From the IMG/VR virus record IMGVR_UViG_3300035703_000200, positions 1 to 38,804 of that record: a DNA stretch of 38,804 nucleotides. One strand, given 5' to 3'. Shown here one piece after another: positions 1 to 38,804 of this stretch. Each line of letters starts with the position of its first letter. Positions within the stretch are counted from its first letter, which is position 1. The notes beneath the pieces were generated by a model. The model was not told where the DNA came from, searched no databases, and saw only the letters and a program-made list of their open reading frames with translations. Origin of the DNA: a virus. A program made the position numbers and the translations under genes.

Positions 1-13
1 GGTAATTTCGAAC
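1..13. repeat. Left copy of 13-base terminal direct repeat (probable cohesive end)
   Basis: The first 13 bases, GGTAATTTCGAAC, are repeated exactly as the last 13 bases of the window. Thirteen is shorter than usual assembler k-mer overlaps and close to the 12-base cohesive ends of lambda. Terminase genes begin about 170 bp inside, as in lambda. I infer a cos-ended genome whose overhang sequence is present at both ends. The alternative is an accidental overlap of a circular contig. Confidence 0.6.
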
Positions 14-172
14 CCCCTTCTATCGCTAGCGTCAGGGCTATGCGTGTCGCAGCATTCTCACTCGAGTCTCACGTGAGACGCCCAAAATGCAAAAGTTGAC
101 AATTATATGCCACAAAAACGCTCTTTGCCACTATTTCGCTTAAAACTCGGCTATTTGCCTTAAATTGCTCGC
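14..172. other. Non-coding cos-proximal region upstream of terminase
   Basis: No gene is seen here. Besides the 66-79 palindrome there is an imperfect direct repeat with 20-bp period, CTATTTCGCTTAAA at 131-144 and CTATTTGCCTTAAA at 151-164. By position these could be terminase-binding sites like the cosB R sites of lambda. A TTGACA hexamer at 96-101 has no good -10 partner at normal spacing, so I do not call a promoter. Confidence 0.45.
66..79. repeat. Perfect 14-bp palindrome near the left end
   Basis: GTCTCACGTGAGAC is a perfect inverted repeat with a CACGTG core, in the non-coding interval between the end repeat and the terminase genes. It could be a protein-binding site for packaging or for control of the terminase operon; no function can be assigned from sequence alone. 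Confidence 0.6.
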
Positions 173-655
173 ATGACCACTTGCGACACCAAGGAACTGG
201 CGCAGGAGCTGGGGATCACCCAAGCCCGCATCAGTCAAATGAAGACCCAGGGGCGCTTTGAGGGCTGCTTCACGGTCGTGCGCAACAAGATTCAGTGGGA
301 CAAGGAAGCCGCCGTGCAGGCGTACAAGGAGGGCAACCCGCTCGCCTCTGTCAGTCCCACCCGTCGCAAATCAGATGAACTTGAGATTCCGTCGTTCAAT
401 GAGAGCCGTGCGAAATCTGAGCACTTCCGTGCGGAGCTGGCTCGTCTGGATCTGGAGGTCAAGGAGGAGCAGTTGGTGGAAGTTGCCCGTGTGGAGCGTG
501 AGGCTTTCTCTGCTGCTCGCGCTGTACGTGACGCTCTGGGGAATATTCCTGATCGCGTCAGCAATCAACTGGCTGCTGAATCAGACCCGGTCGTCATCCA
601 CCAAACCCTGACCGAAGAGATCAGGCGAGCACTGGAGACCTTGGTCGATGCGTGA
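173..655 (+). CDS. terS: Terminase small subunit
   Basis: This 160-residue protein is first in the morphogenesis operon and overlaps the large terminase gene by 8 bp, the place of lambda nu1. Residues 4-25 (CDTKELAQELGITQARISQM) form a helix-turn-helix expected to bind the cos/pac site. The middle, residues 75-110, is charged and helical, suited to oligomerisation and contact with the large subunit. The length is close to the usual small terminase size. There is no clear Shine-Dalgarno sequence before the ATG. The assignment rests on position, HTH and length. Confidence 0.8.
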   Translation: MTTCDTKELAQELGITQARISQMKTQGRFEGCFTVVRNKIQWDKEAAVQAYKEGNPLASVSPTRRKSDELEIPSFNESRAKSEHFRAELARLDLEVKEEQLVEVARVEREAFSAARAVRDALGNIPDRVSNQLAAESDPVVIHQTLTEEIRRALETLVDA

Positions 656-2561
656 CGGAGCGCTGATCTACAGGCAGGCATTCCGAAATGGTCTGCGGCC
701 TGACCCCGATCTGACGGTCAGTCAGTGGTCGGATTACTACAGGATGCTGTCGAACAAGGCGAGCGCGGAGCCTGGTCCCTGGCGCACGGATCGCACGCCG
801 TATCTCAGGGAGATCATGGACTGCATGTCAGCCAACTCCCCTGTCCAGAAGGTGGTGTTCATGGCTGGTGCGCAGCTTGGCAAGACAGAAGCGATCAACA
901 ACGTGGTGGGGTACATGATCGCCCACGCGCCGGGTCCAGCACTTTTCGTGCAGCCGACGATCGAGATGGCTAAAAGGTTGAGCAAGCAACGTCTCGACTC
1001 GTTGATTCATGAGACACCGTGCCTGGCGGAGAAGATCGCTCCTGCTCGAAGCCGCGATTCGGGCAACACGATGTTCTCAAAAGAGTATCCGGGCGGAATT
1101 CTCCTCCTTACCGGCGCGAACTCAGCTACAGGCTTGCGTTCTGCTCCTTGTCGCTGGGTACTTCTTGATGAGGTTGATGCTTTCCCAAGTGATGTGGACG
1201 GCGAGGGAGACCCTTGTGCGCTTGCGGAACGTCGTGCGTCAACATTCAGCAGGCGGAAGATCATCCTGACCTCGACGCCAACGGTGAAAGATACGAGCCG
1301 CATTGAGACGGAGTATCTGGCATCGGATCAGCGGCGTTATTACGTGCCGTGTCCACACTGTGCTCACATGCAGTGGCTGCAGTGGAAGAACCTGCAGTGG
1401 CGTGACGGTGACCCCAAGACTGCCGCGTATGTCTGCGAAAGTTGCGGGTCGCACATACCAGAGCACTTCAAAAGCGAAATGCTTCGCAAGGGCGAGTGGC
1501 GTGCGACTGCAACAAGTCAAGATCGACGCACTGTTGGCTTCCACCTGTCCTCTCTGTATTCACCGCTGGGGTGGAAGAGTTGGGAGGAGATCGTGTCGGA
1601 ATTCCTTCGTGCAAAGAACGACGCGCCGCTGCTCAAGACCTTTGTCAACACCGTCTTAGGTGAGACGTGGGAAGAGGAGACAGGAGCGAAGTTAGGAGCG
1701 GAGGGCTTGGCTGAGCGCGCTGAGTTTTACCCCTCTGGGCAACTCCCGAAGGGGGCGGTCATACTCACGGCTGGGGTGGACGTGCAGGACAACCGCGTTG
1801 CCATCGGGCTGTATGCATGGGGCGCTGGTGAGGAGTGTTGGCTGATCAGCCACACCGAGATTTACGGCGATCCAGCAGGTGACAAGTTGTGGAATCAAGT
1901 TGATGACCTCGTGTTGAGAGATTACCCCTGTGCCGAAGGTGGTCGAGTGAAGGTATCGGCTATTGGTGTGGACTCTGGCGGTCACTTCACAAGCGAAGTG
2001 TATGCATATGCCAGAAGCCGGAAGGGTAAAGGGATTTTTGCGTTGAAGGGTCAATCTGTGAGGAACAAGCCTCCAATTGGCAAACCTTCAAAGGTGGATA
2101 TTAACTACAAGGGTCAAGTGCTCAAAAACTCGGCAGAGGTCTTCCCTGTGGGTGTCGACACGATCAAGAGCACCCTGTTTGGCCGGATGAAGCACAACGA
2201 AGTGGGTGCTGGCTTCATTCATTTCCATGCGGAAGCGGGGCAGGAGTACTTCAAGCAGATCACGTCAGAACGACAGGTGGTGCGCTACGTCAAGGGCTTC
2301 GCTGTTCGCGAATGGAAGAAGAAAGCAGGTGATCGCAACGAAGCGTTGGACTGCTTTGTGTACAGCTACGCCGCGTTGCATTTCTTGTACATGCGCTTCA
2401 ACAGGAACACGATCTTCGAGCAGTTTGAGCGAAGTATTGGCAAGGGTGTGAAAAAAGCCAATACTGGTGACGCATCTGGTGAGCAGCCGATAGAATCGAC
2501 GTATCGCCCACCGCAGCGCCGGTTGCAGCGTGCCAAGTCGTCTTTCGTAACGAGCTGGTGA
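648..2561 (+). CDS. terL: Terminase large subunit, lambda GpA family
   Basis: This 637-residue packaging motor ATPase and nuclease resembles lambda GpA. The Walker A-like segment is MAGAQLGKTE (about 72-81) and the Walker B segment is WVLLDEVDAFP (about 170-180). CPHC (235-238) and CESC (263-266) make a probable zinc ribbon. The C-terminal nuclease starts near residue 370 with TAGVDVQDNR, whose Asp378 is a likely metal ligand. It would translocate DNA into proheads through the portal and cut the cos site. The start overlaps terS by 8 bp and the stop overlaps the next gene by 4 bp, suggesting coupled translation. Confidence 0.95.
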   Translation: MRDGALIYRQAFRNGLRPDPDLTVSQWSDYYRMLSNKASAEPGPWRTDRTPYLREIMDCMSANSPVQKVVFMAGAQLGKTEAINNVVGYMIAHAPGPALFVQPTIEMAKRLSKQRLDSLIHETPCLAEKIAPARSRDSGNTMFSKEYPGGILLLTGANSATGLRSAPCRWVLLDEVDAFPSDVDGEGDPCALAERRASTFSRRKIILTSTPTVKDTSRIETEYLASDQRRYYVPCPHCAHMQWLQWKNLQWRDGDPKTAAYVCESCGSHIPEHFKSEMLRKGEWRATATSQDRRTVGFHLSSLYSPLGWKSWEEIVSEFLRAKNDAPLLKTFVNTVLGETWEEETGAKLGAEGLAERAEFYPSGQLPKGAVILTAGVDVQDNRVAIGLYAWGAGEECWLISHTEIYGDPAGDKLWNQVDDLVLRDYPCAEGGRVKVSAIGVDSGGHFTSEVYAYARSRKGKGIFALKGQSVRNKPPIGKPSKVDINYKGQVLKNSAEVFPVGVDTIKSTLFGRMKHNEVGAGFIHFHAEAGQEYFKQITSERQVVRYVKGFAVREWKKKAGDRNEALDCFVYSYAALHFLYMRFNRNTIFEQFERSIGKGVKKANTGDASGEQPIESTYRPPQRRLQRAKSSFVTSW

Positions 2562-3136
2562 GCATCCTTGTCCCAAACCTGATTTACGCAGGCGACACCG
2601 TCATTTTTGACGTGCCTGCTTTCAAGGATGCAATCGGCACCAACATCGACAGCGGCACCTACACGCTGACGTGGTACGCCCGCACGAACACCGCAAGCGA
2701 GGGCACCACGGTCGTTGGCACGGCTGAGGGCACGGGCTGGCGTGTGACTGTCCCTGCATCGACCACGACAGGCTTTGATGCAGGCTTGTGGACGTGGCAG
2801 GCAATCGCCACCTACAGCACGCTGCAGTACACCGCTGGTCGCGGGCAGTTCACTGTCAAGGCGTCAGCGCAATACACTGGCACCCCTGGAGCATTTGACG
2901 ATCGGTCTCGCGCTGAGATTGACCTGTCTTACGTCGAGGCAGCCATTCGCACGCTCGCGCAGGGCGGCATGGTGCAGGAATACTCGATTGGCGGGCGTAG
3001 CCTGAGGCGGTACAAGATGGCCGAGCTGCTTCAATTGCGTGACGATCTCAAAAACGAGATTGCAATGGAGCGGAAAGCTGAGAAGATCCGTCAAGGTCTC
3101 GGCAACCCCGGCCTCGCCAAAGTGAGGTTCATCTGA
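2558..3136 (+). CDS. gpW-like head-tail connector with N-terminal beta domain
   Basis: A 192-residue protein between terminase and portal, the slot of lambda gpW. It starts with GTG inside the terminase stop (GTGA overlap). The C-terminal 70 residues (about 120-185) are helical, with EYSIGGRSLRRYKMAELLQL, typical of gpW-type proteins that join heads to tails. The first 110 residues are rich in Thr, Gly and aromatics and look like a beta-sandwich. Lambda gpW has 68 residues and lacks this extension, which might decorate the connector; that role is inference. Confidence 0.6.
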   Translation: MSILVPNLIYAGDTVIFDVPAFKDAIGTNIDSGTYTLTWYARTNTASEGTTVVGTAEGTGWRVTVPASTTTGFDAGLWTWQAIATYSTLQYTAGRGQFTVKASAQYTGTPGAFDDRSRAEIDLSYVEAAIRTLAQGGMVQEYSIGGRSLRRYKMAELLQLRDDLKNEIAMERKAEKIRQGLGNPGLAKVRFI

Positions 3137-4695
3137 TGGCGATTTTCGGTATTGGGCGTACCAACGCGTTGCGTAAGCAACTGCAGGAGACGCAGGAGAA
3201 GAACCTGTACCTGAAGCGTGCGTATGCGGCTGCGCAGAACAACAGGCTGACTTCTGACTGGGTGAGCCAGGCCACCTCGGCTGATAGTGAGATTCGTGGC
3301 AGCATCAGGATGTTGCGCAACCGCGCACGTCAGCTTGTTCGCGACTCGGACTTTGCCAAGGCTGCATTGCGAGCCGTACGCAATAACGTCGTCGGCACCG
3401 GCATCAGGATGCAAGCGCAGGTGCGGATGCAACGCGGTGGGCGCCTCGCTGATGAGATCAATCGCCGCATCGAGGATGAGTGGGACCGCTGGACCTCAGC
3501 AAAGCGTTGTCATGCAGGCGGCAAGCTGAGCTGGTACGACATCCAGCGTCTCTGCATCACGTCGATGCTTGAGTCCGGTGAAGTGTTCATCCGCTTCGTC
3601 CGTCAACCGTTTGGCAACAGCAGGATCCCGCTGGGACTGGAGATCATCGAGTCTGACCTGCTGGACGATGACTTCAGTGGCGTCGAGCGCAATGGCAACG
3701 AGGTGCGCATGGGCATTGAGATCGACAAGTGGGGGCGCCCTGTGGCTTATCACTTCTTCGATTACCACCCCGGCGATTATCAGTTCTCGTATGCGCAGAA
3801 GGCTGCCAAACGCCGCATTAGGATTCCCGCTGAAGACATCCTGCACCTGTACAGCATTGAGCGTCCTGGTCAGACACGTGGCGTGAGTGCATTCGCCTCG
3901 GCGATCATGCGCCTGCGTAATCTGAGCGGGTACGAAGAAGCCGAAATCGTTGCAGCACGTGCAAGCTCATCGATGATGGCCTTCGTCAAAACCCCCGATC
4001 AGGAGCTTTTTGAGGATGGAACTTTCGATCAGGATTCAGTCCTCGATTTCTCTCCTGGAAGCATTCGACGATTGGCTCCTGGTGAAGAGATGCAATTCTT
4101 CACGCCCAATCGCCCCGACGATGCATTTACTCCTTTTGTGCAGCAGATGCTCCGTGCTGTGGCTGCTGGGGTTGGTTGTAGTTACACGCAAGTGTCAAGC
4201 GATTTTTCGCAGAGCAACTACAGCTCTTCAAGGCTGGAACTGCTCGAGACAAGGACGCACTACAAGACGCTGCAGCAGTATTTGATCGAGTCGCTGTGCG
4301 AGGAAGTGTACGAAAAGTGGCTTGAGATGGCCGTCATGGCCGGTGTTCTGGATCTGCCGAACTACGACAGCAATCCTGAGCGTTACGAAGAGGCCAAGTG
4401 GATCGCCCCTGCCGCACAGTTTGTCGACCCGCAGAAAGAGGCTGCAGCGTACAAGGAGCTGATCCGCTCAGGAATCATGACCCTGTCGCAAGTGATTGCC
4501 TTGCACGGCGGTGATTTCGAGGATCAGATGCGTCAGCGGCAGCATGAACTGGCGGTTGCTGATGAGCTTGGCATCGTGCTTGATACTGATCCTTCACAGG
4601 TGTCAAACAACGGTGTGTCGCAGCCTGTTCCTGTTCCTCCCACTGAACATCCGTTACAACATGAAGAGGAACCTGAACTTGAGGACATCGACTGA
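3136..4695 (+). CDS. Portal protein, lambda family
   Basis: A 519-residue protein of the lambda gpB portal family, directly after the gpW-like gene. Recognisable segments include ADSEIRGSIRMLRNRARQLV, the GEVFIRFVRQ strand region, LEIIESDLL, and RPGQTRGVSAFASAIMRLRN near residue 250. It would form the dodecameric ring at the capsid vertex that holds the motor and later the tail. It overlaps both neighbours by one base. The acidic, proline-rich tail ends in EEPELEDID. Nothing suggests damage. Confidence 0.93.
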   Translation: MAIFGIGRTNALRKQLQETQEKNLYLKRAYAAAQNNRLTSDWVSQATSADSEIRGSIRMLRNRARQLVRDSDFAKAALRAVRNNVVGTGIRMQAQVRMQRGGRLADEINRRIEDEWDRWTSAKRCHAGGKLSWYDIQRLCITSMLESGEVFIRFVRQPFGNSRIPLGLEIIESDLLDDDFSGVERNGNEVRMGIEIDKWGRPVAYHFFDYHPGDYQFSYAQKAAKRRIRIPAEDILHLYSIERPGQTRGVSAFASAIMRLRNLSGYEEAEIVAARASSSMMAFVKTPDQELFEDGTFDQDSVLDFSPGSIRRLAPGEEMQFFTPNRPDDAFTPFVQQMLRAVAAGVGCSYTQVSSDFSQSNYSSSRLELLETRTHYKTLQQYLIESLCEEVYEKWLEMAVMAGVLDLPNYDSNPERYEEAKWIAPAAQFVDPQKEAAAYKELIRSGIMTLSQVIALHGGDFEDQMRQRQHELAVADELGIVLDTDPSQVSNNGVSQPVPVPPTEHPLQHEEEPELEDID

Positions 4696-7346
4696 TGGCA
4701 AAGGTTGGGGACAAGACAATTGATCTGACGCCCACCGAGGGCATGAAATCTGAAGCTCGTCGTTATCGCGAGTGGAAAAAAGATGGACGCCCCGGTGGCA
4801 CTAATGTTGCTGCTACACGTGCCAGTCAGATCCTGTCTGGCAATGAGCTGAGTCCTGACACTGTCGTGACGATGGCGGCATGGTTCGCCCGCCACGAGGT
4901 GGATAAGAAGGGCAAAGGGTTCAGGCCTGACGGTGAGGGCTATCCTTCGCCAGGTCGCGTAGCATGGGCGGCATGGGGTGGCGATTCAGGTCAATCGTGG
5001 AGCACCATGAAATCCAAAGCCATCAAAAAAGCACGGGAGCGTTCCATGGAACCCATCGTTGACGGTCGTCCTTATCCCAATGAGCATGCTGCTCGCCTGA
5101 CTGATCCTGATCAGTACGATTCGATCCGCCGTGTCAATGATGACTTTGGCGCTGGCATCGATGCGATCTATGGCATCAAGGATGGCACTTCTGAGCTGCA
5201 GGCGATTCGGTTTGATGCAGAGCGCTTCACACCGGCTGAAGCTCGTGAATGGCTGAGCGATCACGACTTTGACCCGATGATGTTTGAAGAAGCAACCGGC
5301 GAGCGCAGTAAAGATCGTGCTGCTCCTGATGCGCTGAAGGTGGGCGACTTTGTCGAATGGGATTCCTCGGGCGGCACTGCTCGCGGAAAGATTGAGCACA
5401 TCATGCGTGAAGGTGTACTTGGAGTTCCTGATTCTTCGTTTAGCATTAATGCATCCGAAGAAGATCCTGCTGCTTTGATTAGAGTTTACCGCCGCAATGA
5501 TGGTGACTACGAAGAGACCGAAACTCTTGTGGGTCACAAGTTCTCCGAACTGCGGAAGATTGCTGCGCTGCGATTCTTTGAAGGTGAAACGCTGAAGCGT
5601 TCGCTGAGCACCGAGTTTCGCTCAGAAGAAGAAGGCCGCATGCTTGAGTTCCCGTTCGCCAGCGAAGCGCCGGTTGAGCGGTACTACGGCACTGAGATCT
5701 TGAAGATGGATGAGAAATCCATGGATCTCAGCCGCTTGAACGATGGCGCACCGCTGCTGTACCAGCATGATGCCGACCGCATTGTTGGCGTTGTCCAGCG
5801 GGCATACATCAAAAACAAGCGTGCATACGCCCGTGTCAAGTTGGCCAACAACGAGCTTGGCCGCGAAATGCAGGAGCTGATTAAGGATGGAATCATCCGC
5901 AACGTCAGCTTCGGCTACAAGATCAATTCGATGGAAGCCGATGAGTCCACTTCACCAGTGACTTATCGGGCGACTAATTTCCAACCATTCGAAATCAGTC
6001 TTGTCACGGTGCCTGCTGACGCTTCAGTGGGCATCGGCCGCGCCTTCTATCATAATGAAGGCGTCGAAACGGCCTCAGCCGTTCAACAAACCACAAACGG
6101 AGTTACAACCGTGGATCAAACCCTCAATATTGAGGCTATCCGCGCTGAGGCCGCTCAGGCCAAGGCAAAGGAAATGGCCGACATGATCGCTCTTGGTCAG
6201 CGCACCAAGAACGTTGACATGGCTCAGGAGTTCATCGCGAATTCCCGCAGCCTGGACGAGCTTCGCTCTGCCCTTCTGGAGAAGATGGGTGTTGAGGAGA
6301 AGCCTCTGAACCCGAAGGATGCCGAAATCGGCATGTCGGAGAAGGAGCGCCGTGATTTCTCCTTCATCCGCGCCATCAACGCTCTGGCTCACCCGAACAG
6401 CCAGGAAGCTCAGCGTGCTGCTGGTTTCGAACTTGAAGTCAGCCGTGCTGCTCAGCAGAAGAGCGGTAAGGAAGCCCGTGGCATCCTGATCCCTGCTGAC
6501 GTGCTGGGTTATGGCCGCCGTGACCTGACCGTGGGTTCGGCTTCTGCTGGTGGTGATCTGGTTGCCACCGATCTGATGAGCGACAGCTTCATCGATCTGC
6601 TGCGCAAGGCTCTGGTGCTGCAAACCGCTGGCGCCACTGTCATGACCGGCCTGCAAGGCATGGTTGCTCTGCCCCGTCAAAGCGGTGGTGCGACTGTGTA
6701 CCACGTGGCTGAATCCGGTTCGATCACCGAATCGCAGCTCACCGTGGATCAGGTGACGATGCAGCCCCGCACCATCGGTGCCCTGACCGATTACAGCCGC
6801 CGTCTGCTGCTGCAGTCGAGCATCGACATCGAGAACCTGGTCCGTCGTGACCTGGCTCAGCAGATCGCCATCGAGGTCGAGAACCAAGCCATCAACGGTA
6901 GTGGTAGCGCCTCGTACCCGCTGGGCTTCCTGAACGTGACCGGCATCAACACCGAGTCCGGTTACACCACGTTCGCTGACTACGTGAACGCGGAAGCTGC
7001 TCTGAGCACCGACAACGCCCTGCTGGGCAGCCTCGGCTACATGATGAATTCCGCCCTGCGTGGAACTCTGAAGACCACCGAGAAGTCGGCCACCGGCACC
7101 AACGCCAACTTCATCTACGAAGCCGACAACACCATCAACGGTTACCCGGCTTACGTGTCCAACTCCATGCCGAACAACACTGCGGTGTTCGCTAACTTCA
7201 GCGACATCCTGATCGGCTTCTGGAGCGGTCTGGACATCATGGTTGATCCTTACACCGGTTCCGCTTCCGGCACCGTGCGTGTGGTGGCCATGCAGGACTA
7301 CGACGTGGCCATCCGTCATCCTGAGTCCATCTGCAAGCTGTCCTGA
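4695..7346 (+). CDS. Prohead protease fused to HK97-type major capsid protein, with extra N-terminal domains
   Basis: One 883-residue frame encodes several units. Residues 1-115 and 118-202 are two small domains of a kind seen in phage prohead proteins. Residues 213-290 (KVGDFVEWDSSGGTARGKIE) resemble the hypervirulence-associated TUDOR domain. Residues 295-450 are an S78-type prohead protease: LLYQHD gives His358, IRNVSFGYKI gives Ser405, and FEISLVTVPADASVG follows. From about 540 onward is the HK97-fold capsid protein (LVATDLMSDSFIDLLRKALV; later GYMMNSALRGTLKTTE). The protease probably removes itself and the N-terminal delta region during assembly. Codon use becomes visibly more biased in the capsid part, as for a highly made protein. 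Confidence 0.92.
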   Translation: MAKVGDKTIDLTPTEGMKSEARRYREWKKDGRPGGTNVAATRASQILSGNELSPDTVVTMAAWFARHEVDKKGKGFRPDGEGYPSPGRVAWAAWGGDSGQSWSTMKSKAIKKARERSMEPIVDGRPYPNEHAARLTDPDQYDSIRRVNDDFGAGIDAIYGIKDGTSELQAIRFDAERFTPAEAREWLSDHDFDPMMFEEATGERSKDRAAPDALKVGDFVEWDSSGGTARGKIEHIMREGVLGVPDSSFSINASEEDPAALIRVYRRNDGDYEETETLVGHKFSELRKIAALRFFEGETLKRSLSTEFRSEEEGRMLEFPFASEAPVERYYGTEILKMDEKSMDLSRLNDGAPLLYQHDADRIVGVVQRAYIKNKRAYARVKLANNELGREMQELIKDGIIRNVSFGYKINSMEADESTSPVTYRATNFQPFEISLVTVPADASVGIGRAFYHNEGVETASAVQQTTNGVTTVDQTLNIEAIRAEAAQAKAKEMADMIALGQRTKNVDMAQEFIANSRSLDELRSALLEKMGVEEKPLNPKDAEIGMSEKERRDFSFIRAINALAHPNSQEAQRAAGFELEVSRAAQQKSGKEARGILIPADVLGYGRRDLTVGSASAGGDLVATDLMSDSFIDLLRKALVLQTAGATVMTGLQGMVALPRQSGGATVYHVAESGSITESQLTVDQVTMQPRTIGALTDYSRRLLLQSSIDIENLVRRDLAQQIAIEVENQAINGSGSASYPLGFLNVTGINTESGYTTFADYVNAEAALSTDNALLGSLGYMMNSALRGTLKTTEKSATGTNANFIYEADNTINGYPAYVSNSMPNNTAVFANFSDILIGFWSGLDIMVDPYTGSASGTVRVVAMQDYDVAIRHPESICKLS

Positions 7347-7363
7347 TGATTAGGGGGCAAGTG

Positions 7364-7624
7364 ATGCGAATCCGACTGCTGCGTAACACCATTGTTGACC
7401 TCAAGCAGGTGAGCGTTGGTGACATCGTTGAAACCAGCGAGAAATCAGCTCTTTTGCTGATCGGCATCGGTAAAGCAGAGCTTGCCCCCATTCTTCAGGA
7501 GGTTGTTGAAACGGCTGAGGCTGCGCCTGAGCCAACACCCATCAAACCCGCTTCCAAACGGAGAAAGACCAATGATCCACAACCTCGGGTCGAAGACCTA
7601 CATCGCGAGCCTTCTGGCCGCTGA
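7364..7624 (+). CDS. Small head-region protein
   Basis: An 86-residue protein just after the capsid gene. The start at 7364 is chosen because AGGGGG (7352-7356 and adjacent base) sits 7 bases before it; an ATG at 7346 overlapping the capsid stop is possible. The N-terminus MRIRLLRNTIVDLKQVSVGD, followed by ALLLIGIGKAELAP, matches a common type of short uncharacterised protein between capsid and head-completion genes. The C-terminus is basic and overlaps the next gene by 53 bp. Confidence 0.65.
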   Translation: MRIRLLRNTIVDLKQVSVGDIVETSEKSALLLIGIGKAELAPILQEVVETAEAAPEPTPIKPASKRRKTNDPQPRVEDLHREPSGR

Positions 7625-7961
7625 TTCCCGCACTGCCACCGCCACCGGCACTGGTTTTGACCTGCAAGGGTCGAACGATGCTGAAGGCGAAGCCATCGTG
7701 ATCCTGGATTGCGAAGCTGGCAGCGGCACCACCCCTACCCTGAACGTCAAGCTTCAGGATTCGGCTGACAACTCTTCTTGGGCTGACATCACCGGCAAGA
7801 CCTTCACCGAGGTCACCGACGCTGCTGCTGCCTTTGAGAAGCTCAGCATCAACACCAACGACGTTCGTCGTTATGTCCGTGCTGTGGGCACCCAGGCTGG
7901 CACCAACCCTGTGTTTGTGTACGGCGTCTCGCTGGTTTACAGCAAGAAGTACGGCAACTGA
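7572..7961 (+). CDS. Beta-rich structural protein, possible capsid decoration
   Basis: A 129-residue protein; the ATG at 7572 has a good upstream GGAGA. It is rich in Ala, Thr, Ser and Gly with strand-like stretches (TLNVKLQDSADNSSWADITG, RRYVRAVGTQAG). The 107-residue product of 8248-8571 has the same order of motifs (a strand, a DG/SxxWxD turn, then YVR), so the two are probably distant relatives. Position between capsid and tail genes suggests head decoration or closure. Codon use resembles the capsid gene, hinting at high expression. Confidence 0.6.
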   Translation: MIHNLGSKTYIASLLAADSRTATATGTGFDLQGSNDAEGEAIVILDCEAGSGTTPTLNVKLQDSADNSSWADITGKTFTEVTDAAAAFEKLSINTNDVRRYVRAVGTQAGTNPVFVYGVSLVYSKKYGN

Positions 7962-7966
7962 TCCTG

Positions 7967-8248
7967 ATGGCGATCCAGGACACGCTGGCATTTTTGAGCG
8001 TTGATGAGTTCGGGGTTTCCTGCACTCTTGGCGCTTCTACCTTTGTTGGCATCCTGGATTCGCCTGTGGAGGTGCTGGCGGGCGGCATGGCTCTGAGTCG
8101 GGAATATTCGCTGCTGGCGAAGACTTCTGATGTGAGCACTGCCGCTCGTGGCACTTCTATTACTGTTGATTCGGTCTCTTATACCGTCAGGGAGAATCGA
8201 GCAATTGACGACGGACTTTTTTCTGAACTGTTGCTGAGCAAAGTCTGA
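7967..8248 (+). CDS. Head-tail joining protein, lambda FII-like
   Basis: A 93-residue protein. The pattern of an N-terminal DEFG segment, a GILDSP element (26-31), then strands ending in TSITVDSVSYTVRENRAIDDG resembles the small gpFII-type connectors that bridge head and tail tip. It ends in TGATG shared with the next gene. Family membership is inferred from layout and predicted beta content, not from strong identity. Confidence 0.5.
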   Translation: MAIQDTLAFLSVDEFGVSCTLGASTFVGILDSPVEVLAGGMALSREYSLLAKTSDVSTAARGTSITVDSVSYTVRENRAIDDGLFSELLLSKV

Positions 8249-8571
8249 TGGCACGCGTAATCGGTCTCAGCAGCGAATTGAGCGACAATGTTTATCAATT
8301 TGAAACCTTGACTGCTGTTGGTAGTAGCGCTGCCGTTGAAGTGCAGGCAACGCTGTTCACCTTTCAGCATGTGATCACTGGCGGCAATATTGAATTCAAG
8401 GAACAGGGAAGCCTTGACGGAACAAACTGGTACGACTTGTCTGCAGCAAAAACCAAAGGCACTGGTACGTTTGCTGATCATTACGACGGGTTGATGGCGA
8501 AATACGTCCGCATGACTGTGGTGACGATTGGCGTCGGCTATACGCTTACGACAACGCTGGCCTGCACGTAA
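8248..8571 (+). CDS. Beta-sandwich virion protein of unknown role
   Basis: A 107-residue protein starting in the TGATG overlap. The segment EFKEQGSLDGTNWYDLSAAK followed by AKYVRMTVVT resembles discoidin or Ig-like strands and matches the layout of the 7572-7961 product. It lies between the presumed connector and the tail terminator. It could be a second decoration or closure protein. Confidence 0.55.
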   Translation: MARVIGLSSELSDNVYQFETLTAVGSSAAVEVQATLFTFQHVITGGNIEFKEQGSLDGTNWYDLSAAKTKGTGTFADHYDGLMAKYVRMTVVTIGVGYTLTTTLACT

Positions 8572-8996
8572 TGGCTGACACCCGCCGAGAATTGATCCTG
8601 GCTCGCATCAAGAGCAACCTTGACACGATCACAGGCGCAACGGTCTACAGGAGCCGTGTAGAGCCTCTGGCGCGGGGTGAGGTGCCTGCTGTCATCGTCG
8701 AGCCTGTCAATGATCAGCCGACGGACACCAACTTCTACGACAAGCTGGATTGGACGATGCGGGTGCGGATCACGACAATTGTGCGTGCTGCAGTCCCTGA
8801 CGACGATTCAGACACGTACACACAGCAGGTGCATGCCAAGTTGATGGCAGATCAAACCGTGAATGGTTATGCGCTTGACTTGACGCCTGATCGAACCGAC
8901 TTCAGCCTGTATGAAGCTGATGTGCCTCTGGGTATCATTAGCCAAGACTTCCTGGTGCGATATCGCACAAGCAGGACTTCTCTAACTACCGCGTGA
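8571..8996 (+). CDS. Tail terminator, gpU-like
   Basis: A 141-residue protein starting on the last base of the previous stop. The N-terminal helix RRELILARIKSNLDTITGAT, the PAVIVEP strand and the central RVRITTIVRAAVPDDDSDTY are typical of gpU-type tail terminators, which cap the growing tail tube and join it to the head. Size and location just before the tail tube gene agree. Confidence 0.7.
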   Translation: MADTRRELILARIKSNLDTITGATVYRSRVEPLARGEVPAVIVEPVNDQPTDTNFYDKLDWTMRVRITTIVRAAVPDDDSDTYTQQVHAKLMADQTVNGYALDLTPDRTDFSLYEADVPLGIISQDFLVRYRTSRTSLTTA

Positions 8997-9000
8997 CACC

Positions 9001-9153
9001 ATGGCTAAGATTGAAAAGGAAGTTCCCAATCCCGGAGTGGGCGGCAGCTATTTGTTTGACCCGAAATCTGGGAAACTTACACTGATCACAGAACCCGCTG
9101 CTCCCACCAACGATGGCACTGACACGGAAGAAGTTTCTGATCGCGAAGATTGA
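9001..9153 (+). CDS. Small tail-region protein overlapping the tube gene
   Basis: A 50-residue frame starts 4 bases after the terminator stop (MAKIEKEVPNPGVGGSYLFD) and overlaps the tail tube gene by 41 bp. The regular peptide, the tight spacing and the gap it fills make it likely to be real. The overlap would couple its translation to that of the tube protein. Function unknown. Confidence 0.55.
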   Translation: MAKIEKEVPNPGVGGSYLFDPKSGKLTLITEPAAPTNDGTDTEEVSDRED

Positions 9154-10054
9154 ATCCACCTACGGGACTGATCCCAGCCCTGTTGGCGGTTCTGACGCGG
9201 TGCAGGTCACCAATCTGGAACTGACTCCGATTGAGTCGGACAACGTCCAGGCTGCAGCGTTCCAAGGATTCATTGGCAACAGCACTCGCGGCACTTTGGT
9301 TGCGAACAAGCGTGTGAGCGTCACCTTTGACGTGGAGCTGGCTGGTTCCGGCACTGCTGGTACGGCTCCTGCCTTTGGTCCTCTGCTCAAGTCTTGCGGC
9401 CTGAGTGAGACCATTGTTTCTTCCACCTCAGTCACCTACGCCCCTGTCAGCAGCAGCTTTGATTCGGTAACGATCTACTGCTTCTACGACGGCACCCAGC
9501 ACAAGATCACTGGTGCTCGCGGCACGGTCAGCTTCAACATGACCGCTGGTCAGTTTGCTGTGGCCAGCTTCAACTTCATCGGTATCTACAACGCCCCTGA
9601 CGGCACTGCCCTGTCGGGTTCGTTCACTGTTGCCAACCAGGCTGCTGCTCTGGAGGTCAACGACACCAACGTGACAACTGCCACCTTCCACGGTGTGACC
9701 AGCTCACGCATCGAGTCGTTTGATCTTGCCCTGAACAACGAGCTGCTGTACAAGGAGACCGCTTCCAACAAGGAAGTGCTGATCACCAACCGTGCTCCTG
9801 GTGGTACGGCCGTGATCGAGGCTCCTGCGATCGGCACGACCGACTTCTTTGCAAAGGCCGTTGCGGTTGCTACTGGCAGCACCAACCTTGTTTTGGGCGC
9901 CACTGGCGGCAATATCGTGACTGTCAACGCAGCCCAGACCGATATCACCAGTTGCAGCTACGCTGATACTAACGGCGTCATTGCGCTGTCCATGCCGTAC
10001 CTGGCTCTGCCTACCACGGCTGGCAACAACGAGATGTCGCTGGTCTTCACCTGA
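9113..10054 (+). CDS. Major tail tube protein
   Basis: A 313-residue protein beginning MALTRKKFLIAKIESTYGTD, a typical start for siphovirus tail tube proteins. The body is mostly strands with many Thr, Ala and Gly. Two halves with similar layout (SVTFDVELAGSGTAGTAPAF and later AVIEAPAIGTTDFFAKAVAV) suit a tube protein of the lambda gpV/TTP type. Codon use is strongly biased, as in the capsid gene. It polymerises around the tape measure. Confidence 0.85.
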   Translation: MALTRKKFLIAKIESTYGTDPSPVGGSDAVQVTNLELTPIESDNVQAAAFQGFIGNSTRGTLVANKRVSVTFDVELAGSGTAGTAPAFGPLLKSCGLSETIVSSTSVTYAPVSSSFDSVTIYCFYDGTQHKITGARGTVSFNMTAGQFAVASFNFIGIYNAPDGTALSGSFTVANQAAALEVNDTNVTTATFHGVTSSRIESFDLALNNELLYKETASNKEVLITNRAPGGTAVIEAPAIGTTDFFAKAVAVATGSTNLVLGATGGNIVTVNAAQTDITSCSYADTNGVIALSMPYLALPTTAGNNEMSLVFT

Positions 10055-10062
10055 TCCCTGTC

Positions 10063-10389
10063 ATGGCATTCGTCCTCAAGAAGGCTGCGTCGTACAAGTG
10101 GCCTGTCACGGTGGAAACACCTGTTGACGGCGGCAAGTTTGACAAACAAACGTTCGATGCAGTCTTCAAGAAGATGAGTCGTTCTGCCTTCAACGATCTT
10201 GTCGATAAGGGCGATGATGCCTTGATCGATGGGATCCTTGAAGGTTGGGACGGGATCAAGGATGAGGACGGGAAGGAGATCCCGTTTACGCAGAAGACCA
10301 AGAAAGAGCTGTGCGATGACCCGTATGTCATCAAGGCTCTGATCCAGGCTTATGCCGATAGCGTGACTGGAGCGCCGGCAAAAAACTAA
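10063..10389 (+). CDS. Tail assembly chaperone, gpG-like
   Basis: A 108-residue protein between tail tube and tape measure, where lambda gene G lies. The N-terminus MAFVLKKAASYKWPVTVETP and the central FKKMSRSAFNDLVDKGDDAL are typical of gpG-type chaperones. Its last codons are GCA AAA AAC TAA, containing a slippery heptamer that allows a minority of ribosomes to continue in the -1 frame and make gpGT. It should hold the tape measure during assembly and be absent from virions. Confidence 0.85.
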   Translation: MAFVLKKAASYKWPVTVETPVDGGKFDKQTFDAVFKKMSRSAFNDLVDKGDDALIDGILEGWDGIKDEDGKEIPFTQKTKKELCDDPYVIKALIQAYADSVTGAPAKN

Positions 10390-10727
10390 AAAGCGCCGCT
10401 GAGTACTGGGCGAAAGGTGGCGTTGTCGATGAACGTGAAGCTGATCTGCTGGCGCTAGGGGCAACGCCAGAGCAGATTGCTGCAGCGCGGCTTGAAGCTG
10501 TTGAGCAGCACTGTGAGGTGTGGGAAGAGAACTGGGAGATTGTGTTGATGTTTACGAGGATGTCAACGCAGTGGCACACGAGTATGGCGGGATTGACAGG
10601 GCTGAACTACCCGAGTTTGGAATGGCTCTGTAAGCTGTATTCAGTCAAGGACCCTGTCGCCATGTTCGAGGGCGTGCAGGTGATGGAAATGGCCGCCTTG
10701 TCCGTCCTGAACAAGAAAAGCAAATGA
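10063..10727 (+). CDS. gpGT-like fusion chaperone made by -1 frameshift
   Basis: The frame -1 to the gpG gene is open from the slippery site to 10727, adding 113 residues for a product of about 221. The added part has the T-domain hallmarks: EVWEENWEIVLMFTRMSTQW, then GLTGLNYPSLEWL. No suitable start codon precedes this conserved part (the first in-frame ATG is at 10518, inside it), which supports frameshifting rather than an independent gene. In lambda, gpGT recruits the tail tube protein to the tape measure. Confidence 0.85.
10380..10386 (+). promoter_or_regulatory. Slippery heptamer A AAA AAC for -1 frameshift
   Basis: In the gpG frame the codons are GCA AAA AAC TAA, so A AAA AAC fits the X XXY YYZ rule exactly, one codon before the stop. 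After slippage translation continues with CTA AAA AGC. The following GC-rich segment (about 10393-10420) can pair weakly (CGCC with GGCG) and might act as a stimulator. Confidence 0.85.
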
Positions 10728-13282
10728 GCCAAGTCACAGAACTGCTAGTCAAGATCAAGCAGCAAGGTGACGAGCAGCTCACCAGGCTTCAGGGCAGCCT
10801 GAAAGGCGTTGCACAGCAAACTGCAGCGGCAAATGTCAACTTCAAGGAAGTATCTGCAGAACTGAAGAAGATACAGAATACATCAACGCAAAGCATCAAC
10901 AACCTGAAAGGTTATTCAAGTGCATGGCGCGAGATTGCCAATAGTGTTGATATAGCCAGCAACGAGTTTCGGCAGGCCACTGCTGAGGCTGATCGTCTTG
11001 ATAAGAAGCTTGCTGAGATCCAAGGCAAGCAGATTGGCGGCAGGGGCGGCCGTGGCGGCATTGGAAGGGCTGCACAGATTGCGGGCACAGTTGCAGGTGC
11101 AGGCGTCTTTGGCGGCTTCGAGGGTGGCGCTGGTGCCTTGATTGGCGGCATTGTTGGCGGCGTCCCTGGAGCGATTGTTGGCGGTGGTATTGGTGCGCAG
11201 GTTGGTGGTGCTCGTCAAGCGCTTGGCGGGGCTGCAACTTACGCCGCTGATTTGTCGAGGCAGCAGCAAGCGCTGAGACTCGTTACGAAGAATGCAAGTG
11301 AATATCAACGTGCTCTTGGTTTCATTGATCAAACAAGCAGAAGTCTTGCGATTCCGCAGGATATTTTGACGCGTCAGTTCACGCAGTTGACCGCTTCTGT
11401 CAAAGGTGCAGGCGGCAATGTACGCGATGCTGAGAAGGCATTCATTGGTATTGCATCTGGTATTCGCGGTACAGGCGGCAGCCTTGAGCAACTCGATTCT
11501 GCGTTGACTGCAACATCGCAGGTGTTCAGCAAGGGTAAGGTCAGTGCTGAAGAACTTCGTCAGCAGATTGGTGAGCGCCTGCCTGGTGCATTCAGTCTGT
11601 TTGCTGAATCGATCGGTATGACTCCTCAGGAGCTTGATAAAGCGCTTGAGAAAGGTCAGGTCAGTCTGCTCGACTTCCAGAAGTTTGCGGAGAAGCTTTT
11701 TGCAACGTATGGCGAAAACGCCAAGATCATTGCTGATGGTCCTGATGCTGCTGGTGATCGACTGAAGACATCGTTGGCTCGTTTGCAGCAAAGCGTTGGC
11801 ACGTTACTGAAGCCTGTGGGTGCATTTTTCCAGACGATTTTTGCGTCGATTGTCGCTGCGATTGATGCTGCAACGAGAAAGCTGAATCAGTTCCTTGGGC
11901 TTGGAAAAGATCGTACAGAGCAGATTGCTGACCTCAACAGCAAGCTATCGATCCTTGATAAGCAGTTGGCTGGATATTACAAGTTGCGCGATTCAGGCGA
12001 AGGTCGTGGCTTCCAAGAGCGTCTGATCAAAAACTTGGAGGCACGTCGGATTCAGTTGACAGCGCAACGTGATGCGTTGAAAGCTGCTGAGGCTGCGATT
12101 ACCACTGGTCAGGGTGAACCTCCGTCAAGGCTTCCTGGCATCTCACCAGAGGCAGCAAAAGATAAGAAGAGCAAGGCTGATCGAGAGCAAGAAAAGATTC
12201 TGCGTGATTACAATCGCGGCCTTGAGCGTGGTGCGGATCTTGCTGAAAAACTGCGTCGCATGATTCGTGATGTCAATCTCGAGACTGCAGGGATTGGCGA
12301 GACTGCAGAGGAAGCGATTGAGCGCAAGTTCCTTGAGGCGTTGAACGACATCAACGACAAGGGCAAGGATCTGAACAAAACGATTAAAGAGTTGCGGCAA
12401 TTGACTGGTGGCCGCGTCATGTTTGAGGGTCTTGTTAATGCTGATCGGACAGGTCTTGCGCAGCAGTACCTGCAAGCGCTTGGCGTTCAGGCACAGAGGC
12501 GACGTGACGAGGCGCTGGGACAGCTCAAGTTTGACGAGGCTATCTCTAAAGCTCAGTTCAGCTTTGCCGACACTACCGCGTTTGATGCAGGTGTGCAGAA
12601 CTACCTGAGCGGCATTGGTCAAATTGACGATGCGTTGACTTCCTTGACTGAAAAAGGATTCAAGGGTGTTGAAGATTCGATCACTGAACTTGTTACGACT
12701 GGCACTTTCAATTTCAGGAGCTTTGCCGCGTCAATTTTGGCTGACACTGCAAGGATGATCATTCAGCAGCTTGTGCTGAAGACGATCATGCAAGCGCTGG
12801 GATTCGGTGGTGGCTTCTTCAGTGGCGGGTTCCTGGGCTCCACAGGCGCGATGAATATCTCTGGCGTGCCGTCTGCCGCAAACCTTGGACTGGGTTCTAT
12901 TACCGATGGTGGCGCAAATTTCTTCAGCGGATTTGCTACAAGCGCAAAGGGCAATGTGTTTGGCCGCAATGGCATTCAGAAGTTTGCCAGGGGCGGCATT
13001 GTTGGTGGTCCCACGATCTTCCCCTTTGCCAATGGCATTGGGTTGATGGGTGAAGCCGGTCCTGAGGCGATCATGCCCCTGCGGCGTGGACGTGATGGGC
13101 GCTTAGGTATTGAGTCTGCTGGCGGCGGTGTCAATGTCACGGTGAACGTCGATGCAGGTGGCAGTGAAGTTCAAGGTGATGGACCCAATGCAAATCAATT
13201 GGGTAGAGTGATCGGGGCTGCGGTACAGGCCGAAATCGTCAAGCAGCAACGCCCTGGTGGCCTGCTCTCTGGTACTCGCTGA
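10724..13282 (+). CDS. Tail tape measure protein
   Basis: An 852-residue protein overlapping the gpGT stop by 4 bp. The N-terminal 115 residues are coiled-coil. Residues about 105-165 are a glycine-rich hydrophobic stretch (GGFEGGAGALIGGIVGGVPG) that may insert in the membrane during DNA entry. The conserved tape-measure core follows (QLDSALTATSQVFSKGKVSA, then EELRQQIGERLPGAF). The C-terminus has the common motif LMGEAGPEAIMPLRRGRDGR. Its length would set a tail of roughly 125 nm at about 0.15 nm per residue. Confidence 0.93.
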   Translation: MSQVTELLVKIKQQGDEQLTRLQGSLKGVAQQTAAANVNFKEVSAELKKIQNTSTQSINNLKGYSSAWREIANSVDIASNEFRQATAEADRLDKKLAEIQGKQIGGRGGRGGIGRAAQIAGTVAGAGVFGGFEGGAGALIGGIVGGVPGAIVGGGIGAQVGGARQALGGAATYAADLSRQQQALRLVTKNASEYQRALGFIDQTSRSLAIPQDILTRQFTQLTASVKGAGGNVRDAEKAFIGIASGIRGTGGSLEQLDSALTATSQVFSKGKVSAEELRQQIGERLPGAFSLFAESIGMTPQELDKALEKGQVSLLDFQKFAEKLFATYGENAKIIADGPDAAGDRLKTSLARLQQSVGTLLKPVGAFFQTIFASIVAAIDAATRKLNQFLGLGKDRTEQIADLNSKLSILDKQLAGYYKLRDSGEGRGFQERLIKNLEARRIQLTAQRDALKAAEAAITTGQGEPPSRLPGISPEAAKDKKSKADREQEKILRDYNRGLERGADLAEKLRRMIRDVNLETAGIGETAEEAIERKFLEALNDINDKGKDLNKTIKELRQLTGGRVMFEGLVNADRTGLAQQYLQALGVQAQRRRDEALGQLKFDEAISKAQFSFADTTAFDAGVQNYLSGIGQIDDALTSLTEKGFKGVEDSITELVTTGTFNFRSFAASILADTARMIIQQLVLKTIMQALGFGGGFFSGGFLGSTGAMNISGVPSAANLGLGSITDGGANFFSGFATSAKGNVFGRNGIQKFARGGIVGGPTIFPFANGIGLMGEAGPEAIMPLRRGRDGRLGIESAGGGVNVTVNVDAGGSEVQGDGPNANQLGRVIGAAVQAEIVKQQRPGGLLSGTR

Positions 13283-13653
13283 TGGCTACGTTCGACGACG
13301 CGACAGTAGGGACGAGCACAGGCGGCACAACGCCTGACTTTGGATCTGCTCGCAGAAGCGCACCGATTGTCAGGACTGTTCAGTTCGGCGACGGTTATCA
13401 GCAACGGTTGAAGTACGGCCTGAACCAGAACCCGAAGGAATGGGATCTGCGCTGGACTGCCAAGTCAACGGCTGATGCGGATGCGATTGAAGCATTCTTT
13501 GATGCACGTGCGGCTGACAACGCTGCGTTCGACTGGACGCCTTTGGATGACAGCACGGCGTATAAATGGATCTGCAGTGAATGGAATCGCGAGTTCAATT
13601 ACGCGAACGTGCATACCATTACTGCAACGTTCAAGCAGGTGTTTGAACCGTAA
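13282..13653 (+). CDS. Minor tail protein, gpM-like
   Basis: A 123-residue tail-tip protein following the tape measure. It has VRTVQFGDGYQQRLKYGLNQ, a DLRW strand, and ends in TITATFKQVFEP, all typical of the gpM family (baseplate hub distal-tail type). It shares a one-base overlap with both neighbours. It would sit between tape measure and gpL/gpJ in the tail tip. Confidence 0.85.
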   Translation: MATFDDATVGTSTGGTTPDFGSARRSAPIVRTVQFGDGYQQRLKYGLNQNPKEWDLRWTAKSTADADAIEAFFDARAADNAAFDWTPLDDSTAYKWICSEWNREFNYANVHTITATFKQVFEP

Positions 13654-14546
13654 TGGCCTACGCAGCCTGGCAAGCCAGCACCGCATACGTCGTCGGTGAC
13701 ATCGTTCGCGCCACGACCACACAGGTCAGCGGGCTGGTGTTCCGTTGCACGGTCGCAGGCACCAGCGCTAGCACGCAACCGGCATGGCCGACGGACATCG
13801 GCAGCACCATCGTTGATGGAGGCGTCACATGGGCAGCGATCAGCAGCGTCTACGAAGAGCTGGCAGTTCTGGGTCCAAACGCCATCATCGAGCTGTTTGA
13901 GCTGCAGCTTGACACCACGCTGCACGGCGCCAATACCACCTATTACTGGCACAACGGCGTGAACGCAGCCGTCACCGGCAACATCGTCTTTGCTGGTAAC
14001 ACCTACGTCAGGCTTCCGGTTGAGGCGACGGGGTTCGATTACACCAGCTCCGGCAGCCTGCCGCGCCCGACGCTGCGGATCAGCAACCTGTTCAGCGACA
14101 TGACCACGCTGCTATTGCTGGTCAATGCGACCACACCCGGCAACGACTTGGGCGGCGCCACGGTGCGGCGGATCCGCACGCTGAAGAAGTTCCTCGATGG
14201 CGAGGCGGCGGCTGACCCTAACGCTCGCTTCCCGACGGAGATCTGGTACGTCGACCGGAAGTCCAACGAGAACCGCGACCTAGTTGAGTTCGAGCTGGCC
14301 AGTAAGTTCGACCTAGCTGGTGTGATGCTGCCACAGCGGCAGATCATCGCCAACGTATGCCAGTGGAAGTACCGGGGCGCTGAGTGCGGCTACACCGGCA
14401 GCAATTACTGGAACGTGAATGATCAGGTCGTTGGCACGCTGGCGGCTGACGTGTGCGGCAAGCGGGTGGAGAGCTGCAAGCTGCGGTTTGGTGCCACGGC
14501 TGAGTTGCCGTTCGGAAGTTATCCGGGAGCGGGACTTACGACTTAG
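13653..14546 (+). CDS. Minor tail protein gpL with iron-sulfur cysteines and added N-terminal domain
   Basis: A 297-residue protein. Residues about 70-290 match gpL: LFELQL, RPTLRISN, then four cysteines at 236, 245, 268 and 275 in the spacing expected for the iron-sulfur cluster of lambda gpL. Residues 1-62 (AAWQASTAYVVGDIV, then WPTDIGSTIVDGGVTW) form an extra small beta module resembling carbohydrate-binding modules; lambda gpL lacks it. The end PFGSYPGAGLTT looks complete, so the HNH gene just downstream did not truncate it. Confidence 0.85.
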   Translation: MAYAAWQASTAYVVGDIVRATTTQVSGLVFRCTVAGTSASTQPAWPTDIGSTIVDGGVTWAAISSVYEELAVLGPNAIIELFELQLDTTLHGANTTYYWHNGVNAAVTGNIVFAGNTYVRLPVEATGFDYTSSGSLPRPTLRISNLFSDMTTLLLLVNATTPGNDLGGATVRRIRTLKKFLDGEAAADPNARFPTEIWYVDRKSNENRDLVEFELASKFDLAGVMLPQRQIIANVCQWKYRGAECGYTGSNYWNVNDQVVGTLAADVCGKRVESCKLRFGATAELPFGSYPGAGLTT

Positions 14547-14579
14547 GGTACTATGGAAGGGAGCTGCACTATCTTAATT

Positions 14580-15221
14580 ATGGCCAAGGGGAAAGAGCCC
14601 GTCGACATCACGGGGCGTCGTTATGGCTTACTTGTGGCACTAAGGCCTACCGCTGAGAGGCGTTGGAACAGTGTCGTTTGGGAATGTGTTTGCGATTGTG
14701 GCGGCAAAAAACTTGCTCCTGCAGGATCTTTGCGTAGAGGAACTCCCAAATCATGCGGATGTGCTGCACAAGTTCCGCCTCCAATCAACATAAAGCATGG
14801 CATGGCCGGGCATCCCCTTTACAAAACATGGGAGGGAATGATGGCTAGGTGCTACAACAAAGGCAACAAGGATTTTTACTTGTACGGCGCCAGAGGCATT
14901 CAAGTCTGCGAGCGTTGGCACGATCCAAGAAACTTTGTCGAGGACTTGAATCCTCGCCCCGCTGGGTGCACTCTTGACCGCATTGATAATTCGCGTGGTT
15001 ACAGCCCGGACAACTGCCGATGGGCTACGGCCATGCAGCAGCACGCCAACAAGCGAAGCAACAAGTTGTTCACTATCAACGGAGAGACACTGCACCAGCG
15101 CGAATGGTGCAGGCGCTACAACATCCCAGTGAGTACATTTACGAATAGGCTGAATGAAGGGCTTGAGCCGTTGACTGCGCTCACGATGCCTTCCCGTCGT
15201 CCCAGGCGTGTCGCCAAATGA
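14580..15221 (+). CDS. Free-standing HNH homing-type endonuclease
   Basis: A 213-residue protein. The N-terminus has VDITGRRYGLLVAL and CVCDCGG...CGC, a zinc-binding unit common before HNH nucleases. The nuclease core is LDRIDNSRGYSPDNCRWAT near residue 140, preceded by YGARGIQVCERW. The C-terminus (INGETLHQREWCRRYNIPVS) looks like a NUMOD/AP2-type DNA-binding repeat. It interrupts the otherwise gapless gpL-gpK order, as expected of a mobile gene. Start 14580 fits the family; an ATG at 14553 is also in frame. Confidence 0.8.
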   Translation: MAKGKEPVDITGRRYGLLVALRPTAERRWNSVVWECVCDCGGKKLAPAGSLRRGTPKSCGCAAQVPPPINIKHGMAGHPLYKTWEGMMARCYNKGNKDFYLYGARGIQVCERWHDPRNFVEDLNPRPAGCTLDRIDNSRGYSPDNCRWATAMQQHANKRSNKLFTINGETLHQREWCRRYNIPVSTFTNRLNEGLEPLTALTMPSRRPRRVAK

Positions 15222-15931
15222 AACTGACCGACGCGCTCAAGGCTGACATCCTGGCGCACGCGCAGGCCGAGGATCCCCGCGAGTGCTGCGGCCTGATCCA
15301 TGTGGTCAAAGGCCGGCGCCGCTACTACCCGTGCCGCAACATCGCCGCCACACCAGACGAGCACTTCATCCTGGACCCGGCGGATTACGCAGCAGCTGAA
15401 GATGCCGGCGAGATCGTGGCCGTGGTCCACAGTCACCCGGTGACGCAGCCGGTGCCATCAGCGGCGGATCAGATCGGCTGCAACAACAGCGGCCTGCCGT
15501 GGGTGATCGTCAACCCCAAGACCGAAGCCTGGGGCGGCTGCGAGCCGGCAGCGTTTGAGCTGCCATACGTCGGCCGCGAGTTTGTGTTCGGCGTGGTGGA
15601 CTGCTACTCGCTGGTGCGGGACTGGTATCAGCGCGAGTGGGGCTTGATGCTGGCGAACTTTGACCGGCGTGATCGGTTCTGGGAGCGAGGCGAGAACCTG
15701 TATCTCGACAGCTACCGCTCGCAGGGCTTCAGACAGGTGCCGTTCGAGGAACTGCAGTACGGCGACGCGATCCTGATGCAACTGTTCTCAGGGCTGCCCA
15801 ACCATGCGGCGATCTATTTGGGCGATCAGCAAATCCTGCATCACGTGCAGGGGCGATTGAGTAGCCGCGACGTGTATGGCGGTTACTATGTCAAGAGCAC
15901 TGCCCTGGTCTTGCGGCATGAAAGTCGTTAA
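15218..15931 (+). CDS. Tail tip protein gpK: JAMM peptidase plus NlpC/P60
   Basis: A 237-residue protein with two enzyme domains, as in lambda gpK. Residues 1-105 are a JAB/MPN domain: Glu22 in DPRECCG, and the metal motif HSHPVTQPVPSAAD at 71-84. Residues 115-237 are NlpC/P60: catalytic Cys129 in VVDCYSLVRDWY and His196 in NHAAIYLG. It probably processes a tail-tip partner and opens host peptidoglycan at entry. It overlaps the HNH gene by 4 bp and gpI by 14 bp. Confidence 0.9.
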   Translation: MKLTDALKADILAHAQAEDPRECCGLIHVVKGRRRYYPCRNIAATPDEHFILDPADYAAAEDAGEIVAVVHSHPVTQPVPSAADQIGCNNSGLPWVIVNPKTEAWGGCEPAAFELPYVGREFVFGVVDCYSLVRDWYQREWGLMLANFDRRDRFWERGENLYLDSYRSQGFRQVPFEELQYGDAILMQLFSGLPNHAAIYLGDQQILHHVQGRLSSRDVYGGYYVKSTALVLRHESR

Positions 15932-16595
15932 GGTCTACGGCGCACTCCGCAAGCGACTCGGCCAGTGCCGGTTCGAGTTTGAGGTGGACACGCCCGCGCA
16001 GGCGATCAAGGCGCTGTGCGTCAATTTCCCCGGCCTGGAGCGCTGGCTGATCGACTCAGAGCAGACCGGCATGGGCTTCCGAGTCACCGTCGGCAAGGAG
16101 CGGATCACGCCCGAGGATGCAAGCGTGGCCGTGCTGCCATGGTCTGAACGGGATGTGTTCAGCATTGCGCCTGTGGTGGCTGGTGCTGGTCGAGGCGCAG
16201 GGCAGATCTTCGCTGGCATCGGTCTGGTGGCACTGGCGATCGTGTTGGGCCCGGCAGCCGGCGGATTTCTCGGCCTGGGCATGGGGCTTTCTGGCGTGAC
16301 TGCGGGTGCGGCTGCCGGTAGCGCGGCCATGGGCATCATCGGCGGCGGCCTTGCAAGCGCAATCGGCCTTGCTGGTGCCAGCTTGATCATCGGTGGTGTT
16401 GCCAGCATGATCTCGCCCCAGGCATCGATCAGTGGCCTGCAGCGCGGCAAAGAAGCCGCCCGGCTGGAGTCGTTCAGCTTCAGCGGCATTGTCAACACCA
16501 GCCAGCAGGGGATGCCGGTGCCGATCGTCTACGGCCGCGCCTTCGTTGGTTCGGCTGTCCTGTCCAGCGGCCTTGATGTGGCGCAACTGCGATGA
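15918..16595 (+). CDS. Tail assembly protein gpI-like
   Basis: A 225-residue protein starting inside the end of gpK. MKVVKVYGALRKRLGQCRFE and the ubiquitin-like first 90 residues are typical of gpI. Residues about 95-175 are a long Gly/Ala hydrophobic region with likely membrane-inserting helices. The end, SFSGIVNTSQQGMPVPIVYG, then GSAVLSSGLDV, is the common gpI C-terminus. An in-frame ATG at 15876 exists but falls deep inside gpK. It is required for tail-tip assembly in lambda and is processed from virions. Confidence 0.85.
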   Translation: MKVVKVYGALRKRLGQCRFEFEVDTPAQAIKALCVNFPGLERWLIDSEQTGMGFRVTVGKERITPEDASVAVLPWSERDVFSIAPVVAGAGRGAGQIFAGIGLVALAIVLGPAAGGFLGLGMGLSGVTAGAAAGSAAMGIIGGGLASAIGLAGASLIIGGVASMISPQASISGLQRGKEAARLESFSFSGIVNTSQQGMPVPIVYGRAFVGSAVLSSGLDVAQLR

Positions 16596-19500
16596 CACAG
16601 CTTCAAGGTTCCGGCGGTGGCGGTGGTGGCGGTGGATGCTTCCTGGGGCACACGCTGGTGCGCACGCCCAACGGGCAGCGCCGCATTGATGAGCTGCAGG
16701 CCGGCGATCAAGTCCTGAGCTTTGACGACAAGGGCACGCTGCACGAGGCGACGATCCTGAAGGTGCATGAGCACCCGAATGAGCGTGTCTTCCGCTACCA
16801 GCTCTGGGGCGGCGCATCACTGGATGCAACCCCGAATCACTGGGTCCTGAACCAGTTCAATGCCTTCGTCGCAATCGGCAGCCTTGGCGCTGATGACTGC
16901 CTGGTGGACGAGAACAACCACCTGCGTCCAATCGTCGGCCGCGAAGAGTTGCCCGCTGGCACGGTCTACAACCTGACCGTCGAAGGGCACCACACCTTCA
17001 TTGCTGGCGGCATCCGCGTTCACAACGCCGGCCTTGGCGTGCTGCAAGGCGCAGGCGGTGGCGGTGGCGGCAAAGGTGGCGGCGGCACGACCCACGTCCC
17101 ATCGGAGGCTGATGACAGCCTGCAGTCAGTCCAATTTGCCAGCGTCCTTGACCTAATCAGCGAAGGCGAGATCGACGGCATTGAAGACGGCGTGCAGGGC
17201 ATCTACCTGGATGGGACGCCCGTTCAAAGCAGCAGCGGAATCGACAACTTCACGGGCTACACCGTCGTCACCCGCACTGGCACGCAGGCGCAGAGCTACA
17301 TCCCCAACACCAACGGCATCGAGTCAGAGCAGGCCGTCAACGTCGAGATCACGGCTGCTGCATCTGTCACCCGGCAGATCACTGACTCGGATGTGGACCG
17401 CGCCCGCATCACGGTGCAGGTGCCGGCGCTGCAGATCATCGAGGATGACGGCGACATCATCGGCCATGAGGTCAGCATCCGCTGCAGGGTGCAGTACAAC
17501 GGCGGCGGCTACACGACCGTCTTCGAGGACACGATCAGTGGCAAGACCACCAACGCTTACCAGCGCGACTACATCATCAGCCTGACGGGTGCGTTCCCTG
17601 TTGACATCAGGCTGGAGCGCATCAGCGCCGATGAGACCAGTGCCCGCCGGCAGAACCGGACTTTCTGGTTCAGCTACACCGAGATTATCGACGAGAAGTT
17701 TAGGTATCCCAACAGCGCACTGGCATTTCTGCGCTTTGACAGCCGCCAGTTCAAAGGCATCCCAGCCCGCAAGTACCTGGTGCGTGGCATCAAGGTGCAA
17801 CTGCCCAGCAATGCCACGGTTGACACGACCACCTACCTCGGCCGCGTTACCTACAGCGGCGTCTGGGATGGCACCTTCGGCGCTGCTACATGGACCAACG
17901 ACCCGGCCTGGTGCCTGTGGGACCTGCTGACGAACACCCGCTACGGCGCCAGCATCCCGGCCAGCAGCCTGGACCGTTACGACTTCTACGCGATCAGCCA
18001 GTACTGCAACGCGCTGGTCAGCAACGGACGCGGCGGGCTGGAGCCCCGGTTCAGTTGCAACATGCTGATCAACAGCAGAGATGAGGTTTACAACGTCATC
18101 CAAGAGTTCGTCGCCCTGTTCCGTGGCATTGCCTACTACGGCGCTGGCGCCATGGTGGTGCTGCAGGACAAGCCATCGGATCCGCAATACCTGCTGACCC
18201 CGGCCAACGTCGTTGATGGGCTGTTCAACTACAGCGGCTCATCGCAGAAGGCACGGCACACCACAGCGACCGTTGCTTACCAGGATTACGACAACCTGGG
18301 CGAAGTGTCTTACGAGTACGTCGAGGATGCGTCAGCCGTTGCCAAGTACGGCATCATCAACAAGGACATCAAGGCAGTCGGCTGCTACTCGCAAGGGCAG
18401 GCGCACCGTGCTGGCAAGTGGGCGCTGCTGTCCGAGCAGAACCTGACCGAGACCGTCACGTTCTCAGTGTCGATCGACTCGGGCATTGTGCTGCGTCCTG
18501 GCATGGTGATCGACGTGGCCGATCCGGTCAAGGCTGGCAGCAGGCGCGGCGGCCGCATTGCAGCAGCAACAACGACCACAATTACAGCCGATAACGCGAT
18601 TGGCACTGTTGGGACATTCCCAACCATTTCAGTGCTTTTGCCGACCGGCTTGGTTGAGAAGCGCACGATTAGCGCCATTAGCGGCAACGTTGTCACAGTC
18701 AGCAGCGCTTTCAGTGAAGCGCCCAACCCACAAAGTATCTGGGTTATTGAAGACACCGGCTTGCGGACGCAGCAGTTCCGTGTTGTCAGCGTGGCCGAGG
18801 CCGAGGATGGCATCTACGGCGTCACCGCACTGGCCTACAACAGCAGCATCTACGCCGCGATCGAGTCAGACATCAAGCTGCAGGCGCGGGACATCTCCAA
18901 CCTGTCTGCTATTCCGCTGCCCCCTACCGGCCTGACCGGCACGGAGCACTTATACACCGACGGCCAGAACGTCCGCACTGCGTTCGAGCTGAGCTGGGTG
19001 CCGCCGACGCAACTGGTGCAGTCCTACCGGGTGATCTACCGGCTCGGCAACAACAACTGGTCGCAGATCGACACCAACAGCCCCAGCACCCGCATTGAGG
19101 GCTTGGACGCTGGCACGCTGCAAGTCCGGGTGCAATCGATCAACAGCCTCGGCGGCGTCAGCACTCCGGCTACGGCTACCTTCACGCTGGTCGGCAAGAC
19201 CGCCCCGCCGGGCAACGTCCAGAACCTGACCATCGAACCGATCAGCGCCAACAGCGCCCGCCTGCGCTGGACTGCAACTGTTGACCTAGACGTCCGCGTT
19301 GCCGGCCGAGTCCACATCCGTCATACAAGCCTGACCGATGGCACCGGCACCTGGAGCAACAGCGTTGACCTGATCCCTGCCATCGCCGGCTACAACACCG
19401 AAGCCATCGTGCCACTGGTGGAGGGCGAAATCCTGGTCAAGTTCGAGGATGACGGTGGCCGGCAGAGCCCAACAGAAACCAGCGTGATCGTTGACTTCCC

Positions 19501-20326
19501 GGATGCCGTGGGGCAACTGCTGGTGCAGACCCGCCGTGAGGACACAGATACGCCGCCATTCCAAGGCGCCAAGACGGACGTCTTCTACAGCGAAGACTTT
19601 GGCGGTTTGGTGCTGGATGGCGATGAAACCCTTGATGGAATCACGGACTTCGATCTGATCACGACGTTTGATTTCTTGGGTGATACCCAACTGCAAGGCG
19701 AGTATGCCTTTGCCAATACGCTTGATCTAGGTGGCGTGTTTTCGCTTGACCTCAAGCGTTATTTCGTCACCACTGGGTTCTTCCCCAGCACATTGGTGGA
19801 CAGCCGTACCGGACTGGTTGACGACTGGGCAGATTGGGATGGCGGCGTGATCGATCAGGTCAACGCCAAGCTCTTGGTCCGTCGCACTTCAGACAATCCC
19901 AGCGGCTCGCCCACCTGGACAAGCTGGCAGGAGTTCGTTAACGGCACCTTCCTGGGACGCGGTTTTCAGTTCAAGTCTCAACTCACCAGCAACGACCCAG
20001 CCGAAAACATTGTGGTTGAGCAGCTTGGGTATGACGGCACCTTCCAGCGCAGGACAGAGCAGTCAGTTGGTGCTGTCACCAGCGGCGCTGGCACCTACTC
20101 GGTCGCCTTCGACAAAGCGTTCTTCACCGGCACGGCGAGCCTGGGCGGCACCAACGCCTACCTGCCCAGCATCGGCATCGTCGCGCAGAACCTGGCGACC
20201 GGCGATTACTTCAACGTGACCAACGTCACCAGCACAGGCTTTGACGTGACCTTCAGAAACAGCGCTGGCACTGCAGTAAGCAGGAACTTTTTATGGACTG
20301 CGGTGGGATTTGGCAAGGGCGCTTAA
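16592..20326 (+). CDS. Central tail tip protein gpJ with N-terminal Hint domain
   Basis: A 1244-residue host-recognition protein. Residues 1-15 are a short Gly-rich leader, 16-145 a Hint (intein-like) domain, and a second Gly-rich linker leads to the normal gpJ start near residue 160 (SLQSVQFASVLDLISEGEID, comparable with the lambda gpJ N-terminus). The middle has the gpJ core (RTFWFSYTEIIDEKFRYPNS). Fibronectin-type III-like repeats lie at roughly 770-960, and the last 250 residues are probably the receptor-binding part. ATGA overlap couples it to gpI. Confidence 0.92.
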   Translation: MTQLQGSGGGGGGGGCFLGHTLVRTPNGQRRIDELQAGDQVLSFDDKGTLHEATILKVHEHPNERVFRYQLWGGASLDATPNHWVLNQFNAFVAIGSLGADDCLVDENNHLRPIVGREELPAGTVYNLTVEGHHTFIAGGIRVHNAGLGVLQGAGGGGGGKGGGGTTHVPSEADDSLQSVQFASVLDLISEGEIDGIEDGVQGIYLDGTPVQSSSGIDNFTGYTVVTRTGTQAQSYIPNTNGIESEQAVNVEITAAASVTRQITDSDVDRARITVQVPALQIIEDDGDIIGHEVSIRCRVQYNGGGYTTVFEDTISGKTTNAYQRDYIISLTGAFPVDIRLERISADETSARRQNRTFWFSYTEIIDEKFRYPNSALAFLRFDSRQFKGIPARKYLVRGIKVQLPSNATVDTTTYLGRVTYSGVWDGTFGAATWTNDPAWCLWDLLTNTRYGASIPASSLDRYDFYAISQYCNALVSNGRGGLEPRFSCNMLINSRDEVYNVIQEFVALFRGIAYYGAGAMVVLQDKPSDPQYLLTPANVVDGLFNYSGSSQKARHTTATVAYQDYDNLGEVSYEYVEDASAVAKYGIINKDIKAVGCYSQGQAHRAGKWALLSEQNLTETVTFSVSIDSGIVLRPGMVIDVADPVKAGSRRGGRIAAATTTTITADNAIGTVGTFPTISVLLPTGLVEKRTISAISGNVVTVSSAFSEAPNPQSIWVIEDTGLRTQQFRVVSVAEAEDGIYGVTALAYNSSIYAAIESDIKLQARDISNLSAIPLPPTGLTGTEHLYTDGQNVRTAFELSWVPPTQLVQSYRVIYRLGNNNWSQIDTNSPSTRIEGLDAGTLQVRVQSINSLGGVSTPATATFTLVGKTAPPGNVQNLTIEPISANSARLRWTATVDLDVRVAGRVHIRHTSLTDGTGTWSNSVDLIPAIAGYNTEAIVPLVEGEILVKFEDDGGRQSPTETSVIVDFPDAVGQLLVQTRREDTDTPPFQGAKTDVFYSEDFGGLVLDGDETLDGITDFDLITTFDFLGDTQLQGEYAFANTLDLGGVFSLDLKRYFVTTGFFPSTLVDSRTGLVDDWADWDGGVIDQVNAKLLVRRTSDNPSGSPTWTSWQEFVNGTFLGRGFQFKSQLTSNDPAENIVVEQLGYDGTFQRRTEQSVGAVTSGAGTYSVAFDKAFFTGTASLGGTNAYLPSIGIVAQNLATGDYFNVTNVTSTGFDVTFRNSAGTAVSRNFLWTAVGFGKGA
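16637..17026 (+). other. Hint/bacterial intein-like domain inside gpJ
   Basis: This 130-residue segment runs from Cys16 to Asn145 of gpJ. It starts CFLGHTLVRTPNGQRRIDEL (block A), has ATPNHWVL (block B, TxxH) and ends GHHTFIAGGIRVHN. The next residue is Ala, not Cys, Ser or Thr, so full splicing by the classical route is not expected; N- or C-terminal cleavage as in BIL domains is more likely. No homing endonuclease is inserted. It is flanked by poly-glycine on both sides. Confidence 0.85.
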
Positions 20327-20329
20327 AGT

Positions 20330-20352
20330 AGGAGCAAAATGGCCTAGCTATG
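20330..20352 (+). promoter_or_regulatory. Leader with two-codon upstream ORF before the fibre gene
   Basis: AGGAG at 20330-20334 lies 4 bases before ATG GCC TAG (20339-20347), a Met-Ala-stop mini-ORF, and 15 bases before the fibre gene ATG at 20350. The best ribosome site therefore serves the mini-ORF; the fibre gene might be reached by reinitiation 2 bases beyond its stop. Confidence 0.5.
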
Positions 20353-22170
20353 GCTCAACACGATTACGTCATCGCTAACGGCACTGGTGCAGCCGTCCGA
20401 TCTGACCTGAACAATGCGCTGGCCGCGATCGTCAGCCAGAACAGCGGCGCCACTGAGCCGGCGACCATGTACGCCTATCAGTTCTGGGCGGACACGACCA
20501 CCGGCCTGCTCAAGTTGCGCAACGCAGCCAACAACGCGTGGATCACGCTCCGACAGCTTGACGGCGACTTCGACACCGTGCCGGTTGAGAACGGCACCGC
20601 TTCCGCGCCATCGATCTACTTCCGCGCCAGTGGCACCGACACCGGCTTTTACAGCAGCGGCACTGACGCGCTGGATTTCACCACTGCGGGCACCCGTCGC
20701 CTTGGGATCTCAAGCAGCGGCGACATCACCGTTTACGGCGGCAACACCACGTTGAACGCTCAAGGCGACTTGAGGTTTGCCGACTCTGACAGCAGCAACT
20801 GGGTAGCTTTTCAGGGACCTGCAACCGTCAGCAGCAACGTCACATGGACGCTGCCATCAGCCGACGGCACTAGTGGTCAGGTGCTTAGCACCAACGGGTC
20901 TGGCACCCTGAGCTGGGCGACCGCCAGCGGCACCAGCGACAAGATTAGCGAAGGCAACACCGAGGCCGAGGTTGTTGATACCGGCGTTGATGGCCACTTC
21001 AAGGTCACCACAGAAGGCACTGAGAGACTGCGTGTCACGGCGGCAGGGCTTGTAGGGATTGGCACTAATTCGCCCCTTGCAAAGTTAGTCGTATCAAACG
21101 GTGGAGCAGATGGATACGAAGTAAATCCAGGCAGCGGTGGTGTTGAACTTATTTCTTACAACCGCAGTTCAAGCGCGTATGGGTCAACTACTTATGATTC
21201 CAGCGCCCACGCTTTTAGGATTTCGGGAACAGAACGCGCCCGCATCGACAGCTCGGGACGCCTGTTAGTTGGCACGTCTAGTGTGCGTAGCAATATTTAT
21301 AAAGATGCGTTCACCAATATCCCTACAGCTCAGTTTGAGACAGCTACCAATACTTACAACAATGGTTTAAGCCTTCTCAACTATTCGGCTAATGGGTATG
21401 GACCTGTGTTGTCCTTAGGGACTTCATTCTCAAATACACCAGGTACTAATACTCTTCTTGATAATGGTGGAGACATGGGATGGATAAATTTCACTGGAAA
21501 CGATGGAACTAATTTTAGAACAGGCGCAAGTATTGGTGCACTTGTAGATGGAGCATCAGGCTCTGGTGACATGCCGGGCAGGCTCATTTTTTCGACGACC
21601 GCCGACGGAGCGAGCAGCCCGACGGAGCGGATGAGGATTAGCCAAGCAGGAGTTGGTTCTCTCGTTTCTACCATTGACGGGTTCTACATTTCTTCTGTCC
21701 AAGGTGCAGGCACTGCGTACAGATTTCTGGAGTGCAGGTACGGCGGCACGGCAGGAACCGCTTACTCTGGAACAACTTCGTTCCAAGTGTATACAAATGG
21801 TAACGTTCAAAACACAAACAATAGCTATGCGGGCATTTCAGACGCCAAGTTAAAAGAAAACATCGTTGACGCTGGCTCGCAGTGGAACGATCTCAAGGCG
21901 TTTCAGGTGCGCAAGTTCAATTTTAAGGAAGGGCAGACCCACACCCAAATTGGCCTGATCGCCCAAGAGGTTGAACTCGTCTCCCCCGGGCTTGTCACTG
22001 AATCCCCCGACCGCGACGCAGACGGCAACGACCTTGGCACCGTCACTAAATCAGTGAATTACTCGGTGCTTTACATGAAGGCAGTAAAGGCACTGCAGGA
22101 AGCAATGGAGCGGATCGAGCAACTGGAAACGGAGATGGCCGAAGTGAAGGCTCAACTCCAAGCCTCGTAA
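20350..22170 (+). CDS. Tail fibre with C-terminal S74 self-cleaving chaperone
   Basis: A 606-residue protein. The N-terminus (ANGTGAAVRSDLNNALAAIV) is a virion-attachment type seen in cyanophage fibres. The middle is beta-rich with repeated ERxRI turns (GTERLRVTAAGLVGIG, GTERARIDSSGRLLVG) like trimeric fibres. Residues 497-606 are an intramolecular chaperone of peptidase family S74: SDAKLKENI with Ser497 at the expected cleavage point, IGLIAQEV, and a terminal coiled coil. The chaperone would fold the trimer and then cut itself off. Confidence 0.9.
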   Translation: MAQHDYVIANGTGAAVRSDLNNALAAIVSQNSGATEPATMYAYQFWADTTTGLLKLRNAANNAWITLRQLDGDFDTVPVENGTASAPSIYFRASGTDTGFYSSGTDALDFTTAGTRRLGISSSGDITVYGGNTTLNAQGDLRFADSDSSNWVAFQGPATVSSNVTWTLPSADGTSGQVLSTNGSGTLSWATASGTSDKISEGNTEAEVVDTGVDGHFKVTTEGTERLRVTAAGLVGIGTNSPLAKLVVSNGGADGYEVNPGSGGVELISYNRSSSAYGSTTYDSSAHAFRISGTERARIDSSGRLLVGTSSVRSNIYKDAFTNIPTAQFETATNTYNNGLSLLNYSANGYGPVLSLGTSFSNTPGTNTLLDNGGDMGWINFTGNDGTNFRTGASIGALVDGASGSGDMPGRLIFSTTADGASSPTERMRISQAGVGSLVSTIDGFYISSVQGAGTAYRFLECRYGGTAGTAYSGTTSFQVYTNGNVQNTNNSYAGISDAKLKENIVDAGSQWNDLKAFQVRKFNFKEGQTHTQIGLIAQEVELVSPGLVTESPDRDADGNDLGTVTKSVNYSVLYMKAVKALQEAMERIEQLETEMAEVKAQLQAS

Positions 22171-22332
22171 CCCTACTCTCCTCTGTGCCTAGCTGACGTG
22201 TCAAAGAAACCCCAAAAACCTGACACGTTTATGTAGACGTGTAAGCAGACCCCGCTGGGCTTGACACGGGTGTAGTGTGGTAGGGCAGCGGTGCGTCAAC
22301 ACCCTGCCCCTGGCCACGATCCCCTGGAGACC
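22171..22332. promoter_or_regulatory. Intergenic region with inverted repeat and possible promoter
   Basis: ACGTGTCA (22196-22203) and TGACACGT (22221-22228) are exact inverted copies 17 bases apart. A further TGACACG occurs at 22262-22268, inside TTGACA (22261-22266), a candidate -35 element without a convincing -10. The repeated TGACACG motif suggests an operator for the accessory gene cluster that follows. No terminator with a T-run is visible after the fibre gene. Confidence 0.4.
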
Positions 22333-22698
22333 ATGACCCAAGAAGACTACAGGCATCCCATCACCCCACCGCCGGAGCTGGTGCGGGAGTGGGCGACTGC
22401 TCACGGCACTGACTACCAAGATTTGGCCACTCTCTGCATGTGCGTTGCCACCGGCGCCGCCCAATGGGGCGCAGACCAGGAGCTGGAGGCGTGCTGTGAG
22501 TGGCTTAATCGAGAAGGCTGGTCTGGTGAAGCGCGGCAACTCCGCGCCGCCAGACGCCCCAAGCCGCCGAGCTTGAAGGAGCAGGCGCTTGCCGAGCTTG
22601 AAAAAGTGGACATGCTTTGGGACACGACAGAGTTCAGTCAAGAAACCTTGAACTCACTTGACACCATCCGCCGCGCACTGGAGCAACTCGATGACTGA
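22333..22698 (+). CDS. Hypothetical protein
   Basis: A 121-residue helical protein, first in a cluster of small genes after the tail genes. GGAGA at 22326-22330 supports the ATG at 22333 over an in-frame GTG at 22291. It begins MTQEDYRHPITPPPELVREW, a beginning I associate with short hypothetical proteins of cyanobacterial phages. There is a three-cysteine helix pair (LCMCVATG, EACCEWLN). No catalytic motif is visible. Confidence 0.65.
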   Translation: MTQEDYRHPITPPPELVREWATAHGTDYQDLATLCMCVATGAAQWGADQELEACCEWLNREGWSGEARQLRAARRPKPPSLKEQALAELEKVDMLWDTTEFSQETLNSLDTIRRALEQLDD

Positions 22699-22984
22699 TC
22701 AACCCACCAGCAACATCACATTTCACGACTCTCGCTACGAGTTTGGCGAGGAAGTTATCCGCCTCGACAAAGAAGGCTTCCACTACCGGGGTCAGTTCAT
22801 TGCCGATGCTGGTGAAGCCCACCGCTTGATGGTGGAGTTTCTCAGGCAGAACACCAAGTTTGAGCCGCAGGAGCCGACGGATGAGGAGCTGTGGGAGCTT
22901 TACGACGACATGGGCGGAGACCCAGAAGATTCTGCGTGGTGCCTTAACTATGCCCGCGCCGTCCTTACCCGCTGGGGCAAGTAG
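22691..22984 (+). CDS. Hypothetical protein
   Basis: A 97-residue acidic protein overlapping the previous stop by 8 bp. The core EEVIRLDKEGFHYRGQFIAD, then AGEAHRLMVEFLRQ, is a compact beta-beta-helix unit of the sort found in small cyanophage proteins. The end has WCLNYARAVLTRWGK. It stops with TAG followed by the leader motif shared with two downstream genes. Function unknown. Confidence 0.65.
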   Translation: MTDQPTSNITFHDSRYEFGEEVIRLDKEGFHYRGQFIADAGEAHRLMVEFLRQNTKFEPQEPTDEELWELYDDMGGDPEDSAWCLNYARAVLTRWGK

Positions 22985-22998
22985 TCATTCCCACTTCT

Positions 22999-23274
22999 AT
23001 GTCCAAGAAACAAGATAAGTTGCCTTTGTGGCAAGTTCTGGATCAAGCAGAAACAGATCTTTTGATCGAAGAATTTGGGGCTTGCATAAGCCACCCAGAT
23101 CCACAGCACGAGGCTGTCCGCATCCGAGCCTTGGTCGAATGGTTGCTTCCAGAGGAGGAAGCTCCTTCGCTTTGCGAGCGCAAAAACAACCCTGGCTTGC
23201 TTTACAGATTTGACGAACGCCGCTTGTTGCGAGAACGCTTGCTCGCGGAAGCAGAAAGGGCTGAAGCCCGGTAG
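22999..23274 (+). CDS. Hypothetical protein
   Basis: A 91-residue, mostly helical, charged protein (DQAETDLLIEEFGACISHPD; C-terminal ERLLAEAERAEAR). There is no Shine-Dalgarno sequence; the short leader is pyrimidine-rich. It ends GTAG followed by CCATTC, nearly the same as the end of the preceding gene. Function unknown. Confidence 0.6.
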   Translation: MSKKQDKLPLWQVLDQAETDLLIEEFGACISHPDPQHEAVRIRALVEWLLPEEEAPSLCERKNNPGLLYRFDERRLLRERLLAEAERAEAR

Positions 23275-23293
23275 CCATTCACCCTAAACACTT

Positions 23294-23494
23294 ATGACAC
23301 AACTATCGTCTGCGACTGAAGCCGTGCTTGATGCTGGACTTCAGCACGCCGTTCACCGTTATTCGATTGCCGCTGCTCTGCGAGCTGCTGCTGAACAACT
23401 GGGCTACAACATCATCTACGACGACGATGAACAGGATTACATGGTTGATGTCGCTGATCTTCTCGCCATCGCTGATGAGCTTGAAGCCGAGTAG
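23294..23494 (+). CDS. Hypothetical protein related to the 33477-33719 product
   Basis: A 66-residue helical protein. Its start, LSSATEAVLDAG, its centre, SIAAALRAAAEQL, and its end, LLAIADELEAE, parallel LSPAAQAVLDEA, MLAASLRVVAEQI and ILITAYELEG in the product of 33477-33719, so the two are probably paralogues. It ends with GTAG and a CA-rich leader like its upstream neighbours. Function unknown. Confidence 0.6.
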   Translation: MTQLSSATEAVLDAGLQHAVHRYSIAAALRAAAEQLGYNIIYDDDEQDYMVDVADLLAIADELEAE

Positions 23495-23544
23495 TCACCT
23501 TCACTAGACACCCGTCCTAAACTCCCACCATCACCCATCAACTC

Positions 23545-23850
23545 ATGGCCACCACCTTTTCTTGGCACATCGCCAACCTGGAGCGCGAGACCGCTGACGG
23601 GTTTGTGATGACTGCCCACTACACCGTCACCGCTGAAGACGGCACCTACAGCAGCGGTGCGTACGGGTCACTGGGCTTCGAGCGCCCGGACAAGCTGATC
23701 CCTTATGCCGACCTGACCGAAGAGATGGTCATCGGCTGGGTCAAGGATGCTTTTGGCGCCGAGAAAGTGACCGAGATCGAAGCCGCCCTGCAGGCGCAGC
23801 TTGACGAGCAGCACCATCCCAGCAAGGCCAGCGGGATGCCATGGCAGTAA
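23545..23850 (+). CDS. Hypothetical protein
   Basis: A 101-residue protein. The N-terminal half is beta-rich (HIANLERETADGFVMTAHYT, TVTAEDGTYSSGAYGSLGF); the C-terminal half is helical (MVIGWVKDAFGAEKVTEIEA, then LQAQLDEQ). Small phage proteins with this layout occur in tail-adjacent regions. A 50-bp pyrimidine-rich leader without Shine-Dalgarno precedes it. It overlaps the next small gene by 10 bp. Confidence 0.65.
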   Translation: MATTFSWHIANLERETADGFVMTAHYTVTAEDGTYSSGAYGSLGFERPDKLIPYADLTEEMVIGWVKDAFGAEKVTEIEAALQAQLDEQHHPSKASGMPWQ

Positions 23851-23978
23851 AAAGCAAGCAGGGTGCGGCTCGCGTTGATCATCAGCCGGGTCCACCTAAA
23901 ACCACCCGTCAAGGCTTTGGCCAGAACAGCCGCCCCAGAAGAAGGGGTAAGAAAGCTTTGCGTGGACAGGGACGCTAA
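23841..23978 (+). CDS. Small very basic protein
   Basis: A 45-residue frame (MAVKSKQGAARVDHQPGPPK, then RPRRRGKKALRGQGR) with about 14 Lys/Arg. It overlaps the previous gene by 10 bp and lies just before the lysis cassette. Short basic proteins of similar make-up occur in cyanophages near lysis or structural genes. It may bind nucleic acid; that is inference from charge only. Confidence 0.65.
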   Translation: MAVKSKQGAARVDHQPGPPKTTRQGFGQNSRPRRRGKKALRGQGR

Positions 23979-24002
23979 TCTGTCAAGGTAGCTGGAGCTG
24001 CC

Positions 24003-24248
24003 ATGATTGAAGTCATCGCCGCTGTAGCCGGCGCATCTATCTCAGTGGCAGCAATGGGTGCCATGGGGTTCACACGACGTAACGACGAAGCACGAGAAGC
24101 AGTTATCAGGTTGACAGCGGCAGTTGAGCACATCGCCACTCAGCTTGAGGTTTTGCACACAGACATCAAAGAAGATCGCAAGGAAACTTTCACGCGTCTT
24201 AATGGTGTTGAGCATCGCGTGACTATGCTGGAAGCACGTCCACACTGA
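24003..24248 (+). CDS. Membrane-anchored coiled-coil protein of the lysis cassette
   Basis: An 81-residue protein. Residues 3-23 (EVIAAVAGASISVAAMGAMG) are one membrane helix; residues 28-78 form a heptad-like coiled coil (VEHIATQLEVLHTDIKEDRK, then LNGVEHRVTMLEA). The arrangement recalls XhlA-type holin partners turned around, or a spanin-like protein. It lies just upstream of the 45-residue membrane peptide and the endolysin. AGCTGGAGCTGCC precedes the ATG and supplies GGAG. Confidence 0.55.
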   Translation: MIEVIAAVAGASISVAAMGAMGFTRRNDEAREAVIRLTAAVEHIATQLEVLHTDIKEDRKETFTRLNGVEHRVTMLEARPH

Positions 24249-24253
24249 TCGTT

Positions 24254-24391
24254 ATGGATCCCACCACTGTTGCAGCGATCGCGATTGTCGTTGCTGCTGG
24301 CTCTGAGATCATTGCACTCCTCCCAATTCGGGAGAATTCCTGGGTGCAACTGGTGCTGAAGGCACTGAAGGTGATCTTCCCAAAGCGCTGA
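24254..24391 (+). CDS. 45-residue membrane peptide, holin candidate
   Basis: MDPTTVAAIAIVVAAGSEII is a membrane helix, followed by a second amphipathic helix (WVQLVLKALKVIFPKR) with a basic end. The gene lies between a coiled-coil membrane protein and the endolysin, making it the best holin candidate. Its last codons CCA AAG CGC TGA contain the slippery heptamer C CCA AAG; a -1 shift there would extend it by about 99 residues. Confidence 0.55.
   Translation: MDPTTVAAIAIVVAAGSEIIALLPIRENSWVQLVLKALKVIFPKR
24379..24385 (+). promoter_or_regulatory. Candidate -1 slippery site C CCA AAG
   Basis: In the holin-like frame the bases read TTC CCA AAG CGC TGA, so CCCAAAG is correctly phased as X XXY YYZ, two codons before the stop. 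The -1 frame is then open to 24684 and looks coding straight from this point. It lacks an obvious strong stimulatory hairpin. Confidence 0.45.
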
Positions 24392-24684
24392 GCGACAATA
24401 CGACCTGGCTGTGGCGTTATGACAGCAGGGACTGGCGGCATCGCATGCAGCGTGCTGCTCAAGATCACAAGTTCCAAGCGACCTTAGCGCCACGGCTTGA
24501 TCGTGAAATCGAGCGTGTCAACAAGATTATTGACCTAGAAGAAGAGCGGTCAAAGCGCCGGCCTGTGATCAAAGAAGAACCGATCACACCAGAGCAAACA
24601 GGTGACAGCCGCCTTCTGGGTGGACCGATGTCAATCTCATCCCCTTGGAACGATGACGACCCAGAACCGCCTGAAGCTGGTTGA
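24385..24684 (+). CDS. Coding frame without canonical start, possible -1 extension of the membrane peptide
   Basis: The frame gives ALSDNTTWLWRYDSRDWRHR followed by a charged helix (LDREIERVNKIIDLEEERSK) and an acidic Pro-rich tail. The first ATG in frame is at 24445, which would drop the aromatic segment that looks coding. From 24307, where the frame opens, to 24445 there is no ATG, GTG or TTG. So either a -1 shift from 24254 makes a 143-residue fusion, or translation starts at 24445 to give 79 residues. Function unknown; it overlaps the endolysin start by 32 bp. Confidence 0.55.
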   Translation, partial: ALSDNTTWLWRYDSRDWRHRMQRAAQDHKFQATLAPRLDREIERVNKIIDLEEERSKRRPVIKEEPITPEQTGDSRLLGGPMSISSPWNDDDPEPPEAG

Positions 24685-25684
24685 CCTGTTCAAGTATTAC
24701 AAGGTCTTGCCGCATCAAACAGCGGCGATCTTTGAACTGGAAGAAGCCTTGTTGAAGGTTGCGCCTGATTTGTTGAATAGGGATCAGGCTTGGTTCAAGA
24801 CGTGGTCACAGGCTGGCAAACAAGACGTATTTGAGAACAATTGGCAGGGCGTGTTTGATGCGGCCAAGAAAGCTGGGGCGAAGTTCCCTGAGCTTGTTGC
24901 TGCGCAGTGGGCGCTTGAGTCTGGATATGGCAAGCACGTATCAGGCGAGAACAACTTCTTCGGTCTGAAAGGTGTCGGGACAAATCGCAACACAAAGGAA
25001 TACATCAACGGTCGCTGGATCACGATTCAAGATTCGTTTCTTGATTTCCCTGATCTTGAGACGTGTGTGTTCTATTTGGTGGAGCGTTGGTACAAAGATT
25101 TCAACGTGCATCAAGGCTGCAATCATGCTGCTGATCGCGAAGATGCTGCACGCTGGTTGGTGCGTGAAGGGTATGCAACAGATCCTGCTTACGCTGACAA
25201 GCTGATCAAACTGATGAACCTGCATGTGCAGGGCGTCAAGGCTGTGCAGGCTGTACAGGCCGTACAGTTCACCCCTAGCAAGCCATTTGACTACAAGATC
25301 ACACCCAATGTGACCTACGGCGAGATTGCGTTGAACAGCGAAAACAGGCGATTCATTGCACAGCATCAATGCGAGACTGCTGTTGTGTTGTGTCAGTACC
25401 TTGAAAAAGTACGGAAACACTTTGGCAACAAGCCAATCATCATCACAAGTGGTTACAGGCCACCTGCTGTGAACAATGCTGTTGGTGGTGCTCGCAACTC
25501 TGAACACCTCTACGACAAGCCTAATACAGGCGCTGTGGACTTCTGGATCAAAGACGTAGACATCTACAAGGTGCAGGAGTACTGTGACCAGACCTGGCCG
25601 TACAGCCTTGGCTACGGGGCAAAGAAAGGCTTCGTGCATCTTGGAATGCGACCAGGCAAACCACGCATCCGCTGGGATTATTGA
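24653..25684 (+). CDS. Endolysin: glucosaminidase plus M15 peptidase
   Basis: A 343-residue cell-wall hydrolase. Residues about 60-190 are a glucosaminidase of the FlgJ type, with catalytic Glu89 in ALESGYG and the NNFFGLKG motif. Residues about 205-335 are an M15A metallopeptidase, with zinc ligands His285 (NSEHLYD), Asp296 (GAVDFW) and His329 (FVHLG). It would cut both glycan strands and stem peptides. There is no signal peptide, so a holin is needed. Start 24653 follows TTGGAA; a GTG at 24602 is also in frame. Confidence 0.92.
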   Translation: MTTQNRLKLVDLFKYYKVLPHQTAAIFELEEALLKVAPDLLNRDQAWFKTWSQAGKQDVFENNWQGVFDAAKKAGAKFPELVAAQWALESGYGKHVSGENNFFGLKGVGTNRNTKEYINGRWITIQDSFLDFPDLETCVFYLVERWYKDFNVHQGCNHAADREDAARWLVREGYATDPAYADKLIKLMNLHVQGVKAVQAVQAVQFTPSKPFDYKITPNVTYGEIALNSENRRFIAQHQCETAVVLCQYLEKVRKHFGNKPIIITSGYRPPAVNNAVGGARNSEHLYDKPNTGAVDFWIKDVDIYKVQEYCDQTWPYSLGYGAKKGFVHLGMRPGKPRIRWDY

Positions 25685-26208
25685 TGGCTGTCCTGTGTGA
25701 CTGGCAGATCCGTGACCTGTGCGTTGGGTCACAGATGGTCACCCCATTCGATGAAGCGCTGCTGAACCCTGCGTCCCTGGACGTGCGGTTGGGTGATCAC
25801 CTGATGATCGAGCGTGCAATGGACATGGATCTGGAGCTGGTCAGCTTGAAGGGGTACAGCGAAAACGATCCTTACTGGCTGCGGCCTGGTGAGTTTGTCT
25901 TGGCTGAGACGGTGGAGACGTTCAATCTGCCGGAGCACATCTGCGGGCAGTTTGCGCTCAAGAGCAGCAGGGCTCGAGCAGGATACAGTCACATGCTTGC
26001 AGGCTGGTGTGATCCAGGTTGGCACGGGTCAAAGCTGACGCTGGAGCTGCAAAATGCACGCAAAATGCACTCCCTGCCCTTGTACCCAGGATTAAAAATA
26101 GGACAGATTATTTTCTTTGAAATGAGTGCCAAACCACTTGTTAGTTACGCAAAGGTAGGGCACTACAACAATGACACAAAAGTGTCAGGATCAAAGGTCA
26201 ATCCCTGA
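25684..26208 (+). CDS. dcd: dCTP deaminase/dUTPase family protein
   Basis: A 174-residue protein starting in the endolysin stop (TGATG). Family motifs: NPASLDVRLGDHL (28-40), FALKSSRARAGY, GWCDPGWHGSKLTLEL, and GQIIFFEM. The C-terminus GHYNNDTKVSGSK is the lid over the substrate. It would turn dCTP into dUTP (or directly dUMP in bifunctional forms), feeding dTTP synthesis. The 3' end overlaps a convergent HNH gene by 11 bp. Confidence 0.88.
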   Translation: MAVLCDWQIRDLCVGSQMVTPFDEALLNPASLDVRLGDHLMIERAMDMDLELVSLKGYSENDPYWLRPGEFVLAETVETFNLPEHICGQFALKSSRARAGYSHMLAGWCDPGWHGSKLTLELQNARKMHSLPLYPGLKIGQIIFFEMSAKPLVSYAKVGHYNNDTKVSGSKVNP

Positions 26209-26506
26209 ACTGATAAATCCAACGCCAGATCGCGATTTCGCGAGCCATTGAATAAAATTCCTGTTCCCTGTACCAAAGGGTCCATTCCATTGATCCTTTA
26301 GATCCATTGCAGCGCAGGCAAGCTGGCGCCATGTTCTCTACAACAGTTTGCCCGCCCCTGTGTCTTGGGATAATGTGATCAAGCGACTGCGCCGGCTTGT
26401 CACAGTATGCACAACGGTGATCAAAGGCTTCAAAGATTTTTAACCTGAATTGCGCTCTTGTTTCTCTCTTGGGAATCAGACTGGTCTCGTCGATCCAAGA
26501 GTGCAT
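26198..26506 (-). CDS. HNH endonuclease
   Basis: A 102-residue nuclease on the minus strand. It has FEAFDHRCAYCDKPAQSLDH, IIPRHRGGQTVVENMAPACL and RCNGSKG: the H-N-H core with two CxxC zinc pairs. It is convergent with the dCTP deaminase gene and stands alone among other genes, so it may be a homing-type gene or a packaging-associated nuclease. Homing is less certain because many phages carry such a nuclease near terminase, and here it is far away. Confidence 0.85.
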   Translation of the reverse strand: MHSWIDETSLIPKRETRAQFRLKIFEAFDHRCAYCDKPAQSLDHIIPRHRGGQTVVENMAPACLRCNGSKGSMEWTLWYREQEFYSMAREIAIWRWIYQFRD

Positions 26507-26569
26507 AGCGCCTCCCGCGATGAGCCAATCCTAGGGACGATTGCACGCTGAAGAAAGACATAAAAGCAA

Positions 26570-26752
26570 ATGACACCAAATCCTCTTTCCAGTGACGGCT
26601 GCGGAGCCGTGTGGGTGCGCTACGGCCTGCATGGATACTGGCGTCCTTGGTTTGTGAAGACAAATACTGTTTTCTACGTCAATGAATGCTTTGATAACGA
26701 GAGTATGGCAGTACAAGCTGCAGAAGCTGCTCATGGACTGGCACCCAATTGA
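26570..26752 (+). CDS. Small hypothetical protein
   Basis: A 60-residue protein rich in aromatics (WVRYGLHGYWRPWFVKTNTV), ending in a helix (ESMAVQAAEAAHGL). The ATG follows an A-rich leader without Shine-Dalgarno. It overlaps the next gene by 20 bp. Function unknown. Confidence 0.5.
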   Translation: MTPNPLSSDGCGAVWVRYGLHGYWRPWFVKTNTVFYVNECFDNESMAVQAAEAAHGLAPN

Positions 26753-26978
26753 AGCCACGCCCGAGTGTCAATTTTCTGAGGCAGCAACGGCGCAGGTGAT
26801 CCAAGAGATGCTCGTCGATCGCGATACCCATGGCCTGTACAAGATGGCGCTCATGCTGAACAAGCTGGCGCATCAACAGCGGATGATGGCGCAATGGGCA
26901 GCCAAGGAAGCCGCCAGCAACCTCACCCGCAAACCAATCAGCCCGCTGGAGCTGATGTCTGAGCTGGGCGTGGGATGA
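26733..26978 (+). CDS. Small helical hypothetical protein
   Basis: An 81-residue helical protein. I choose the ATG at 26733 because MDWHPIEATPECQFSEAATA gives a natural start; an in-frame ATG at 26682 is possible. The centre, DRDTHGLYKMALMLNKLAHQ, is typical of short cyanophage proteins of unknown role. Its 3' end overlaps a minus-strand frame by 41 bp. Confidence 0.65.
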   Translation: MDWHPIEATPECQFSEAATAQVIQEMLVDRDTHGLYKMALMLNKLAHQQRMMAQWAAKEAASNLTRKPISPLELMSELGVG

Positions 26979-27159
26979 CGCGAGCGGCTAGGTGATCGCA
27001 GTAGATCTCAGCTTGCCAGAGATCATTGGAGTACCGACAGTAGCCATGAGCGCAGCTTCTGTAGAGGGTTTCTGCTCCCTCGGCTTCGAGCACCTCGATG
27101 TAGGACCCATTGTCTTTCGAGATGCGCTGCGAAATCGCCCAATTCCAATGAATCGTCAT
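26938..27159 (-). CDS. Small hypothetical protein overlapping its upstream neighbour
   Basis: A 73-residue frame beginning MTIHWNWAISQRISKDNGSY and continuing with YIEVLEAEGAETLYRSCAHG and CRYSNDLWQAEIYCDHLAAR. It looks more protein-like here than the overlapping frame of 27023-27418. Either it is a separate gene with a long (137 bp) overlap, or it is the true C-terminus of the upstream gene joined by a frameshift near the Asp-rich tract. Confidence 0.5.
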   Translation of the reverse strand: MTIHWNWAISQRISKDNGSYIEVLEAEGAETLYRSCAHGYCRYSNDLWQAEIYCDHLAARVIPRPAQTSAPAG

Positions 27160-27418
27160 CGTCTTCGTCGTCGAAGTTGTCGTCTTCATCATCGTCATCA
27201 TCTGGCGTCGCTTCAATGATTTCAAGCAAACGCAGACCCCAGCACTTCAGATCCGTGATGCCCTCACGGCAGTTCATCAGGTTCTCAGACGGCATTTCGC
27301 CGTTCTTGAGGATTTCGTTGGATGCTGAGTCAAGCCAGTCCTGATGGTTCTCGCACATCCAGAGCAGAAGCCTGACATGGCCTTCGGTGAACTGAAAATC
27401 GCCGTTAGGTGCAGCCAT
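27023..27418 (-). CDS. Hypothetical acidic protein
   Basis: A 131-residue protein. It begins MAAPNGDFQFTEGHVRLLLW, has LKCWGLRLLEIIEATP, then an Asp/Glu tract at about residues 74-91. The end after residue 95 becomes Arg- and Leu-rich and less natural, while another frame starts to look coding there, so the real protein may end or shift frame near 27150. An in-frame GTG at 27472 would add 18 residues. Function unknown. Confidence 0.6.
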   Translation of the reverse strand: MAAPNGDFQFTEGHVRLLLWMCENHQDWLDSASNEILKNGEMPSENLMNCREGITDLKCWGLRLLEIIEATPDDDDDEDDNFDDEDDDDSLELGDFAAHLERQWVLHRGARSRGSRNPLQKLRSWLLSVLQ

Positions 27419-27489
27419 GACGGGCAACCATCTTCCTGAACGGTAGCTAGGCAAATTGTCCAAAGCTCTCACGGGACTTTAATGAAGGA

Positions 27490-27705
27490 TCAAGCTTTGA
27501 CGTACTTCTGCAGCAGACCGGTGTAAACGCCATAGAGGGGATGGCTTTTCTTGTCGCGACCGTCTTTCTTGTACAGCGCCTCCAAGAGATGAAAGCGGTT
27601 GTTCATCGCGTTGATGTCAGTGGCGCCCACTGTCTTGGGTTCGATGTTCAAGAAGCGAGCGAGGTGACCTGGCAGGTTGCTCAGGTTGTACTTTTGGGGT
27701 GCCAT
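27490..27705 (-). CDS. Small hypothetical protein
   Basis: A 71-residue basic protein (MAPQKYNLSNLPGHLARFLN; then LLEALYKKDGRDKKSHPLYG). Part of the leftward group downstream of the recombination genes, separated by 9 bases from the upstream neighbour. No recognised motif. Confidence 0.6.
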   Translation of the reverse strand: MAPQKYNLSNLPGHLARFLNIEPKTVGATDINAMNNRFHLLEALYKKDGRDKKSHPLYGVYTGLLQKYVKA

Positions 27706-27714
27706 TAGGAAGGA

Positions 27715-27966
27715 TCAAGTCGGCGTTGCTGTAGAAAAAACTTCGCGCCCTTTTCCGATCTCAATGTTGCTGGCGGATGGATGCCGATTGAGCAACAAAC
27801 GCCTTGCGTCATCTTCGTCAACAGCACGAATGCAACCACGCAAGGGGCACTGGCCAGGAATGCGTAATTCAAAATCAAACATCCGTTGAGATGGAGCAAT
27901 GCAATAAGAGACGCCGGGTCCAGTTTTAGGAAACGGCAGTTCAGGGAAAAGGGCGTCAAAGTCCAT
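27715..27966 (-). CDS. Hypothetical protein
   Basis: An 83-residue protein starting in the TGATG shared with the gene upstream. Content: MDFDALFPELPFPKTGPGVS, then a strand region FDFELRIPG and a CPLRGC pair, then AVDEDDARRLLLNRHP. Function unknown; probably cotranscribed with the Sak3 operon. Confidence 0.6.
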   Translation of the reverse strand: MDFDALFPELPFPKTGPGVSYCIAPSQRMFDFELRIPGQCPLRGCIRAVDEDDARRLLLNRHPSASNIEIGKGREVFSTATPT

Positions 27967-28268
27967 CAGAACATGGGATCGTTCACGCTGTCAGGCTTGA
28001 GCGGGCTGAAGGAGCCTTTCTTACCCCAGAGACCGCCCCAGAGGCTAAAGCCAATTTCCTCGTTGAAGGTGTCCTTACCGGTGTAGATGCGAATGGTCTT
28101 GTTGCTGGCTTCTGCCTGCTCAGCCATCGTCATCAGGTAGTTAGCTGCCAGCACTGCTTCCTTGGCAGTGAAGTCAACGATGATGTTCTCCTCAGGAGAT
28201 TTGTCAGTCTTGCGATTGCGATTTTCAACAATGCGGAACTTCGCATTGAATGCAGTTGAGTTAGCCAT
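27966..28268 (-). CDS. Hypothetical protein of the recombination operon
   Basis: A 100-residue protein; start MANSTAFNAKFRIVENRNRK at 28268, overlapping the small upstream gene by 8 bp. The core NIIVDFTAKEAVLAANYLMT is beta-helix, followed by TIRIYTGKD and a Gly/Trp-rich stretch (GFSLWGGLWGKKG) and an acidic end. The acidic tail and the position next to an annealing protein invite comparison with single-strand-binding proteins, but no OB-fold motif is clear. Confidence 0.65.
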   Translation of the reverse strand: MANSTAFNAKFRIVENRNRKTDKSPEENIIVDFTAKEAVLAANYLMTMAEQAEASNKTIRIYTGKDTFNEEIGFSLWGGLWGKKGSFSPLKPDSVNDPMF

Positions 28269-28440
28269 CTGTTGGTTCAAGGATTGCGTAGTGAGACTTG
28301 ATGATCTCGTTTGCGAGAGAAGAAACTGTGACCCTGGAGTCTGAGTTGTAACGAAGCGCGACTTCACGCTCCATACGCTCCAGCGCTTCAGGGTCAAGTA
28401 GTACTTGCACCCGCATTTTTCGTCCTGCGGGGGTGGCCAT
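28261..28440 (-). CDS. 59-residue ribbon-helix-helix-like DNA-binding protein
   Basis: A short frame with one-base overlap (TAATG) to the Sak3 gene stop and 8-bp overlap to the next gene. The peptide KMRVQVLLDPEALERMEREV has the beta strand and helix A of CopG/Arc proteins; VTVSSLANEIIKSHYAILEP fits helix B. It may autoregulate the leftward operon. A second such gene lies on the other side of Sak3. Confidence 0.65.
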   Translation of the reverse strand: MATPAGRKMRVQVLLDPEALERMEREVALRYNSDSRVTVSSLANEIIKSHYAILEPTDG

Positions 28441-29198
28441 TACTTTTGCAGGTCAGGCTTGGCTCGCAGCTCATCAATGCAGGACTGCAATTGATCAACT
28501 GTCATCTGGGCAAGTTTACTGCCAGAGGCATCCAGATCCCACTTGGTGGCCTTGTCGGCAATCCAGGAGATTTGGTTCATGGAGTCGAGCTTGGCCTGGA
28601 TGAGGTCGACACAGGTGTCGATCAAGCCTTTTTTGACGACGGCCTCGTTGATGTCTGCAGGTGGTGCAGATGCATCATTTGTGGCCTTTGGCGTGCGTTT
28701 GCTCGCTGTCTTTGGTGGCTCGGCCTTGGCCTGCTGCAACTGAGTCTCAGGTTGAGTCTCAACTGTCTCAGAAGAAGAAGCGGCCACTTCATCGCGTGCC
28801 CAGAGCTCGTAAGCCAAGGAGAAGTACGCAGCGGCTGCAGAGCAGATCCCACGACGATGCGAGTCGGCAAGGTCACGAGCGCTGATCTTCTCAAACGGGA
28901 TTGGGTTGTTCCTGTTGTCCGTAATGGCGTAAGGCCACGGCGGCGTCTCAAATGCAAGTTCTGAATGGAAGAACTTGATCATCAGGTAGCCCGTGTTGTT
29001 CGGTGCTACGTGAATGGGATCGCCCTTGACGGTCAACACCAGTTCAGGGAGCCAGCCATTGGCGTGCTCGTTCAAGAGCTGGGTGACCTTCGCCCATGGG
29101 ACGTAGTCAGCGGCGTAGGAGCCAGTCCCTTTCTGTTTGACGTCAGAAAGAGTGATGACTCCCGCCAGGTTGGGGAAGACGGGAGTTGTGTCTGACAT
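28440..29198 (-). CDS. Single-strand annealing protein, Sak3/DUF1071 type
   Basis: A 252-residue protein. The first 135 residues fit the DUF1071 (Sak3) group: VITLSDVKQKGTGSYAADYV, PWAKVTQLLNE, PFEKISARDLADSHRRGICS, AAAAYFSLAYELWARDEV. A Gln/Ala/Thr-rich linker (about 138-180) leads to a helical C-terminus (LIQAKLDSMNQISWIADKAT; then MTVDQLQSCIDEL). It would anneal single strands during recombination-dependent replication, with the RecB-type exonuclease at 31369 as partner. Start 29198 lies in an ATGA overlap. Confidence 0.75.
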   Translation of the reverse strand: MSDTTPVFPNLAGVITLSDVKQKGTGSYAADYVPWAKVTQLLNEHANGWLPELVLTVKGDPIHVAPNNTGYLMIKFFHSELAFETPPWPYAITDNRNNPIPFEKISARDLADSHRRGICSAAAAYFSLAYELWARDEVAASSSETVETQPETQLQQAKAEPPKTASKRTPKATNDASAPPADINEAVVKKGLIDTCVDLIQAKLDSMNQISWIADKATKWDLDASGSKLAQMTVDQLQSCIDELRAKPDLQK

Positions 29199-29374
29199 CA
29201 GACGCTGGCAGCTTCGACTTGCTCGATGCCCTGTTCGAGAATCTGACGCATGGCAGCAGAGGCAGTGATCTTGTGCTGCTTGGCAGTGAACTTGATGCGG
29301 TTGTAAAGCTCAGGATCGAGCTGAAGCATGACGGTCTTGGAGCTGGAGGGCTTGGCGGTGAGTTTGATTGCCAT
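29198..29374 (-). CDS. 58-residue ribbon-helix-helix-like DNA-binding protein
   Basis: A short frame with ATGA overlap to the Sak3 gene. Its KTVMLQLDPELYNRIKFTAK, then ITASAAMRQILEQGIEQVEA matches the strand-helix-helix plan of CopG/MetJ-type repressors. As first gene of the leftward operon it is a good candidate autoregulator binding in the divergent region 29375-29516. Confidence 0.7.
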   Translation of the reverse strand: MAIKLTAKPSSSKTVMLQLDPELYNRIKFTAKQHKITASAAMRQILEQGIEQVEAASV

Positions 29375-29516
29375 GGGAAATGGCTGGAGTACCTGAACAC
29401 CATACCCACATTGTCAAGGTTTGGGTTGAGTCTCAAATGGGTTCGTTAAGACGGGATGGAAGTTACTTGACCGCACCTCAGGTGACCGTTAATCTGCCCG
29501 AGCCTCCTTGGACCTC
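29375..29516. promoter_or_regulatory. Divergent control region between the leftward and rightward early operons
   Basis: Short palindromes with one central base occur here: TTGAGTCTCAA (29426-29436) and CACCTCAGGTG (29474-29484, repeated at 29531-29541 just inside the next gene). On the minus strand a TTGACA at about 29411-29416 could be a -35 for the Sak3 operon, but no clear -10 follows. The palindromes are plausible operators for the ribbon-helix-helix proteins. Confidence 0.45.
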
Positions 29517-29568
29517 ATGGAACCCGAAGTCACCTCAGGTGCTGATGCCTCACTCGTGGTCAAAATGA
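29437..29568 (+). CDS. Possible small protein overlapping the next gene
   Basis: A 43-residue frame (MGSLRRDGSYLTAPQVTVNL, then WTSWNPKSPQVL) starting right after the TTGAGTCTCAA palindrome. The Pro/Trp composition is protein-like, but there is no Shine-Dalgarno and it overlaps the following gene by 52 bp. Weak call. Confidence 0.25.
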   Translation: MGSLRRDGSYLTAPQVTVNLPEPPWTSWNPKSPQVLMPHSWSK

Positions 29569-30122
29569 CTCTCGACGCATTTACAGCCGAAAAGCTGCTG
29601 GCAAAAAAGCCGAGATCCCTTCCCACAGCTACGTTTTGCGCCCTATTGGTCGAGCAGATGCTTGACACGCCTGCTACGCTGGCGGAGCGACCGAACGGGA
29701 GCGAAGCCTCTATTTCTTCTCTTGATAGTAATACTAGTGTTTCTTTAAAAAAAGAACTTCTAAACAATCAATCAATTAAAGCTGCAAACTCGAAAAAAAA
29801 GCGCGTTCGAGCGGACTACGACGAAGCCTTTACGGCGTTTTGGAACGAGTATCAGCGAGCCCCGCTGAAGGCCAACGCGCAGAGCAAGAAGAAGGCGTTC
29901 GAGGCTTGGGGTGACGCCCTGAAGCAAGAGACTCCGCAGAGGCTCCTGGAAGCCGCTCAGAAGGCCGTCGAGGAGGTCAAGAGGGCTACGACCCTGAACG
30001 AGTGGTGCGCACCCCTTCCAGACTGTTTCCGCTGGCTGCGGGACGAGCGCTACGCCGTCTTGCTTGAGAATCACGTCCCTGCCGGTCCTCAGATGATCGG
30101 CGGTTACCTCGTTTACGAATGA
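29517..30122 (+). CDS. Putative replication protein with DNA-binding N-terminus
   Basis: A 201-residue protein. Residues about 14-52 (SLVVKMTLDAFTAEKLLAKK, then SLPTATFCALLVEQML) resemble a ribbon-helix-helix or similar DNA-binding unit. A Ser/Asn-rich linker follows. Residues 105-165 contain FTAFWNEYQRAPLKANAQSK, KKAFEAWGDALKQ and LPDCFRWLRDERY, the C-terminal repeat-like module seen in many phage replication initiators (FWxxYP...W...L...LRxxRW). No helicase or polymerase gene is visible, so the phage would recruit the host replisome. ATG 29517 chosen over TTG 29508. Confidence 0.5.
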   Translation: MEPEVTSGADASLVVKMTLDAFTAEKLLAKKPRSLPTATFCALLVEQMLDTPATLAERPNGSEASISSLDSNTSVSLKKELLNNQSIKAANSKKKRVRADYDEAFTAFWNEYQRAPLKANAQSKKKAFEAWGDALKQETPQRLLEAAQKAVEEVKRATTLNEWCAPLPDCFRWLRDERYAVLLENHVPAGPQMIGGYLVYE

Positions 30123-30125
30123 GTC

Positions 30126-30278
30126 ATGACTGAGAAACCCAAGATCACAAAGTTGCCTCGAAATGGTCCAAAAGATGGACAGTCGACTACTTCATGGCTC
30201 TATGGAAAATCTTTTGCAGACAAAAAATGGCAACAAAAAATTGACAAAGCTAAGCGTGAATCCAAAAAATTGAAATGA
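30126..30278 (+). CDS. Small basic hypothetical protein
   Basis: A 50-residue frame (MTEKPKITKLPRNGPKDGQS, then ADKKWQQKIDKAKRESKKLK), filling the gap between two genes, with ATGA overlap to the next. About a third of its residues are Lys/Arg. No recognised family. Confidence 0.55.
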   Translation: MTEKPKITKLPRNGPKDGQSTTSWLYGKSFADKKWQQKIDKAKRESKKLK

Positions 30279-30595
30279 AACTGTACGCCCCTGAGCTTGC
30301 CGGCACCTACGTCTGGCAGGTCGCTGACCCCAAGAGCTCCAAGACCAGCTTCGCCCCGTCCAAAAGCCAATCGCCGCCACCAAACTGCTGTTACGGCCAC
30401 CCGCTCGGTCGTTACGACTCAGACGGGTGCTACTGGACCTTCTGCCCCAACGCAGGCGAGGAGGATCCGAACAACCCCAAGTCGTCGCGTTTCGTCAAGC
30501 ATCCCCTTGCCGAACAAGAACACCTGATTGCTGTGAAAGAAAAGGTTTGGGGACGCCTTGATTCGTTTGGTTCGTACAAGGAGACCGAGTTCTGA
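30275..30595 (+). CDS. Hypothetical cysteine-containing protein
   Basis: A 106-residue protein. The centre has NCCYGHPLGRYDSDGCYWTF followed by CPNAGEEDPNN; the four cysteines and one His in about 25 residues could bind zinc. The start of the following gene overlaps its stop by one base. Function unknown. Confidence 0.6.
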   Translation: MKLYAPELAGTYVWQVADPKSSKTSFAPSKSQSPPPNCCYGHPLGRYDSDGCYWTFCPNAGEEDPNNPKSSRFVKHPLAEQEHLIAVKEKVWGRLDSFGSYKETEF

Positions 30596-31158
30596 TGCCA
30601 ATGCTTGATCTTGGAGACAAATTGCTTGCTGAATGCAAAGAATGCGCATTGCAGCGTGACAGCAATCGTCGCAATTCTGTTGATTACAGCAGCGATCGCA
30701 CCAATGACAAAAGCCGTTGGTCATACATCGGTGTTGTGGGTGAGGTTGCTCTGTTGAAATTCTTTGACCTGCCAATCAACTGGCATTTCTTGTCAACGAA
30801 TGCTGGCTTCTGTCAGGTTGATGTCGGTGACATCTGGGAAGTACGTGCTGTTTCAAAATTCAGCAATCGTCTTTTCCTCTGGGAAGACGAAGTCAAAAAG
30901 CACGACAAGCTGCGTTGTGCCTGGTCAAAGGTCGTCGTCGACATTGACGTTATGCCTGGCACTTGCTGGATCGAAGGCTGGGCAATGGGTTACGAGATTG
31001 CTCTGCATGGAATGCATGCGCATTACGACTGCAAACGTGCCTCGTTCTTCCTCGATAACAAGGATCTTAGACGTCACAGCGATCCAGCATCAGATCAATC
31101 TGAAGCTTTAAAACTTCATCAGCTTTACAATTCCTGCCTTCATGAAACGCACATTTGA
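30595..31158 (+). CDS. Conserved-type phage protein, possible PD-(D/E)XK fold
   Basis: A 187-residue protein. YIGVVGEVALLKFF, then CQVDVGDIWEVRAVSKFSNR, a KHDKLRCAWSKVVVDIDVMP strand and CWIEGWAMGYE follow the order GxxGE, D, ExR, D, GW found in a group of phage proteins that may share the PD-(D/E)XK nuclease fold. The strict D...ExK triad is not certain (EVR instead of ExK), so catalysis is unproven. Neighbours are recombination and repair genes. Confidence 0.5.
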   Translation: MPMLDLGDKLLAECKECALQRDSNRRNSVDYSSDRTNDKSRWSYIGVVGEVALLKFFDLPINWHFLSTNAGFCQVDVGDIWEVRAVSKFSNRLFLWEDEVKKHDKLRCAWSKVVVDIDVMPGTCWIEGWAMGYEIALHGMHAHYDCKRASFFLDNKDLRRHSDPASDQSEALKLHQLYNSCLHETHI

Positions 31159-31369
31159 TCCATCTGCTGCACGTGATCTCCTGCGTCGCGGCATCATCAA
31201 GGGCTACTGGACGCTTGAAGATCTCGACAAGCCTGCACCTGGCACTGAACTCAACTTTGCTGAATACCGACGTTTCCTTGCGTTACAAAAAGCCTATGTG
31301 CAAGCCCCTGTTTACAGAAACCTCCTCCGTGATGACGATGAATCGCCTGACACTGACCTAATCCTGTGA
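31142..31369 (+). CDS. Small hypothetical protein
   Basis: A 75-residue protein overlapping the previous gene by 17 bp. It contains AARDLLRRGIIKGYWTLEDL and AEYRRFLALQKAYVQAPVYR, a two-helix layout with basic residues. It precedes the exonuclease gene and its stop overlaps that start. Possibly an accessory of the exonuclease, by position only. Confidence 0.55.
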   Translation: MKRTFDPSAARDLLRRGIIKGYWTLEDLDKPAPGTELNFAEYRRFLALQKAYVQAPVYRNLLRDDDESPDTDLIL

Positions 31370-32097
31370 TGCTCGTTACCATGCATGAAAGCAGTAGCGA
31401 GCTTGTGCCCTTGCAGCGCCTGCCACTGATACAGCGCAACCCTGTAGGTCAGCCGCGTTTTTATTGGAACGAAGCGCGGCCTCACCTCAGGTACGCCAGT
31501 ATCACGAGCATCCTGTCTGCGACACAATCAGAAGCGACGAAGCAAGCACTCAGGCGTTGGCGTCAGAAAATCATCCAAGCAGGTGGTGACCCTGATGAGA
31601 CGCGTGATCAGGCTGCTCGTCGTGGTGCTGCTATTCATGACTGGTTTGAGCAGTTCCTGCTGAAGCAGAACCCTGAGATCCCTGAGGCAATCGCGCCCTG
31701 GTGCCAGAACCTGCTGAAGGCACCTTTGTGGAACAGCCTCGATCACGTGGTCTGCACTGAGCATCAGGTCTGCAGCGATGAAGGCATCGTGCCCTTTGCC
31801 GGCACCCTTGACGCCCTTGTCAAGCTGAACGGTGAGTTTTGCCTGCTTGACCTGAAGACCAAAGCGCCCAACAAGGCCAAGCCAACCAAGCAGATCAGTG
31901 ATGAGGCCATGTGTCAGTTGCAGGCTTACCGCCTGTGCCTGGCCGAGAACTACGGAATCCAGGTGCAGCGTTTCATTGCGCTGTATGCCTTCCCTGATCA
32001 GCCGGCTTTCCCTGTAGCAGCAGCGGGTGAGGAGCTGAAACGGCATGAGACTCATTGGACTCAACGACTTGCTGCGTATGCGCTGCAAAACCCTTGA
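31369..32097 (+). CDS. RecB-family PD-(D/E)XK exonuclease
   Basis: A 242-residue nuclease. Motifs in order: GAAIHDWFEQFLL (motif I His), VCTEHQV, PFAGTLDALVKL with the metal-binding Asp, LLDLKTKA (D-x-K) and MCQLQAYRL (Q..Y). This is the RecB/Cas4-like exonuclease type that pairs with annealing proteins in phages. With the Sak3 protein it would make a lambda Red-like system. ATG 31369 sits in the previous stop; GTG 31366 and ATG 31381 are alternatives. Confidence 0.85.
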   Translation: MLVTMHESSSELVPLQRLPLIQRNPVGQPRFYWNEARPHLRYASITSILSATQSEATKQALRRWRQKIIQAGGDPDETRDQAARRGAAIHDWFEQFLLKQNPEIPEAIAPWCQNLLKAPLWNSLDHVVCTEHQVCSDEGIVPFAGTLDALVKLNGEFCLLDLKTKAPNKAKPTKQISDEAMCQLQAYRLCLAENYGIQVQRFIALYAFPDQPAFPVAAAGEELKRHETHWTQRLAAYALQNP

Positions 32098-32312
32098 CGC
32101 CTACCACTAGGGGTGTAGAGTATGAGGGTGCCAAGGGGGGCTTCCCAATCGTCGCCTTCCACGACGGCACTCCAATCGCCAAGATCACCTCTCACAAAGA
32201 CGGCTTTGCTGTCTGGCTGACAGATCCTATTGACGATTTCTGGTGTACCTACCGGAAAACTTTCACGCACCTTCCTGATGCCAAACGTTTCATTGAACTG
32301 CACCTTCTATGA
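32055..32312 (+). CDS. Small hypothetical protein with uncertain start
   Basis: The conserved-looking part is PIVAFHDGTPIAKITSHKDG, then FAVWLTDPIDDFWCTYRKTF, a beta-rich unit of about 55 residues. The only standard start in frame that precedes it closely is TTG, either at 32055 or at 32094, both upstream of or inside a promoter at 32094-32121. A strong AAGGGGGG at about 32133-32140 stands 7 bases before an in-frame ATC at 32148, so a non-standard start is possible. Function unknown. Confidence 0.5.
   Translation: MDSTTCCVCAAKPLTPTTRGVEYEGAKGGFPIVAFHDGTPIAKITSHKDGFAVWLTDPIDDFWCTYRKTFTHLPDAKRFIELHLL
32094..32121 (+). promoter_or_regulatory. Sigma70-type promoter
   Basis: TTGACG (32094-32099), 16-base spacer, TAGAGT (32116-32121), followed within about 12 bases by a strong purine-rich ribosome site. 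It lies at the end of the exonuclease gene and would drive the run of small genes to the terminator at 35879-35921. Confidence 0.55.
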
Positions 32313-32521
32313 ACACAAAACGCTATTACTTTCAAATCAAGTCAGCCAACATCCTTGATTATGTTGACGCCCTGAGCTTCGTTGACGCCAAACGTCGTGC
32401 AGCCCATGAGTATATGGATGTCTGGAACGAGATTCAGTGGTTCGACACCTCTGACCCTGATCCCCTTCCTGAACAGCTCTCGCCTGAGGCACAACAAGAA
32501 TGCGCACGACTCTTCTTCTAG
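32309..32521 (+). CDS. Small hypothetical protein
   Basis: A 70-residue protein: MNTKRYYFQIKSANILDYVD, then FVDAKRRAAHEYMDVWNEIQ and acidic end. Beta strand followed by helices, no known motif. ATGA overlap with the previous gene. Confidence 0.6.
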   Translation: MNTKRYYFQIKSANILDYVDALSFVDAKRRAAHEYMDVWNEIQWFDTSDPDPLPEQLSPEAQQECARLFF

Positions 32522-32649
32522 TTACAGCATTCCTGATCGCTTTTTACACCGACCTTTACATCCAAACCAATGACCAGCAGCTATCAAAAACGTGCCGAGA
32601 ACTCGTTGCGCGTACTAGCCCAACTAAAGCAGCAGCAGCGTGCCCTTGA
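32500..32649 (+). CDS. Possible single-span membrane peptide
   Basis: A 49-residue frame, MRTTLLLVTAFLIAFYTDLY followed by a polar tail. It bridges the gap between two genes but overlaps the first by 22 bp and the second by 80 bp. The clear membrane helix argues for it; the overlap argues against. Confidence 0.35.
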   Translation: MRTTLLLVTAFLIAFYTDLYIQTNDQQLSKTCRELVARTSPTKAAAACP

Positions 32650-32914
32650 AGCAGAGATCAAAGATCTGCAGGCTGAGCTGACGCAGCACCTGCTCGCGGG
32701 TGATCTTGATCATCTCAAGACTGACGCCAGCAACACGTACAACTTCGAAGACATCAACTTCGTCTACAGCACAGGACGCATCAGCTACGACTACAGCACC
32801 TGCCCTGAAGTCGCCTCTGTCGCAGAAGCACTCAAGGAGCTGCAGTCAACTGCGGTTGCGATCGGCACTGCTAAGCAAAAGGTTGGCACTCCTTTCTGGA
32901 CGGTGCGGGCATGA
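32570..32914 (+). CDS. Coiled-coil hypothetical protein
   Basis: A 114-residue protein. Residues 5-42 form a coiled coil (LAQLKQQQRALEAEIKDLQA), followed by a short beta part (NFVYSTGRISYDYSTCPEVA) and a helix ending in VGTPFWTVRA. I associate this layout with small cyanophage early genes. Function unknown. Confidence 0.65.
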   Translation: MTSSYQKRAENSLRVLAQLKQQQRALEAEIKDLQAELTQHLLAGDLDHLKTDASNTYNFEDINFVYSTGRISYDYSTCPEVASVAEALKELQSTAVAIGTAKQKVGTPFWTVRA

Positions 32915-33117
32915 CTGATTCTGAATTGATGAAGCTGATTGGAGCTTCCGTTTCCATCCAACTTCGCTTTATTCTTCTTGCTTGCAGCCTCATTGGTCTT
33001 TTCTTTCCTGGCCTAACTGGATTTGTTTTGATCAAGGTTTTTTATCGACTGTTCAAAAACCTTCCTCAAGAAGACAAGAGAGTGTTGGATTACTTAACGG
33101 TGAATTTGAATGACTGA
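32911..33117 (+). CDS. Small membrane protein
   Basis: A 68-residue protein with one long hydrophobic region, LRFILLACSLIGLFFPGLTG followed by FVLIKVFYRLF, enough for one or two membrane spans. Overlaps both neighbours by 4-8 bp. It lies far from the endolysin, so a holin role is possible but unsupported. Confidence 0.6.
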   Translation: MTDSELMKLIGASVSIQLRFILLACSLIGLFFPGLTGFVLIKVFYRLFKNLPQEDKRVLDYLTVNLND

Positions 33118-33484
33118 TCACAAAGCAACGCCTGAGCAGTGGGCGGACATTGAAAAATGGAATTCAACACTTGGAGGCTTTTACTCTTGCGTTCTCGAAC
33201 TTCGCGCCAGGGTCGAGCTGTTGGAGCTGGGAGCGGGCATTCGCGATGCTGTGGCTAAAGAGCTTGACCGCAACTATCCGGCCAAACCAGATGGTTCGCT
33301 GGTGGAGCGTGTGGCAGACGCCATCAACCCCAGCATCTGCGCAGACACCAACCTGTATCTGCCCGAAGCCCGCGCTGCGATCCTTGAGGTGGCGGCGTGG
33401 GTTGAGGAGACACAGAACGATCACTGGAGCGCTGTGTCGCGGATGCTGCGGTTTGAGCTGGAGCAGGAGACCAGCAATGACTGA
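33110..33484 (+). CDS. Hypothetical protein
   Basis: A 124-residue helical protein. It has LVERVADAINPSICADTNLY, then PEARAAILEVAAWVEE and RMLRFELEQE. The ARAAILEVAAW unit is similar in style to short cyanobacterial phage proteins of the same neighbourhood. Overlaps neighbours by 8 bp on each side. Confidence 0.6.
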   Translation: MTDHKATPEQWADIEKWNSTLGGFYSCVLELRARVELLELGAGIRDAVAKELDRNYPAKPDGSLVERVADAINPSICADTNLYLPEARAAILEVAAWVEETQNDHWSAVSRMLRFELEQETSND

Positions 33485-33719
33485 CCTCTCTCCCGCCGCG
33501 CAAGCAGTGCTGGATGAAGCAATGGAGTTTTCTGGACCAGCGTTTGAGTCGCTTGTTCGCAAAATGCTCGCTGCCTCTTTGCGAGTTGTTGCTGAACAGA
33601 TTCGAATGGACAAGCCACTAGGCAGCACAGATGCCGATGAAGGTGTGTATGCCGCACATTATGCAATCCGCACTCAAATTCTCATCACTGCCTATGAACT
33701 GGAGGGTGTCAGTGACTGA
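33477..33719 (+). CDS. Hypothetical protein related to the 23294-23494 product
   Basis: An 80-residue helical protein, LSPAAQAVLDEAMEFSG, then MLAASLRVVAEQIRMDK and AIRTQILITAYELEG. It is probably a paralogue of the 66-residue product at 23294-23494, 10 kb away. Function unknown. Confidence 0.6.
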   Translation: MTDLSPAAQAVLDEAMEFSGPAFESLVRKMLAASLRVVAEQIRMDKPLGSTDADEGVYAAHYAIRTQILITAYELEGVSD

Positions 33720-33927
33720 TCTCGTCAACCATCCGCCGCACTACACACAAGGCGGCATTGAGTGCATTGAAGCCATACAAGCAGCACTCACACCAGAAGA
33801 GTTCCGTGGTTACTGCAAAGGCAACGTCATCAAATACGTTTGGCGTGAACAGCACAAAGGTGCCAACGAATCGCTCCGCAAAGCAATCTGGTACATGCAA
33901 CGACTCCTCGACACCACAAAATCATGA
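33712..33927 (+). CDS. DUF3310 protein
   Basis: A 71-residue protein starting with GTG inside the previous stop. VNHPPHYTQGGIECIEAIQA, then FRGYCKGNVIKYVWREQHKG and SLRKAIWYMQRLL are the hallmarks of DUF3310, a small phage family often labelled nucleotide kinase-like. It is widespread in phage early regions; its biochemical role is not settled. Confidence 0.88.
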   Translation: MTDLVNHPPHYTQGGIECIEAIQAALTPEEFRGYCKGNVIKYVWREQHKGANESLRKAIWYMQRLLDTTKS

Positions 33928-34154
33928 ACGAAGACTTCAACGTCATTGACCTCGTTGCTTACGCAATTGATCGTCAAACATCAGTCGACATCACAGACCT
34001 GCGTCGCAAGCAAGCACGTGCTGCCATCGATAAAATCGCTGACATCCTTGAACGCGCTCTTGATGACGACAATCAATTTCAACCTGATGGCCGCACCGTC
34101 ATCGAAACAATTCGCTTCATTGCACGCACACCCTCAGAGTTCATCTTTGCTTGA
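33924..34154 (+). CDS. Small hypothetical protein
   Basis: A 76-residue protein with ATGA overlap to DUF3310. VDITDLRRKQARAAIDKIAD is a helix of cyanophage-like character; the end is RTVIETIRFIARTPSEFIFA. No known domain. Confidence 0.6.
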   Translation: MNEDFNVIDLVAYAIDRQTSVDITDLRRKQARAAIDKIADILERALDDDNQFQPDGRTVIETIRFIARTPSEFIFA

Positions 34155-34157
34155 CCC

Positions 34158-34898
34158 TTGACTGAACTTGAAGCCCGTAACTGCCTCATCTGCGGTACTA
34201 CGTTTTATCCCACAGCCATCACAAAAGGGCGTTTCAGCAAACGTCAAACCTGCTCAACTGAATGCGGCAGACTCCTCTGCACAAAAAACCGTGCGCCATG
34301 GAGCGCTGAAGATGTTCAGTTCCTTTCATCCATCGCTGAAACGCTCCCAATCAAACGTCTGCACAATGTCTTCAACTCAGTTGCATCAAGGCACAATCGC
34401 CCGCAGCGCAGCATCAATGCCATCAAGAGCAAGCTGGCAACATTGGGTTACTCAATCGATCCACGCATCGGTTACTTCACCCTGTCAAGCCTTGGTCGTG
34501 TCCTTGACTGTCACCCCAGCACCATCAGGCACTGGTGCAAAATCGGGCTTGAGTACACACAAAAATCCAAACGACCTGGCAGTCTCATTCACATTCAAAT
34601 CAATGACCTAAAAGCATTTGCTCGTAAGCGGCCAGAGTTGTTCGGTGGCTTTGATCGCGTCAACCTGTTCATCGCGCTAGAAGACATCAAACTCGTTGAA
34701 CGCATCCTTGAGCAGCACCCCAAGCGCAATCGTGGCATTCGTCCACGGCAACCTGTGCGATGCATCGAAACCGGCAAGGTCTACAGCTCCTACATCGACG
34801 CCGGCAAGGATTACTTCATCAGCTCCAACGGCATCTACAAAGCCGTCCTTCGCAAATCACCTGTTAACGGTCATCATTTCGAACGCATCAGCGCATGA
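34158..34898 (+). CDS. Zinc-finger and HTH DNA-binding protein
   Basis: A 246-residue protein with TTG start. Residues 7-35 have CLICGTTFYP...CSTECGRLLC, a treble-clef-like zinc site. Residues 44-95 are a SANT/Myb-like segment (WSAEDVQFLSSIAETLPIKR). Residues about 108-150 hold an HTH (SLGRVLDCHPSTIRHWCKIG). The C-terminus (CIETGKVYSSYIDAGKDYFI, then GIYKAVL) resembles the NUMOD repeats of homing nucleases, but no nuclease core is present. It is probably a phage DNA-binding regulator. Confidence 0.65.
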   Translation: MTELEARNCLICGTTFYPTAITKGRFSKRQTCSTECGRLLCTKNRAPWSAEDVQFLSSIAETLPIKRLHNVFNSVASRHNRPQRSINAIKSKLATLGYSIDPRIGYFTLSSLGRVLDCHPSTIRHWCKIGLEYTQKSKRPGSLIHIQINDLKAFARKRPELFGGFDRVNLFIALEDIKLVERILEQHPKRNRGIRPRQPVRCIETGKVYSSYIDAGKDYFISSNGIYKAVLRKSPVNGHHFERISA

Positions 34899-35224
34899 GT
34901 GAACGCAACTGCCCCAAGTGCCACACCAGAAATGTCACTGTCGTCGAATCGCACTCAACGTTCAGGGATCAAGCGAAACGCATCAGGCGTCGCTGCTCCT
35001 CGTGCCGTCACGCCTGGACGATCTACGAAATTGATCAAGAGACGGTCGACAAATACAAAGCGCTCCAGCAAAAGTTTGATTACCTCAGGAATTACCTTTT
35101 TGCTGAAGGCAATGTTCTTGATTGCCATGGGTGTCATCAATGGGTGGATGGTGAATGCTCACTTGACATCCCCGAAGCCGGTGGCTCCTTCGCCTCAGAA
35201 TGCTCCTATTACTTCAAAGCATGA
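34895..35224 (+). CDS. NrdR-like zinc-ribbon protein
   Basis: A 109-residue protein. CPKCHTRNVTVVESHSTFRD, then RIRRRCSSCRHAWTIYEID is a zinc ribbon like that of the repressor NrdR, without the ATP-cone. A second set, CHGCHQWVDGEC ... C, is near the C-terminus. The middle is helical. It may act in transcription control; regulation of ribonucleotide reductase is not implied as no such gene is present. Confidence 0.7.
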   Translation: MSERNCPKCHTRNVTVVESHSTFRDQAKRIRRRCSSCRHAWTIYEIDQETVDKYKALQQKFDYLRNYLFAEGNVLDCHGCHQWVDGECSLDIPEAGGSFASECSYYFKA

Positions 35225-35421
35225 GACACAACTGCAAAGACTGCAACGCTGATAACTTCCGTGTTATCAAGACGTACCCTTACGAGCAGTTCACGCTGCG
35301 ACATCTCAAGTGCAACGCCTGTGGGTCAACGATCTACACTCGCGAATACATCATGTCTCGTGAGGAATACTGTTGGAAGACTTTCAAGGGCAAGACCAGG
35401 CTGTCACTCAAGGATCAATGA
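35221..35421 (+). CDS. Small zinc-ribbon protein
   Basis: A 66-residue protein: MRHNCKDCNADNFRVIKTYP ... HLKCNACGSTIYTREYIMS. CxxC and CxxC about 25 residues apart form one zinc ribbon, similar to the first unit of its upstream neighbour, so the pair may have arisen by duplication. Start ATG 35221 overlaps the previous stop. Confidence 0.7.
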   Translation: MRHNCKDCNADNFRVIKTYPYEQFTLRHLKCNACGSTIYTREYIMSREEYCWKTFKGKTRLSLKDQ

Positions 35422-35861
35422 ACAAGTGCTTTTCCTGGAAAACGATCGGCATCCCTGCTCCTCAAGGCAGCAAGCGTCATGTCGGCATGGGACGCATGAT
35501 CGAGTCCTCGAAGGCGCTCAAACCCTGGCGGGAGCAGATCATCGCTGATGCACTCGCGTTGTCCATCACGACGCTGCACGAACCCGTTACCGTGTCGCTG
35601 GTGTTCTGCTTCCCCCGCCCCAAATCACACCTGAACACGAAAGGGGAGCTCAGGAACACCGCACCAACACACAAGACCAGCAAGCCAGACATCGACAAAC
35701 TTGCTCGTGCAGTCCTCGACAGCCTGACTCTGGCAAGGGTTCTGGCGGATGATGCTCTGTGCTTCTCGTTGACCTGCAGCAAGCGCTACTGCATCGCGCA
35801 GGAGCCTCCTGGCGTCATGATCACGGTCATGGGCACCAACGAGATCGATGAGGTGCTATGA
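35418..35861 (+). CDS. rusA: RusA-type Holliday junction resolvase
   Basis: A 147-residue protein. IPAPQGSKRH, SSKALKPWREQI, VSLVFCFPRPKSH and the catalytic KPDIDKLARAVLDSLTLARV (the D-x-D/K pattern of RusA) with following DDALC are diagnostic. It would cut branched DNA made by the Sak3/exonuclease pathway before packaging. It is last in the rightward early operon, 17 bp before a strong terminator. Confidence 0.88.
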   Translation: MNKCFSWKTIGIPAPQGSKRHVGMGRMIESSKALKPWREQIIADALALSITTLHEPVTVSLVFCFPRPKSHLNTKGELRNTAPTHKTSKPDIDKLARAVLDSLTLARVLADDALCFSLTCSKRYCIAQEPPGVMITVMGTNEIDEVL

Positions 35862-35878
35862 TTCGCTTGCGATTGGGG

Positions 35879-35921
35879 TCACCCCGGACTGAGGCAGTGG
35901 TCTCACCGGGGTGATTTTTTT
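35879..35921 (+). terminator. Rho-independent terminator
   Basis: TCACCCCGG (35879-35887) pairs perfectly with CCGGGGTGA (35906-35914), followed by seven T (35915-35921). It closes the early operon after rusA. Confidence 0.9.
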
Positions 35922-35946
35922 ATGCTGTGCTCAAAGCGAGGACAAC

Positions 35947-36744
35947 ATGATTGAGATCGAATTTGATCCTTCGCAAATCATTGGCAAGATCACAGAACTG
36001 CAGCGTGTGCAGATCCCACGTGCAGGTGCAATCGCGCTGAATCAAGCAGTCTTTGAAGGAACGCAGGAACTGAAGTCACAAGCCAAGAGCATCTTCAGCA
36101 ACCCTGTCCCGTTCACCTACAACGCGTTCCTGTACAGGAAAGCAACGCCTGAAATGCTCGAGGCGAAGATCTTCATCCGCGACGAGGCACCCAAAGGCAA
36201 CGCACCTGCAAAATACCTGCTCCCGCAGATCTACGGCGGCAAGCACTACCCCACACGCTTCCAAGGTGCCCTTCTGAACACTGTCGTTGAGTTTGGCGGT
36301 GGCAGGAGGTCGCAAGTTGGGCAGAGGGGCAAAATGATGGTCCCGAATTTGCGCAGCGAAAAAACTCGGCTGAACCAGTACGGCAACATGACGCCAGGAC
36401 AGTACACACAGATCCTGTCTGCACTTCGAGGCAACGTCAGCTCTGCTGATATCTACGGCCGTGTCAACAAGGGCGAAGCACCGATCAGCGATCAGCAGCT
36501 CAGCAAATACGTGTACCTCGATGAGGAGGAGATCGCAGAACCGTACTTCCGCCGTAGGTTCACGAACTCACCCAAGCCTGGTATCTACTTCGTTGATCGT
36601 CAGCGCTCAGGCGTGCGTTACTACCGCGTCATGACCGAATCGAAGCTGCCAACGTACAGCGGCAAGTTCAGGTTCATCGACATCGCACGCTCAAGCGTTG
36701 AGACCTCGTTCGCCAAGAATTTCTCGCGGATCGTCCTGCGCTAA
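35947..36744 (+). CDS. Possible minor tail protein, gpZ-like
   Basis: A 265-residue protein with a good GAGG site (35938-35941) before ATG 35947. The N-terminal helices (PRAGAIALNQAVFEGTQELK, SQAKSIF) and the following RKATPEMLEAKIFIRDEAPK strand recall lambda gpZ and related head-tail proteins. It stands alone beyond the early-operon terminator, far from the tail genes. It must have its own promoter (a TATGCT lies at 35921-35926). The assignment is tentative; it could also be a cargo or ejection protein. Confidence 0.45.
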   Translation: MIEIEFDPSQIIGKITELQRVQIPRAGAIALNQAVFEGTQELKSQAKSIFSNPVPFTYNAFLYRKATPEMLEAKIFIRDEAPKGNAPAKYLLPQIYGGKHYPTRFQGALLNTVVEFGGGRRSQVGQRGKMMVPNLRSEKTRLNQYGNMTPGQYTQILSALRGNVSSADIYGRVNKGEAPISDQQLSKYVYLDEEEIAEPYFRRRFTNSPKPGIYFVDRQRSGVRYYRVMTESKLPTYSGKFRFIDIARSSVETSFAKNFSRIVLR

Positions 36745-36840
36745 AGTTCTTGCGGGGTATCGGTTTAAGGGTGCCTCAGTTCTTGCGAGGGGTCGGTTTA
36801 AGATGCCCCAAGTTCTTGCAAGGGGTCGGTTTATACCGGA
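36745..36840. repeat. Three tandem 33-bp repeats
   Basis: Units start at 36745, 36778 and 36811, each opening with AGTTCTTGC and carrying the core GGTCGGTTTA (GTATCGGTTTA in the first). The third unit runs into a diverged ending, and a fragment CCCGGTTTAGGGG follows at 36847-36858. The first unit begins directly after the stop of the preceding gene. Possible iterons or operators. Confidence 0.85.
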
Positions 36841-36856
36841 ATCGACCCGGTTTAGG

Positions 36857-36918
36857 GGTACATGTGTACTGTAGTATGGATGTACTTTAGTACAAATGTA
36901 CTAGAATACAAATGTACT
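36857..36918. promoter_or_regulatory. Four LexA-like boxes at 16-bp spacing
   Basis: 14-bp boxes begin at 36857 (GGTACATGTGTACT), 36873 (AGTATGGATGTACT), 36889 (AGTACAAATGTACT) and 36905 (AATACAAATGTACT), exactly 16 bp apart. The first and third match the cyanobacterial LexA consensus RGTACNNNDGTWCB completely; the others differ at one base. Regular spacing implies cooperative binding by one protein. Confidence 0.7.
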
Positions 36919-36953
36919 AGTATGTTGGCATGCGCATACAAGCATATTGAAAA

Positions 36954-37086
36954 TGAGAATCATTCTCAAGAATACGATGGTACAAATGTACGATGGTACA
37001 AATGTACACAAAATGAAAATGAGAATCATTCTCAAAAAGCAAAAATGAGAATCATTCTCACATAATGGAAATGGGAATCATTCTCA
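36954..37086. promoter_or_regulatory. Four Fur-type 7-1-7 boxes
   Basis: TGAGAATCATTCTCA occurs at 36954-36968, 37020-37034 and 37046-37060, and TGGGAATCATTCTCA at 37072-37086. Each is an inverted repeat of seven bases around one central base, the layout of the Fur box TGATAATNATTATCA with a paired T-to-G/A-to-C change. The last three are 26 bp apart. A fifth copy is near the right end. Confidence 0.75.
36979..37008. promoter_or_regulatory. Two further LexA-like boxes at 16-bp spacing
   Basis: GGTACAAATGTACG starts at 36979 and GGTACAAATGTACA at 36995, again 16 bp apart. The first matches the cyanobacterial LexA consensus fully, the second misses only the last position. They lie between the first and second Fur-type boxes. 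Confidence 0.7.
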
Positions 37087-37100
37087 AAATGCCTTGACCT

Positions 37101-37107
37101 TATATAT
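37101..37107 (+). promoter_or_regulatory. Candidate -10 element after the Fur boxes
   Basis: TATATAT at 37101-37107 is the best -10 sequence before the right-end operon. The matching -35 region falls around 37078-37083, inside the last Fur-type box (37072-37086), so bound Fur would block it. The -35 itself is poor, and TTGACC at 37094-37099 is too close to serve. Confidence 0.4.
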
Positions 37108-37115
37108 GGGTCGCA

Positions 37116-37277
37116 ATGGCGACCGTTTCCCAGGTGCACCCATACGGTCCCTTCATGGCTGCGTGCCAGGCAATGCGCCAGCAACGCAAAGGGGTACAGC
37201 ATGCGGCACAGTGTGACAATCGCGGAACTGTCCCAATATTGAGCACGCCCCTAGCAACCCCTGCCCCTAGGGTCTAG
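37116..37277 (+). CDS. Possible small protein at the head of the right-end operon
   Basis: A 53-residue frame, MATVSQVHPYGPFMAACQAM, then RQQRKGVQHAAQCDN and a Pro/Thr-rich end. It is the only reasonable frame between the Fur array and the membrane/HTH gene. No Shine-Dalgarno. Weak call. Confidence 0.35.
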   Translation: MATVSQVHPYGPFMAACQAMRQQRKGVQHAAQCDNRGTVPILSTPLATPAPRV

Positions 37278-37330
37278 ATTGGATGCATGGCAGGGATCCC
37301 CCTAATCGCTCCCCCTGCCATCTCAGAAAA

Positions 37331-37513
37331 ATGACCCTCTCCTTTGTGTGGGTAGTTCTTCTGCCCTTATTGCTCCTAGTGGTTTTGATTGACCTGGCAA
37401 CCATGTCGCCGGAACGACGTATCCGTCTCCTCAAGCGCTCCGGCCTGTCTCAACGTGCTATTGCAGAGCGCCTAGGGGTTACCCGGTACCGTGTCCGCCT
37501 CGCCCTGGCCTGA
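37331..37513 (+). CDS. Membrane-anchored helix-turn-helix peptide
   Basis: A 60-residue protein. Residues 4-23 (SFVWVVLLPLLLLVVLIDLA) form one membrane helix. Residues 27-60 (SPERRIRLLKRSGLSQRAIA, then RLGVTRYRVRLALA) form a resolvase-like helix-turn-helix. I associate this combination with Synechococcus/Prochlorococcus-type genomes and their phages. A DNA-binding domain held at the membrane could tether DNA or sense the envelope state. ATG 37331 chosen so the protein opens with the membrane helix. Confidence 0.7.
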   Translation: MTLSFVWVVLLPLLLLVVLIDLATMSPERRIRLLKRSGLSQRAIAERLGVTRYRVRLALA

Positions 37514-37515
37514 CC

Positions 37516-37647
37516 ATGTACCAGCGCCCTTACCGGTTCGATCCCGAATTCGACGACGATCCCGAACCCCTAGACGACGACAGCGACGCAATCCACGCCG
37601 AATCTTTTTCCCCTGAAGAACGCAACCCCTCCCTCTTCAACTTATGA
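37516..37647 (+). CDS. Small acidic protein
   Basis: A 43-residue frame starting 2 bases after the membrane/HTH gene: MYQRPYRFDPEFDDDPEPLD, then DDSDAIHAESFSPEE. Strongly acidic, possibly a DNA mimic or partner of a basic domain; that is inference. ATGA overlap with the next gene supports it. Confidence 0.55.
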   Translation: MYQRPYRFDPEFDDDPEPLDDDSDAIHAESFSPEERNPSLFNL

Positions 37648-37826
37648 CCGGTCCGATTCTTCCCGGCGAGCATGCGCCCTTAATCCGCGCCCTGCCTCGC
37701 CGTCAAGCCTCACAGGTTGAACTGTTTCCCCTGTCATCCCCTGCTCTGTCTGATCTGGCCGCAATGGCGAGACTGCAAGGCGCCCAGGATGCAGAATCCC
37801 CCGATTACGACGCCGACCCTTTTTGA
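37644..37826 (+). CDS. Small hypothetical protein
   Basis: A 60-residue protein (MTGPILPGEHAPLIRALPRR, then LSDLAAMARLQGAQDAESPD) with ATGA overlap to the acidic gene. No family recognised. Same operon as the membrane/HTH gene and probably the cysteine-rich protein. Confidence 0.55.
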   Translation: MTGPILPGEHAPLIRALPRRQASQVELFPLSSPALSDLAAMARLQGAQDAESPDYDADPF

Positions 37827-37832
37827 TCCCGT

Positions 37833-37855
37833 AGGGGCTGCCATTGTGCGCCCCT
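37833..37855 (+). terminator. Hairpin between the small genes and the cysteine-rich gene
   Basis: AGGGGC (37833-37838) pairs with GCCCCT (37850-37855) around an 11-base loop and is followed by a weak pyrimidine run (TTCTTTCCCC). It could attenuate transcription into the next gene or be an mRNA structure. Confidence 0.4.
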
Positions 37856-37879
37856 TTCTTTCCCCATCGCAATCCCACA

Positions 37880-38578
37880 ATGGCCAAGCTTTCTGAACTG
37901 AAATTTCACCTCACCCGCGTTAGCTCCAACATCAAGACAGGACCAATCCCTGTCAGCACGTCTAGCAAGGCAACCTGTCCTGCATCCTGTCCCTTTGCCG
38001 GCAACGGTTGCTACGCAGAGAGCGGACCCCTGGCCATTCATTGGTCAAACGTTACGAAGGGTGACAGGGGTACCGGTCTACGTGAATTCATGGCAGCTAT
38101 TGCAGCGCTCCCTCCTGGCCGGCTCTGGCGACACAATCAAGCCGGCGACTTGCCCCACACTGCCGGCAAAATTTCACGTCGTTTTATCCGTGCCATCATC
38201 CGCGCGAACAAGGGGCGCCGTGGATATACCTACTCACACCATAAATTAGAGCTGGGCGAGAATCTTCCTCTGATCCGTCAAGCGAACCGTCAAGGATTTA
38301 CTGTCAACGTCAGCACAGAATCAGAGCAAGCTGCAGACTCTGCCATTGCCGCAGGGCTCCCTGCTGTCCTGGCCGTTCCGTCAAGCGAGACCCGTACCAC
38401 GTGGCAGACTGCCGCAAGGAATCGCGTTTTAGTCTGTCCGGCGCAGCGATCCGACACTAAGACCTGCGCAGACTGCCAGCTTTGCCACACCAGGGGGAAA
38501 CGTGTCATCATCGCTTTTCTGGCGCATGGCACGAGCAAACGAAAAGCGGAACAGGCCATCGCCACAATGACGCCCTGA
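37880..38578 (+). CDS. Cysteine-rich phage protein, possible iron-sulfur enzyme
   Basis: A 232-residue protein. Near the N-terminus CPASCPFAGNGCYAE places Cys at 33, 37 and 44; near the C-terminus VCPAQRSDTKTCADCQLC places Cys at 186, 196, 199 and 202. Between them RLWRHNQAGDLPHTAGKISR and a repeating strand/helix pattern (GFTVNVSTES, GLPAVLAVPS) suggest a TIM-barrel-like body, as in radical-SAM-like phage proteins. The N-terminal CxxxCxxxxxxCYA is not the standard CxxxCxxC. I recall an unnamed phage family of this kind (DUF7227) but cannot verify. Iron use would fit the Fur-type boxes upstream. Confidence 0.65.
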   Translation: MAKLSELKFHLTRVSSNIKTGPIPVSTSSKATCPASCPFAGNGCYAESGPLAIHWSNVTKGDRGTGLREFMAAIAALPPGRLWRHNQAGDLPHTAGKISRRFIRAIIRANKGRRGYTYSHHKLELGENLPLIRQANRQGFTVNVSTESEQAADSAIAAGLPAVLAVPSSETRTTWQTAARNRVLVCPAQRSDTKTCADCQLCHTRGKRVIIAFLAHGTSKRKAEQAIATMTP

Positions 38579-38599
38579 TCCCCGAGCTACTGACACAAC

Positions 38600-38625
38600 C
38601 CCGGCCGATGGTCGGGTCTTTTTTT
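38600..38625 (+). terminator. Rho-independent terminator
   Basis: CCCGGCC (38600-38606) pairs with GGTCGGG (38610-38616) through a GAT loop with one G-T pair, followed by TCTTTTTTT. It ends the right-end operon after the cysteine-rich gene. Confidence 0.85.
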
Positions 38626-38683
38626 GCCCTATTTGTTGAGAATGCGTCGCAATTGCAACACCTAGAAGGGGCTGAATTGACAA

Positions 38684-38698
38684 TAAGAATCATTCTCA
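38684..38698. promoter_or_regulatory. Fifth Fur-type box
   Basis: TAAGAATCATTCTCA differs at one base from the boxes at 36954-37086. It lies about 100 bp from the right terminus; if the genome circularises it is about 280 bp upstream of terS and could act on the morphogenesis operon. Confidence 0.6.
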
Positions 38699-38704
38699 TT
38701 CCCA

Positions 38705-38719
38705 CTTATTCGCAATAAG
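38705..38719. repeat. Short perfect hairpin
   Basis: CTTATT (38705-38710) and AATAAG (38714-38719) are inverted copies around a CGC loop, just after the fifth Fur-type box. There is no following T-run, so it is not a typical terminator. Confidence 0.5.
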
Positions 38720-38725
38720 CGGCGC

Positions 38726-38762
38726 ACTTGAGGCGCAACAGGAAGCAAACTTGAGACGCAAT
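38726..38762. repeat. Direct repeat pair near the right end
   Basis: ACTTGAGGCGCAAC (38726-38739) and ACTTGAGACGCAAT (38749-38762) are near-identical copies 23 bp apart, 30-65 bp before the terminal repeat. They may be packaging recognition sites on the right side of cos. Confidence 0.5.
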
Positions 38763-38791
38763 AGTGGGTCCTTTCTGCAAACTGCGCTGCA

Positions 38792-38804
38792 GGTAATTTC
38801 GAAC
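38792..38804. repeat. Right copy of the 13-base terminal repeat
   Basis: GGTAATTTCGAAC, identical to bases 1-13. If the two copies are one cohesive end, the circular genome is 38,791 bp and the right-end operon lies directly upstream of terS. Confidence 0.6.

Follow-up and report, generated by a model that had tools for sequence, protein, structure and literature searches.

A candidate self-excising Hint domain without a +1 nucleophile in the N-terminal leader of a gpJ-like phage tail tip protein

Among described systems, the A-type BIL domains come closest to the locus analysed here. They are endonuclease-free, about 130-150 aa long, and reside in non-conserved, variable bacterial proteins. 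According to reviews (PMC5874633), they begin with Cys1, end in His-Asn, lack a +1 nucleophile, occupy variable, low-complexity sites, and can splice or undergo C-terminal cleavage; ligation by BIL domains without nucleophilic side chains is cited in PMC7664689. Class 1 mini-inteins, such as gp41-1 and the Mtu RecA mini-intein, have blocks A, B, F, and G, are inserted precisely at conserved active sites, have empty-site homologues, and are followed by Cys, Ser, or Thr at +1. Inteins of phages include those in the TerL proteins of phiCbK and Cluster J and in Vibrio helicases, for which intein-less relatives are known (PMC3556154, PMC3706429); these terminase and helicase inteins are ~340 aa long and carry an endonuclease. 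The PT-HINT domains of polymorphic toxins also have the Hint fold.

We analysed a 38,804-nt stretch of viral DNA (IMG/VR record IMGVR_UViG_3300035703_000200, positions 1 to 38,804), hereafter the window. Its gene at 16592..20326 (+) encodes a Hint-bearing, gpJ-like central tail tip protein of 1,244 aa, recognized by Pfam and by a PHROG profile match to phrog_31 ('central tail fiber J', E 1.4e-250) and containing an FNIII-A_GpJ domain (9.1e-40). The gpJ body (17062..20326, +), with FNIII-A_GpJ, Phage-tail_3, and fn3 domains, is alike in Hint-bearing and Hint-less relatives. The phrog_31 match places the start of this body at residues 158-163, in agreement with the initial annotation, which had the gpJ-like sequence begin directly after a Hint domain. 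Upstream lie gpL-, gpK- (JAB plus NlpC/P60), and gpI-like genes, and an annotated feature with domain and PHROG profile matches occupies 15218..15931 (+). The gpI-like tail assembly gene (15876..16595, +; phrog_32, 1.1e-45) directly precedes gpJ, and its stop is joined to the gpJ-like start by an ATGA overlap. Both the body domains and the L-K-I-J gene order identify the protein as a member of the lambda gpJ family. A free-standing HNH endonuclease gene (14553-15221, +; phrog_374/3377) is located between the gpL- and gpK-like genes; it is present in few relatives only, independently of the Hint domain. Elsewhere in the window, the prohead protease (Peptidase_S78) and the major capsid protein form a single 883-residue ORF (4695-7346, +) with a TUDOR-like N-terminal part, and an endolysin (24602-25684, +) combines glucosaminidase and M15 peptidase domains. 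The tail fibre gene adjoining gpJ (20350-22170, +) ends in a Peptidase_S74 intramolecular chaperone, a second predicted self-cleaving domain.

The Hint domain comprises 130 residues of gpJ, C16 to N145 (16637..17026, +), exactly as first annotated, and is supported by profile, PDB, and structure matches. The PT-HINT model (PF07591; 2.1e-06) and NCBIfam intein_Cterm (21.1 bits) matched above their cut-offs, whereas Pfam Hint (6.6e-07) reached 29.6 bits against a cut-off of 29.7 and intein_Nterm fell slightly under its own. Sequence matches in the PDB included the Mtu RecA mini-intein (1.7e-08), gp41-1 (3.8e-07), and the C. thermocellum BIL domain (1.4e-05). An AlphaFold model built from an alignment of 39 relatives had a pLDDT of ~97 over residues ~20-140, with the glycine-rich flanks unstructured. 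Foldseek placed two BIL domains, one of Tetrahymena and one of C. thermocellum (2lwy; TM 0.86 by target, rmsd 1.6 A), at the top together with the gp41-1 intein (TM 0.89-0.90). The fold and the presence of blocks A, B, F, and G assign the domain to the Hint/intein superfamily. Its catalytic residues in the window are Cys1 (C16), block B T80-P-N-H83, block F H134, and the terminal H144-N145, and it contains no endonuclease insert.

The N-extein, or native gpJ leader, is MTQLQGSGGGGGGGG (16592..16636, +), with a conserved [ILV]-x-G-[AS]-G motif. After the domain, positions +1 to +4 read Ala-Gly-Leu-Gly (17027..17038, +), of which the Gly at +2 is invariant in the family; the initial annotation was thus correct in placing Ala after the His-Asn end. 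In the C-extein spacer AGLGVLQGAGGGGGGKGGGGTTHV (17027..17098, +), the leader motif recurs. At the DNA level, a 31-nt direct repeat precedes the domain (16600..16630, +) and recurs, 84% identical, after it (17041..17071, +). The two copies are spaced by 441 nt, or 147 codons, so that a deletion between them would be in frame, providing a simple route to in-frame Hint loss. A GTG codon after the domain (17039) could act as an internal start in the window, but this alternative was set aside, as nothing start-like stands at this point in most other lineages.

Conservation across the family was assessed for 141 distinct flanked Hint domains aligned without requiring catalytic residues. All are 129-135 residues long and endonuclease-free, and none of the 141 departs from Cys1, T65, H68, H119, H129, or N130 (domain numbering), so that each has the Cys at position 1, penultimate His, and terminal Asn of class 1 inteins. 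The residue at +1 is Ala in 114, Gly in 19, Lys in 7, and Thr in one, which leaves 140/141, the window included, without the Cys, Ser, or Thr that class 1 inteins have at this position. Gly is always present at +2 and nearly always at -1. The single domain with Thr (HN|TGSGEG; L186:3914-4480) could, from its sequence, splice by ordinary class 1 chemistry, and it offers a natural counterpart against which to set the Ala, Gly, and Lys versions. In a wider set of 27 distinct K-type domains, chosen by a pattern that requires Cys1 and the end motif so that conservation is partly by construction, Cys1, the terminal Asn, and Lys at +1 hold throughout; one subgroup ends in Ser-Asn and another has no block-F His. 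The predicted machinery for both junctions is kept, and the nucleophile for trans-esterification is absent.

The domain resembles the A-type BIL domains in its fold, its length of about 130 aa, its Cys1, and its His-Asn end without a +1 nucleophile or endonuclease, and it sits in a glycine-rich leader of variable length. In contrast to the described BIL domains, it belongs to one conserved virion protein, where it occupies one fixed position, it has Hint-less alleles in near-identical phages, and its +1 residues include Lys. Precise insertion and empty-site homologues are shared with class 1 mini-inteins, from which it differs in having Ala, Gly, or Lys at +1 and a glycine-rich leader rather than a conserved active site as its location. 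Unlike the terminase and helicase inteins of phages, it is ~130 aa long and lies in a virion tail protein. The match to Pfam PF07591 is common to PT-HINTs.

A first query with the window Hint domain matched 369 virome contigs, and a broader second query matched at least 561, a lower bound; together with the catalytic residues kept in all 141 distinct flanked domains, this is well above what chance would give. The search for Hint domains at the same position in other gpJ proteins, proposed in the initial annotation, was borne out in all 80 of the contigs fetched, where the domain lies at the N-terminus of gpJ with a glycine tract on each side. Its length is exactly 130 aa in 75/81 loci, that is, in all that could be delimited by pattern. 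The same Hint-gpJ architecture was found in a cyanobacterial MAG contig (L082) and in an Oxalobacter contig (L083; Hint 44% identical, junction HN|GG), and the hosts thus include at least cyanobacteria (by MAG binning only) and a betaproteobacterium. Among cultured phages, no Hint-bearing gpJ was found in 50,697 records; a Proteus phage match (H114) turned out to be a helicase intein. Across ~800 genomes from both families with a match, the further hits within the L083 family were PT-HINT proteins of toxin-like type, unrelated to gpJ, in which the domain lies deep in a large protein and is mostly followed by Cys, whereas the gpJ Hint domain is at the extreme N-terminus. By the +1 residue, three groups are distinguished: A (AGLG, the type of the window), G (GGHRERYP-like), and K, the last in more distant gpJ proteins whose identity is confirmed by PHROG and Pfam matches. 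In the G-type proteins (L083, L169-L184), the domain is followed by a conserved peptide, GG[HFY]R[ED]R[YF]P. The Hint tree unites the A type in one clade and spreads the K types over several deep branches with one common insertion site. The deeply separated lineages L187, L223, L340, L345, L357, L382, and L393 all occupy this GAKGG|KGGG site, which suggests from the sequences that it was occupied repeatedly. A search of mostly open-access literature turned up no earlier description of a gpJ with a Hint domain; on that basis, its presence in this protein, the consistent lack of a +1 nucleophile, and the polymorphism of occupied and empty sites appear to be unreported.

Hint-less gpJ proteins with bodies ~98% identical to that of the window exist and start with MIEDLLLVQGAGGGGGGGGKGGGG; the start-codon context of the leader, with its ATGA overlap with gpI, is identical in these alleles and in the window. 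Because near-identical gpJ proteins are without the domain, the suggestion that it is a needed leader for tail-tip maturation is not upheld. Among 80 loci fetched by the gpJ body alone, 40 are Hint-bearing, 38 Hint-less, and two truncated; a second cyanophage gpJ clade has 32 Hint-bearing and 46 Hint-less members. A tree built from 84 gpJ bodies requires a minimum of 11 gains or losses of the domain on well-supported branches and 21 by parsimony, counts that may be inflated since the tree is blurred by likely recombination within gpJ. Synonymous divergence (pS) of the domain equals that of gpJ in the same pairs, indicating that the two are mostly co-inherited, and pN/pS among closer pairs is 0.07-0.10 for Hint and 0.06-0.07 for gpJ. 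Judged from these comparisons, the domain is old and constrained.

The K-type insertion is exact, with VPxIxGAKGG[Hint]KGGG in Hint-bearing and VPxIxGAKGGKGGG in Hint-less alleles, as expected of an intein with contiguous exteins in its Hint-less homologues; in the window type, the leader is duplicated. All 19 Hint-bearing K-type leaders have the motif, as do 17 of the 18 Hint-less ones. Its Pro, Ile, and Gly are fixed in the N-extein (pN 0.00-0.04 versus pS 0.43-0.72), with adjoining positions varying freely, and the P-x-I-x-G leader of Hint-less alleles shows the same pattern of purifying selection. This equal selection with or without the domain indicates that the leader is apparently kept in gpJ. 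In the A and G types, the IxG[AS]G motif occurs before the domain in 98/101 and after it in 100/101, and the two copies of one phage are more alike than copies of different phages.

In our assessment, the Hint domain probably, if with modest confidence, excises itself with ligation in the manner of A-type BIL domains, despite lacking a +1 nucleophile. The computed support consists of the fold, the invariant catalytic residues, the exact insertion site, the Hint-less alleles, the conserved N-extein, and purifying selection; from these we infer that the domain is reactive, that ligation outweighs cleavage, and that joining takes an aminolysis route. Splicing retains the leader and cleavage discards it, which favours excision with ligation over a throw-away leader: a discarded leader should drift, the K-type leader does not, and the simplest reading is that the ends are joined. 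Against this argument, N-extein conservation could stem from a role before processing, and the products of BIL domains are described as predominantly cleaved (PMC7664689), which counts against ligation. In the proposed mechanism, an endonuclease-free, intein-like domain with A-type BIL chemistry is lodged in the glycine-rich leader. After translation, the acyl group of Gly15 would pass to Cys16 and cyclisation of Asn145 would free the amine of Ala146, which, with no Cys, Ser, or Thr at +1, would attack the Gly15 thioester directly, a step that the flexible glycine flanks may aid; this would be a seldom-used variant of intein chemistry. The predicted products are leader-gpJ of ~119.4 kDa and a free Hint domain of 14.4 kDa, with some uncoupled cleavage likely beside ligation. 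The computed tryptic peptide of the ligated product is MTQLQGSGGGGGGGGAGLGVLQGAGGGGGGK, at 2456.18 Da or 2325.14 Da without Met.

The foremost rival, possible though clearly the less probable, is the self-cleaving leader of the initial annotation, in which Asn cyclisation cuts after Asn145, the leader-Hint part is released, and gpJ begins with AGLGVLQGAGGGG with no ligation. The non-nucleophilic +1 residue in 140/141 does make cleavage likelier, as first argued, but leaves room for splicing, since both outcomes have been reported for A-type BIL domains (PMC5874633). BIL domains often cleave (PMC7664689), and because the A/G-type IxGAGGG leader is duplicated after the domain, a cleaved gpJ would keep a native-like leader, which makes C-terminal cleavage a live rival for the window. 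The protein so cleaved would start AGLGVLQG, with a computed tryptic N-terminal peptide AGLGVLQGAGGGGGGK of 1254.67 Da. All catalytic residues are indeed present; yet Cys1 and the block-B T-x-x-H, which serve chemistry at the N-terminal junction and are unneeded for C-cleavage alone, are as invariant as the Asn, so that a cleavable leader is less supported. Moreover, the single K-type leader copy, located before the domain and under purifying selection, would be lost, and the Hint-less sister phages show the step to be dispensable.

Capture of the N-extein thioester by another amine or thiol (of a partner protein, another gpJ, or a small molecule), with Hedgehog-like transfer of the glycine-rich leader to another site, would account for invariant N-terminal chemistry beside a +1 residue that cannot trans-esterify. 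The neighbouring gpK and gpI carry JAB and ubiquitin-like domains, a pair once proposed to be a processing unit (PMC1779556). We regard this as improbable: no partner gene tracks the domain, with HNH unlinked and gpI/gpK present with or without Hint, and cis-splicing explains the exact K-type insertion more simply. Slightly less probable still is an uncut, structural or receptor-facing N-terminal domain, since a full catalytic set is not expected to be invariant in a purely structural role, although variable extensions are described as concentrating at the N-terminus of gpJ (PMC13243795). Mobilisation by the HNH gene 1.4 kb upstream, to which the patchy Hint presence and the repeated gains and losses might point, is very improbable given an HNH homologue in 5/90 Hint-bearing and 2/31 Hint-less relatives (Fisher p = 1), the equal pS of Hint and gpJ, and a domain of 129-135 aa with no insert.

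Phage inteins on record lie mostly in DNA-handling enzymes or terminases. Here, a Hint family is fixed at one site of gpJ, the receptor-engaging tail-tip protein, across many uncultured phages. A broader reading, which we hold to be doubtful, is that cis-splicing Hint domains without a +1 nucleophile, including those with Lys, are widespread at this one gpJ site in freshwater and marine phages, that their splicing or its failure serves as an assembly checkpoint, and that two gpJ proteoforms are kept as a balanced polymorphism. The family offers a natural domain set for testing whether and how a Hint domain splices without a +1 nucleophile. For annotators, the warning is that many gpJ proteins would have a mature N-terminus other than the one predicted from the gene.
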